Assembly: GCA_944322945.1 (NCBI GenBank)
Contig: CALUQN010000019.1
Location: forward strand, 1 to 48,192
Direction of reading: 5' to 3'
DNA length: 48,192 nt
From: Candidatus Gastranaerophilales bacterium
GTDB taxonomy: Bacteria > Cyanobacteriota > Vampirovibrionia > Gastranaerophilales > Gastranaerophilaceae
Below the pieces are notes generated by a model, which was not told the DNA's origin, did no database searches, and saw nothing but the letters and a program-made list of their open reading frames with translations. This document shows, piece after piece, positions 1 through 48,192 of this stretch. Numbering within the stretch: the stretch's first letter is position 1; each line of letters opens with the position of its first letter. The position numbers and the translations under genes are program-made.

Positions 1-8
1 ATTCCCAT
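1..8 (-). CDS. 5' end of a leftward gene, paralogue of the gene at 25656-27440 (partial)
   Basis: Only the first codons lie in the window: read leftward, positions 8 to 1 give ATG GGA AT, so Met-Gly-(Met or Ile). The gene at 27440 begins Met-Gly-Met, has the same kind of leader, and sits behind a nearly identical promoter block. A purine-rich AAAGGA ribosome site lies about 10 bases upstream of this ATG. I infer that this is another member of the same family. The body of the protein lies outside the window, so identity rests on the leader, not on protein similarity. Confidence 0.45.
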
Positions 9-46
9 AGCTTGTTTCCTTTCGATTTCGTTCCCTTGTACTACCT

Positions 47-74
47 ATATCGGCATATTTAATGAAAAACTTTA
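47..74 (-). promoter_or_regulatory. Sigma-28 (FliA)-like flagellar promoter
   Basis: Read on the minus strand the block is TAAAGTTT, then 12 bases, then GCCGATAT. The E. coli FliA consensus is TAAAGTTT-N11-GCCGATAA, so the -35 box matches fully, the -10 box matches 7 of 8, and the spacer is one base longer. The -10 box ends 38 bases before the ATG at position 8. The same arrangement with the same spacing recurs at 27473-27500, which makes chance unlikely. The binding factor is inferred; no fliA gene is in the window. Confidence 0.6.
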
Positions 75-150
75 ATAAATCCACAAATAATGTTAAGAAA
101 TTGTAACAAAAGGAAGAATAAAAAACGCTAAAATCCGTACAGTGACAATA

Positions 151-180
151 AAAAGAGCGCTTTTATTAAAGCGGTCTTTT
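151..180. terminator. Hairpin with flanking T/A tracts, possible bidirectional terminator
   Basis: A 13-base arm (151-163) and its near-complement (168-180) are separated by a 4-base loop, with one mismatch. Runs of A on the left and T on the right would give a U-tract in either direction. It lies between the leftward gene at the window edge and the rightward gene at 263. Its use is uncertain, since neither neighbour ends here; it could stop antisense transcription coming from the convergent tgt operon. Confidence 0.4.
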
Positions 181-262
181 GGTGTATTTTTGTTAAGTAT
201 TTCTATAGTATAAGAGCAAATTTATATTAGTATGTGTGCGGGCAAGTATGTAAGGTGAAGGT

Positions 263-1099
263 GTGTCAACAATACAATCAACTAATTTACTATCAGCAAG
301 ACAGGCTAACGAGTTAAAAACTGTTAAAAATGTACAATCAGAAGCAGCGCTTCCGGTCTCACCACAAAAAGACAAAAAAGATGCTAAAAGTCTTGTACTT
401 GCATCACTTGCCGGTTTGGCTGTCCTGGGTATAGCAACCTTCGGCTGTGTAAAAGTATTCAAGCTTAATCGCTTAAAAAAGCTGGAACAGGAGATTGCGC
501 AAAATATTCAAGACACGATTACTAAATTTAGGACTATAAATTGTGGTTATGATGACATTGAGCCAACTATTACAAAATTAAAAAATAACAAAGTAAAAAT
601 TGAAATGCCAACCCGTGATACTGCAAATTTTGATAAATTGATAATTATTTGTGATGATAAAGGTGTGGGGGACAAAGTTCTCAGACTTGGAAAATGTGAG
701 TTCTCTTCTTGGTATACTCTATCTAAAGGTCTTGATATTCATAATCCGTCAATTATTAAGAAATACACACGTATTCAAACAGGTGTTGATGGTGTAGAGA
801 CAAAGCTCAAAACACTCATGCAGGATGAAACAACGCGAACGCAGTCTATTATTCGTAAAGAAAGTGACGGTATATATAGTCTTACTTCTATGTCTAAAAA
901 CAAGAGCTTTACCGACACAGGAGTAAAGACAAAAGATAATACCTGGATAGTACACAGAAATATATCAGAAAACGGGAATCCTAGCGAACAATACAAGCTG
1001 TCCTCCGGTCAGAAACCTGAACAAATTACACATATAAAAGAAGCTTTTGATGCGGAAACTTTAGAAAAAGTAAAAGATTTTTGGGGCATCATAGAATAA
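263..1099 (+). CDS. Unknown single-span membrane protein
   Basis: This 278-residue protein starts at a GTG, chosen because an AAGGTG ribosome site lies a few bases upstream. A polar N-terminus rich in Ser, Gln and Lys (residues 1-43) is followed by one hydrophobic segment at about residues 44-66 (SLVLASLAGLAVLGIATFG...). The rest is a soluble region with Lys/Asp/Thr-rich beta-like stretches and no motif I recognise. The topology suggests a signal-anchor with the C-terminal domain outside the cytoplasm, which is an inference. It stands alone: a hairpin lies upstream, and it converges with tgt, whose stop codon is only 14 bases from its own. No function is proposed. Confidence 0.75.
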   Translation: MSTIQSTNLLSARQANELKTVKNVQSEAALPVSPQKDKKDAKSLVLASLAGLAVLGIATFGCVKVFKLNRLKKLEQEIAQNIQDTITKFRTINCGYDDIEPTITKLKNNKVKIEMPTRDTANFDKLIIICDDKGVGDKVLRLGKCEFSSWYTLSKGLDIHNPSIIKKYTRIQTGVDGVETKLKTLMQDETTRTQSIIRKESDGIYSLTSMSKNKSFTDTGVKTKDNTWIVHRNISENGNPSEQYKLSSGQKPEQITHIKEAFDAETLEKVKDFWGIIE

Positions 1100-1113
1100 T
1101 GCCTTGATAAATT

Positions 1114-2711
<1,598 letters not shown>

Positions 2712-2760
2712 CTAAATTTCCTCCATTCATGGCAATAATAGCACAAGAACGGCAAAAAAG

Positions 2761-5661
2761 CTATTTTAATTTATACAGATTAGTATTATATCTTAATTCC
2801 GGCGACACGACGGTCTCTCCTGCAAAGTCTATGTACGTTTTTTCATCGTTAGACGAGCCTAAAATCGTAAACGAAACAGGGTAGGAATTGAATTTGCTCA
2901 TAGCAACTTTGTGTCTGAGCGGGCTTGCATAAATTTCTGCGTCGGGACGCCCTAAAGCCGAGCGCAACTTAGAAGCAAACTCAATTATTGCGTCCCGTAT
3001 TGAATCTATATTCTGGTATTTGCCGAGAAGCTCAATGTTATCAAGTACAAGTGCCGGTTTGCCGTTTAATTCTATAAAATAGCACATAGTGTTACCTACA
3101 GGTTTTTCTCCGTCAAGTATTTCTATAGCCGAGATGAATTTATCCATAACATATCGCGGTGCCGCATAGTTGTTGACGCCTGATGACCCCAGCGCAGTAC
3201 AGCAGCCGGCGTGGTTCCCCAAAAAGAGCGAATGTGCAATATTATTCATGTCAGCCTGACGGACTGTAAGCGTTGTATTTTTGTTTAGGTTCATTTTAGA
3301 AACTGCTGCAATCTCATCAGGGCGCATGCGCGTTATATGAAAATAAAAATTATCTCTAGCATTACGCAGTTCGTTATTATTGAGCTTTTCATGCCAGAAC
3401 GCGTTTTTTTCCATAATAGGGATGATAGTATCAAGAATAGTTTTTACATCATCAAATTTTATCCGGTTGCCATCTTTGTAAAGCCTTGTATCCGGTATTT
3501 TTATGATTGTTTCATTGTCATCGTCAATATCAAAAACGTCTTCATCATGCAGATAAATTCCCTTTTTCTCTAGTGCTGCAAGGAGTCTGTGTTTTTCAGC
3601 TTCCGGCAATTTTTTAAATTCTTCATTTGTTAAATCTTCTTCGATATTTTGAAGCAGCTGAGTTTCAGCCCGCTGTCTGTCAAGTTCTGTATTAATATTC
3701 ATTACGAGTTTTTTATCAGGGGTAGTCCAGCGGTCATAATCCAAGCCGTACTTTGTAAATAATTCTTTTGTTACTTTATTCTGCGGCAGGAGGTCAAAGG
3801 CTTCTTTTACGGATTTTTCAGGTTTGGAATCTATATATTTTAGCATATTAAAGATGCCTTTTGTCGTATTTTCATTTGTTAAAAACAATTTTGAGAGATA
3901 TGGCGAATCTTTTACCGCAAATTTTTCTTTCAGAGTGCTTGTCGGTGATATTTGAAGATACTCATTAAATAATATATTATAAATAGCGTTATATATTGCA
4001 GCATCGTTGTTTTTCTTATTAACTTCGTTCATTATCAGTCTGGCAAGCTCTTTTGTATCAACCATAATCAGGTTTTTGTGACCGTTTATAACAAGAGCAC
4101 GTTTTTCGAAGAAGTCTTGAACCCGTTTGTTGTCAGCTGTATGAAACTCTTTGTTAAAATTTGACATTTTTTCATCAAATGTCTTTTCGGTATCAGTCCA
4201 GATAGATTTTGCTGTGGTAATTTGCTCTTTGGTCGGAGCATTAGTCTTTATTGTGTCAATAAGTTTATCTTTAAGTGCAACTGTCGGCATTGCCATAACA
4301 AGGCGATACTTTAATATTTTATCTTCAGGTGCGAAACTCTTGTCATTGAGTTTTTCTTTTAATCTCAGTCGTTGTTCTTCTGTATAAAACGCAGAATCCA
4401 GCGGAGTAGTTATCCCCTGAATGCAGTCGCTCATATTGTCATAACCTTCCGAACACAGGTAGTTAAAAGGTTTTTCGCCCAGAATATCTAAAAACTCCAT
4501 GATTTGGGGCTTGTAAAGAGAGAAAAAATTCTGGATTTCATCTTCATAAACATAATCATAGTCTCTAAATAGGATATCTCTTTTATCTTCTGCATATTGC
4601 AAAGCTCTATTCATTTTATCAGTGATATCCGGAGTATAGCTGGAATAATACAGTAATTGCTGTACCGTTGAAAACTCGTATCCGTCAGCTAAAAATTTTT
4701 CCGCAGTCACTATCTGTTTGTCTGTAATGCCAAATAATTTTGAGCAGTCTTTTCGGGTGTGCCAGTTATCATCAAGAAGTGAATATAGAGCTGCAATTCT
4801 TTTGATATCATCTGCGCTGCGGCTTGTTAATTGCGGTATAGTTTCCGGTAAATAATATGAGTGATATTTGAGAGCCCCGTTGTTTTTAATGTTTTTCCAT
4901 TCTTTGTTATCCAATAGAGCAAGCTGCATGACGTAATCCATCGGCAGGTATTTCTCGGAATTAAATTTTGAGACAAGCAGCTGCCTTCTTTCTATATTAT
5001 TAAATGTTTTATTACTTATTTTATCTTTGTGTTTTGATATTGCAGAAGATAAGCTAACCAGCTCGTCATAATCCAATGGGTATTCTCTGCCTTTTATATC
5101 TTTAAATAGCCCCTGCTGCATCATCAGTGGATAATTGTTTTCTGCAAGTTGACCAAGCTTACACAATTCATTAGCTGAAAATTCACTATTGCGGTCTTTA
5201 ATTTTTTTGTGAAGATTATTTTTTACAATGGTATCTATAATTTCCGGTTTCAGATCAAAAAATATCTCTTTAAAATCGTCTTTATCAAATTGATGTTTGC
5301 GTGAAGGTACATAGATAAGCTCTTTCAGATTATTCACGTAATTGTCAAATTCTTCCGGTTTTGATTGCATTTCTTTACATTTCGGCAATTCATCAAAAAT
5401 CGGTAATTTTTCGTCAGGCTTTAGCATATTGCGGTATGCAACTATACTGTTTAAATAATTCAGAGCCTGTTCTTCTGTGTGATTTTGTTTGACAAATATG
5501 TGTCTGAATTTATCCAGAAAATTCTCTGTATTTTTATTTTCGGCAACAAACATATCGTAACTCACCGGTGGAGCCGGTGGCGTGTGTGTCGCGTGGTCGG
5601 CTCTTTTTGATGTGAACGTATTTTGTTGTGTATAATAATAATTTACAGGTGTTATTTTCAT
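2761..5661 (-). CDS. Giant alpha-helical protein of unknown function, paralogue 1
   Basis: A 966-residue protein that I do not recognise as a whole. It is a tandem paralogue of the 1008-residue protein encoded just upstream (gap 4 bases). Both start MKIT and end LYKLK, and the last 165 residues (802-966) align without length change. That C-terminal domain carries SLFLGNHAGCCTALG (adjacent Cys820-Cys821), PRYVMDKFISAIE, PVGNTMCY and ALVLDNIEL. The layout of a CC(T/Q)-x-(I/L)G motif followed by an LVLDNIE strand reminds me of a GNAT-like domain found in some large bacterial and phage proteins, but this is weak. The N-terminal 800 residues are charged and mostly helical. No signal peptide is visible, and no Shine-Dalgarno site precedes the ATG, so it may depend on translation of the upstream paralogue. 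Confidence 0.8.
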   Translation of the reverse strand: MKITPVNYYYTQQNTFTSKRADHATHTPPAPPVSYDMFVAENKNTENFLDKFRHIFVKQNHTEEQALNYLNSIVAYRNMLKPDEKLPIFDELPKCKEMQSKPEEFDNYVNNLKELIYVPSRKHQFDKDDFKEIFFDLKPEIIDTIVKNNLHKKIKDRNSEFSANELCKLGQLAENNYPLMMQQGLFKDIKGREYPLDYDELVSLSSAISKHKDKISNKTFNNIERRQLLVSKFNSEKYLPMDYVMQLALLDNKEWKNIKNNGALKYHSYYLPETIPQLTSRSADDIKRIAALYSLLDDNWHTRKDCSKLFGITDKQIVTAEKFLADGYEFSTVQQLLYYSSYTPDITDKMNRALQYAEDKRDILFRDYDYVYEDEIQNFFSLYKPQIMEFLDILGEKPFNYLCSEGYDNMSDCIQGITTPLDSAFYTEEQRLRLKEKLNDKSFAPEDKILKYRLVMAMPTVALKDKLIDTIKTNAPTKEQITTAKSIWTDTEKTFDEKMSNFNKEFHTADNKRVQDFFEKRALVINGHKNLIMVDTKELARLIMNEVNKKNNDAAIYNAIYNILFNEYLQISPTSTLKEKFAVKDSPYLSKLFLTNENTTKGIFNMLKYIDSKPEKSVKEAFDLLPQNKVTKELFTKYGLDYDRWTTPDKKLVMNINTELDRQRAETQLLQNIEEDLTNEEFKKLPEAEKHRLLAALEKKGIYLHDEDVFDIDDDNETIIKIPDTRLYKDGNRIKFDDVKTILDTIIPIMEKNAFWHEKLNNNELRNARDNFYFHITRMRPDEIAAVSKMNLNKNTTLTVRQADMNNIAHSLFLGNHAGCCTALGSSGVNNYAAPRYVMDKFISAIEILDGEKPVGNTMCYFIELNGKPALVLDNIELLGKYQNIDSIRDAIIEFASKLRSALGRPDAEIYASPLRHKVAMSKFNSYPVSFTILGSSNDEKTYIDFAGETVVSPELRYNTNLYKLK

Positions 5662-5665
5662 AGTC

Positions 5666-8600
5666 TTATTTCAGTTTGTATAATTCGTGTGTATATGTGA
5701 TGTAAGGTGTAGCAGCAATGCTGCCGAGATAATCAAGATAAGTCAGATTACCTCCGGAATCTCCAATAATTTGCATCTGGCGTTCTTTTAATTCATATTC
5801 TTTTAAATCAACTTTATGTCTGTATGGGCCTGCGTAGATTGGAAGCTCAGGTTTGCCGACTGATTTACAAATATTTTCTGCTGCTTTTATAATGGCATCG
5901 CGTATTCCGTCATTATTCTGGTATTTGGTTTGTAATTCTATATTATCAAGAACAAGCGCTAATTTTCCGTCAATGTTTGCAAAATAGCACATCGTATTCC
6001 CGATTGGATTTTTGTCGTCAAGAACTTCTATGGCTGAGATGAACTTGTCCATAATATACCGCGGCGCTGCAAAGTCATTCCCGATTGGTGAACCTATCGC
6101 AGTACAGCAGGAGGCATAATTTCCTAAAAACAGTGAATATGCAATATCATTCATATCAGCTTTTCTTACGTGGATATCAGATATTCTGTCAAATTGCAGG
6201 TTTGCTGCGGTTTTGATTTCGGTATCGCGGAGTTTCATCAGATGGTTATACATAGTTATTCTTGCGGCATCAATTTTTTCATTTTCATTCGGGTTTGTCC
6301 AGAATTTGTTTTCGTTGATGACTTTTTTTATTGCTGAAATTATTCCCGGTAAATCATCAAATACAATTGCTTTATCATTTCTTGTCAATTTTTTTGTAAT
6401 TGTTGTAGTTTCCAAAAGTCCGGTACCGTCATATTCGGAATGTTCATAGTCTTTTACGGTTACGCCGATTTCTTTCAGTGCTTTAAAAATTTTTTCGGTT
6501 TCTTCTTCTGGCAGGTCATCCATAAGCGGGTCTGTTAAATCTTTTTCAAGGTTTGAAGTTGCAGCCCGTTTTGCGGTTTCCGTATCTGTTTTTAATCTTA
6601 CAAAAACTTCATCTGCTTTATCTGGCGGAGATACCCAGACATTATAGTCTAATCCGTACTGTTTAAACAGCCTCCGCGTTTCTTTGTTTTGTGGCAGTAT
6701 GTCGAGAGCAACTTTTATTGTTTTATCAGGAAATCTTTGTATTTGATAGAAAAGTGAATTTATATTTTCTGCGGTATCTCCGGAGCAGCTGAGAAGTGTT
6801 GAGAGATATTTGCTTTTTGAAAAATCAACCTTTTTGAAAAATTCTTCATTATCCGGAAGTTTAAACTTTTGTTTTACAAGGTTATTTACGGCTTTATTCC
6901 ATTCTGAATCATTATACGGTTTTATGACTTCAACTGCAAGAAGCTGTGCAATATCCTTTGAACTAATGTTATTCAGGATTTTGTAACCTTTCGCATTATA
7001 TGTGGCACGGGTATCAAAGAATGTTTTGATTTTCGGATTTTCTGTATCTAAATCAAAGGTGCGGCAGAAAGTTTCGTATTTTTCGTCAAAAGTTTTGCCG
7101 TGTTCGGCCCAGATTGATTTTGCTTTATCAACCATTTCTTGCGCCGGAACATTCGGACGGATTTTATCAATCAGCATTTTACGGGCTTCAGCATCTTCTA
7201 AAGAAATAATTGTGCGTAATCGCTGGATTTTATCTTCAGGAGGAATACTCTTTGCTGAAAGTCTTGCTCTAAGTTCATTCCTTTCTGATTTTGGTGAAAT
7301 CTGGTCATAAGACCACAGCTCTTTAAATAAATAAGCAACCCCTGCATACTTCAAAGAAAAAGAATGTATAAAGGTGTTTGTTCCGAGTAAATATATAGCA
7401 CTAACGACCCGGTCAAAATTTATTAAATTTTTTATATCAAAATCAGAAAGAACTTCGCCTGTATTTCCAAGCTGCTCCCGATGTGCAAAAGCAGCATCAT
7501 AAACTTTATTCAAAGCGTCTCCCATACTTTCATCGCGGGTTTGGGAACCAGCAATACAAACCGCAGGTGAAAATTTACTGTTTAAGTGATATTTTTTTGT
7601 AAAATTCACAAAATTAGTAAAATCATCCTCATTCAGCTCAGAAATGTTTTGAAGGTCAAAAACAGTAGTATCTTCAAACAAATCCAAAAATGTTGAAGCA
7701 TTTTTTAAAAATTGCGTGTTGTTTGAATTATATGCCAGAAATTCCACGCTTTCATGCATTAAATTAGGATGAAATTTTAAAATACCTGAATTTTTAATAT
7801 TTTCAAACTCCGATTTTGGTATTTTCGCAAGCGAAGCAGCTCGCGACATATTAAGATATGTATTACTTCCGAACTTATCAGAAAGCAATCCTCTTTCTTT
7901 TGCTTTGTGAAACATTAATATTAAATCTTCACTCTGTTTACTATTCTTTTTCCCGTGTTTCGGAGAAGGCAAAACTGAATAAAAATTTGTAACTTCCTCA
8001 CCTGTCAGAGGATATTCACGACCTTCTATATCTGCGAGAATACCGGCATCTAATATCTGCCGGCATATTTCATCATCAAATCTTGCAATATAAATGGCGT
8101 CAGCAAGAGTCAAATCTGATTTTCTTCCCTCAATTTTGCCGAGAAGATTCATCTTTTGTATGCGTTCAAGAATATAATCGTCGAGGTGTGAAAGCTCAGC
8201 CGCGTCAAGCAAATGTAATTGTTTTTTTCTTCCTTCCACATCATACAAAAGTTTATACTTAACAAGGCGCTCTCTTTCTTTTTCCGACAAGTCAAGCAGA
8301 CAGTTAATTTCTGATGATGTCGGCTGCTGACTGTTACCTTTGAGGTAAATAATTTCTTTTAAAAATGACAAATCCTCCTTTGAGTTATCATCAGAAATAT
8401 CAGATAGCACATCTTCTATATCAATCACGTCATCAGGACAATTCTTGTTTCTTTTATCAGCAAGATTACAGACTTCTTTTTTTAGATTATATATTTCAGT
8501 TTTTTCTTTGCTTTTAAATAAAGAATTACAAAAATCTGTCAGCCTGTTTCCATATTTTTTTTCTTTCTGTGTGTTGTTTTCAGGTTCAAATCCACACTCA

Positions 8601-8692
8601 TAGTCGCCAAAACTCACGGGTGAGAGCATATATTTTTGATGGGGTCTTGGTATATTATTATAAAAATTGTTTGCTGCGAGTGTAATTTTCAT
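5666..8692 (-). CDS. Giant alpha-helical repeat protein of unknown function, paralogue 2
   Basis: A 1008-residue protein, paralogous to the gene downstream. Residues 148-245 contain three tandem units of about 35 residues with the pattern LL-x-(D/K)-(I/V)-EGR, then LTL/LHL, D-A, and LDDE/FDDE, suggesting a helical solenoid; paralogue 1 keeps a weaker version (KDIKGREYPL). The C-terminal 165 residues (844-1008) hold SLFLGNYASCCTAIG (Cys862-Cys863), PIGNTMCYF and LALVLDNIEL. The N-terminus has a short polar leader ending SPVSFGDYECG and no classical signal peptide. A perfect 18-base palindrome occupies the place of the ribosome site. The catalytic role, if any, is unknown; the invariant CC, the GNTMCY motif and the DNIEL strand are the residues to look at. 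Confidence 0.8.
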   Translation of the reverse strand: MKITLAANNFYNNIPRPHQKYMLSPVSFGDYECGFEPENNTQKEKKYGNRLTDFCNSLFKSKEKTEIYNLKKEVCNLADKRNKNCPDDVIDIEDVLSDISDDNSKEDLSFLKEIIYLKGNSQQPTSSEINCLLDLSEKERERLVKYKLLYDVEGRKKQLHLLDAAELSHLDDYILERIQKMNLLGKIEGRKSDLTLADAIYIARFDDEICRQILDAGILADIEGREYPLTGEEVTNFYSVLPSPKHGKKNSKQSEDLILMFHKAKERGLLSDKFGSNTYLNMSRAASLAKIPKSEFENIKNSGILKFHPNLMHESVEFLAYNSNNTQFLKNASTFLDLFEDTTVFDLQNISELNEDDFTNFVNFTKKYHLNSKFSPAVCIAGSQTRDESMGDALNKVYDAAFAHREQLGNTGEVLSDFDIKNLINFDRVVSAIYLLGTNTFIHSFSLKYAGVAYLFKELWSYDQISPKSERNELRARLSAKSIPPEDKIQRLRTIISLEDAEARKMLIDKIRPNVPAQEMVDKAKSIWAEHGKTFDEKYETFCRTFDLDTENPKIKTFFDTRATYNAKGYKILNNISSKDIAQLLAVEVIKPYNDSEWNKAVNNLVKQKFKLPDNEEFFKKVDFSKSKYLSTLLSCSGDTAENINSLFYQIQRFPDKTIKVALDILPQNKETRRLFKQYGLDYNVWVSPPDKADEVFVRLKTDTETAKRAATSNLEKDLTDPLMDDLPEEETEKIFKALKEIGVTVKDYEHSEYDGTGLLETTTITKKLTRNDKAIVFDDLPGIISAIKKVINENKFWTNPNENEKIDAARITMYNHLMKLRDTEIKTAANLQFDRISDIHVRKADMNDIAYSLFLGNYASCCTAIGSPIGNDFAAPRYIMDKFISAIEVLDDKNPIGNTMCYFANIDGKLALVLDNIELQTKYQNNDGIRDAIIKAAENICKSVGKPELPIYAGPYRHKVDLKEYELKERQMQIIGDSGGNLTYLDYLGSIAATPYITYTHELYKLK

Positions 8693-8710
8693 AGCCGTTT
8701 TAAAACGGCT
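8693..8710. promoter_or_regulatory. Perfect 18-base palindrome abutting a start codon
   Basis: AGCCGTTTTAAAACGGCT reads the same on both strands and ends directly against the ATG at 8692, in the 33-base gap after the MATE gene. No Shine-Dalgarno sequence lies between it and the ATG. It could be an operator for a dimeric regulator or an RNA hairpin (AGCCGT/ACGGCT stem) that controls start-codon access. It has no T-tract, so it is a poor terminator. Confidence 0.5.
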
Positions 8711-8725
8711 GAATATAAATTTTTG

Positions 8726-10036
8726 CTAGTTTGAAGTCATTCTTTTAAAATAAACTCTCAGCATCAAAATCATCATACAACACAGGATTATTGCCGCTGA
8801 TAAAAGTCCGTACCAGAACCCGATTAGGTTATATCCGAAATGGAAAGCTAAGAGAGAGCCTGCAGGTATTGATATCAGCCAGTACCCTACAAAATTTGAG
8901 ATTAAAACAATCTTTGTTTTCTTTATTCCTTTAAATATACCGGCAAGTGCCACCTGCAGCCCGTCAAAAATTTGGAATACTGCCATTACATACAAAACAG
9001 GAATGCCTATCTTGATTAATGCAGGGTCTTTTGTGAAAAATCCGACCAGTACATCAGGGAATGACGCGAAAATTACCGCGCTGAAAGTCATAAATGCAAC
9101 ACACAGGAATGTACCGATTTTTGCATATTTTTTGAGGTCAAAATAATTGCATGCACCATTTGCAAACCCTACTTTTACAGCAATAGCGTTTGATATTGCA
9201 AGCGGTACCATAAATGATATTGTAGTCAAAGTGCAAACAAGGTTTTGCGCGGCTGCATATACTCCGGAAATCCTTCCCATCAAAATTGCCGTAATATTGA
9301 ACGCAACAAATTCTACCAGTACTGCCAATGATATAGGCAGCCCTACTTTCAACAAGCTTTTGTAATAATCTTTGTTTTCGTATTCTCTGAACTTCATTAC
9401 GCTGAAACAGTAAATCAGTAAGGCAAATCCCATTACATAGCGGACTGTAAAACTGGCAATAGCAAGTCCTATTGCGCCCAGTGCCGGTATAGGACCAAAA
9501 CCGAATACCAGCAGTATATTTAAAGCTATATTCAAAAATACACAAAATACCGTTACCAAATTCGGGAATAAAACAACCTCAAAAGCCTGCAAATATTCTT
9601 TTAATGCCGCGTGCAAATACGCTCCGAAGGTAGAAAATGCAGTTATCACCATATAATCTTTGATATCCGGCACAAGTTTTGCGTCAAAATGCAAATAGTC
9701 AATCACCGGAACACAAGCTAATACAATTACCATAGTGATTACTGCAAGCACCATTGCAAAACGTATTGTCGGGAAAAAATACTTTTTAGCAGACTTTTTC
9801 TCTCCGCGATAGTTCGATAAAATGGGTGACACGCTTGCAATAAGTCCTATCCCGAATGTCATAATACAATTTGAAATTGCCGTTGCAATACTGATTGCGG
9901 CAAGTGTATCAGTCGAATGCCTGCCGGCTATCAATACATCCCCGGCTCCTATCAGGATAAAACCAAGGTTTCCCAATATAATAGGCAGGGCAATGTTCAA
10001 AAGTTCTTTTACATAATATTTGTAACCGTGTTCCAT
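8726..10036 (-). CDS. MATE-family multidrug/Na+(H+) antiporter
   Basis: A 436-residue integral membrane protein with about twelve hydrophobic helices, the usual MATE length. The N-terminus (ELLNIALPIILGNLGFILIG) matches the PxxxxN/Q first-helix pattern of MATE exporters, and the two halves show the family's internal pseudo-repeat. Such proteins export cationic drugs or metabolites in exchange for Na+ or H+; the substrate cannot be told from the sequence. The ATG at 10036 has no ribosome site and lies only 8 bases from a good -10 box, so the mRNA may be nearly leaderless. It is 105 bases downstream of the ATP synthase operon and 33 bases upstream of the giant paralogues. Confidence 0.93.
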   Translation of the reverse strand: MEHGYKYYVKELLNIALPIILGNLGFILIGAGDVLIAGRHSTDTLAAISIATAISNCIMTFGIGLIASVSPILSNYRGEKKSAKKYFFPTIRFAMVLAVITMVIVLACVPVIDYLHFDAKLVPDIKDYMVITAFSTFGAYLHAALKEYLQAFEVVLFPNLVTVFCVFLNIALNILLVFGFGPIPALGAIGLAIASFTVRYVMGFALLIYCFSVMKFREYENKDYYKSLLKVGLPISLAVLVEFVAFNITAILMGRISGVYAAAQNLVCTLTTISFMVPLAISNAIAVKVGFANGACNYFDLKKYAKIGTFLCVAFMTFSAVIFASFPDVLVGFFTKDPALIKIGIPVLYVMAVFQIFDGLQVALAGIFKGIKKTKIVLISNFVGYWLISIPAGSLLAFHFGYNLIGFWYGLLSAAIILCCMMILMLRVYFKRMTSN

Positions 10037-10044
10037 GCAGATTT

Positions 10045-10072
10045 ATTATATAGCAAATATATTAACAAGCAA
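10045..10072 (-). promoter_or_regulatory. Sigma-70 type promoter of the MATE gene
   Basis: On the minus strand TTGCTT (10072-10067) and a perfect TATAAT (10050-10045) are separated by 16 bases. The -10 box ends 8 bases before the ATG at 10036, so transcription would start within a base or two of the initiation codon. Confidence 0.45.
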
Positions 10073-10141
10073 ACATTGAATAACATAGACTTACACTTAT
10101 TAACGTTCAAGCTTAATTTGCTATAAAAGTTCCTGATACAT

Positions 10142-11074
10142 TTATGACAGAGCATTTGCGCCGGATACAACTTCGACAATTTCGTTTGTAATTGCCATCT
10201 GACGTGTTTTGTTGTACTGGATTGTAAGTTCCTGAATCATTTTTTCAGCATTGTTATTAGCCGCAGACATTGAAGTCATTCTTGACGCCAGTTCGCTCGC
10301 CTGTGCTTCCAGCAAGGACTGATAAATGATGTTTGTAATATACATCGGGACAACTTTTTGTAAAATATGATGCATATCAGGCGTAAATTCCATCAACGGA
10401 TCAACTTTATGTTCTGCGGTTGTTGCCGCCTCTGTTACTTCTCCTTGCAGCGGTAGAACTTCCCATTCTTCAACATAATAACTCATCATATTTTTAAAAC
10501 GGGTTGTGATAATTTCGATTTTATCAATTTTATCATCAACATAATAATCAGCCATATCTTCAGCAATGATTTTGGCGCCTTCGCCTGTCGGGTTGTTTGC
10601 TACACCGGCATAAGTCGCGGCTATTTCACAGCCGAGAGCTTTGCTTCTCTTCTTGAACGCGGAAATTCCTTTTTGACCAACTATAAACAGAGTTGTTTTA
10701 ATGCCAGCCGCATTGTATTCTTCAATTTTCTTCTGGGTTTTTCTGATTACATTCGCGTTATATGCGCCTGCCAACCCTTTGTTTGAAGTGATTACCAGCA
10801 AGCCGACATTTTTAACATCCGCTCTGATTTGCAGCAGTTCTGGATAGTTATCAATATTCTGCTTTACTTTTAAAGTTTCGCTTGAATAACTTCCTACAGA
10901 ATTCAAAAGCCTTCTGAACATTGTGTTGAGCTCGTGCGTAAAAGGTCTGGAGGCTTTTACAGTGTTTTCGGCTTTTTTAACTTTTGCAGCCGCAACCATT
11001 TTCATAGCACGGGTAATCTTCTTTGTGCTCTGTACGCTTTGTATTCTGTTTTTTATGTCTTTTAAGTTCGTCAT
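10142..11074 (-). CDS. atpG: ATP synthase gamma subunit
   Basis: The gamma subunit is the central rotor shaft of F1, linking the c-ring to the alpha3-beta3 catalytic head. The N-terminal helix (LKDIKNRIQSVQSTKKITRAMKMVAAAKVKKAE) and C-terminal helix (KMIQELTIQYNKTRQMAITNEIVEVVSGANAL) form the typical coiled-coil shaft, and the middle holds the Rossmann-like domain with LLVITSNKGLAGAYNANV. At 310 residues it is slightly longer than the usual 285-300. It follows atpA by 16 bases and is the last gene of the operon. No beta or epsilon gene follows, unlike the order in most bacteria (gamma-beta-epsilon) and as in Cyanobacteria, where the gene is called atpC. Confidence 0.97.
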   Translation of the reverse strand: MTNLKDIKNRIQSVQSTKKITRAMKMVAAAKVKKAENTVKASRPFTHELNTMFRRLLNSVGSYSSETLKVKQNIDNYPELLQIRADVKNVGLLVITSNKGLAGAYNANVIRKTQKKIEEYNAAGIKTTLFIVGQKGISAFKKRSKALGCEIAATYAGVANNPTGEGAKIIAEDMADYYVDDKIDKIEIITTRFKNMMSYYVEEWEVLPLQGEVTEAATTAEHKVDPLMEFTPDMHHILQKVVPMYITNIIYQSLLEAQASELASRMTSMSAANNNAEKMIQELTIQYNKTRQMAITNEIVEVVSGANALS

Positions 11075-11090
11075 AATTGTTTCCTGTTAT

Positions 11091-12602
11091 TTAGAATGTT
11101 TTTTTGAAGTTTTCGATGCTTTCTTTGAGTTGTTTTTTGTCTTCATCAGAAAGTGCGCTGCCTGCGTTTAATCTGTCAGAGAGTTCTTTCAGATTAGAAT
11201 TGAGGTGCAGGAACCATTCTTTTTTGAATTTAGGAATCATTGCATTGTCAATATCATCCAGCAATCCTTCGTTTGCTGCAAAAAGGATAGAAACCTGTTC
11301 TGCAACGGAGAGCGGATTGTATTGAGGCTGTTTCAACACTTCAGTAAGTTTTTGTCCTCTGAGAAGCTGATTCTTTGTTGCCGCATCAAGGTCTGATGCA
11401 AACTGAGCGAATGCTTCCAATTCTCTAAACTGTGCAAGGTCAAGTCTTAATTTGCCTGCAACCTGTTTAATTGCTTTAGTTTGAGCCGCACCGCCGACAC
11501 GTGATACGGAAATACCTGCGTTGATTGCCGGACGGACGCCTGAGTTAAACAGGTTTGATTCCAGGAATATTTGACCGTCTGTAATTGAAATTACGTTTGT
11601 CGGAATGTACGCAGATACGTCACCGGCTTGAGTTTCAATGATAGGCAGAGCTGTGATACTGCCGCCGCCAAGGTTATCATTCAATTTAACGGCACGTTCA
11701 AGAAGTCTTGAATGCAAGTAGAATACATCACCTGGATATGCTTCACGTCCCGGAGGTCTTTTCAATAGCAAACTCATTGCACGGTAAGCTTGTGCGTGTT
11801 TGCTCAAGTCGTCGTAAACAATCAGGACTGATTTACCTTGTTCCATAAATTCTTCACCGATTGCGACACCAGCAAACGGTGCGATATATTGTAAAGGTGC
11901 AGATTCGTTAGCAGTTGCGGAAACTATGATTGTATAATCCATTGCGTTGTGGTCTTCTAATGTCTTTGCAATTTGAGCAACTGTTGAAGCTTTTTGTCCG
12001 ATTGCAACGTAAATACAAATTACATCTGTATTTTTTTGGTTAATGATTGTGTCTATTGCAATGGCTGTTTTACCGGTCTGACGGTCGCCGATAATAAGTT
12101 CGCGTTGTCCGCGTCCGATAGGGGTCAACGCATCAATAGCTGTCAAACCTGTTTGAAGCGGCTCGTGAACTGATTTTCTTGCAACAATCCCCGGCGCAAC
12201 TCTTTCAATTGGTCTGGTTTTTGTGTATTCAATTTCACCTTTGCCGTCGATAGGTTTGCCTGTTGGGTCGATAATTCTACCTATAAGGTTGTCTCCAACC
12301 GGAACTGATGCGATACGACCTGTTGTTTTGACGGTCATTCCTTCTTTAATTTGGGTGTATTCACCAAGAATTACAACACCTACGTTGTCTTCATCAAGGT
12401 TCAATGTAATACCGAGGGTGTTTTTTCCGTCTTCAAATACAACAAGCTCGTTTGCCATTACGTTTCTTAATCCGTAGATTCTCGCAATACCGTCACCAAG
12501 TTCAATTACTCTGCCGGTGTTTGATACTTCTGTTTGAATATCATAATTTTCGATTTTGCTCTTTATTATCGAACTAATTTCGTCAGGTGTGATTAGTGCC
12601 AT
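11091..12602 (-). CDS. atpA: ATP synthase alpha subunit
   Basis: The non-catalytic nucleotide-binding subunit of F1. The 503 residues are the normal length. A beta-barrel N-terminus is followed by the P-loop GDRQTGKTA (about residues 172-180), the [15 protein letters not shown] Walker B region, the conserved [23 protein letters not shown] stretch, and the [30 protein letters not shown] segment. The C-terminal helical bundle ends in [11 protein letters not shown]. It is ten bases downstream of atpH, with a ribosome site AAGGGG before the ATG. Confidence 0.98.
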
Positions 12603-12612
12603 AATGTCCCCT

Positions 12613-13146
12613 TTATATTGTTATTTCCAAATTTTCTAATTTCTTTTTTATACTTGAATCAATTACGTCATCTTCAATTTTTATAACCAGACCGCCCATA
12701 ATTTCAGGCTGTTCTATCCAGTTCGGAATTACTTCTTTGTGTAATTTATTTTGAAGTTTTTCCGTAATTCTTGACTTGTGTTCCTCTGTCAGCGGAACAG
12801 CTGAGATGACTTCCACGCGTTTAATATTATTTACGTCATCAAGTATTTTTTCATAATCTTTTTTTATTTCAGAAAATTCATTAAATTTAGATTTGTCAAC
12901 AAGAATTTTCAGAAAATTGATAATTTTTTCGTTAATTTGGTTTTTAAAAACTTCATTAATTATATCAATTTTTATTGCATTCGATATCGTAGTATTTTCG
13001 AGCACGTTTTTTAATTCATCTGAACTTGTGAGTATTTCAGAAACAATATCCAGATTTTTTTTGATATCGTTGTAGCTCATGACATTATCTTGTGCGATGT
13101 CTGCCAGTGCTTTTGCATAATTTTTGGATGAAGTTGAATTTGTCAT
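12613..13146 (-). CDS. atpH: ATP synthase delta subunit (OSCP)
   Basis: Delta joins the peripheral stalk (b/b') to the top of the F1 head. The 177-residue protein has the expected length and pattern: an N-terminal helical domain ([20 protein letters not shown]), a LIDKS-like [21 protein letters not shown] segment, and a C-terminal [29 protein letters not shown] stretch, which is the signature end of the family. Its ATG shares a base with the stop of the b subunit gene, so the two are translationally coupled. Confidence 0.95.
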
Positions 13147-13643
13147 TATAATTTTACCCTGTCAATATCTTCAATAGCTTCATTGATGTATTTTTCGTGA
13201 AGCTCCGGATGGTCTTTTAATCTGGCGGCAATAATATCTTTTGCAGTTGAAAGTGCTTTTTCTGCTGTAGATTTTAAAATTTGGGCAGAAATTTGTTTCT
13301 CTTCATTTTCAATGGCATTTTCTGCATTTTGAAGAATATGTGAAACCTGATTTTCAGCGTTCATAACGGTTTGTTGTATTACGCCGTCAGCGTTTTGTTC
13401 TGCCAGATTGTATCGTTCTTTAATTTCAGTATCAAGATTTTCTACGGCTTTTTCAGCATTTTTAAGTTCTGAGAGAGCTTTCTCTTTCTCGGCTTTAGAA
13501 TCATCTATGCGTTTAATTATAGCATTTTTGAGGTTTTCTAAAGCTGCTCCCGCTCTTAATTTTTTCATAAGATAAATTATTATGATAGCAAGAACTATAA
13601 AATTAAATGTATTGGATTCTAATATTACATTCCATACGTTCAT
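13146..13643 (-). CDS. atpF: ATP synthase b subunit
   Basis: One of two peripheral-stalk b-type proteins. Of 165 residues, the first thirty hold a membrane helix (NTFNFIVLAIIIIYLM) and the rest is a long charged helix for coiled-coil pairing with b', ending in the delta-binding region. It overlaps the b' and delta genes by one base each. The presence of two different b genes is typical of photosynthetic bacteria and their relatives. Confidence 0.93.
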   Translation of the reverse strand: MNVWNVILESNTFNFIVLAIIIIYLMKKLRAGAALENLKNAIIKRIDDSKAEKEKALSELKNAEKAVENLDTEIKERYNLAEQNADGVIQQTVMNAENQVSHILQNAENAIENEEKQISAQILKSTAEKALSTAKDIIAARLKDHPELHEKYINEAIEDIDRVKL

Positions 13644-14062
13644 TAGACTTCTCCCAGAACTTTTGCTGAAATATTTTCTGCAATATCATTGATACGGTTG
13701 TTAATTTCACGATTAATTTCTTCAGATTTAGCCTGAATATCTGCTTTTGCAGAGTTAATTTTTGCTATGGAATTTTGTTTTGCTTCAGTTGTTTTAATTT
13801 TAGCTTCATCGTTGGCTTTAGCAATTTTTTCAGCGGCAATTTTCTTGGCATCGGCAGTTGCTCCGGAAATTTTTTCATCTCTGTCTTTATATATAAAGGC
13901 AGCTTTGTCAGAAGCTGTTTTTGCAGTGCCATAGTTATCACCGATGAGCTGTTCGCGTTCCTCAACAATTTTTGTTACAGGCTCGTACAGAATTTTTTGC
14001 ATGATAACCGTAAAGCATAAAAAGCTTATAACTGAAACTAAAAATGTTGCATTAAATTCCAT
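13643..14062 (-). CDS. atpF2: ATP synthase b' subunit
   Basis: The second b-type stalk subunit, 139 residues: an N-terminal membrane helix (FLVSVISFLCFTVIMQKIL), the conserved YEPVTKIVEEREQLI just after it, then an Ala/Lys-rich coiled coil. The YxPVxKxxxxR pattern is shared by b' proteins of Cyanobacteria and chloroplasts (called atpG there). It lies between the c subunit (20 bases) and b (1-base overlap). Confidence 0.92.
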   Translation of the reverse strand: MEFNATFLVSVISFLCFTVIMQKILYEPVTKIVEEREQLIGDNYGTAKTASDKAAFIYKDRDEKISGATADAKKIAAEKIAKANDEAKIKTTEAKQNSIAKINSAKADIQAKSEEINREINNRINDIAENISAKVLGEV

Positions 14063-14082
14063 ATAATTTTTACTCCGTGAAA

Positions 14083-14316
14083 TTATTTACCCATCAGCAT
14101 AAATGCGATGACAAAAGCATACAATGCGCAAGCTTCTGAAAGTGCTGCACCCAAAAGGAAGAAACCGAATGCTTTACCGGCAACTTCCGGCTGTCTTGAA
14201 ACTGCATCCATCAAACCTTTTGTAGCAAGACCGATACCAAGACCTGCACCGGTTGCACCAAAACCGATTGCGATACCAGCGCCTAAGTGTGCGAATTGTG
14301 CTAATTGTTGTTCCAT
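14083..14316 (-). CDS. atpE: ATP synthase c subunit (proton-type ring)
   Basis: A 77-residue hairpin of two membrane helices that forms the rotating c-ring. The glycine-rich first helix (GAGIAIGFGATGAGLGIGLA), the polar loop with SRQPE, and the ion-binding Glu61 in the second helix are all present. Na+-specific rings such as that of Ilyobacter have Gln at the helix-1 position, here Ile28, and Ser/Thr after the Glu, here Ala62. This predicts H+ binding. A strong AAGGAGAAA ribosome site precedes the ATG, fitting the need for many copies of c. Confidence 0.96.
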   Translation of the reverse strand: MEQQLAQFAHLGAGIAIGFGATGAGLGIGLATKGLMDAVSRQPEVAGKAFGFFLLGAALSEACALYAFVIAFMLMGK

Positions 14317-14351
14317 AATTTTTTCTCCTTCTTTATTAACAAAATTTTATA

Positions 14352-15041
14352 TTAATGTTCTTCTCCTGTTGCTGATGAAATATATGCTATTGTCAGCATC
14401 ATAAATACTGTTGCCTGGATGAACGCAACAAGTATTTCAAAAAGCATAATCGGAAGCGGTGCAAAATATGCGCAGGCTCCAAGTGCTATTGTGACTAAAA
14501 TTTCGCCTGCAAATATGTTTGCAAAAAGACGGATTGCCAAGCTTAATGGTCTTGTCACCATTTCTAAAAGCTCTACAAGCGCCATGACAATTCCGGTAAA
14601 ACTTAATTCGTGCAGGAAAAATTTTGGACCTTTTTTCATTATCCCTGCGCCGACATAATATACTAAAACAATGACCGCCATTGCTGCTGTCAGGTTAATA
14701 TCATTTGTAGGAGATGCAAGCTCGCCTGATTTAAGGTGAAACAATCTAAGCGGAAGCTGCCCCATTAAATTGGCAAATACTATAAACAAAAATAACGATG
14801 CAACAAGCGGGACATGCTGTTTATTTTTTTGCGGCATCATTGTATCCATGGTTGACCAGAAAAATCCCATAACGCTTTCGCAAAAAGCTTGAAGCTTACC
14901 CGGCACAATAGAAAGATTTCTTGTTGCAAATATTGCAAACAATATCAAAACTCCCATTGCAAACCACATTGTAAAAATTGTATCAAGGTTAAAAGTCATG
15001 CTCTGTCCTGCGATTTCTGTTGTATAGAGCCAGTGTTCCAT
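14352..15041 (-). CDS. atpB: ATP synthase a subunit
   Basis: The stator channel protein of F0, 229 residues with about five membrane helices. The essential arginine lies in RPLSLAIRLFANIFAGEIL, and the C-terminal FIQATVFMMLTIAYISSATGEEH ends in the usual way. It is the first gene of the operon, directly behind a promoter. There is no atpI gene in front, which most cyanobacterial operons have. A GGGAGAG ribosome site precedes the ATG. Confidence 0.96.
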   Translation of the reverse strand: MEHWLYTTEIAGQSMTFNLDTIFTMWFAMGVLILFAIFATRNLSIVPGKLQAFCESVMGFFWSTMDTMMPQKNKQHVPLVASLFLFIVFANLMGQLPLRLFHLKSGELASPTNDINLTAAMAVIVLVYYVGAGIMKKGPKFFLHELSFTGIVMALVELLEMVTRPLSLAIRLFANIFAGEILVTIALGACAYFAPLPIMLFEILVAFIQATVFMMLTIAYISSATGEEH

Positions 15042-15065
15042 ATTTTTTCTCTCCCTTACGTTCTT

Positions 15066-15094
15066 ATTTTAACTCAACTTAAAAAAAATCGCAA
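15066..15094 (-). promoter_or_regulatory. Sigma-70 type promoter of the ATP synthase operon
   Basis: On the minus strand TTGCGA (15094-15089) and TAAAAT (15071-15066) are 17 bases apart, and the -10 box ends 24 bases before the atpB start. The stretch between atpB and birA is an A/T-rich divergent promoter region of 100 bases. Confidence 0.5.
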
Positions 15095-15141
15095 ATTTTT
15101 TTTGTTTGTTATAAAATTATTCTGTGCACATGAGGGAGCTA

Positions 15142-15858
15142 ATGAGAGAAATTTTTTTAGAAGAAGTTGATTCAACCAATCTCTACGGTAAAAATAATTT
15201 AAAAGATCTGCCGGACAGAACCGTTATTTACGCTGCCCGTCAAACTTCCGGCCGTGGTCGCCTTGCACGAAATTGGGTTGATTTGGGCGGTGAAAATTTG
15301 TTTCTTTCTTTTATTTTGAAACCCTCTGATAAATTCAATGAAAAATTTTCTAACATTACACAATATCTGTCTGTGGTCTTGTGCGATATATTAGAAAGCT
15401 ACGGGCTGGAACCTTCTATCAAATGGCCTAATGACGTTTTGATAGGCTCCAGAAAAATTTCCGGTATCCTGTGTGAAACTGTCATGCAGGGCAGTTCGTT
15501 CAACGGATTGGTTTTGGGTGTTGGTGTGAATCTGAATTCTGATTTTGCTACGCTGGAAACTATTGATAAACCTGCAACTTCGCTAAATCTCGAAGTCGGC
15601 AGACATATTGATGTCGAGCTGTTTAAATCCCGTCTTGTCAATGCTTTTTTTGAAAATTATGATGAATTTTTGGAAAAAGGGTTTGAATTTATAAAATCTA
15701 AATATATTTCGCATGCATCATTTTTAGATAAAGAAATTTGTGTGCAGTCGTTGAATAAAAAAAATAAAGGAATTGCAAAAACTTTAACAGACCGTGGCGA
15801 ATTGGTTTTGGATTCCAAGGGGAAAATTTTGGTACTTACCATTGGTGATATATTATAG
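15142..15858 (+). CDS. birA: Biotin--[protein] ligase, short (non-regulatory) form
   Basis: BirA activates biotin with ATP and attaches it to the lysine of biotin carrier domains. The 238-residue form has only the catalytic and C-terminal domains and lacks the N-terminal DNA-binding domain, so it should not act as a repressor. The biotin loop SGRGRLARNW, the KWPNDVL motif, and KISGILCE are visible. I chose the ATG at 15142 because GAGGGAG lies just upstream and the family start (EIFLEEVDSTN) follows directly; an in-frame GTG at 15124 has no ribosome site. It is 14 bases ahead of a biotin-carrying enzyme, its probable substrate. Confidence 0.94.
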   Translation: MREIFLEEVDSTNLYGKNNLKDLPDRTVIYAARQTSGRGRLARNWVDLGGENLFLSFILKPSDKFNEKFSNITQYLSVVLCDILESYGLEPSIKWPNDVLIGSRKISGILCETVMQGSSFNGLVLGVGVNLNSDFATLETIDKPATSLNLEVGRHIDVELFKSRLVNAFFENYDEFLEKGFEFIKSKYISHASFLDKEICVQSLNKKNKGIAKTLTDRGELVLDSKGKILVLTIGDIL

Positions 15859-15872
15859 AAAGGGTAAACTTT

Positions 15873-17663
15873 ATGGCTAAAAAATTAATCAAAGTTATGG
15901 ACACGTCATTCAGAGACGGTTTCCAATCTGTCTATGGAGCCAGAGTTCTTGTAGACGATTTTATACCAGCATTGCAATCTGCTGTTGCTGCCGGTATTAA
16001 ACATTTTGAAGTTGCTGGCGGAGCAAGATTTCAGTCTCCGATTTTCTACTGCAACGAAAATGCTTTTGAAACTATGGACAAAATCAGAGCTGCTGTCGGT
16101 CCGGATATAAACCTGCAAAGTCTTGCAAGAGGTGTAAACGTTGTAGGGCTTGATTCACAGCCGCGTGATATCATCAATCTTCACGCAAAACTTTTCAAAA
16201 AACACGGTGTTACAACTGTCAGAAACTTTGATGCGTTGAATGATGTTAATAACTTGATTTATTCAGGGCAGTGTATCAGAGATAACGGCTTGAAACATGA
16301 AGTTACTATTACTATGATGGAACTTCCGATTGGCTGCACAGGTGCTCATGATGTTGACTTTTATGAAAAAGTTTTGAGAAGCATACTTGACGCGGGTATC
16401 CCGTTTGACTCACTGGCATTCAAAGATGCTTCCGGTACTTCAAACCCGAGAAAAGTTTATGAAACTATCAAACGTACAAGAGAAATTCTCGGTGAAGATG
16501 CTCATATCAGATTCCACTCTCACGAAACTGCAGGTACTGGTCTTGCTGCTTATCTTGCTGCACTCGACGGCGGTGCTGACGGTATTGACCTTTCTATGAA
16601 ACCTGTTTCAGGCGGTACTGCACAACCGGATATTGTTTCTATGTGGCATGCTGTTAAGGGTACGGATTACGACCTCGGTGTTGATATCGAAAAAATTCTT
16701 GAAACAGAAGAAGTATTTAAAGAATGTATGAAAGATTACTTCCTCCCGCCGGAAGCTCTTGCTGTTAACCCGATGATTATCCAGTCACCTCTGCCTGGCG
16801 GCGCTTTGACTGCTAATACGCAAATGCTCCGCGATAACAATTTGATGAGCAAATATCCTGAAATTGTTGCCGCAATGAAAGAAGTTGTTGAAAAGGGTGG
16901 TTTCGGTACTTCTGTTACCCCTGTTTCTCAATTCTATTTCCAACAGGCATTTAATAACGTTATGTTCGGCAAATGGAAAAAAATTGCTGAAGGTTATGGC
17001 AAAATGGTTCTCGGTTATTTCGGCAAAACACCTTGCGAGCCGAATGCAGATATCGTGAAAATTGCTTCTGAACAATTAAATCTTCAACCGACAACTGAAA
17101 AAGTTGTAGACTTGAACGACAAAGATCCTGATAAAGGTATTGAAGCCGCTAAGAAAATGCTTAAAGATGCTAATCTTGAAGAAACAGAAGAAAATATCTT
17201 TATTGCAGCTGCTTGCAAAGAAAAAGGTATTCTGTTCCTTGAAGGAAAAGCAACTCTCGGTATCAGAAAAAATGAGCCGAATTGCGAACCTAAAGTTCAG
17301 GCTTCCGCAAACGGTTATACAGTATCAGTCAACGGTAAAAAATATGCAGTTGCTCTTGAAGGTAAAAAAGCTACTGTTAACGGCAAATTGTATGACTTTG
17401 ATATTAAATCCGGTATTGAAGCACCGTCAGCCGGTTCTTCAGACGGTGCAGGCACTCCTGTAAAAGCTGCTTTGCCTGGAACTGTATTGAAAGTTCTTGT
17501 TGAAGAAGGCGATGTGATTTCCGCCGGTGATGTTATTGCTGTTATTGAAGCAATGAAAATGGAAACTGAAATTAAATCACCTGTTTCAGGTACAATCAGT
17601 TCCGTTGAAATTGAAGTTGGAAATCAGGTACAAACAGGACAGGTTTTAGTTACTGTCGGTTAA
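15873..17663 (+). CDS. oadA: Biotin-dependent carboxyltransferase, oxaloacetate decarboxylase alpha / pyruvate carboxylase subunit B type
   Basis: A 596-residue protein with an N-terminal TIM-barrel carboxyltransferase domain (starting DTSFRDGFQS, a variant of the RDxxQS motif), the FKDASGTSNP and RFHSHETAGTG metal/substrate stretches, a middle helical domain, an Ala/Gly linker near residues 505-520, and a C-terminal biotinyl domain with EAMKMET, where Lys562 is the biotin site. It moves CO2 from an oxoacid, most likely oxaloacetate, onto biotin. It is followed after 22 bases by the membrane subunit oadB, which supports a Na+-pumping decarboxylase rather than an ATP-driven carboxylase. The first residues differ from the usual TDTVLRDAHQS pattern, so the exact substrate is open. 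Confidence 0.88.
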   Translation: MAKKLIKVMDTSFRDGFQSVYGARVLVDDFIPALQSAVAAGIKHFEVAGGARFQSPIFYCNENAFETMDKIRAAVGPDINLQSLARGVNVVGLDSQPRDIINLHAKLFKKHGVTTVRNFDALNDVNNLIYSGQCIRDNGLKHEVTITMMELPIGCTGAHDVDFYEKVLRSILDAGIPFDSLAFKDASGTSNPRKVYETIKRTREILGEDAHIRFHSHETAGTGLAAYLAALDGGADGIDLSMKPVSGGTAQPDIVSMWHAVKGTDYDLGVDIEKILETEEVFKECMKDYFLPPEALAVNPMIIQSPLPGGALTANTQMLRDNNLMSKYPEIVAAMKEVVEKGGFGTSVTPVSQFYFQQAFNNVMFGKWKKIAEGYGKMVLGYFGKTPCEPNADIVKIASEQLNLQPTTEKVVDLNDKDPDKGIEAAKKMLKDANLEETEENIFIAAACKEKGILFLEGKATLGIRKNEPNCEPKVQASANGYTVSVNGKKYAVALEGKKATVNGKLYDFDIKSGIEAPSAGSSDGAGTPVKAALPGTVLKVLVEEGDVISAGDVIAVIEAMKMETEIKSPVSGTISSVEIEVGNQVQTGQVLVTVG

Positions 17664-17685
17664 TTTTTGATAAAGGATACGAAAT

Positions 17686-18873
17686 ATGAATATACAAGAT
17701 AGTTTAATGACACTTTGGAATTCAACGGGTATGGCCAACATTGTTAACCATAACGTTACGGCGACAGGTGTTGAGGGATTTCTCCAAACATACGGTGCAC
17801 CAATTATGATTGTTGTGTGCCTGTTCCTGTTGTGGCTTGGAATTAAAAAAGAATATGAACCTCTGTTGCTTGTGCCGATTGCATTTGGCGGATTGCTTGC
17901 CAATATTCCTATATGCGATATTGCAGGTCCGAACGGACTTTTAGGGATAGTTTACGCAGCAGGTATTCAATCAGGTTTGTTCCCTCTGTTTATTTTTATG
18001 GGGGTTGGTGCTATGACCGACTTCGGACCGTTAATTGCGAACCCTAAAACAGCATTGCTCGGCGGTGCAGCACAATTCGGTATTTTCGGGGCATTGCTTC
18101 TAGCTCTTGTTATTACTGCAATATGGCCGGAAGTAGGCTTTACTATGAAACAGGCTGCTTCTATCGGTATTATCGGTGGAGCTGACGGTCCTACTTCAAT
18201 TTTCGTTACAACCAGATTAGCTCCGGAACTTCTCGGTGCTATTGCTGTTGCGGCTTATTCATATATGGCGCTGGTACCTGTTATTCAGCCGCCTATTATG
18301 AAATTCTTTACAACAGAGGAAGAAAGAAAAATACAGATGACCCAGTTGAGAGTGGTTACTAAACGTGAAAAAATTGTTTTTCCGATAGTTGTACTTTTAC
18401 TTTGTGTTATCTTCCTGCCTGATGCCTGCCCGCTTATCGGTGCTCTGGCGTTTGGTAATCTTTGTAAAGAATCAGGTGTTGTTGAAAGATTATCAAAAAC
18501 TTTGCAGAATGAATTTATCAACATTGTAACTATTCTGTTAGGTTTGTCTGTTGGTTCAAAACTTTCAGCACACCAATTCCTGACTGTTCAAACATTGTTC
18601 ATTTTGATTTTGGGTATTTGCGCGTTCTCTATTGCTACGGCAGCAGGCGTGTTGTTCGCAAAATTTATGAACCTCTTTACAAAAGAAAAAATCAATCCGC
18701 TTATCGGTTCAGCCGGTGTATCTGCTGTGCCGATGGCAGCGCGTGTTTCTAACAAGGTCGGTTTGGAAGCTAATGACCAAAATTACCTCTTGATGCACGC
18801 TATGGGACCGAACGTGTCAGGCGTTATCGGTTCAGCCGTTGCTGCTGGTATTTTGCTGGCTCTTTGCGGCTAG
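17686..18873 (+). CDS. oadB: Na+-translocating decarboxylase beta subunit
   Basis: A 395-residue membrane protein that decarboxylates carboxybiotin and uses the energy to export Na+. The signature [15 protein letters not shown] holds the essential Asp (here Asp167, corresponding to Asp203 of the Klebsiella protein), and the C-terminal [15 protein letters not shown] holds the conserved Asn/Gly/Ser set. An AAAGGAT ribosome site precedes the ATG. The small gamma subunit gene (oadG), usually next to oadA and oadB, is not seen here. A strong terminator follows. Confidence 0.95.
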
Positions 18874-18895
18874 GTTAAATATTGATTCAAAATAT

Positions 18896-18929
18896 AAAAA
18901 GACCGTACCTGTGATGTACGGTCTTTTTT
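18896..18929 (+). terminator. Rho-independent terminator after oadB
   Basis: A perfect 13-base stem (18896-18908 with 18916-18928), core GACCGTAC/GTACGGTC, has a 7-base loop and runs straight into a T-tract. It lies 22 bases after the oadB stop and would end the birA-oadA-oadB transcript. Confidence 0.92.
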
Positions 18930-18972
18930 ATAAATAATTTTTCAAATATTAAGACTTCTAAATAAATTTTTT

Positions 18973-19002
18973 TTGAAATGAATTTTATAATAAAATTATG
19001 CT
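18973..19002 (+). promoter_or_regulatory. Possible sigma-70 promoter of the purN-like operon
   Basis: TTGAAA (18973-18978) and TATGCT (18997-19002) are 18 bases apart and end 26 bases before the ATG at 19029. The region is A/T-rich and another TATAAT lies at 18986 without a good -35, so the exact start is uncertain. Confidence 0.4.
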
Positions 19003-19028
19003 AGGTAGAAATGATTGGGAGTTAACTT

Positions 19029-19619
19029 ATGAAAAAGATTGCGATACTTGGTTCTGGTGATGGTGGAATTTTTGAAGCGATTGTAAATTATTTTACAGGT
19101 AAAGATGTCGAAATAGTCTGCCTTTCTGATAATTTGAACTCGGATTTACTTGTTCGTGCAAAAAATTTAAGCGTAAAACATCAGTATTTGCCTTATGAAG
19201 AAAATGCGGCATACTTTGGTACACATAATTTTGATTTGATTGTTTTGACCGGTTATAGCCAGCATCTGCCGCCTGAGGTTTTAAATCTGGGAAAATTTAT
19301 TAATATTCATCCCTCTCTTCTTCCTGCATTCAAGGGTAAGGATGCTATCCAGAGAGCTTTTTACGCAGGTGTAAAAGTTTCCGGAGTTACAGTACACAGA
19401 GTGACTAGTGAACTCGACGGAGGAAAAATTATTGCTCAATATCCTGTTTTAATCGGTAATTTAACTCATTTTGACGAGTTTGAGGCTGAAATTCATTCGC
19501 TTGAACAAAAATTGTATCCTATAGTAATTGATTCAATACTTTCAGATAGAGTGTTTGATTTTCAGGATTTATTGAACAGTAAATGTGAATGCAGCGGAGG
19601 CTGCGGCAGATGTCATTAA
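19029..19619 (+). CDS. purN: Phosphoribosylglycinamide formyltransferase-like protein with a Cys-rich tail
   Basis: A 196-residue formyltransferase-fold protein. PurN transfers a formyl group from 10-formyl-THF to glycinamide ribonucleotide in purine synthesis. The catalytic Asn and His are in NIHPSLLPAFKG, the downstream SGVTVHRVTSELDGGKIIAQ carries the catalytic Asp, and the N-terminal GSGDGG matches the phosphate loop. The C-terminus carries an unusual Cys-rich tail CECSGGCGRCH. The tail codons also contain the GGAGG ribosome site of the next gene. Pairing with a PurD-like gene supports a purine role. Other formyltransferases of the same fold cannot be excluded. Confidence 0.78.
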   Translation: MKKIAILGSGDGGIFEAIVNYFTGKDVEIVCLSDNLNSDLLVRAKNLSVKHQYLPYEENAAYFGTHNFDLIVLTGYSQHLPPEVLNLGKFINIHPSLLPAFKGKDAIQRAFYAGVKVSGVTVHRVTSELDGGKIIAQYPVLIGNLTHFDEFEAEIHSLEQKLYPIVIDSILSDRVFDFQDLLNSKCECSGGCGRCH

Positions 19620-20353
19620 AATATTGTGTAATTGCTGAAAATCCCGTTCAAAAAATTATATCAAGTGCGGTTGCAGATTATGCTTTTGACGCGGTTGAAG
19701 TTGCTTTGGAGAATAATCCTGACGTGATTTTATGTTTAGACAGAAACGAATTATCTGCCGGTTTTGTTGACTTGTGCAAGCAGCATGATTTTAATTGCAT
19801 TGGTGTAACAAAGAATTTTTTAAGGTTAGAAACTTCACGTTTTTGTGCAAAAATGTTTGCGGCAAATAACGGTATTCTTTGCCCTCGGCTTCTTCCTATC
19901 GAGTGCCCTGACTACCCGCAGGTTGTAAAGTTGGATGAACGGCTTGATAACAGTGTTAAAGTTGTGTTAAATGATGCGGAGAAAAAATCTTTTACAACTG
20001 AAAATGCCGGACATAAATATTTTGTAGAAGAGTTTCTTGATGGTGAAATTTTTTCGCCTATTTTGTTTCGTTACAGAGGAAAGTTAATTCCTTTTGAAAA
20101 TTATTCAGACTTATTTGATAATTTTACTCCGCAAAAAAGTGAGAAGTTTAAGCTGCTGCTCCAGAAATTAGAATCCGCTTTTGTTGCCGAAAATGCTGAA
20201 TTTAGTGCAATTTTTGCATTAAATTTGATATGGTCACAAAAAGAATTTTATCTCGCAGGTTTTAAATTTACATTCAAGCCGGAAGAGTTAAAAGAATTTA
20301 CAGACCGGTGCGGTAAGGAATTTTTCAGACTCATATTTTACGGTGATAGATAG
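19610..20353 (+). CDS. Short, diverged ATP-grasp protein resembling PurD
   Basis: A 247-residue protein whose layout follows glycinamide ribonucleotide synthetase (PurD): an N-terminal nucleotide-like fold with DVILCLDRNELSAGFVDLC, then IGVTKNFLRLETSRFCAKMFAANNGI (compare the ATP-grasp GPSK..LEGSK..AK.F...GIP stretch), then YFVEEFLDGEIFSPILF in place of the PurD EEFLDGEE strand. PurD is normally about 420 residues, so much of the ATP-grasp and C-terminal region is missing. The start at 19610 was chosen for its GGAGG site 9 bases upstream, inside the previous gene, which it overlaps by 10 bases. It may be a regulator or a degenerate enzyme; activity is uncertain. Confidence 0.65.
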   Translation: MSLKYCVIAENPVQKIISSAVADYAFDAVEVALENNPDVILCLDRNELSAGFVDLCKQHDFNCIGVTKNFLRLETSRFCAKMFAANNGILCPRLLPIECPDYPQVVKLDERLDNSVKVVLNDAEKKSFTTENAGHKYFVEEFLDGEIFSPILFRYRGKLIPFENYSDLFDNFTPQKSEKFKLLLQKLESAFVAENAEFSAIFALNLIWSQKEFYLAGFKFTFKPEELKEFTDRCGKEFFRLIFYGDR

Positions 20354-20387
20354 TAACGAGATTTATATATGATTCATAGGAACAATG

Positions 20388-20417
20388 TTGATATTGACTG
20401 CAGGCATGTGATATAAT
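20388..20417 (+). promoter_or_regulatory. Extended -10 promoter of glgC
   Basis: TTGATA (20388-20393), 18 bases, then TGA-TATAAT (TATAAT at 20412-20417) gives a good sigma-70 promoter with an extended -10. The expected start is about 30 bases before the glgC ATG, leaving room for its TAAGGAG ribosome site (20441-20447). Confidence 0.65.
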
Positions 20418-20455
20418 TATTTTATTAAATGGATAAGGGATAAGGAGTTAGAATA

Positions 20456-21691
20456 ATGTCTGTAGATGACGCTTTGGTTATGATACTTGCAGGCGGCGAG
20501 GGAAAAAGGCTTTTGCCGTTAACGAAAGACAGGGCAAAGCCGGCTGTACCATTCGGCGGAAGATACAGAATTATTGATTTTGTTTTGAATAATTTTATAA
20601 ATTCAGGATTTTTCAAGATTAAGGTTTTAACGCAGTATAAATCTGACTCCTTAAACAAGCATATTACCCGAGGCTGGGCTTTGTCTCCTTTTTTAAATCA
20701 GTATGTTGATTTGGCTCCTGCACAGATGAGGACAGGGAGTGATTGGTACAGGGGGACTGCTGACGCTATTTATCAGAATGTTTTTCATATCACTGATGAA
20801 GATCCTGATTATGTTTGTATATTTGGCGGTGACCATATTTACAAGATGGATGTCTCGCAAATGCTTGATTTTCACAAAGCTCATCAGGCTGATTTATCAA
20901 TTTCGGCAATTCCTATTCCGATTGAGGATGCCTCAGAGTTCGGAATTATTGAAGTTGATAGTAACTGGCGGCTTGTGAATTTCGTAGAAAAACCCAAAAC
21001 AAGGCCAAAGTCTATACCGGGTAATCCTGATATGTGCCTTGCTTCTATGGGTAATTATATTTTTAACAAACAAACCTTGCTTGACGCATTGAATGAAGAT
21101 GAACAAATTCAATCTTCCAGTCATGATTTCGGAAAAAATGTTATTCCGATGCTTTTAGAAGAGGGAAAGAGAATTTATATTTACAATTTTGCAGAAAATG
21201 AATTCCCGGGTATCACAGATGCAGAGCGCGGCTACTGGCGTGATGTCGGAAGCATTGACGCTTACTGGCAGGCGAATATGGACTTGTTGTATTCAAATCC
21301 TGAGCTTAATCTATATTCAAAAGAGTGGCCTATCAGAACTTTCAACTACAACTATCCTCCGGCTAAGTTTATCTGGCAGGAAGGTGACCGCGTCGGTATG
21401 GCTACAAATTCTATGGTGTCAGAAGGGTGCATTGTATCAGGCGGAAGCATCTCTAAATGTGTTTTGTCACCAAAGGTTCGTGTAAACAGTTATTCCCAAG
21501 TGTATGAAAGCATATTGATGGAAAATGTTGAAGTCGGCAGATATTCAAGGATTAAGCGTGCAATTATTGATAAGAATGTTTATATCCCGCCTCATACACG
21601 TATCGGCTATGACAAGGAAGAAGATTTAAAACGAGGATTTCACGTTTCTCCAAATGGAGTTACTGTTGTGCCTAAAGGTGCAAAGCTTTAG
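20456..21691 (+). CDS. glgC: Glucose-1-phosphate adenylyltransferase (ADP-glucose pyrophosphorylase)
   Basis: GlgC makes ADP-glucose from glucose-1-phosphate and ATP, the committed step of glycogen synthesis. The 411 residues are the normal length. The N-terminal [20 protein letters not shown] nucleotide loop, the GGDHIYKMD metal site, the VEKPK substrate lysine, [16 protein letters not shown], and the C-terminal left-handed beta-helix ([18 protein letters not shown]...) are all present. It has its own promoter and no other glycogen gene adjacent. Confidence 0.97.
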
Positions 21692-21735
21692 TTTTTGAGG
21701 TGATATAGCGCAATTCCACCTAAAAATTAAAACAG

Positions 21736-21777
21736 CGTCATACAGAGCGTCAGCGAAGCATCTAATAAAAAGATTCT
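21736..21777. repeat. Possible decayed dispersed repeat
   Basis: The stretch GTCATACAGAGCGTCAGCGA and the following 20 bases resemble, by eye, the widespread intergenic repeat of the form TCATCCTGAGCG-AGCGAAGGATC. It lies in the 170-base gap between glgC and the gene at 21862, in which I see nothing else firm apart from a weak TTTTGAGGTG/CACCTAAAA inverted repeat just after glgC. Confidence 0.3.
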
Positions 21778-21861
21778 ATTGTAAATTTTTCTTAATTTTT
21801 TTTCGTATCAAAGCAATAAATTGCCTTTATGCGGTTTATATGCATGGGCAGGTAGTAACTT

Positions 21862-22464
21862 ATGCGAATTTACAGACGACCAATTTCATCCACCCCGATT
21901 GGCAGGGCTGCTAAGAGGTTTTCAAGAACTGTCGGGCAGTCTATACTAAATGTTATGCCCTCGCATATTTTTACCTCAAAGAGAGCTATTGATACTTTTC
22001 AAAAAATTGGCAAATACGTAACACCTGCAGAAAACCGTCTTATTTTAGGGATGACTGCTATTTTTATGCAAGTCGGTATCGACGCAATGAACCACCGTGT
22101 CGACGATGAAACTCGACATATATCTATGGCGCGTACTGCTGCTAAAGTTATTGCAGGAACTCTGACAGGTTTTGCTATACGTAAAGCACTTATCAAATCC
22201 GTTGATGCTTTCTCCAAACTGCCTACCTCGCTCGGCAAAGACGGAAAACCTGTTAAGCTTACGCGGCTTAATACTTTCTTTTCGCCTGTAACAAAAGCTC
22301 TGCCCGATTCTGATGAGTATCAAAATTATAAAAATGGATTAGGCAACGTACTTGCACTTATTGTTATGTTGGGTACAAACTTCGCTATAGACCTGCCTCT
22401 TACCCGGTTTTTAACAAATAAGTTTGCTAAGTTAGGAGGTGGCAATGATAAAACCTCTGACTAA
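21862..22464 (+). CDS. Unknown membrane protein, first of a coupled pair
   Basis: A 200-residue basic protein with no family I recognise. Hydrophobic stretches at about residues 59-75 (LILGMTAIFMQVGIDAM), 90-110 (AAKVIAGTLTGFAIRKAL) and 163-182 (NVLALIVMLGTNFAIDL) suggest two or three membrane segments. It overlaps the next gene by 20 bases, and that gene's ribosome site lies inside it, so the two are translated together and probably act as partners. No clear promoter was found in the 170 bases upstream. Confidence 0.75.
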   Translation: MRIYRRPISSTPIGRAAKRFSRTVGQSILNVMPSHIFTSKRAIDTFQKIGKYVTPAENRLILGMTAIFMQVGIDAMNHRVDDETRHISMARTAAKVIAGTLTGFAIRKALIKSVDAFSKLPTSLGKDGKPVKLTRLNTFFSPVTKALPDSDEYQNYKNGLGNVLALIVMLGTNFAIDLPLTRFLTNKFAKLGGGNDKTSD

Positions 22465-23092
22465 GTATGCTTCTGACTTCTTTATGGATATTAAAAATTC
22501 ATTGATGCGCAGCTTTGGCGAAGATCCCGGTAAAATGCTTCTGCATACAGGTACATTAGGCTGGATTTTGTCCTCACTCGCCCAAGTCATGGCTGTTGTG
22601 CTCAATGATAAGATACCTAAAAAACAGAAAACTTTTCTTATCCCGCAGGAAATTGCTGATGCCGGTATTAATATCTGCTCGTTCTATATCTTTACGAACT
22701 CGTTTACAAAACTTGCAAATAAAATGGTCTCTACCGGAAAGTGGAGAACACCTGCTATTGACGCGTTCCTCAAAAAATACAATTTGAAAAAACATATCGG
22801 CTCTTACGATTTTAATATCAAAGATCTGGCAAATTTTGATGAAATCAAATCCTCTTACAAAGCGATTGCCTCAGGTAATGCCATTGCAGCAAGTACGATT
22901 GGTTCGATTATTTCTTGTAACCTTGTAACCCCGATTTTGCGTAACAAGTTTGCTGCACACAAACAGCAGCAGGCAATTGCAAGAATGGAAGCCGCAGAAC
23001 AATCGGCATTCGTTCCTCAGCGTGGTATTTCACTGGAAACTTTCCAGCGCTGTGCAGCTATTAACTGTTCTAAAAACGGAATGAAAATTTGA
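22445..23092 (+). CDS. Unknown membrane protein, second of a coupled pair
   Basis: A 215-residue protein of unknown family. I chose the ATG at 22445 over the in-frame GTG at 22439 because the strong AGGAGGT site (22434-22440) needs a few bases of spacing. Likely membrane segments lie at about residues 32-50 (LGWILSSLAQVMAVVLN), 68-85 (INICSFYIFTNSF) and 140-160 (AIAASTIGSIISCNLV). Its 3' end overlaps the 3' end of the convergent anti-sigma gene by 23 bases. Its partner at 21862 shares the same basic, helical character, but I see no clear homology between them. Confidence 0.75.
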   Translation: MIKPLTKYASDFFMDIKNSLMRSFGEDPGKMLLHTGTLGWILSSLAQVMAVVLNDKIPKKQKTFLIPQEIADAGINICSFYIFTNSFTKLANKMVSTGKWRTPAIDAFLKKYNLKKHIGSYDFNIKDLANFDEIKSSYKAIASGNAIAASTIGSIISCNLVTPILRNKFAAHKQQQAIARMEAAEQSAFVPQRGISLETFQRCAAINCSKNGMKI

Positions 23093-23654
23093 TAAGTCCT
23101 GTTTCTACCGTGAACCATAGCAAACTCATTATAAGAAAAAATATTGTGACACTGAATGCACTTATCAGTACTAAAAATTCATTACTGCTTTGCGGCTTTT
23201 TTTTGAGTGACTGTCTGCTTATATTTTCTATCACGGATTTGGTGTAATCATCTTTGAAATCGTTACGAGTTTTTTCAAACGCGCTGTGTATAAGCTTTTT
23301 GTATGTGTAGATTTTTTCTAAGTCTTGCCTTGCCAGCGGATTTGATATTGTAATTTTTTTGATTTTGATATTTTCGTCATCATCAAGCTCGTTGTCAATG
23401 TATGCGGAGAGGTTGCGGCGAAAGTCCGTGTACTGTCTTGTCAAATACTGTTCTTTTGTTTCCGGTTCGACAGCCTCTGCAGGCGGCTGAAATTTTTTAT
23501 TCAGCATTTTGCATAATTCTTCGTATTTCTTTTTGCATTTAGGACATTTTTCAAGATGTTTTGCTACATATTGTTTCAGTGTTTCGTTTAATCTGTTGTC
23601 AAGATAAAAGCTCAAAAGAGCGTTCACCTGATTACACGTAAGTTCGTGGTGCAT
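23070..23654 (-). CDS. Zinc-finger anti-sigma factor
   Basis: A 194-residue membrane protein. The N-terminus holds the zf-HC2 motif: Cys7 and HLEKCPKC with His33, Cys37 and Cys40. A helical middle follows, then one membrane helix near the C-terminus (FLVLISAFSVTIFFLIMSLLWF). Such proteins hold an ECF sigma factor at the membrane until a signal releases it. It is encoded 10 bases downstream of the sigma factor gene. A second HC-type region is suggested in the middle (residues 70-110) by its helical pattern, but lacks the Cys residues. Confidence 0.88.
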   Translation of the reverse strand: MHHELTCNQVNALLSFYLDNRLNETLKQYVAKHLEKCPKCKKKYEELCKMLNKKFQPPAEAVEPETKEQYLTRQYTDFRRNLSAYIDNELDDDENIKIKKITISNPLARQDLEKIYTYKKLIHSAFEKTRNDFKDDYTKSVIENISRQSLKKKPQSSNEFLVLISAFSVTIFFLIMSLLWFTVETGLIKFSFRF

Positions 23655-23664
23655 ATTTTCTCCT

Positions 23665-24267
23665 TTAAATATATGGTTTTAGTTCTTCCTGAAGTTTACC
23701 CCTGGCTCTTGCAATTCTTGATTTTACCGTTCCTATGCTGGAGTTCGTCGCGATTGCTATTTCTTCATAACTCAGGCCTTGAAATTCTCTAAGCAAAATC
23801 GCAATCCGGAATGGCTCCGGCAAATTTTGTATTTCATTTTTGATTATATTTTCAAGCTCGGATGACATACATTTTTCGTGCGGTTTGCATTTTTTATCGG
23901 GAATTTGTGTTCTAATCGGATTTGTCATTCCGTCTTGTTCGATATTTTCATCAATCGAAATTATTTCCGGCCGTTTGGAACTTTTTCTCAGTTCATCGTA
24001 AAAAAGATTTGTCACAATTTGATTTGTCCAGCTTTTGAATGTTTTTGGGTTTTTAAGTGTGTGTATATTCTTTGCAATTCTCAAAAGTGCTTCCTGAGTC
24101 AGGTCAGCGACATTTTCACGTTTTTTACTCAGGTAGCTGAACGTAGTAAAAATATTTTTTTGCTCACGGCGAAGCAGCTCTTCAAGTGCTTTCAGGTCAT
24201 TTTTTTGTGAAAGCACAATGAGTTCTTCGGGCGCCATTTTTTTGTACTGCAATTTGCTGCTTGCCAT
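23665..24267 (-). CDS. ECF-type RNA polymerase sigma factor
   Basis: A 200-residue sigma-70 family protein with only regions 2 and 4. Region 2 has DLTQEALLRIAKNIHTLKNPKTFKSWTNQIVTNLFYDELRK, and region 4 has RIAILLREFQGLSYEEIAIATNSSIGTVKSRIARARGKLQEEL, the -35-binding helix-turn-helix. An AGGAGA ribosome site precedes the ATG. The pair with the anti-sigma gene (10-base gap) is the classic regulatory unit; the 102 bases upstream probably hold an autoregulated promoter, which I could not define. Target genes are unknown. Confidence 0.94.
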   Translation of the reverse strand: MASSKLQYKKMAPEELIVLSQKNDLKALEELLRREQKNIFTTFSYLSKKRENVADLTQEALLRIAKNIHTLKNPKTFKSWTNQIVTNLFYDELRKSSKRPEIISIDENIEQDGMTNPIRTQIPDKKCKPHEKCMSSELENIIKNEIQNLPEPFRIAILLREFQGLSYEEIAIATNSSIGTVKSRIARARGKLQEELKPYI

Positions 24268-24369
24268 AATATCTCCTGATACTATGGTAAGTAAATTTTG
24301 CGCAGAGTTGTTCGGTCTTTGCTATATATCCAACAGATTATATTTTTTCTTTATGAATAATAATCGGGG

Positions 24370-25611
24370 TTACTCTGCTGATATATATCCGTTCAGTGCT
24401 GTGTATGCCGCAACGTAGGGGGATGCCAGGTAAATTTCACCTTTTGTATTTCCCATTCTTCCCTGAAAGTTTCTGTTCTGGGTTGCAAGGCAAACTTCTC
24501 CGTCTGCAAGTGTGCCGGCATGTACTCCGACGCATGGCCCGCAGCCGGGCGGCAATATTGTTGCGTTTGCTTCTACAAATTCTGTGATTAATCCTTCATC
24601 AAGCGCCTGTAAGTAAACATCTTTTGATGCCGGGCAGATTAGCATTCTGACGTCAGGATTAATTTTTTTGCCTTTTAATATTTCAGCGACAACGCGTAAA
24701 TCTTCAATTCTGCCGTTTGTACATGTTCCGACAAACACCTGGTCAACTTTTATGTGTCCGAGTTCGTCAACTGTTTTAGTGTTATCAACAGTGTGAGGGC
24801 AGGAAACAGTGTGTTTGATGTCAGCAGCATTAATTTTGATTACGCGTTCGTAAACAGCATCGGCATCAGGTTTTATTCTTGTAAATTTGTCTTCTCTTCC
24901 TCTGGATTTTAAAAATTCTTTTGTCTTTTCATCAGCAACAAATAATCCTGCTTTTGCACCTGCTTCAACAGCCATATTCGCTAATGTAAATCTTTCTGAC
25001 ATTGGCATATTGTCTATTGTGTCGCCAGTGAATTCAAGTGCCTTATAAGTAGCACCGTCAGCACCTATCATCCCGATAAGGTGCAGCATCAAATCTTTTG
25101 AACAAATCCCTGGCTTGAATTCCCCGGAGACTTCAATCTTGTATGTAGCAGGAACTTTCAGCCAGGTTTTTCCAAGCGCCATTGCAACTGCGATATCAGT
25201 AGACCCCATGCCTGTTGCAAAAGCTCCGAGCGCCCCTGATGTACATGTGTGCGAATCTGCGCCAACTAAGATTTCACCAGGATTCACAAATGTTTCAACA
25301 AGCCGCTGGTGGCATACTCCTGCACCAACATCAGATAACACAGCGCCGTATTCTTTTGAAAATTCCCTGAGTACTGTGTGGGTGTTTGAAAGCTCTTTTC
25401 TCGGACTTGGAGATGCGTGGTCTATAAACAAAATTGTTCTTTCAGGATTGTTTAATTTTTCTTTTCCGAGTTTTTTAAATTCCTGAACAGTCAAAGGTCC
25501 TGTACCGTCTTGCACTGCGCATACATCAACTTTTGCAATGACAAGTTCGCCGGCTTTTACGTCTTTGCCCGCGTGTTTTGATATTATTTTTTCTGCTAAA
25601 GTTTGTCCCAT
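24370..25611 (-). CDS. leuC: 3-isopropylmalate dehydratase / aconitase-family large subunit
   Basis: A 413-residue [4Fe-4S] dehydratase of the two-subunit LeuC type. The cluster cysteines are in VGTCTNGRIEDL and LPPGCGPCVG, and DSHTCTSGALGAFATGMGSTD is a family signature. It moves a hydroxyl group between adjacent carbons in isopropylmalate, homocitrate or citrate; the short LeuC form is also used for homoaconitase and other substrates. The small subunit (leuD) is not next to it. It lies 44 bases behind the gene at 25656 and in the same direction as the synthase at 28011, so a shared pathway is likely. Confidence 0.9.
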   Translation of the reverse strand: MGQTLAEKIISKHAGKDVKAGELVIAKVDVCAVQDGTGPLTVQEFKKLGKEKLNNPERTILFIDHASPSPRKELSNTHTVLREFSKEYGAVLSDVGAGVCHQRLVETFVNPGEILVGADSHTCTSGALGAFATGMGSTDIAVAMALGKTWLKVPATYKIEVSGEFKPGICSKDLMLHLIGMIGADGATYKALEFTGDTIDNMPMSERFTLANMAVEAGAKAGLFVADEKTKEFLKSRGREDKFTRIKPDADAVYERVIKINAADIKHTVSCPHTVDNTKTVDELGHIKVDQVFVGTCTNGRIEDLRVVAEILKGKKINPDVRMLICPASKDVYLQALDEGLITEFVEANATILPPGCGPCVGVHAGTLADGEVCLATQNRNFQGRMGNTKGEIYLASPYVAAYTALNGYISAE

Positions 25612-25655
25612 GACTGCCCCCTTTTTCTACAATCATAGCATAAAAATACTGTTTA

Positions 25656-27440
25656 TTAGCCGAATGTTTTGAATGTTGATTCTGTATTCTTTTCAATAAC
25701 TTTTGATACAGCATCCATTTCTGTCTGGATTGCGTTTTGTTCTGTATCAAGCTGTTTAAGTCTTAATTCAAGGTTTTTATCTTCAGCCTGTGTGATTTCA
25801 ATTTTTGCGTTGATTTCTTGTATTGCCTGGTCATACAGATATTTGTCGTACTCGTACTGATTCATAGCGTCGTCGTATTTTGCTTGATCTGTTACTGTTT
25901 CAGTTTCAAGGGTGTATGTGCATGGGTTACCGAATTCATCGTAGAGTGTCAGGCTTATGTATCTGCCTGTTGAATCTTGTTCTAATTTTGCCTCTACATT
26001 TTTAACTTCTTCTTGTTTCTTTTGATTGCCTACTTTATAAGTTCTTACATTTGAGCGGATATTACCATTTTCATCAGCAATACCGTTAACCATGTCGTTG
26101 CCGTTATAGAATATCGGTTCAAATTCACCGGAGGTCGTATTTTCCACGTATCTTACGTACCAGCCTTCCTGAGGTTCGCCGTAAGTTTCGTTAAGAAGTC
26201 TTTGATAATGTTTTTCAAGGTCATATAATTGTGCAAGTTGTTCACTTGACAGGCTCTTGAGGTATTCATCTTCACCATCGTAGAAAAATTCGGTTGTGAG
26301 ATAGTATTTGTCGGAGTAGTCTCCAGCATTGAGGTAGCAGTTTGCATATTGGTCATATTTTTCCTGCCATTCTTTGTGCGCTTCTTCATAAATTTTTTCA
26401 GGGCTAAGGTTAGATACTTCATCCCAGAAATCTCCCCATCTGGAAAACAGTTCAGCTTGTGTGTCAGAAGGACCAGGGTTAGGGGTGATGGTGTAGTATG
26501 AACTTTCAATATCCATACCGCCTACATTTGATTTGTTCTTGTCAAGATAAAGTATCGCATCAACATATATATCAACAAGTTGTTGATATATATCAGGGTA
26601 AATTGTTTCAAGTCTTTCTTTTAATTGCAGAGAAGTTGAGTCAGAACCATCCTTTCTCCATCCAGCGTTTGTAAGAGAGATAGTACTTTTGTTTCCGCTT
26701 GCTATTCCAAGGTTTGTGACAGTAATACCGCTTGATGATGTGACGGATGCTTGTGAGCCGTCACCCCAAATCAGGCGGCAAAGGTTGTGTTCAAGGTGTC
26801 CGATACCTTCTTTTGTTGTTCCGGATACACTTGCGTAGCATTGTGTATTTTTATAATTAACAACAAGACCTTGGGTTGTGTAATCTGCAAGCTGCGGTTC
26901 TTTGCCTATGACAGAGCAAATTCTGTCATAGGTTGCTTCAACCAGTTGAACACTGTTCCCGTTATCGTCAGTGTAGACCATGTTTGCATCCAGTCTGTAA
27001 CCGCCGGGTTTTCCTCCGCCTTCAATTTTATGTGCTACTTGCGCAAGTTCAAAGGTCTCGCCAAGTTCTTTCAGTTTTTGTGCGCCGACAAAGTAGCCGT
27101 CAGGGTTTGAATTTACGATACTTGTACTTCCGCCGCTTGCAACTGCAAAATCATCTGTCCAGCTGGACAGATAGCTTACACGATAACTACCGTTTCCTTC
27201 TGCCATAAGTGAGGTAATAGTGTTGGTAAGGGCACCATCATTAAAAGAGTAAACTGTTTTTGTATAATCGGCAACAGACGGCGGCACAGGTACGCTCATC
27301 CCCAGTAATTGGTTATAATAGTTGGCAGATTGATTAGCCAGCGTTGTTCTTTGCTGGTTAATCTGTTGTCCTTCGTATTCAACATTTGTCTTACGCGCAG
27401 TCAGACCAAGAAATCTGGCTTGCGATGCTGCCATTCCCAT
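25656..27440 (-). CDS. Unknown protein with flagellin/hook-like architecture, behind a sigma-28-like promoter
   Basis: A 594-residue protein with no family I can name. It starts MGMAASQARFLGLTARKT without a signal peptide, and the first 50 residues form a Gln/Asn-rich amphipathic helix (EYEGQQINQQRTTLANQSA). The middle is rich in beta, Tyr and Gly (residues 60-490). The last 85 residues are a strong coiled coil (NAKIEITQAEDKNLELRLKQ...). Conserved helical ends with a variable middle is the layout of flagellar axial proteins, which are exported without signal peptides. A FliA-like promoter lies upstream and a second member appears at the window edge. I infer export by a flagellar or related apparatus. 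A near-perfect palindrome lies inside the coding region. Confidence 0.7.
   Translation of the reverse strand: MGMAASQARFLGLTARKTNVEYEGQQINQQRTTLANQSANYYNQLLGMSVPVPPSVADYTKTVYSFNDGALTNTITSLMAEGNGSYRVSYLSSWTDDFAVASGGSTSIVNSNPDGYFVGAQKLKELGETFELAQVAHKIEGGGKPGGYRLDANMVYTDDNGNSVQLVEATYDRICSVIGKEPQLADYTTQGLVVNYKNTQCYASVSGTTKEGIGHLEHNLCRLIWGDGSQASVTSSSGITVTNLGIASGNKSTISLTNAGWRKDGSDSTSLQLKERLETIYPDIYQQLVDIYVDAILYLDKNKSNVGGMDIESSYYTITPNPGPSDTQAELFSRWGDFWDEVSNLSPEKIYEEAHKEWQEKYDQYANCYLNAGDYSDKYYLTTEFFYDGEDEYLKSLSSEQLAQLYDLEKHYQRLLNETYGEPQEGWYVRYVENTTSGEFEPIFYNGNDMVNGIADENGNIRSNVRTYKVGNQKKQEEVKNVEAKLEQDSTGRYISLTLYDEFGNPCTYTLETETVTDQAKYDDAMNQYEYDKYLYDQAIQEINAKIEITQAEDKNLELRLKQLDTEQNAIQTEMDAVSKVIEKNTESTFKTFG
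26565..26593. repeat. Perfect palindrome inside a coding region
   Basis: Two 14-base arms, ATATATATCAACAA and its exact complement, flank a single central base. It lies inside the gene at 25656-27440, where it encodes the repeated peptide DIYQQLVDIY. The RNA would form a stable hairpin. It could be a chance product of the peptide repeat or a site for translational pausing or an operator. Confidence 0.55.
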
Positions 27441-27472
27441 AGTTGCCCTTTTTTGTTTTACCCTTACTCTTT

Positions 27473-27500
27473 ATATCGGCATATTTGCTTAAAAAGTTTA
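27473..27500 (-). promoter_or_regulatory. Sigma-28 (FliA)-like flagellar promoter
   Basis: On the minus strand TAAACTTT, 12 bases, GCCGATAT. It has the same -10 box and spacing as the copy at 47-74, and differs from the FliA -35 consensus at one base. The -10 ends 32 bases before the ATG at 27440, with an AAAAGGG ribosome site between. It lies in an 83-base gap after the YbaK gene. Confidence 0.62.
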
Positions 27501-27523
27501 ATAATTGTTACAAATCGTTACAA

Positions 27524-28006
27524 TTAATTTTGAGTATCAGGTAATTTGCAAACGTCGACCCACTCAGAACAGTGTGAAAATTTTTCCAGTTCTTTACAGG
27601 TGAGTTCAATAGCGGAATTTGAGCTGCCGCAGGCCGGAAATATTGTTTGAAAACGTTTGAGTGAGATATCGCAATAGACTTTTACATTGGGGTCTTTTAT
27701 CGCAAACGGACAGACGCCGCCAATTTCGTGACCGATATAGCGGATAACTTCTTCCGGTGTAAGCATTTTGGCTTTCAGTGCAAATTTTGTCTTGAATTTT
27801 TTGTTATCAATTTTAGCATCACCCGCTGTGACAACAAGTATACATGACTCAGCGGTTTTGAATGACAAAGTTTTGGCTATTCTTGCCGGTTCAACTCCGA
27901 GAGCTTGTGCTGCAAGTTCCACTGTTGCGCTGGATTGTTCCGGTTCAATTATATCGTTGTCTCTTCCGTATTGTTTAAAATATTCTTTTACTTTTTCTAT
28001 GCTCAT
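27524..28006 (-). CDS. YbaK/EbsC-family aminoacyl-tRNA deacylase
   Basis: A 160-residue protein of the YbaK/ProX fold, which removes wrongly attached amino acids from tRNA (for example Cys from tRNA-Pro or Ala from tRNA-Pro). Family features are VELAAQALGVEPARIAKTLSF, VVTAGDAKIDNKKFK, the MLTPEEVIRYIGHEIGGVCPFAI segment with the conserved Gly-Gly-Val-x-Pro-Phe, and CGSSNSAIELT near the end. It follows the synthase gene by only 4 bases and so is co-transcribed with it. Which tRNA it edits cannot be told. Confidence 0.92.
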   Translation of the reverse strand: MSIEKVKEYFKQYGRDNDIIEPEQSSATVELAAQALGVEPARIAKTLSFKTAESCILVVTAGDAKIDNKKFKTKFALKAKMLTPEEVIRYIGHEIGGVCPFAIKDPNVKVYCDISLKRFQTIFPACGSSNSAIELTCKELEKFSHCSEWVDVCKLPDTQN

Positions 28007-28010
28007 GGTT

Positions 28011-29312
28011 TTAGATAATTTTTTGTGCTTCGCTTTTTTCTACACGTTCTTTCATTGCGCCCTGATGCGCGTAGTGCGGGGTTACTGTCATAATTTGTGC
28101 CGCAATATCAGGGTAGTGGTAGATGAATTTTAACTCATCAGTTGTCAGCGGTTTTTGTGTATGAACGTTTGCGTATCTTACAAGTTCCAGAATAGTTCTT
28201 GCTTCGTGGTCGTCTTTAAATTCAATTTCCAGATTGTTGTATACGTTTCTGAAGCCTTTAATGCCGCCGTATTCGCCTGTTGTAATCATTCTGCCTGTTT
28301 CAATGATTTCAGGTTCGCCGCGTCCGAGTTCTTCAAAGTCATAGAGTTCATAATTTCTTCTGTCTTTGAGAGCTCCGTCAGCGTGGATTCCTGATTCGTG
28401 AGCAAAAGCGTTGTCGCCGACTGCCGGCTGGTTTATCGGAATTGGAACGCCAAACGCGTAAGATGTGTATTTTGCAAGTTTCCAGGTTTTGCTCAGATCA
28501 ATATTCGGGTCAATCAGGTAATTATTTTTAAAGCCGGCTGATTTCAAAACTGCAAGCAGGCAGGATACCAGATCCGCATTGCCTGCACGTTCGCCCATAC
28601 CGTTGATTGCTGTATTTATATAGGCATCAACTCCGGCATCTATTGCGCCTTTTGCACCCATTACGGAACATGCTGTTGCCATTCCTAAGTCATTATGATA
28701 GTGAACTTCAATCGGCATTTGCGTTCTTTTTGCAATTTCGTTTATTCTTTTGTAGGCTGTTGCCGGGTCTTCATAACCAAGTGTGTCACAGTATCTGAAT
28801 CTTTGTGCGCCGCATTTTTTTGCTTCCAGTGCATATTTAACAAGAAATTCAATGTCGCTTCGTGAGGCATCTTCAGCATTAACGCCTATTGTCTGCGCAC
28901 CTTTTGATACGGCGCATTCAACGGCTTCGCAGGTCATATTTATGATATCTTGCGGAGTTTTCTTTCCTAAATATTTGCCGTTTATCATCTGTTCCGATGT
29001 AGATTGCGAAAGATTGCAGTGTTTTAGGTTCGGAACATTTGTGAAGGACAGTTCAACATCGCTTGCGATTGCTCTCATCCAGCCTGACAGTTTTGTCGTT
29101 GTGATTGCGCCTCTTTCTACGAGTTTTAAATTCCCGTTAAGATAATTTATTTCGTGGGTAGTTGTAGGAAAACCAAATTCTGATTGGGTTATGCCCATGC
29201 TGTCGAGCATCAAATTTATGATTGTTTTTTCAAGCTTTGCCAGACCAAGTCTGGAGGTCTGTACCCCGTCACGGTTTGTTACATCAACAAAATAGATTTT
29301 GTTTTCTTTCAT
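28011..29312 (-). CDS. Homocitrate / 2-isopropylmalate synthase-family enzyme
   Basis: A 433-residue enzyme of the DRE-TIM metallolyase family, which condenses acetyl-CoA with a 2-oxoacid. The motifs NRDGVQTS, the metal-binding HYHNDLGMA, GMGERAGNADL and HESGIHADG are present. It lacks the roughly 100-residue C-terminal leucine-sensing domain of LeuA, and its length fits homocitrate synthase or the Re-citrate synthase of anaerobes. With a LeuC/aconitase-type dehydratase nearby, a two-step chain elongation or a citrate-to-isocitrate route is possible. The substrate is not settled. It has a good promoter and is followed by the YbaK gene. Confidence 0.88.
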   Translation of the reverse strand: MKENKIYFVDVTNRDGVQTSRLGLAKLEKTIINLMLDSMGITQSEFGFPTTTHEINYLNGNLKLVERGAITTTKLSGWMRAIASDVELSFTNVPNLKHCNLSQSTSEQMINGKYLGKKTPQDIINMTCEAVECAVSKGAQTIGVNAEDASRSDIEFLVKYALEAKKCGAQRFRYCDTLGYEDPATAYKRINEIAKRTQMPIEVHYHNDLGMATACSVMGAKGAIDAGVDAYINTAINGMGERAGNADLVSCLLAVLKSAGFKNNYLIDPNIDLSKTWKLAKYTSYAFGVPIPINQPAVGDNAFAHESGIHADGALKDRRNYELYDFEELGRGEPEIIETGRMITTGEYGGIKGFRNVYNNLEIEFKDDHEARTILELVRYANVHTQKPLTTDELKFIYHYPDIAAQIMTVTPHYAHQGAMKERVEKSEAQKII

Positions 29313-29389
29313 GGTTTCTCCTGCTTATGTTCTATCCCTAAGTATTGTTAAATAACTTGCTTTTTTGTACAATATTATTTACAATGTCT

Positions 29390-29418
29390 AGTATGTAGTA
29401 TTAAATCATATCTGTCAA
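29390..29418 (-). promoter_or_regulatory. Sigma-70 type promoter of the synthase-ybaK operon
   Basis: On the minus strand a perfect TTGACA (29418-29413), a 17-base spacer and CATACT (29395-29390). The start would fall about 70 bases before the ATG at 29312. A/T-rich divergent region shared with the TPR gene. Confidence 0.55.
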
Positions 29419-29422
29419 GATT

Positions 29423-29428
29423 TATAAT
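29423..29428 (+). promoter_or_regulatory. -10 box very close to the TPR gene start
   Basis: A perfect TATAAT ends 7 bases before the ATG at 29436, and there is no Shine-Dalgarno sequence between. The -35 region is only weakly matched (TTAAAT at 29401). If used, it would yield a leaderless mRNA. Confidence 0.4.
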
Positions 29429-29435
29429 ATAAATT

Positions 29436-31031
29436 ATGAATATAACTAAAGATTTAGAAAAGAAGATTAATAAAGAATACAAAACGGGTAATGTTAAGTC
29501 GGCAATAGAGCTTTGTCAGGTTGGTTTGCAGGATGATCCTACAAATGCAGATTTGCACGTAAGACTCGGTGATTTGTATCTGGCATGGCACCTTGATATT
29601 TCCAATTCCTGCCAGTATATTGACGAGGCTATCACGGAATATCAAAGAGCGCTTGAATCTTATATTGATTCTGCCGAAATCTTTTATAAAATAGGCCGTG
29701 CGCAGTATTATAAAGGTGATTTGGACAAGGCTGTGAATTACCTTGATATGGCGCTTTCTAAAAATCCAAAGCTTGCCAAAGGTTATTATCTTCTCGCTGA
29801 AACTTATACTAAAAAATCACGATTTCTGGAAGCTTCAATCAATGCTAAAAAAGCTGTTAAGTACGCACCGTTTACGAGTTCTTCAGCGCACTATCTTTTG
29901 TACAATCTTTACAGAATTTCTTCTTTTCAATCGTTTAAGACAACACTCAAAGCCTGGGGCGAATATGCACTGTCATTGTTGACACTGCCGTTTGACAAAG
30001 AAGCACGCGGCAATGTAGCAAGTGCCTGCTCAAATTTCGTCAGATTTTTCCCGGTTATGTTTAAAGGTTTGTATCTCTTGCAGTTCAAGAGTGTAAACGA
30101 TGCTATTGAAACTTATATTCAGGCTATTGAAAAAAATCCGGGCTTTGTTCCGCTTTACGGTGTGCTCGGTGACATGTACCGTTCGGTCGGGATGTATGAC
30201 GATGCAATTACCGAGTATAAAATGGCGATTTGGCTGGATTGTTTGAATATTCAGGCTTACCAAAACCTTTGCAAGGTTTATGAGGAGCAGGGGGATTATG
30301 ATGCGGCTATTGATGTTTATCAAAAGCTTATTCAGATTATGCCGACAGTTTCCGAGTATCATTCTAACCTTGCGAATATCCTTTATATAAAAGGTGATAT
30401 TCAGGGCGCCGTATCTCATTTCCAAACTGCGATTACTCTGAATCCGAACAGGCAGCGCACCAGCGTTATTAATCAAATTTTAGGGTTTGTTTATCAGGAA
30501 ACTAAAAATGACCTTGATGCTGCTATAAGTTCTTACCAGAGTGCGTATTTGCTTACTCCTGAAGATATTGATATTTATGTTAACCTCGGAAGTGCTTTTT
30601 ATGACAAAGAAGATTTTCCTAACGCGCTTGCGGTTTACAGAAACGCGCTGGATTTAGATCCGACAAACGCAAAAATTCACTGCAATCTCGGGTTCCTCTA
30701 CTGGGGCAAAGGCGATATTGATGAAGCTATCAAGGAATATGAACTCGCTATTGAATTTCAGCAGGATTACGACATTGCATACAACAATCTCGGGGTAATT
30801 TATCTTGATGATTTGGGACGTGTTCAAAAAGCTATTGAACTTTTCAAAAAATCAATTGAGTGCAATCCGAATTACGCTCTGGCTCATTTTAATCTGGCAA
30901 GAGCCATAACAATCACAGGTGATAAAATTGAAGCAGCAAAGCTTTATCAGATTGCACAGGATATAAATAAAGTTACTAACGAAATTGATCCGCAGGATAT
31001 TGTGGATAAGATTAATGCTCTTTTCAGTTAG
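29436..31031 (+). CDS. Tetratricopeptide repeat (TPR) protein
   Basis: A 531-residue protein made almost wholly of TPR units, with about a dozen copies of the 34-residue pattern (for example GDLDKAVNYLDMALSKNPKLA, AYNNLGVIYLDDLGRVQKAI, and NALAVYRNALDLDPTNAKIH). It has no signal peptide or membrane segment, apart from a hydrophobic stretch near residues 205-215 inside a TPR-poor linker, so it is probably a cytoplasmic scaffold. Partners cannot be told. It is transcribed alone and diverges from the synthase operon. TPR proteins are common in this group of organisms. Confidence 0.92.
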   Translation: MNITKDLEKKINKEYKTGNVKSAIELCQVGLQDDPTNADLHVRLGDLYLAWHLDISNSCQYIDEAITEYQRALESYIDSAEIFYKIGRAQYYKGDLDKAVNYLDMALSKNPKLAKGYYLLAETYTKKSRFLEASINAKKAVKYAPFTSSSAHYLLYNLYRISSFQSFKTTLKAWGEYALSLLTLPFDKEARGNVASACSNFVRFFPVMFKGLYLLQFKSVNDAIETYIQAIEKNPGFVPLYGVLGDMYRSVGMYDDAITEYKMAIWLDCLNIQAYQNLCKVYEEQGDYDAAIDVYQKLIQIMPTVSEYHSNLANILYIKGDIQGAVSHFQTAITLNPNRQRTSVINQILGFVYQETKNDLDAAISSYQSAYLLTPEDIDIYVNLGSAFYDKEDFPNALAVYRNALDLDPTNAKIHCNLGFLYWGKGDIDEAIKEYELAIEFQQDYDIAYNNLGVIYLDDLGRVQKAIELFKKSIECNPNYALAHFNLARAITITGDKIEAAKLYQIAQDINKVTNEIDPQDIVDKINALFS

Positions 31032-31047
31032 TAGTTTTTAGTCAAAT

Positions 31048-31740
31048 TTACCTGTAAATTTTATTGTTTATCAGAACTTCTGAAACATACATAATTTCAC
31101 ACGCTCCGTCGCCTTCATCATAGCGTGATAAGCTCGTTTCTGCGATTAATTTACCGTTAAATTCAACATCAACAAGCATTCCTGTCATCTGAATTTCGTC
31201 ATATATTTGTGCATTCATCAGCGCATTCAAAATATTTTTGTCAGCCGGTATTACGTGAGTATTGGAATATTCAAGTTTGTAAACATCTTCGGGATTGCCG
31301 CGTTTTGAATCTATATACAAAAATCTCCCGCCATCTGTAAAATCTTTTTCCATTGCTATTGAGTAATTCTTAGCAATAAATTCTTTGTCAGCGTTTCGCC
31401 CCCACGCGATGCCTATATCCACAGGCGAAATTCTGTCAAAAATACCGTTGAATTTTCTTATACCAAAGTTTGTGTTGCGTCCGATAAAGAGACCGGAAAT
31501 TTCATAAGCTGCACGCGGTATTAAAACAGCCTCCCGTTCGCCGTCATATACGGAAAACGGCGCGGCTCCCCGCACTGTTAGAGCATCTTGATACGGCGCT
31601 TCATAACTTATTGGTAATTCTGTTTCAAATGCTGCAACCGGCGGTTTTATGCTGTTGTAAAACTGCATATCATCCCAGCCTATGAATAACGAGCCGGCTG
31701 CTATCATTAAAAATAATGTCAGGTATGTTGTCCACTGCAT
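31048..31740 (-). CDS. Unknown membrane-anchored protein, paralogue of its neighbour
   Basis: A 230-residue protein. A hydrophobic N-terminus (residues 2-22, TYLTLFLMIAAGSLFIGW) is a signal-anchor or signal peptide. The C-terminal domain shares a chain of motifs with the protein encoded upstream: VDIGIAWGRNADKEF, THVIPADKNILNAL, and GACEIMYVSEVLINNKIYR as the last residues. The domain family is unknown to me. It probably sits at the outer face of the inner membrane. Its ATG overlaps the neighbour's stop codon by one base, so both are made together. Confidence 0.8.
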   Translation of the reverse strand: MQWTTYLTLFLMIAAGSLFIGWDDMQFYNSIKPPVAAFETELPISYEAPYQDALTVRGAAPFSVYDGEREAVLIPRAAYEISGLFIGRNTNFGIRKFNGIFDRISPVDIGIAWGRNADKEFIAKNYSIAMEKDFTDGGRFLYIDSKRGNPEDVYKLEYSNTHVIPADKNILNALMNAQIYDEIQMTGMLVDVEFNGKLIAETSLSRYDEGDGACEIMYVSEVLINNKIYR

Positions 31741-32570
31741 TATCTGTAAATCCTTTCTTCAATCTGAACCTGTTTTACAAGCATAATCTCACACGCTCCG
31801 CCTCCGTTGTTGCGTCCTCTTGAGCCGGCATTATTATCTGTCCTTGAAATACTTGTTATAGCTTTGCCTCCTTTTGAAAAATAAAGGTCGACCAGATAGC
31901 CGTCAAGTTTTACTTTGTCGTATTTTTTCAGTGTAAGCAGTGCGCTCATTATATTATCGTTTGCCGGCACCAGATGTGTGTGCGCAACGTGGGATTTTAT
32001 GTAATCAAACCCCAGGCAGTCATTGCCGCGGCATTCGTATCTGTAGCGCAGCCAGCGCGCTGTGCTTGTTTTTTCCGATTTGAATTTAAGATGTTTTTTT
32101 ACATAGTCTTTGTCTGCAATTTTGCCCCAGACTATCCCTATATCCATCAACGAAACATTATCAAAATCGTTCCGCATCAGTCCGCGAAGCCAAAAGTCAG
32201 TATTTATTGCAACTATCATGCCGGAAAGACTGTATTCGGCTATTTTGTCGTAGGCATATTCCGTGTAATCGTTTTCACCGCGTTCAAGTTTCAAACCGTC
32301 ATTTTGTAACATAGTTTGTACCGGCTCTTCATTAGTGTTAATTTCTTTGTAAGTAGCCTCTGTCATTTGCGGAAATGCGTGTTTGAGCTTGAAGCTTAAA
32401 TCTCCTAAAAATGAATACCCTAAAATACAAACCATTATAATAAAACATATATTGCAAAATCCGGAGAGCGAAAATATTTTGTCCTGCCAGGTCGTTTGGG
32501 GAGCCGGATTTTCCTGCTCTTCATAAGCATTATATACCTTATTCGCATCAAAACTGTCTTTTTGCAGCAT
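31740..32570 (-). CDS. Unknown membrane-anchored protein, paralogue of its neighbour
   Basis: A 276-residue protein with an acidic N-terminal tail of about 35 residues, one membrane helix at about 36-55 (FCNICFIIMVCILGYSFL), and an outer domain. Motifs shared with the gene at 31048 are MDIGIVWGKIADKDY, THLVPANDNIMSAL and GACEIMLVKQVQIEERIYR at the very end. A basic Arg/Asn/Gly-rich loop (NAGSRGRNNGGG) is specific to this copy. It follows the histidine kinase gene by 9 bases, so the pair may be part of the same regulated unit or its sensor. Confidence 0.8.
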   Translation of the reverse strand: MLQKDSFDANKVYNAYEEQENPAPQTTWQDKIFSLSGFCNICFIIMVCILGYSFLGDLSFKLKHAFPQMTEATYKEINTNEEPVQTMLQNDGLKLERGENDYTEYAYDKIAEYSLSGMIVAINTDFWLRGLMRNDFDNVSLMDIGIVWGKIADKDYVKKHLKFKSEKTSTARWLRYRYECRGNDCLGFDYIKSHVAHTHLVPANDNIMSALLTLKKYDKVKLDGYLVDLYFSKGGKAITSISRTDNNAGSRGRNNGGGACEIMLVKQVQIEERIYR

Positions 32571-32579
32571 AATTTATTC

Positions 32580-34373
32580 CTAAATTAATTGGTTATCTTT
32601 GCTTGTAACATTTATCGGAAGCGAAAATCCGAAAGTTGAACCTTTACCGACTTCTGATTGGACGAACACTTTACCGTCGTGATGTTTTTCTATTGTTGTT
32701 TTGACCAGATGCAGCCCGATGCCTGTGCCTTTTATTGTGTGGGTTGCGTTTTCTACCCTGTAAAATCTGTCAAAGATTTTTTTCAAATGTTCGGGTGCAA
32801 TTCCGCAGCCCTGATCAGTTACGGTTACTGTTACATTATCATTGTCTGACGTAAGTTTGACATCAATATTTGTATTGTCAGGCGAATACTTTATCGCATT
32901 TGACAAAAGGTTTGTAAAAGCTCGTTCTATGCTGTCATAATTAAACATAATTACCGGTATATCAGCGTCTTTTGTCACATTGATTTTTAAATTATGTTCG
33001 TTTGCAAGAACCTGAACCTGATTAATTGCATTTTCCACAACTGCGGCAAGGTCGTTTGGCGATTTTTGCATTTCTATGTTTGATTCAAGTCTTGAAAAAT
33101 CAAGGATATCGTTCACCATGTTGTTTAGACGTATGATTTCCTGATTTATTGTGCCAATGAATTCTTTTTGTGTTTCATAATCAAATTCATTGCCGTAATT
33201 GTAGAGTGTATCAATGTAACTTCTTAAAACCGTGACCGGAGTTCTCAATTCGTGCGAGACATTTGATATAAAATGAGCTCTCATTTCATCCATCTCGGCT
33301 TCTTTTGTTATATCAATCAGAACGATAATATAGCCGACGTAATCTTTGTTGCGCGTAAACATCGGGGAAATTACCGATTTTATAACTCTGTTATCTACTT
33401 CAATGTTAAATTCAATCGGCTTTTTCTCCATTATATCAATCGGAGTGTCTTTAAATTCTTCGATTTTATCCTTAAAACAGTAGCTGCCTGCAGTATCAAT
33501 ATACTGTTGAATTTTTGTATTAAGAATTTGATTTTCTTCAACTTCAAGCAGCTTTTGCGCGTGATTATTAACGAGAACGACGTTGTCATTGTTGTCGCAT
33601 ACAACAACCCCGTTTGCGATACTTAAAAGTACCGCCTCTAGTTTGTTGCGCTCCAGAGTAAGCTGTTCAACATTTTGTTCCTCATAAATATGAAGCCGAG
33701 TTGACATATCGTTAAAAGCATTAAAGAGTTCTTTGACTTCACTGCTTACGTCTTTGCCTTCAATTTTGTAGCCGAATTCTTTTGTTGAAATTTTTTTGAC
33801 GCCTTCCTGCAAAATCCTCAGTTCGCGGGTAATCAGGTATGTGTTTATAAGGATTACAAACGCAAAGACTATCCACGCAACCGTAAACACAAACATCAGA
33901 GAATTTCTTGTGGTAGAAGATATTTGCGTGATAATATTTCCGGAAAGCCCGACAGTGACAGAGCCTGCGTATTTGAAAACGCCGGATTTTTCTTCATTCA
34001 TCGGCGACGTCACCGTTATATTTGAACGCTTTAGTTCGTTATAATTAGGATTTTTGCCGGAATAGATTATACGTCCGTTTGAATCTTTAAATTCTATAAA
34101 GACTATATCATCGTGGCTTTTGAGGATAGAATCAGTGTGACTTTTCAGGGTGTTATAAACCTGTTGTTTGGTAAGTCCTTTTGTGATTTCTACGGATTCA
34201 ATCGCAAGAGTTTTTGATATTACCTGTCCAAAGTTCTGGTAGCCTTCGTTAAGCTTTTTTTGGATATTAAAAATCGCAAAAACTGCAATCGCTACAATGA
34301 GGACTGTACTCAGTACAAGACCGAAAATTATTAAACGGTTTTGTGTTGTCAGACTGATTTTCTGATTTTTCAT
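32580..34373 (-). CDS. Membrane sensor histidine kinase (PhoR-like layout)
   Basis: A 597-residue kinase: TM1 at 13-35, an outer sensor region (36-155), TM2 at 158-180, a HAMP linker (185-235), a PAS domain (244-355), the phospho-acceptor His374 in FISNVSHELRTPVTVLRSY, and the ATP-binding domain with FTNLLSNAIKYSPDN, DQGCGIAPEHLKKIFDRFYR and GTGIGLHLVK. I start at the ATG at 34373; an in-frame TTG at 34409 would add 12 residues and overlap the FAD gene. No response regulator is adjacent, so its partner lies elsewhere. The downstream pair of membrane paralogues may be functionally linked. Confidence 0.93.
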   Translation of the reverse strand: MKNQKISLTTQNRLIIFGLVLSTVLIVAIAVFAIFNIQKKLNEGYQNFGQVISKTLAIESVEITKGLTKQQVYNTLKSHTDSILKSHDDIVFIEFKDSNGRIIYSGKNPNYNELKRSNITVTSPMNEEKSGVFKYAGSVTVGLSGNIITQISSTTRNSLMFVFTVAWIVFAFVILINTYLITRELRILQEGVKKISTKEFGYKIEGKDVSSEVKELFNAFNDMSTRLHIYEEQNVEQLTLERNKLEAVLLSIANGVVVCDNNDNVVLVNNHAQKLLEVEENQILNTKIQQYIDTAGSYCFKDKIEEFKDTPIDIMEKKPIEFNIEVDNRVIKSVISPMFTRNKDYVGYIIVLIDITKEAEMDEMRAHFISNVSHELRTPVTVLRSYIDTLYNYGNEFDYETQKEFIGTINQEIIRLNNMVNDILDFSRLESNIEMQKSPNDLAAVVENAINQVQVLANEHNLKINVTKDADIPVIMFNYDSIERAFTNLLSNAIKYSPDNTNIDVKLTSDNDNVTVTVTDQGCGIAPEHLKKIFDRFYRVENATHTIKGTGIGLHLVKTTIEKHHDGKVFVQSEVGKGSTFGFSLPINVTSKDNQLI

Positions 34374-34396
34374 AATTCCAATTATACCACCGGAAA

Positions 34397-35770
34397 TTAT
34401 CTTGAGCAAATAGTTCTTGCAACGTGGACGCCGGATGCTGAAGCCTGGATGAGTCCTCTTGTAACGCCAGCACCGTCACCGATTGCAAAGAGGTTTTTAA
34501 CGCCTTCTGTCTCAAGTTCTTCTGTCAATTTTACTCTTGCAGAGTAGAATTTAACTTCAATACCGTAAAGAAGAGTATATCTTGAAGCTGTTCCAGGTGC
34601 AAGTTTGTCGAGTGCGTAGAGCATTTCGATAATACTTGTGAGTTGTCTGTACGGAATTACAAGACTTAAATCTCCCGGAGTTGCACAGGTCAGGGTTGGT
34701 GTAATTATGCTGGATTTAATTCTCTCCGGTGTTGAACGTCTTCCGTCAAGAAGGTCACCGAATCTTTGAACCAGAATGCCGCCGCCAAGCATATTTGCAA
34801 GGCTTGCAATATGCTGACCGTACTGGATTGGTTCTTTAAACGGTTCTGTGAATTTTTTGCTGACAAGAAGTGCAAAGTTTGTGTTATTTGTTGTTTTTTC
34901 TGCGTAGCTGTGCCCGTTTACTGTAGAAATCCCGTTGTAATTTTCCTGAACAACTTCGCCGTTCGGGTTCATGCAGAAGGTTCTGACTTCATCCCCGAAG
35001 GTCGGTGAGTGGTAGATTAATTTGGATTCATAAAGTTTGTCGGTTAGCGGTTCAAACACCGGCGCCGGAAGTTCTACGCGGACACCGATATCAACTGCGT
35101 TGTTGACCATACCGATTTTGTTTTTGGCAAATTCTTTTGTGAGCCAGTCTGCACCTTCTCTGCCCGGTGCAATTATTGTGTATTCTGCTGAAATTGTTTC
35201 ACCGTTATCAAGCACAATACCTTTTACCTGTTCGCATTCCACAATTAAAGATTGGGCTGAAACATTGTTTAAAATTGTTATTCTCTCATCCAGATAATCC
35301 TGCATGTTCTTTAAAACGTCAAGGCTTCTTTCTGTACCGAGGTGTCTTACAGGTGAATGTACAAGTTTGAGTTCAGCGAGGACAGCCTGTCTTTCAATTT
35401 CTCGGAAAGTTTTCATGTCAGTTCCGAAAACTTCATCAGTTGCACCGAATTTCAGGTATAATTTGTCGGAATAGTCAATGAGTTCTTCCACCTTTTCTCT
35501 GGACATGTAATCTACAAGGTGTCCGCCGACATCCGGAGTAAGTGTGAGTTTTCCGTCAGAAAATGCGCCGGCGCCCCCCCAGCCGCATAGCAGACCGCAT
35601 TTTTTGCAGGAAGGACATTTGGCATAACCTTCTCTCAAAAGGCATTTTCTGTTTTCAATTTTCTGCCCTTTTTCAACAAGTGCGACTTTCCAATCTGGTC
35701 TCAGTTTTGTTATCTCCAGTGCCGCAAAAATACCAGCAGGTCCTGCTCCGATTATCACTACATTATACAT
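34397..35770 (-). CDS. FAD-dependent dehydrogenase with an N-terminal Cys cluster
   Basis: A 457-residue flavoprotein related to the COG2509 group of uncharacterised FAD-dependent dehydrogenases. The N-terminal VVIIGAGPAGIFAALEI is the dinucleotide-binding fold, and the C-terminal NLFAIGDGAGVTRGLIQA holds the second FAD contact. A cysteine cluster at 43, 52, 55, 58 and 62 (CPSCKKCGLLCGWGGAGAFS) precedes the GWGGAGAFSDGKL motif and could bind iron-sulfur or a metal. The substrate is unknown. A GGAGAT ribosome site lies 10 bases before the ATG. It is the first gene of a leftward run continuing into the kinase. Confidence 0.88.
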   Translation of the reverse strand: MYNVVIIGAGPAGIFAALEITKLRPDWKVALVEKGQKIENRKCLLREGYAKCPSCKKCGLLCGWGGAGAFSDGKLTLTPDVGGHLVDYMSREKVEELIDYSDKLYLKFGATDEVFGTDMKTFREIERQAVLAELKLVHSPVRHLGTERSLDVLKNMQDYLDERITILNNVSAQSLIVECEQVKGIVLDNGETISAEYTIIAPGREGADWLTKEFAKNKIGMVNNAVDIGVRVELPAPVFEPLTDKLYESKLIYHSPTFGDEVRTFCMNPNGEVVQENYNGISTVNGHSYAEKTTNNTNFALLVSKKFTEPFKEPIQYGQHIASLANMLGGGILVQRFGDLLDGRRSTPERIKSSIITPTLTCATPGDLSLVIPYRQLTSIIEMLYALDKLAPGTASRYTLLYGIEVKFYSARVKLTEELETEGVKNLFAIGDGAGVTRGLIQASASGVHVARTICSR

Positions 35771-35860
35771 TATTTCATATCTCCAATCTTGAATTTTGCC
35801 AACCTGTAAAATATAACTTAAACAAACTTTATTTTAAAGGGTTTGTAAAGCGTTTGTAAA

Positions 35861-36499
35861 TCATTTTTTCTTAGGTACGCTGAAAACGATGTTATCAAGA
35901 GTTAGTTTGAATGTGCTTTTGCCGTATTTGCCGTTGCTTTTTAGAAAAATGTTCAAAATACTCTCATCGCCGGTATTTTGTTTTGTTACGTGGTCGTAGC
36001 CTTCGCGAACTCGAAGCCCGCGGTTATTGATTATTTTGTAAATATATTCTCCGTAAATTCGTTTTGCTGCCATAACTTCATAGCTGTCGGAAATATTGGC
36101 TTCATTCGCAAGCCCCTTTGCTTTTCCGAGTCGTTTGCCTCGTTCTGCAACTTCTTCAGCCATTTTACCGGTTACTATAAAATGTTTGTTGTGCAGGCTT
36201 AGAAATCTGAAAAAGTCGGATGCTGTCTTTTTTACTGCTCGACCGTATTCTTTGACTGTGCATTTATAGCCTTTTTGTGCCCTGTGGTAATTATAATCTT
36301 TGTCGTAATGCGCAAAAATCTTTGCTATCCTTTGCTTTTCCGTATCCTGCTCTATAGGCCCTGCCAGGGTTTCAATAAGTTTCCTGCATCCTTTTTGAAT
36401 ATTTATGCTATCTACGGCTTCTTTTCCGTCAATGTGTACTTTTACCGGTATTACTCCGCAAAAATTGGTGTTGTTATATGTAGAAAGACCTGTTTGCAT
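35861..36499 (-). CDS. Unknown protein
   Basis: A 212-residue protein of unknown family, rich in Lys and Arg and probably cytoplasmic or secreted by an unusual route. It begins MQTGLSTYNNTNFCGVIPV, a short polar leader with an F-x-G element like those on the giant paralogues. The middle is helical (residues 30-150), and the end carries beta-like TFKLTLDNIVFSVPKKK. Two AGGAGTTTT elements lie 8 and about 30 bases upstream of the ATG; the nearer one is the ribosome site. It stands alone between the metzincin and FAD genes. Confidence 0.7.
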   Translation of the reverse strand: MQTGLSTYNNTNFCGVIPVKVHIDGKEAVDSINIQKGCRKLIETLAGPIEQDTEKQRIAKIFAHYDKDYNYHRAQKGYKCTVKEYGRAVKKTASDFFRFLSLHNKHFIVTGKMAEEVAERGKRLGKAKGLANEANISDSYEVMAAKRIYGEYIYKIINNRGLRVREGYDHVTKQNTGDESILNIFLKSNGKYGKSTFKLTLDNIVFSVPKKK

Positions 36500-36570
36500 G
36501 CAAAAAACTCCTTTTGAGGTTCTTTAAAACTCCTAAATAAAATTTTTTGCCAGTGTATTTTGTGGAAATT

Positions 36571-36599
36571 TATATAGTATCTGTGATTTTTACTATATA
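36571..36599. repeat. Perfect 9-base inverted repeat
   Basis: TATATAGTA and TACTATATA are separated by 11 bases. It lies in the 113-base gap between the metzincin stop and the gene at 35861. It has no T-tract for a terminator and could be an operator or part of the promoter of the next gene. Confidence 0.4.
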
Positions 36600-36612
36600 T
36601 AAGTTCCTGTTT

Positions 36613-37932
36613 TTATTTTAACTGAGGATTATACATGCTAAGACTCAAATATTGACGGATTGAATTTATTAGATCATTTATTTCTTCTGAAGGCATGATG
36701 GTTTTGGAGATTTCTGCGTATTTAATTGCGTCTTTATACTTTTTATTGCTCATTGACACAACTGCAAGATTGTAATAAGCAAGAGCTTTTTCATTTTCAG
36801 TTGCAGCAAGCGCCAGTGCTTTATTAAATGATTTCTTTGCTTCTTCAATCTTGCCTAATTCTGCAAATGCTATACCAAGGTCAATATAACCGCCTGATAT
36901 GTTGGGCGCTTTTTTGACGTAATTTTGGGCGTCTATTAGTTTACGCATATTAACAGTGCGCTCATTACCAAGAAGTACCGGCGGGTAGAATAATCCTTTA
37001 TTGTTAACTTGTGAAAGCGGTACATTTGTTATATCCGGTAAAAGCTTATACAGTAGTTTTAATGTATTTATGTCATTAGAGGTAAAGAATATAAAATTTC
37101 CGGAACTTGAGGATTGTATCTGCGGTTGGTTTGTGGACATATACATCAGGTCAGACGGATTGTCGCTGTGTCCCATAATTCCAAGAGCGTGCCCGATTTC
37201 ATGTAGCACGGTGTTGTGGAGCTCTTTTGTTGATAAAAATCTGCCATAGGGGTCTCTTTCATAGACCGTTATAATCATTTGTTTGAGGCGGCTGCCTTTT
37301 ACTATCGGATTTGTGTAAGCGACAACATATTTACACCCTCCTTCTTTACAGTTTGAGTTGTCAAAATCACTGAATTTAACAACAATATCTGCATTTTTAG
37401 GGGTTTGTACATAGGTGAAATTTATAAATCCACTGGCATTCTTCCAGTTTGAAAAACATCTTTTTATTTCGCTTATGTAGTAATTCGGCAAATTTTTATC
37501 GGAGGTATTTTCTATGTATACTTTCAGCGGAAAAGTGTTTATGTCCCAGCGTAAAATTTTGTTGTCGTATGAGACGTGCTCAATGTAATTTTCTCCATAC
37601 GCACGGTATATATTATACTTCCAATCATAAACTTTTGTGCCGGCCAGCAGTTTTGCACTGTCATTCTGAATACTTTCGCTGAATTTATAAATCGCTTTTT
37701 GAATTTTTATATTGCTTTTGAACTTTGTAAGAGTTTTTACGTAGTAAAATCTGATATCTTTATCGTAGCGTTTAATTGTAATCGCAAGATTTAAGTTCTT
37801 GTATGCACTGAGATAATCACCTTTTAATAATGCTGCTTTCCCTTTGTTCAACAAAAATTCCGGCGCATAATAAAATATTATTATGAGTAATAAAAGTATT
37901 AAAGTTAAAATATATAAACGTTTATTCTTCAT
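36613..37932 (-). CDS. Membrane-anchored metzincin (matrixin-like) protease with TPRs
   Basis: A 439-residue zinc protease. A membrane helix (about 7-24) is followed by a short TPR-like region, the protease domain, and two or three TPR units at about 345-430. The zinc site is HEIGHALGIMGH (His244, Glu245, His248, His255), one residue longer than the usual matrixin HExxHxxGxxH, followed by the Met-turn DLMYMS (Met263). To my memory a GIxGH variant occurs in cyanobacterial matrixins. The topology suggests action outside the cytoplasm. It overlaps scpB by 11 bases, so it is probably read from the smc operon. Confidence 0.88.
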   Translation of the reverse strand: MKNKRLYILTLILLLLIIIFYYAPEFLLNKGKAALLKGDYLSAYKNLNLAITIKRYDKDIRFYYVKTLTKFKSNIKIQKAIYKFSESIQNDSAKLLAGTKVYDWKYNIYRAYGENYIEHVSYDNKILRWDINTFPLKVYIENTSDKNLPNYYISEIKRCFSNWKNASGFINFTYVQTPKNADIVVKFSDFDNSNCKEGGCKYVVAYTNPIVKGSRLKQMIITVYERDPYGRFLSTKELHNTVLHEIGHALGIMGHSDNPSDLMYMSTNQPQIQSSSSGNFIFFTSNDINTLKLLYKLLPDITNVPLSQVNNKGLFYPPVLLGNERTVNMRKLIDAQNYVKKAPNISGGYIDLGIAFAELGKIEEAKKSFNKALALAATENEKALAYYNLAVVSMSNKKYKDAIKYAEISKTIMPSEEINDLINSIRQYLSLSMYNPQLK

Positions 37933-38449
37933 CTTCTTTTTGTTTTAGAGCGGTTTTGTCCAGTTCTAAAATTTTCGCCAGAGCTCTCGTATCACCCTTG
38001 AGTTTGAAATATTCAGCAAATTTAGGTGTTGTTTTAAGGTTGTAGCTTCTGCCGTTTTTATCTTTTGTTTTTGATATCAAACCTTTTTCAACAAGTTCCT
38101 GAACATGTTCATAGGCATTTGAGCCTCTTAATTCCTTGAGGTCTGTCTGGCGTATAGGTTCTTTTAATGCAATTACAGATAAAGTTCTCAGTACTGCAGG
38201 TTTTAATTCAACAGGACATAATTTTTCAACAATGTCCATGTGTTCTTCTTTTACCTGCAGAATATATCCGTTTTCGTCGTCAATTTCAAGCGCCCCGTCT
38301 CTGGAGGAATAGTCCATAATAAGTTCAAGAAGTGCTTCTTCAACTACTTCGTCATTGTCTTCTTCAAGGATTTCCGCTATATCGTGCACACTTAGTGCCT
38401 GGGCTGTTGTAAACAAAACAGCTTCAATTCGCGATTTCAACTGTTCCAT
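37922..38449 (-). CDS. scpB: Segregation and condensation protein B
   Basis: ScpB forms the winged-helix dimer that binds the ScpA kleisin in the Smc complex. The 175 residues are the usual length. Features are the N-terminal LKSRIEAVLFTTAQALSVHDIAEILEE helix and the second winged-helix LRTLSVIALKEPIRQTDLKELRGSNAYEHVQELVEKGLI. It overlaps scpA by 26 bases and the protease gene by 11 bases. The KTTPKFAEYFKLKG end is conserved in the family. Confidence 0.95.
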   Translation of the reverse strand: MEQLKSRIEAVLFTTAQALSVHDIAEILEEDNDEVVEEALLELIMDYSSRDGALEIDDENGYILQVKEEHMDIVEKLCPVELKPAVLRTLSVIALKEPIRQTDLKELRGSNAYEHVQELVEKGLISKTKDKNGRSYNLKTTPKFAEYFKLKGDTRALAKILELDKTALKQKEDEE

Positions 38450-39230
38450 TTTCTATCTCCCCGGTTTTATTGTCTTTTATTACATACACATCAGAGTAAA
38501 ATTCATCCTGCGTCAGGTTATAATCTGATTCTGCCGCCAGAAACAGCATTGCAATGTAGGCGCTTATTCTGTCCATCCCAAGCAGTGTCAAGGAATTCAA
38601 ATCAACTTTATCTTCTTTCAGAAAAATTTGTTCAAGATTTGCTTTGAGCGTCATTACGGCTTCTTCAATATATTCTTCGTGAGCCATATTTACAATGTCA
38701 TCAGGTGTGAATCTTGAATAAGATTGTACTCTGCGTTTTGCACGTTCCTGAGCATTTTTCAATGCTTGTTTTTGGTCAATCTTTTCGTAAAATTTCAATT
38801 GACGGATCAAGTCATTCAGTGTAACTGTTCTGTTCCGGTTCAGACGGACGCTGGTGCGTCTTTGCAAAACTTCGTCAATTGATATTACATTATTTGTCGG
38901 AATATAATCATCTTCTGCGTATTCTGCCACAAATCCGTCGTCATCATATTGAACTTCGTCATATCGGTCTTCAAATTGTTCGGCGGTGATACCTTCCAGT
39001 ACATTTGATTGCAGCTTGATTAAAATAGATGCAAACAACAATGTTCTCCCTGTTAAGCGAAGGTTCTGAGATTTCATCTCGCAGATTTTAGCCAGATATT
39101 TATCAGTGACATCAATAATATCAATGTTCCACGGATCTATCTTGCCGGCTTTTGCCATCTCAACAAGCACGCCTATCCCGTCGTTTTCATTTTCAAGATA
39201 TTCATAATTTAAAACTGCATTTTCTGCCAT
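38424..39230 (-). CDS. scpA: Segregation and condensation protein A (kleisin)
   Basis: ScpA is the kleisin that bridges the Smc heads. The 268-residue length is normal. The conserved LLVEMAKAGKIDPWNIDIIDVTDKYL-like N-terminus binds the Smc coil, and the C-terminal FLAAESDYNLTQDEFYSDVYV is the winged-helix end that meets the Smc head. The central acidic Asp/Glu-rich stretch (DEVQYDDDGFVAEYAEDDY) is longer than in model species. It is 5 bases downstream of smc. Confidence 0.95.
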   Translation of the reverse strand: MAENAVLNYEYLENENDGIGVLVEMAKAGKIDPWNIDIIDVTDKYLAKICEMKSQNLRLTGRTLLFASILIKLQSNVLEGITAEQFEDRYDEVQYDDDGFVAEYAEDDYIPTNNVISIDEVLQRRTSVRLNRNRTVTLNDLIRQLKFYEKIDQKQALKNAQERAKRRVQSYSRFTPDDIVNMAHEEYIEEAVMTLKANLEQIFLKEDKVDLNSLTLLGMDRISAYIAMLFLAAESDYNLTQDEFYSDVYVIKDNKTGEIENGTVEIAN

Positions 39231-39235
39231 TTATA

Positions 39236-42200
39236 TTAATCTCTCAGTTTAATTCCGGTTACTCTTGTAATACCTTTTTCTTTCTGGGTTACACCTATTG
39301 TCCTATTAGCTGATTCTATCATAGGTTTTCTGTGACTTACAACTATAAATTGCGTATCTTTTGACTGTTTCTGCACCATTTGGGCGATACGTTCAACATT
39401 CATTGTATCAAGACTTGCGTCGACTTCATCAAAGGCATAGAACGGTGCCGGCATGTATCTTTGTATAGCAAAAACAAATGCCAGTGCGGTTAATGACTTT
39501 TCGCCTCCGGACATACTCTCTAACCTTTGAAGTTTTTTGTCACGCGGCTGTGCTGCAATTGTTAATCCTCCGTTTAGAGGATCTTCCGGGTTTTCCAGAA
39601 TTAATTCACCTTCGCCTTCGGACAGTTGGTGGAATACTTCTTTGAAGTTTGCATTTATGTTGTTGTAGGTTTTCATGAAGGTCTCTTTTTTTAGCTGCTC
39701 ATATCCGTTCATGCGCTCAAGGATTTCTTTGCGTTCTTTAGTGAGGGTGTCTATTTGCTGTTTTAGCTCGGTCTGTCGTGCTAATACTTCATCATAAGAT
39801 GTTAGTGCACGCATATTAACATCGCCAAGTTCATCCATTTTCTTTTCTAGTTTCTGAATTTTTGAGGTAATCTCTTCAATAGAAATTTCTGTCGGCTCAA
39901 GTTTTTCGATTTCTATGCCGGAATTTGTAAGAACTGTACGCGCCTCGTCAAGCTGTGGTTCAAGTTCACGGCGGCGGGCTTTGAACGATTCTATCTGTTC
40001 GGCAATTCTTTCAATGTCGGAAATCCTTATGTGTTTTTGCTTTTCAAGCTCTATCAGGTCATTATGAATTTCGTCACGCTGCTTTAAAAGTTCGCCGAGT
40101 TTTTCTTCTATTTCCTCAATTTGAACTTTCAACTCTTCTAGTTTTTTATTCAAAACCTCTGTTTCTTCTTTGTAAGTTATCTTGTCATTTTCGAGTTTTT
40201 TATTGTTGTGTTCAATGTTAACAATTTCTTCGCTTTTGGTCTGTATAAGGTCATTATGGAACGAAATCTGACGGTTTAGTTCATTTTTGTCATTGTTTGC
40301 ATTCATCAAATTGACCTGCAGACGTTTGATTTCAGCCTCAATTCCTTCTGTTTTGGCTTTTAAGTCTTTTAAATCCTGTTCATTGATTAATTTTTCTACT
40401 TCTTCAATTTGTTCCTGAACAAGTGTCATCTCGTCAATAAGTGATACGTGTTTATCTTCAAGTTTGTCAAGTTTTTTGTTTAATTCATCAATTTTAGGCT
40501 CGGTATTTTTTATGAACTCAGCACGTTCTTTGAGGATATTTTCGCTGTTTTCGTAATTTTTATTCATATTGTCGAGTTCAACTTTTGACTTGTTAAACTC
40601 TGTCATTGCGTCTGAATATCCCGAGCGAACTTTGTCAAGCTTATTTTCAAGCTCGTTTTGTTTCTTGTTCAGGTCTTTTAATTTGATTTCTAAGTCTTTT
40701 AATTTCTCTTTGTATGTGTTGAGTTCGTTGTCATCATTCTGGCTGAAGCTTAGACCTGAGCGTCTCATTGAACCGCCTGTCATTGAACCTGATTTTTCAA
40801 ACAGTTCACCGGAAAGTGTAACCATTCTGTATTTGCCGATGAGTTTTTTTGCACATTCCATGTCTTCAACAACAAGGGTGTCGCCTACCGCGTAATAAAA
40901 GGCATTCAAGTATGTGTCATCAAAATCAACAAGATTTATTGCAAAATCAATAACGCCTTTGTCTTTTGGCAGTGCTAGTCTTGTCGGGGCTTTTTGTACT
41001 TTATTCAATGGGATAAATGTTGCGCGCCCCGCACCTGATGATTTTAAAAGTTCAATTGCAACGGATGCAACATGTTCATCATCAACAACTACATGTGACA
41101 TTCTTCCGCCAAAAGCCACTTCCATTGCTGTTGAATACTCTTTATCAACAGTTCCGAGCTGAACAAGCGGTGCATGAACTCCTTTCAGTTTTGCGCCCAT
41201 AACTGTATCTATTGCCCTGCCGAAAGACTCTTCTGCAGCCTGCTTCTTAACTTCCATTGATGCTATTTTTCTGTAAACGATTTGTGCATCATAGTTCAAG
41301 TCATTTATTTCGTTTTTTGTTTTATCCAGTTCGTGCATTGTGTTTTGCTGGATAATTTTGAAATCTTGAAGCTCTTTTTGAAGCTGCTCAACCATCTTTT
41401 GTTTCAGATCCTGGTCGTTTGTGAAATTAGCCTTGAGGTTTTCAAGCTCAACAAGTTTTGCTTTTGCCTGCTCAAGCTCTTTTTCTAATGATTTAAGCTC
41501 GCTTTCAAGCGGGTATTTTTCTTTTAAAAGCAGGTTTTCTTTATCTTGTAATTCTTCAAGTTGTTTTCTTAGATTATTACGTTTTTCGATATGCTGGTCA
41601 GCAGTTGCGTTCATACCAGTCATATCTTCAAGAATTTTTTTCAGCTCGTTGTTTTTTTCTTTGATTGAACTTTCGATAACCTTGATTTCATCATCTTTCA
41701 TTGTAATTTTGAGTTTGAAATCGGCAATTTTTTTGTTGAAGTTTTCAATCCCGTTTTTGGCGTTTTCAATAGAGCGCAAGCCGTCGTGTATTTGCTTGTC
41801 GGCATAATCGGAGGCGTTTTTTTTGCGTTCAATTTCGCCTTTTATAGTTTCTTCTTTTTTCTTGAGTTCAATCTGTTGAGCTTCGCCTTTTTCTTTGACA
41901 AGTTCGGAAATCTCGTTGTATTTCCCTGTTATCAGCTTTAACCGCTCTTCTAAATCTTTGTTTTTGACCTCTTCTTCTTTTTTCTTTTTTGTAAATTCAA
42001 GAATATTTTCGTGAGCTTTTTCAAGTGATTTTTTTATATCAAAAAATCTGACAGTATTAATTTGTCCTTCAAGTGAGTTTTTTTCTTCTCTTAGTTTTTG
42101 ATATTTGAGCGCAACTTCGCGTTCTTCTTTTAACTGTTCAAGCCGAGTTTCTACTTCATTTAAAATTACAGTGGAGCGTTCAACACGCTGTTCTACTGTG

Positions 42201-42727
42201 TTCAATTCGTTTGTTGCCTGCTCAATCCGGCGGTCAAAGTCGGCAATTCCTGCAATTTCATCAATATATTTTCTTCTATTTTTAGGCGAACAATTTGTAA
42301 TCCCCTGGACATCACCTTGCATCATTACATTAAAGCTGTTTGCTGTAACGTTGTATTTTTCCAGAAAAGCGTGGATGTTAGAAAGTGTTGTGACAGAATC
42401 GTTCAGATAGTAGGTGCTTGCGTAGCCCTGCGACGATTTACGGATTTTGCGGGCTACAGAAAACTCGCTGTTAGAGTTGGGGTCGCCGAATGTTACTTTT
42501 ACGAAAGCATCATTTCTTTTGGTGTAGGTAGATATAAAGTGCGAAAGATTTTCCGCGCGGAGTTCACTTGCATTAGCAAGTCCAAGCGCGAAAAGTATAC
42601 TGTCAATAATATTGCTTTTGCCTGACCCGTTCGGCCCTGATATGGTGGTAAATCCTTGCAATAAAGGTATTTCAGATTTATTGGCAAAAGATTTAAAGTT
42701 ATCTATTTCTAGTTGTTTTATGTACAT
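39236..42727 (-). CDS. smc: Chromosome segregation ATPase Smc
   Basis: Smc compacts and separates chromosomes. The 1163-residue protein has the N-terminal Walker A GPNGSGKSNI (31-40), two long coiled coils, a hinge around residue 520-660 with GAKLKGVHAPLVQLG, and the C-terminal signature SGGEKSLTALAF plus Walker B FYAFDEVDASLD. I start at 42727 with the TAGGA ribosome site; a longer frame to 42784 adds 19 residues (Cys-rich, unlike the family) and is unlikely. A perfect TTGACA lies at 42784-42779 on this strand, without a clear -10. Confidence 0.96.
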   Translation of the reverse strand: MYIKQLEIDNFKSFANKSEIPLLQGFTTISGPNGSGKSNIIDSILFALGLANASELRAENLSHFISTYTKRNDAFVKVTFGDPNSNSEFSVARKIRKSSQGYASTYYLNDSVTTLSNIHAFLEKYNVTANSFNVMMQGDVQGITNCSPKNRRKYIDEIAGIADFDRRIEQATNELNTVEQRVERSTVILNEVETRLEQLKEEREVALKYQKLREEKNSLEGQINTVRFFDIKKSLEKAHENILEFTKKKKEEEVKNKDLEERLKLITGKYNEISELVKEKGEAQQIELKKKEETIKGEIERKKNASDYADKQIHDGLRSIENAKNGIENFNKKIADFKLKITMKDDEIKVIESSIKEKNNELKKILEDMTGMNATADQHIEKRNNLRKQLEELQDKENLLLKEKYPLESELKSLEKELEQAKAKLVELENLKANFTNDQDLKQKMVEQLQKELQDFKIIQQNTMHELDKTKNEINDLNYDAQIVYRKIASMEVKKQAAEESFGRAIDTVMGAKLKGVHAPLVQLGTVDKEYSTAMEVAFGGRMSHVVVDDEHVASVAIELLKSSGAGRATFIPLNKVQKAPTRLALPKDKGVIDFAINLVDFDDTYLNAFYYAVGDTLVVEDMECAKKLIGKYRMVTLSGELFEKSGSMTGGSMRRSGLSFSQNDDNELNTYKEKLKDLEIKLKDLNKKQNELENKLDKVRSGYSDAMTEFNKSKVELDNMNKNYENSENILKERAEFIKNTEPKIDELNKKLDKLEDKHVSLIDEMTLVQEQIEEVEKLINEQDLKDLKAKTEGIEAEIKRLQVNLMNANNDKNELNRQISFHNDLIQTKSEEIVNIEHNNKKLENDKITYKEETEVLNKKLEELKVQIEEIEEKLGELLKQRDEIHNDLIELEKQKHIRISDIERIAEQIESFKARRRELEPQLDEARTVLTNSGIEIEKLEPTEISIEEITSKIQKLEKKMDELGDVNMRALTSYDEVLARQTELKQQIDTLTKERKEILERMNGYEQLKKETFMKTYNNINANFKEVFHQLSEGEGELILENPEDPLNGGLTIAAQPRDKKLQRLESMSGGEKSLTALAFVFAIQRYMPAPFYAFDEVDASLDTMNVERIAQMVQKQSKDTQFIVVSHRKPMIESANRTIGVTQKEKGITRVTGIKLRD

Positions 42728-42880
42728 ATTCCTACCCGATAACAGTCTCAATTCTATTGAACAACAATATTTGGGGCATGTCAAAATGTTACATAGCGCT
42801 TAATAAATCCTCCGTCAGCAAATCCGCTCCCCCACACAATGCTGGAGAGCGGAACTAATGTAAAAGACTTAACGTCTTAA

Positions 42881-42932
42881 CGTCTTCAAAGCGACTTAAT
42901 CCGCTCTACCTCTTTCCCTCGCCCCTATGGGG
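42881..42932 (+). repeat. 52-base direct repeat, copy 1
   Basis: This stretch (starting CGTCTTCAAAGCGACTTAAT, ending CCCCTATGGGG) is identical over 52 bases, by my reading, to 47838-47889 and in the same orientation. The two copies bracket the autotransporter gene. It lies in a GC-richer, gene-free interval (42785-43120). Confidence 0.9.
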
Positions 42933-42940
42933 TGGAGTTC

Positions 42941-42963
42941 ATGTAGGTCAGGCACTGCCTGAC
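42941..42963 (+). repeat. Palindromic TCAGGCA-TGCCTGA element, copy 1
   Basis: ATGTAGGTCAGGCACTGCCT and the next 3 bases differ by one base from 48158-48180. The core TCAGGCA/TGCCTGA is a perfect inverted repeat around one base. Present on both sides of the autotransporter gene. Confidence 0.75.
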
Positions 42964-42998
42964 AGTAAGACCTCACCCCTGCCCCTCTCCTACTAAGA

Positions 42999-43049
42999 TT
43001 GAAAAGCTCTTACAGGCGTACTAAAAGCCGCCTGTTAAAAGACTTTCAA
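42999..43049. terminator. Long hairpin downstream of the autotransporter gene
   Basis: Arms TTGAAAAG-CTCTT-ACAGGCG (42999-43018) and CGCCTGT-TAAAAGA-CTTTCAA (43029-43049) form a long stem with a central mismatched section. It lies 72 bases beyond the autotransporter stop and could end its leftward transcript; there is no clear T-tract, so it may be only a repeat-type hairpin. Confidence 0.45.
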
Positions 43050-43120
43050 AATTTCTTGAACATCTTCAAAAGGCGGTATTTTAGTTTGTGGAAATAGTAA
43101 TGATGCAAACATCATGTTTG

Positions 43121-46100
43121 CTATAGTGACTTGATTTCTTTTTTAACTTTCGGTTTGTCGTTGTCGTCGTCGGAGCCGAGCATGAATCGGAAGCCGCCGG
43201 TCAGCGCAATACCGTTTCTGCCGCCGTTTCTTATCATCGCCTGCAAGAACGCGGTGAACTTATCCGCCCAGTTTCGCTGTACACCAACCCCGTATTCAAC
43301 GTATGGTTTAACGCTCATTTCAGGAAGTTTCACGTTGTTGGCTGTGACTTTTGATTCGTTCATTAAGTTCCAAACCATACCAACGCTTGCGTATGGCTGC
43401 CAGCCGCCTTTGAGGTTTGCGATAAACCTTACACTCGGGTTTAATTGTATTGTATGCAGAGGGTCAGATTCAATGTTAACCCCGGCGGCGTTCTTATAAT
43501 CAAATGTGTTCACGAAAGTATAAGACAAGAACATAATCGGCTGGATAATGAACTTACCGTCTTTGAATTCAAAGTTGTAACCTGTTTTACTTCCGACGCC
43601 TGCCAAAAGTGATGTATAATCTTCTTTGCCGTACATAGTATGAGATTCACCGACAGAGGCACCGGCACTTGCGGTAATTGCAGTCCAGAAGTTACCTTTG
43701 TAGAAGGTTTCCGTAAAGCCTAACAACCCGCCGTTCATTGATGTGTCAACGCCGGAGTAATTCAAACTAGACCCCATATAACCTGCATAACCAGTGAAGA
43801 CTCTGCTCCAGCCATTTTTCATTTCTTTGAAATCACCGTCGAAGCCAACAAGCGAACCGTAAGTAATGGCATCAACTTTAGGCCCGTTTTTAATGTTCAT
43901 TGTTTCAAAAGTGGTGTAAGGTCTGAACCAGACGGCTTTATTTTGAAGCTGGTCGGCGTATGACGACATATTTTCGTTGAAATCAGTACTTAATGCATAT
44001 TTGTTGGCATTAATTTTAGCGTAACGCTCCATAGCCGGTAATTGAGTGAACGCGTCAGCGTGTTCAAAGACGTATTTGAATGCTTCATTGACAGCGGCTT
44101 GACCTGCTGCGAGGTTTCCGACCGGTGTTGCAAGGACTGCAGGGTTGAATGCGTCAGACGGGTTGCCGGTAGAGCCGCCTCCGCCGCCAGGAGTAACAGG
44201 TTTGTCCGGTTCATCCGGGTCAGGCAGCACAGGAATTTTGTCACCTCTGGTGAAAACAAAGTAGCCGCCCTCGCCTTTGCCGTCGTACTCGTTTTCGTTG
44301 TCGTAGGTTACATTATATTTGTAGATTGGTGTATAGGCGGTTTGGTAGCTGTCAGGAAGTTCACCAGTGCCGTTCACGACATTGTTTTTCAAGCCGGGTT
44401 CAGCAAAGTATACAGCGGTGACATCTTCATCCATACTAGCATCCGACAACAAATTCATTCCTACAACATTCAAATTTCCCTGATGCTCGCCATAGCTGCC
44501 GGCAGTAAACCTATCCATTTCTTTCGCTGCAAGGTCTACATCTGCGACGAAGTTTGTATTGCCTGTCAGAGCAAAGCTATTGACGTCATAGACATGAACA
44601 GTGTTGTTTATGGTGTTTAAAGTTGTATTGCCCGCGGTGAGTATGCTGTTTCTGATATCGTTGAGCATAAAGAAAGTAGTTGAGTCTTTGTCGTCGCCAG
44701 CGATATCTACTTTGTAGCCGTCAGTACCGTCGATGTTATCTTCCATAACAACGCTTCCGCCGTTTTTCATATTGAAAGATAACGTTAAATCGTCACCGCT
44801 CATATAAATAGCGTTGTCATCTTTTACTCCTTGACTCAAAGTATAGTTGCCTGAAAATACATTTTGTCTGTTGTCAGCGTTAATGGTGATATCGGCTTGT
44901 GCGAAGATTGCACCGCCGAGAGCAGTGCTTTTTTCAGAGGTTACGTGGTTATTGATAAAACTTCCGCTGATATTTTCCATAACAGTTTGGGTTAAGATAG
45001 CACCGCCATAGGCAATATCTTCTTTTGATTCGGCGTAGTTGCCGATGAAATCGCCGTAAATATTTTTAATAGTGCCTGTATTGACGATAGCTCCGCCATA
45101 AGTATATCCGGTATTGGCAGTGGCATAGTTGTTGATAAAGTCACCGTTAATAGTATCTATTTCACCGCCATACATAGTAATAGCACCGCCATATCCAATA
45201 CCGTTAGCATCAACGTGGTTACCTATAAAATTCCCGTTAATAGAACCAATACCAGCTCCGGATTCATTTACAATAGCGGAGCCTATAGAACCAGTGCTGC
45301 CGGTGTAACCCAGTGCTTTGTTTTCAATAAAATTGCCGTTGATTTCTGATATTTCAGCACCTGACGCGTTATATATAGCCCCGCCGTAGGCTTGACGTTT
45401 ATCTGATTGTACGTAGTTGCCGGTAAAATCTCCTGTAATAATGCCGATTTTACCTGTATTGTAAATAGCTCCGCCAAAAGATTCCCGGCTTAGGGTATGC
45501 GTATAATTGCCGTTGAAATCAGCCTGAATATCTGTGATTGTGCCTGTATTATAAATAGCTCCGCCGTATGCGTGGACGTCATCAGTATTCCCATCGGCTT
45601 TGGCATAATTCCCTTGAAAAATACCTGTAAGTGTGCCAAGGGTCCCGCTGTCGTTGTAAATCGCCCCGCCATTTGCGCCAGCTGCTTCCGAAATTGCGTA
45701 GTTACCGGTATAATTGCCGTCTATAAGGGTAATTGTATGTGTATTATAAATTGCTCCTCCGTTTGCATCTTTACTGACCGCATCTGCATGGTTGTTTGTA
45801 AAGTTACCGGTTAAGGAGGCAAGATCCCAGGTGTTATAAATCGCCCCGCCTGAACTTGTACTGTTACCTTTTGTGTAGTTGTTTGTAAAATTGCCTGTTA
45901 TAATTGAATCTTTTGCAATTTCGGATGTAGGTCCGAGTCCGCTTCTGTATATAGCACCGCCTCTTGCAGCGCTCTCTCCTATTACATAGTTACCTGTAAA
46001 GTCACCGTTAATAGTTCCGATAGTTGCATAATTTGATATGGCACCGCCATAAGCATAGTAACCGGTTACATGATTACCTATAAAATCGGCATTTACAGTG

Positions 46101-47734
46101 TTTATTTTACGTGCCCCGGTAGGATAGCTTGAAACACCGTTGGGATAACCGTTTGAAATGGCACCTCCATAAGCAAAGTTATTTGTTCCATTTGATTTTA
46201 GACTATTATTTACAAAATTACCGGTTATAATATCTATCTCGCCTAAATTATGTATAGCTCCGCCAAAGGCATCCCAGTTAGCAGTTAAGTTATTATTTAC
46301 AAAATCTCCATTAATTGATTTTATTGTACTGGTATCTTCATTAGCTATAGCACCACCACCGGCGTCATACATTTCAGAAATCACGTAATTATTATAAAAA
46401 GACCCGTTAATGTCACCCATTTTAGCCTGATTGTAGATAGCTCCACCGCGGGCATCGGAATTTAAAGCATTGATACCATTATTAATAAAGTCGCCATCTA
46501 TATTTCCAAGAGTATTCCTGTTATAAATAGCGCCGCCACGCATAGTTTGTAAAAAGTTTCTAAGTTGCACATCAGCATGTGTCAAGTTGTTTCCTATGAA
46601 ATCACCTTTTAAGTTGCCGATTCTTCCATTGTTGTATATAGCACCGCCAGCGGTTCCTCCGCGTGTGGTAAACGCTCTGTTGTCAATAAAGTCTCCTGTA
46701 ATGTCTCCTATAGTGCCGGTATTATGTATAGCACCACCATAAGCATGTTTATCGTATTCACAGTCACTATATGCAATATTACTGATGAAATTACCTGTAA
46801 TATTTCCTATGGTTCCACCATTATTAGAAATGGCACCGCCCCTTGAGTAGTCTACATCAGTAGATAAAGCTTTATTGCCTATAAAGTTTCCGGTAATATT
46901 TCCGATAGTTCCACTATTGTAAATAGCCCCACCGTCAGAATATTTAACCTCAATTCTATTAGCATATCCGCTGCAATCATTATAAACACTGTTATTAATA
47001 TAATTCCCAACAATATTTCCTATTTGACCTTTATTATAAATCGCCCCGCCATACACATAAATATTACCTCGATAGCCCCCACCGGTAGTTGTATTACCTA
47101 TAAAATCTCCAATAATTGCATCTTGTAAGTTGCTTTCCTGGTAGTTTATATTACCTGTGTTATAAACGCCTGCCCCTCCGCCTTTTTCTCCGCCTCCAAC
47201 TCGGTACCTGTCAGCTTCATTCTTTATAAAATTTCCTGTAATAGCATCGCGATTTGTGCTGTTTGAAATTGCACTATCAGTTTTGTTTGTATAGGTGTCG
47301 CCTGCCGTTGAGTCGTATTTGTATGTAATTTCCTGACCAATTGAAGAAGAAGGGTTTTCTACAAGTTCGGTGCCTGTATCTTGATTTTCCTGCCAGCCGT
47401 AAGTTAAAGATGTATCACCAGTCTTACTGCCGTATTCTGTTTGTTTCAAGTCCACACGGTAATACACAGGCGTAAATTCGCCTGTTGAGGAGTTGTATTC
47501 AAACTTTGTAATAGTGTTTTCGCCAGCCGTGTCGACTTTTGTGAGGGTATAAGCGCTATCATCGCCCAATGTCGGAGTAGAAAGGTCAGCAGCCGCCCCA
47601 GTCATGACGCCATCCCCTCTACCTTTGGGAGAGGGGGCAGGGGTGAGGGTTTTATATGCGTCGAGTTCGGTAGCTTGCGCTGCCACCCCCCACCTAGCCT
47701 GTCTTGAATTTGCTTCACGCTCACGGAGACTCAC
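43121..47734 (-). CDS. Type V autotransporter with GGAI/FxxN repeat passenger (Pmp-like)
   Basis: A 1537-residue surface protein. Residues about 155-1010 contain some two dozen units of roughly 25-40 residues with the pattern GGAIYN-x-GTI-x-x-I-x-GDF-x-x-N, that is, the GGA(I) and FxxN motifs of chlamydial polymorphic membrane proteins, expected to form a beta-helix. A Pro/Gly-rich linker (about 1175-1205) and a helix (about 1215-1265) lead into an autotransporter beta-barrel (about 1268-1520). A 17-residue charged tail (SDDDNDKPKVKKEIKSL) follows the barrel, which normally ends at the last strand. The frame opens at a GTG at 47734, or an ATG at 47605 (residue 44); neither gives a signal peptide, and residues 30-41 are encoded by a dispersed repeat. 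The gene may be 5'-damaged. Confidence 0.85.
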   Translation of the reverse strand: MSLREREANSRQARWGVAAQATELDAYKTLTPAPSPKGRGDGVMTGAAADLSTPTLGDDSAYTLTKVDTAGENTITKFEYNSSTGEFTPVYYRVDLKQTEYGSKTGDTSLTYGWQENQDTGTELVENPSSSIGQEITYKYDSTAGDTYTNKTDSAISNSTNRDAITGNFIKNEADRYRVGGGEKGGGAGVYNTGNINYQESNLQDAIIGDFIGNTTTGGGYRGNIYVYGGAIYNKGQIGNIVGNYINNSVYNDCSGYANRIEVKYSDGGAIYNSGTIGNITGNFIGNKALSTDVDYSRGGAISNNGGTIGNITGNFISNIAYSDCEYDKHAYGGAIHNTGTIGDITGDFIDNRAFTTRGGTAGGAIYNNGRIGNLKGDFIGNNLTHADVQLRNFLQTMRGGAIYNRNTLGNIDGDFINNGINALNSDARGGAIYNQAKMGDINGSFYNNYVISEMYDAGGGAIANEDTSTIKSINGDFVNNNLTANWDAFGGAIHNLGEIDIITGNFVNNSLKSNGTNNFAYGGAISNGYPNGVSSYPTGARKINTVNADFIGNHVTGYYAYGGAISNYATIGTINGDFTGNYVIGESAARGGAIYRSGLGPTSEIAKDSIITGNFTNNYTKGNSTSSGGAIYNTWDLASLTGNFTNNHADAVSKDANGGAIYNTHTITLIDGNYTGNYAISEAAGANGGAIYNDSGTLGTLTGIFQGNYAKADGNTDDVHAYGGAIYNTGTITDIQADFNGNYTHTLSRESFGGAIYNTGKIGIITGDFTGNYVQSDKRQAYGGAIYNASGAEISEINGNFIENKALGYTGSTGSIGSAIVNESGAGIGSINGNFIGNHVDANGIGYGGAITMYGGEIDTINGDFINNYATANTGYTYGGAIVNTGTIKNIYGDFIGNYAESKEDIAYGGAILTQTVMENISGSFINNHVTSEKSTALGGAIFAQADITINADNRQNVFSGNYTLSQGVKDDNAIYMSGDDLTLSFNMKNGGSVVMEDNIDGTDGYKVDIAGDDKDSTTFFMLNDIRNSILTAGNTTLNTINNTVHVYDVNSFALTGNTNFVADVDLAAKEMDRFTAGSYGEHQGNLNVVGMNLLSDASMDEDVTAVYFAEPGLKNNVVNGTGELPDSYQTAYTPIYKYNVTYDNENEYDGKGEGGYFVFTRGDKIPVLPDPDEPDKPVTPGGGGGSTGNPSDAFNPAVLATPVGNLAAGQAAVNEAFKYVFEHADAFTQLPAMERYAKINANKYALSTDFNENMSSYADQLQNKAVWFRPYTTFETMNIKNGPKVDAITYGSLVGFDGDFKEMKNGWSRVFTGYAGYMGSSLNYSGVDTSMNGGLLGFTETFYKGNFWTAITASAGASVGESHTMYGKEDYTSLLAGVGSKTGYNFEFKDGKFIIQPIMFLSYTFVNTFDYKNAAGVNIESDPLHTIQLNPSVRFIANLKGGWQPYASVGMVWNLMNESKVTANNVKLPEMSVKPYVEYGVGVQRNWADKFTAFLQAMIRNGGRNGIALTGGFRFMLGSDDDNDKPKVKKEIKSL
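47611..47650. repeat. GGGAGAGGG...GGGTGAGGG dispersed repeat inside the autotransporter frame
   Basis: CCCCTCT/AGAGGGG forms a hairpin, followed by GGCAGGGGTGAGGG. Relatives lie at 42971-42990 (opposite orientation) and near 47929-47965. Read in the gene's frame it gives LTPAPSPKGRG, a peptide that I recall as a common product of this repeat in mis-called frames. Confidence 0.7.
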
Positions 47735-47837
47735 CTGTAAGCCCTGCAGGCTTAGCAGTCTCGTTCCGTTCGCTACCCGGACTATCGTCCGTCCGCAAAT
47801 CCGCTCTCCAAATCGGGAGAGGGTGAAATCGTCCTAT

Positions 47838-47889
47838 CGTCTTCAAAGCGACTTAATCCGCTCTACCTCTTTCCCTCGCCCCTATGGGG
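47838..47889 (+). repeat. 52-base direct repeat, copy 2
   Basis: Identical to 42881-42932. It lies about 100 bases upstream of the autotransporter start in the GC-richer, gene-free right end (47735-48192), in which I see only repeats and no gene. Confidence 0.9.
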
Positions 47890-47967
47890 AGAGGGAGAAG
47901 CCGCGCGAAACGCTAGTGAGCTACGGATTCGGGTGAGGGGGTGTCAATAATTAACAGGAGAGGGGGT

Positions 47968-48098
47968 CTGTCACCCTGAATTTATTTCAGGGTCTTAGCT
48001 TGTGAAGAGCTGGCAAGATTTTCCGCACGGCAAGATCCTGAACAGCTCGAAAATCACGTTTTTTGAAAAACGGATTTTCTACGCTTTCAGGATGACAG
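47968..48098. mobile_element. 131-base MITE-like element with terminal inverted repeats
   Basis: The ends CTGTCACCCTGAA (47968-47980) and TTCAGGATGACAG (48086-48098) are inverted repeats of 13 bases with one mismatch. Inside are a hairpin ACCCTGAA-TTTAT-TTCAGGGT at the left end and an AAAATC/GATTTT hairpin (48050-48078). No open frame of its own. The size, inverted ends and internal stems fit a non-autonomous mobile or dispersed repeat; the motif CCTGAA...TTCAGG is common in intergenic repeats. Confidence 0.6.
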
Positions 48099-48126
48099 TA
48101 AACGTAACGTTTGCACCCCACCCTAG

Positions 48127-48147
48127 CCCTCCCCGACCTGGGGAGGG
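48127..48147. repeat. CCCTCCCC/GGGGAGGG hairpin
   Basis: Perfect 8-base arms around GACCT, next to the palindrome at 48161. It belongs to the cluster of dispersed repeats at the right edge. Confidence 0.6.
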
Positions 48148-48160
48148 TACAAAGTTTATG

Positions 48161-48183
48161 TAGGTCAGGCATTGCCTGACCTA
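48161..48183. repeat. Palindromic TAGGTCAGGCA element, copy 2
   Basis: TAGGTCAGGCA and its complement TGCCTGACCTA flank a single base: a perfect 23-base palindrome. Copy 1 at 42941 keeps the core but has lost the last bases of the right arm. Confidence 0.75.
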
Positions 48184-48192
48184 CTTATTGTC

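What the first reader, a model, noticed from the sequence alone, without database searches (positions are those of the whole stretch)
25656..27440. Possible new family of flagellar-type exported proteins
The protein has helical ends (a Gln/Asn-rich N-terminal helix after MGMAASQARF, and an 85-residue C-terminal coiled coil), a beta-rich middle and no signal peptide, the layout of flagellin, hook and hook-associated proteins, yet I recognise no family. Its promoter looks FliA-type. A second family member appears to start at the left edge. The organism may make a set of axial or secreted proteins through a flagellar export system.
Basis: partly seen in the sequence, partly recalled or inferred. 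Interest (0 to 1): 0.72.

Follow-up and report, generated by a model that had tools for sequence, protein, structure and literature searches.

The report
Flagellin-like proteins of a second flagellar exporter
A group of gut bacteria related to cyanobacteria carries, besides or instead of a true flagellum, a second flagellum-type export machine, and this gene is one of about 15 in its genome for flagellin-like proteins of variable middle that are switched on by the flagellar control protein and are probably sent out by that machine.

Summary
The gene is real: an intact 594-codon ORF on the minus strand. It belongs to an undescribed family with two conserved helical ends (MGMAASQARxLxxTxR...; ...LDTExxALQTEYDSVKxVIxKNIExxFxxF) around a hypervariable middle. 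The own genome holds about 15 gene starts. The family occurs in 116 of 117 genomes of its order (Gastranaerophilales) and in none of 158 other Cyanobacteriota sampled. In other genomes 48/73 members have a FliA-type promoter, mostly 36-60 nt before the ATG, against 4/313 control genes.

The genome has no recognisable flagellin but has flagellar export genes. All 34 genomes with canonical FlhA have flagellin and, in addition, a second divergent set (FliF, FlhA, FliP, rods, C-ring protein, lytic enzyme). Flagellin-less genomes have only that second set. Published work read it as flagellar loss; it looks like a separate, conserved apparatus.

AlphaFold2 gives long terminal helices flanking beta structure. 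VIA-align's eight best matches among 996 solved chains are all flagellar filament, junction or cap proteins (Z 8.2-9.2, borderline). Sequence profiles find no homology to flagellins or rods. Best reading: flagellin-analogous proteins exported by the second apparatus. Export and polymerisation are inferred, not shown.

The parts
25656..27440 (-). gene of the finding: 594-aa member of the MGMAASQAR family
   Evidence: intact ORF; 14 places in the own genome match the N-terminal profile
27473..27500 (-). FliA (sigma-28)-type promoter TAAACTTTTTAAGCAAATATGCCGATAT, ends about 33 nt before the ATG
   Evidence: 2 mismatches to TAAAGTTT-N12-GCCGATAA; 25 such sites in the genome against 4 for the reversed pattern
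27505..27513 (-). TTGTAACAA element just upstream of the -35 box, recurring before family genes
   Evidence: TTGTwACAA within 250 nt: 31/74 family genes in other genomes against 18/351 controls
27303..27437 (-). conserved N-terminal helix (residues 2-46)
   Evidence: alignment A1, AlphaFold2 pLDDT mostly above 90
27033..27275 (-). beta-rich part next to the N-terminal helix (residues 56-136)
   Evidence: AlphaFold2
26298..27032 (-). variable middle (residues 137-381), not modelled with confidence
   Evidence: pLDDT mostly under 50; the close paralogue on contig C8 matches only residues 1-130 and 390-594
25890..26162 (-). beta-rich part next to the C-terminal helix (residues 427-517)
   Evidence: AlphaFold2
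25662..25886 (-). conserved C-terminal helix (residues 519-593)
   Evidence: alignment A2, AlphaFold2 pLDDT mostly above 90
47..74 (-). FliA-type promoter of a second family member at the left edge, TAAAGTTTTTCATTAAATATGCCGATAT
   Evidence: 1 mismatch to consensus
1..8 (-). first 8 bases (ATGGGAAT) of a second family member, cut by the contig end
   Evidence: sequence; 120 nt upstream 96% identical to those of the C10 member

Best explanation
The gene encodes one of a large, order-specific family of flagellin-analogous proteins. FliA (sigma-28) transcribes each gene from its own late-flagellar-type promoter (supported by promoter statistics, not by experiment). The proteins lack a Sec-type signal and are probably exported through a second, flagellum-derived type III export apparatus ('system B': FliE, FliF, FlgB, FlgC, two FlgF/G-like rods, FliMN-like C-ring protein, FliH, FliI, FlhA-B, FliPQR-B, lytic transglycosylase), which is present with or without a true flagellum (apparatus shown by homology; substrate relation inferred from shared regulation and gene linkage). 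The conserved N- and C-terminal helices pair as the structural core, as in flagellin D0/D1 (predicted fold only), and probably stack or attach outside the cell so that the hypervariable middle is displayed on the surface (inferred). A 108-111-residue member in the same operon as one long member is the bare helical hairpin without the display domain (predicted fold).
For: Conserved ends and variable middle, 97 unique members of 108-865 aa. FliA gene over its curated cut-off and FliA-type sites before 48/73 family genes of other genomes against 4/313 controls. No flagellin in this genome, yet FlhA, FliF, FliE, FliH, FliP, FliQ, FliMN-like protein and rods. Two apparatuses: FlhA-A in 34 genomes, all flagellin-positive; the 26 of these tested have 2 FliP each and, except G085, 2 FliF each, whereas flagellin-negative ones have 1 FliP and 1 FliF (none in G035 and G111). 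FlhA-A and FlhA-B are separate clades at 100/100, and B is the more conserved within the order (77% against 70% mean identity). Linkage: long member - 272 aa - 90 aa - short member lies within about 10 kb of fliE-fliF-fliG-like-fliH-flhA-B in G014, G001 and G022; the same block lies there in G030, with a family member just beyond it, and a family member lies about 9 kb from flhA-B in G023. More copies where flagellin is absent (mean 9.8 against 5.2, p 7e-12 without correction for kinship). Fold: the eight best VIA-align rows are flagellar filament, junction or cap proteins, e.g. 9u4r Z 9.2, 7sn4 Z 8.5 (rmsd 3.1, 112 aligned), 5yti HAP-3 Z 8.2 (rmsd 2.3, 119 aligned).
Against: Profile-profile comparison finds no homology to flagellins, FlgB, FlgC, FlgF/G or FliE (probability about 1% or less; positive controls 96-99%). 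Foldseek alone found nothing significant (best E 0.66), and Z 8-9 is near the level that unrelated models reach. The family and system B are both nearly universal in the order, so their co-occurrence is largely one phylogenetic event. G035 and G111 have family members but no FliF and no full FlhA hit (contig loss possible); G015 has system B but no family match. No export or microscopy data.
Confidence: 0.55

Rival explanations
1. The proteins are exported by system B but do not polymerise: they are secreted or cell-attached adhesins or effectors, with the ends serving only as export signal and as a chaperone- or surface-docking coiled coil.
For: Scattered single genes in very variable number (2-15 per genome), recent duplicates, hypervariable middles, one middle with GLUG repeats, lengths up to 865 aa. 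The bare hairpin resembles a T3SS translocator coiled coil (IpaB) best in Foldseek, but E is only 0.01.
Against: Effectors do not usually share a conserved C-terminal helix as well as the N-terminus; conserved ends around a variable middle, and the matches to filament subunits, fit axial proteins better.
Confidence: 0.27
2. The proteins are not exported: they are cytoplasmic or membrane-associated coiled-coil scaffold or regulatory proteins that merely belong to the FliA regulon.
For: No direct export evidence; weak PspA-like coiled-coil match (NCBIfam E 0.0021, far under its cut-off).
Against: Hypervariable middles and gene-family expansion are typical of surface-exposed proteins; linkage with an export apparatus.
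Confidence: 0.12
3. The partial flagellar gene set is a decaying flagellum, as published for MEL.A1 and relatives of G. phascolarctocola, and the family is a leftover of it.
For: Di Rienzi et al. 2013 (PMC3787301) and Soo et al. 2014 (PMC4040986) inferred flagellar loss from incomplete sets.
Against: Flagellated genomes hold both sets, the 'partial' one as an extra copy; FlhA-B is a separate clade, 77% identical on average within the order and intact in nearly all genomes.
Confidence: 0.03
4. In flagellated relatives the proteins ride on the true flagellum (system A) as minor filament or junction components; flagellin-less genomes simply kept them.
For: FliA also serves flagellins, so the promoter alone does not tell A from B.
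Against: 81 of 117 genomes have no flagellin and 83 no FlhA-A hit, yet the flagellin-less ones hold more copies; an operon of the family lies near set B.
Confidence: 0.03

Closest known systems
Bacterial flagellin, HAP3/FlgL and other flagellar axial proteins (PF00669, PF00460, PF06429)
   Same: Layout of two terminal helices around a beta-rich, variable middle; no Sec-type signal; FliA-type promoters; the predicted model aligns best with flagellar filament and junction proteins
   Different: No sequence or profile similarity; occurs where flagellin is absent; 2-15 mostly unlinked genes per genome
Non-flagellar T3SS / injectisome (Sct), including the secretin-less Myxococcales type (PMC3459982)
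   Same: Flagellum-derived export gate used without a flagellin filament; FliMN/SctQ-like protein; lytic transglycosylase nearby
   Different: System B keeps FlgB, FlgC and FliE, which the Myxococcales type lacks; FlhA-B falls under the SctV cut-off (597 against 692 bits) and is slightly nearer to flagellar FlhA among solved structures
Filament-less flagellar basal bodies of Buchnera (PMC8109811) and retained flagellar export genes of Lysobacter (PMC7277350)
   Same: Flagellar export genes kept without a filament
   Different: There an ancestral flagellum was trimmed; here a second, divergent set coexists with a true flagellum in about 30% of genomes and comes with its own large candidate substrate family
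Partial flagellar gene sets of Gastranaerophilales (Di Rienzi 2013 PMC3787301; Soo 2014 PMC4040986)
   Same: Very probably the same genes as system B
   Different: Read there as genome reduction or loss; no second system and no substrate family are described in the passages found

Membership tests
Flagellin / hook / HAP axial proteins | sequence match to axial-protein families or profiles | tested here: not met
   PF00669 finds nothing in the own genome even at E 10; 84 members scanned with Pfam, no axial family; hhalign about 1% or less against flagellin, FlgB, FlgC, FlgF/G, with controls at 96-99%
Flagellin / hook / HAP axial proteins | D0/D1-type fold: N- and C-terminal helices paired, beta middle | tested here: inconclusive
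   AlphaFold2 helix-beta-helix; VIA-align top 8 rows all flagellar, Z 8.2-9.2; Foldseek not significant
Flagellin / hook / HAP axial proteins | sigma-28 (FliA) type promoter | tested here: met
   48/73 against 4/313; FliA gene present
Flagellin / hook / HAP axial proteins | export without a cleaved Sec signal | tested here: inconclusive
   no hydrophobic signal-like stretch in 97 members; export itself not testable
Flagellin / hook / HAP axial proteins | polymerises into a filament or rod | not testable with these tools
   needs microscopy
Canonical flagellum (for system B) | FlhA equivalog | tested here: not met
   FlhA-B of G000 706 bits against cut-off 772 (TIGR01398); FlhA-A of G010 873 bits
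Canonical flagellum (for system B) | flagellin filament | tested here: not met
   no PF00669 match in G000 and 80 other genomes
Canonical flagellum (for system B) | basal body: FliE, FliF, FlgB, FlgC, FlgF/G | tested here: met
   Pfam hits, operons
Canonical flagellum (for system B) | hook FlgE | tested here: inconclusive
   PF06429 finds only the rod genes in G000; a 277-aa FlgE/F/G-like gene with FliJ and FliK-like neighbours exists in set B of G004 and G002 and would score under that cut-off
Canonical flagellum (for system B) | FliG motor protein | tested here: inconclusive
   a protein sits at the fliG place between fliF and fliH but matches neither FliG families nor the FliG-A profile
Canonical flagellum (for system B) | MotAB stator, L and P rings | not tested
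Injectisome (NF-T3SS) | SctV equivalog | tested here: not met
   597 bits against cut-off 692 (TIGR01399)
Injectisome (NF-T3SS) | no flagellum-specific genes such as FlgB, FlgC, FliE | tested here: not met
   all three present
Injectisome (NF-T3SS) | secretin | not tested

The most novel reading that the evidence does not exclude
An entire order of gut and aquatic bacteria builds a further kind of flagellum-derived organelle, neither a swimming flagellum nor an injectisome, whose extracellular part is made from a large, rapidly diversifying family of non-flagellin subunits that display variable domains, as a variable surface filament or a delivery device.
Probability: 0.4. Interest if true: 0.92.

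Novelty: new variant of a known kind. Interest (0 to 1): 0.8.

Why it matters
It changes the published reading of Gastranaerophilales as bacteria that are losing flagella: they keep a separate export apparatus in nearly every genome and very probably give it a large FliA-controlled gene family. That would be another route from flagellum to a non-motility organelle, in common gut bacteria, and it names the likely substrates. It also bears on host contact: most genomes of the order lack flagellin, the TLR5 ligand, but may show variable flagellin-like proteins instead.

Tried and rejected
Sequence homology of the ends to rod/hook D0 motifs: a by-eye match (GM-AASQA.. and Q..Y.....VI) was tested by hhalign and rejected (controls). 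Reading the finding on the plus strand: 18 stops. Foldseek of the whole model against PDB and BFVD: nothing significant. PDB sequence searches with the protein and the profile: nothing relevant. The bare hairpin's structural matches (CT398, IpaB, HP0958, Rad50 and many others) are generic coiled coils and were not used as evidence. Papers on a type III system in Gastranaerophilales: none found in the held library.

Full report
Observation. The ORF lies on the minus strand, 25656-27440, 594 codons, intact. It stands alone between unrelated genes: an aconitase-family gene 44 bp downstream and a tRNA-editing-domain gene upstream, with its own promoter in the gap. The promoter TAAACTTT-N12-GCCGATAT is at 27473-27500. 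At the left edge of the window the same arrangement recurs: a FliA-type site at 47-74 and ATGGGAAT at 8..1 on the minus strand. The window is the whole contig C19 of a 2.12-Mb, 98.6% complete genome; contigs C8, C9, C10, C12, C16 and C19 end in copies or parts of copies of this gene family. The two C8 copies are identical for 107 nt upstream of the ATG and differ at 22 of the 986 positions compared.

Family. An alignment of twelve N-termini from the own genome has invariant M1 G2 A4 A5 S6 Q7 A8 R9 L11 T14 R16 E21; the full-length alignment adds invariant residues near the C-terminus, D565 E567 T573 E574 K584 N585 E587 F590. With the 60-position profile, 14 places match in the own genome and 116 of 117 genomes of the order match, 2-15 copies each. 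In a phylum-wide sample 133 genomes match, all of the same order, and 158 do not, including five of the same class but another order. Named relatives in the GTDB contigs are mostly MAGs called Candidatus Gastranaerophilales or Melainabacteria, with some generic or odd labels. Ninety-seven unique members range from 108 to 865 aa. Pfam finds nothing in the middles of 84 scanned members except GLUG repeats in one.

Regulation. The genome has a FliA gene over the curated cut-off. The 16-base FliA consensus with up to 2 mismatches occurs 25 times in the genome against 4 for the reversed pattern; ten of the 25 lie before family gene starts: seven read directly (C4, C8 twice, C10, C3, C19 main, C23) plus C9, C12 and C19 left edge, whose genes are cut by contig ends or start further downstream of an upstream frame. 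As an independent test, family genes in other genomes have a site with up to 4 mismatches in 48 of 73 cases against 4 of 313 control genes, mostly 36-60 nt before the ATG. A TTGTwACAA element lies upstream in 31/74 against 18/351.

Apparatus. FlhA (PF00771) is present in all 117 genomes, flagellin (PF00669) in 36. FlhA falls in two score classes: A, 858-889 bits, in 34 genomes, all with flagellin; and B, about 685-736 bits, in nearly every genome with or without flagellin. Two flagellin-positive genomes, G008 and G084, gave no class-A hit. In 43 genomes chosen from both groups, the 26 with FlhA-A have two FliP each and two FliF each (except G085, one FliF), of high and low score; flagellin-negative ones have one FliP and one FliF of the low-scoring type, with no FliF hit in G035 and G111. 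The B operon reads flgF/G-like, flgF/G-like, flgB, flgC, SLT lytic transglycosylase, fliE, fliF, fliG-like, fliH, flhA-B, fliI. In G000 it is split: fliE-fliF-fliG-like-fliH-flhA on C21, flgB/C/F/G near fliA on C2, and a FliMN-like gene followed by genes at the places of fliO, fliP, fliQ and fliR on C1. FlhA-A and FlhA-B are separate clades at 100/100; A is 44% and B 36.5% identical to E. coli FlhA; within the order B averages 77% and A 70%. FlhA-B misses the curated cut-offs of both FlhA and SctV. So set B does not look like a worn-out flagellum: flagellated species have it in addition.

Link between family and set B. In G014, G001 and G022 (one genus) the order valS-like, S1-domain gene, long family member, 272-aa, 90-aa, 108-110-aa short member, 203-217-aa, purH-like, then fliE-fliF-fliG-like-fliH-flhA-B is kept. 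G030 (own genus) keeps the block from the 272-aa gene on, with a family member just beyond the fetched stretch; G023 (a third genus) has a family member about 9 kb from flhA-B; G000 has the block from the valS-like gene to the short member on C30. Gene names valS, S1 and purH are my reading of the sequences. The short member is homologous to the ends of the long ones (98.1%, E 9e-13). Copy number is higher where flagellin is absent (9.8 against 5.2), though kinship is not corrected for. Family and set B are both order-wide, so co-occurrence by itself is weak evidence.

Fold. The window protein is predicted as helix 2-46, beta, low-confidence middle, beta, helix 519-593 (mean pLDDT 67, pTM 0.42, ends mostly above 90); the short member as a helical hairpin. 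Foldseek gives nothing significant for the long model. VIA-align on Foldseek's 1000 best ranks eight flagellar filament, cap, junction or HAP-3 entries first (Z 8.2-9.2) and seven more flagellar entries by rank 23. The tool warns that Z near 8 can be chance; the consistency of the top rows is the argument. The hairpin alone matches generic coiled coils, so the flagellar matches are not what any hairpin would give. Profile-profile comparison finds no homology to flagellin or rods.

Interpretation. Shown computationally: the family, its conserved ends, FliA-type promoters, absence of recognised flagellin, presence of a second export set. Inferred: export by set B, pairing of the ends, surface display. 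Least certain: polymerisation. The literature treats the partial flagellar sets of the order as genome reduction or loss (PMC3787301, PMC4040986, PMC4451040); I found no paper describing a second system or this family. Known analogies are Buchnera basal bodies (PMC8109811), Lysobacter's retained export genes (PMC7277350) and the secretin-less Myxococcales T3SS (PMC3459982).

Noticed in passing
L034:8040-9515 (-) = G000:C1 about 68040-69515: A 491-aa protein with only the soluble C-terminal half of FlhA (FHIPEP positions 322-654, 177 bits) behind a different N-terminus; the low-scoring extra FlhA hit in most genomes of the order may be the same protein. A free FlhA_C-like protein would be unusual.
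   Followed up: partly
L161:11847-13458, L011:4143-5835: Operon with a long family member: a 272-aa Gly/Ser/Tyr-rich protein with a hydrophobic stretch, a 90-aa basic protein and the 108-111-aa helical hairpin. The end of the 272-aa protein aligns weakly with the family's C-terminus (17%, E 0.0014).
   Followed up: partly
G000:C1:115308, C2:2809, C2:82346, C3:136088, C10:34437, C11:41766 and others (L171-L190): Other FliA-type sites precede small unknown genes (50-160 aa) and larger unknown ORFs, so the FliA regulon seems wider than this family.
   Followed up: partly
window 27505-27513 and upstream of many paralogues: A TTGTAACAA/TTGTTACAA near-palindrome lies upstream of the FliA site in many family genes (31/74 against 18/351), perhaps a second regulator's site.
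   Followed up: partly
contig ends C8 (both), C10, C12, C19-left: Near-identical duplicates of family genes break the assembly; the identity of the two C8 copies begins 107 nt before the ATG, so promoter and gene were copied as one unit.
   Followed up: partly
L167:11640-12191 (-): An EF-hand protein (183 aa) lies beside the fliR-like gene of set B and two small genes behind a FliA-type site.
   Followed up: no
L032:10769-11806, L051:8166-9125: The protein at the fliG place of set B is not recognisable as FliG by Pfam or by profile comparison with FliG-A.
   Followed up: partly
window 43121-47734 (-): Very long ORF (1537 aa, GTG start) not examined.
   Followed up: no
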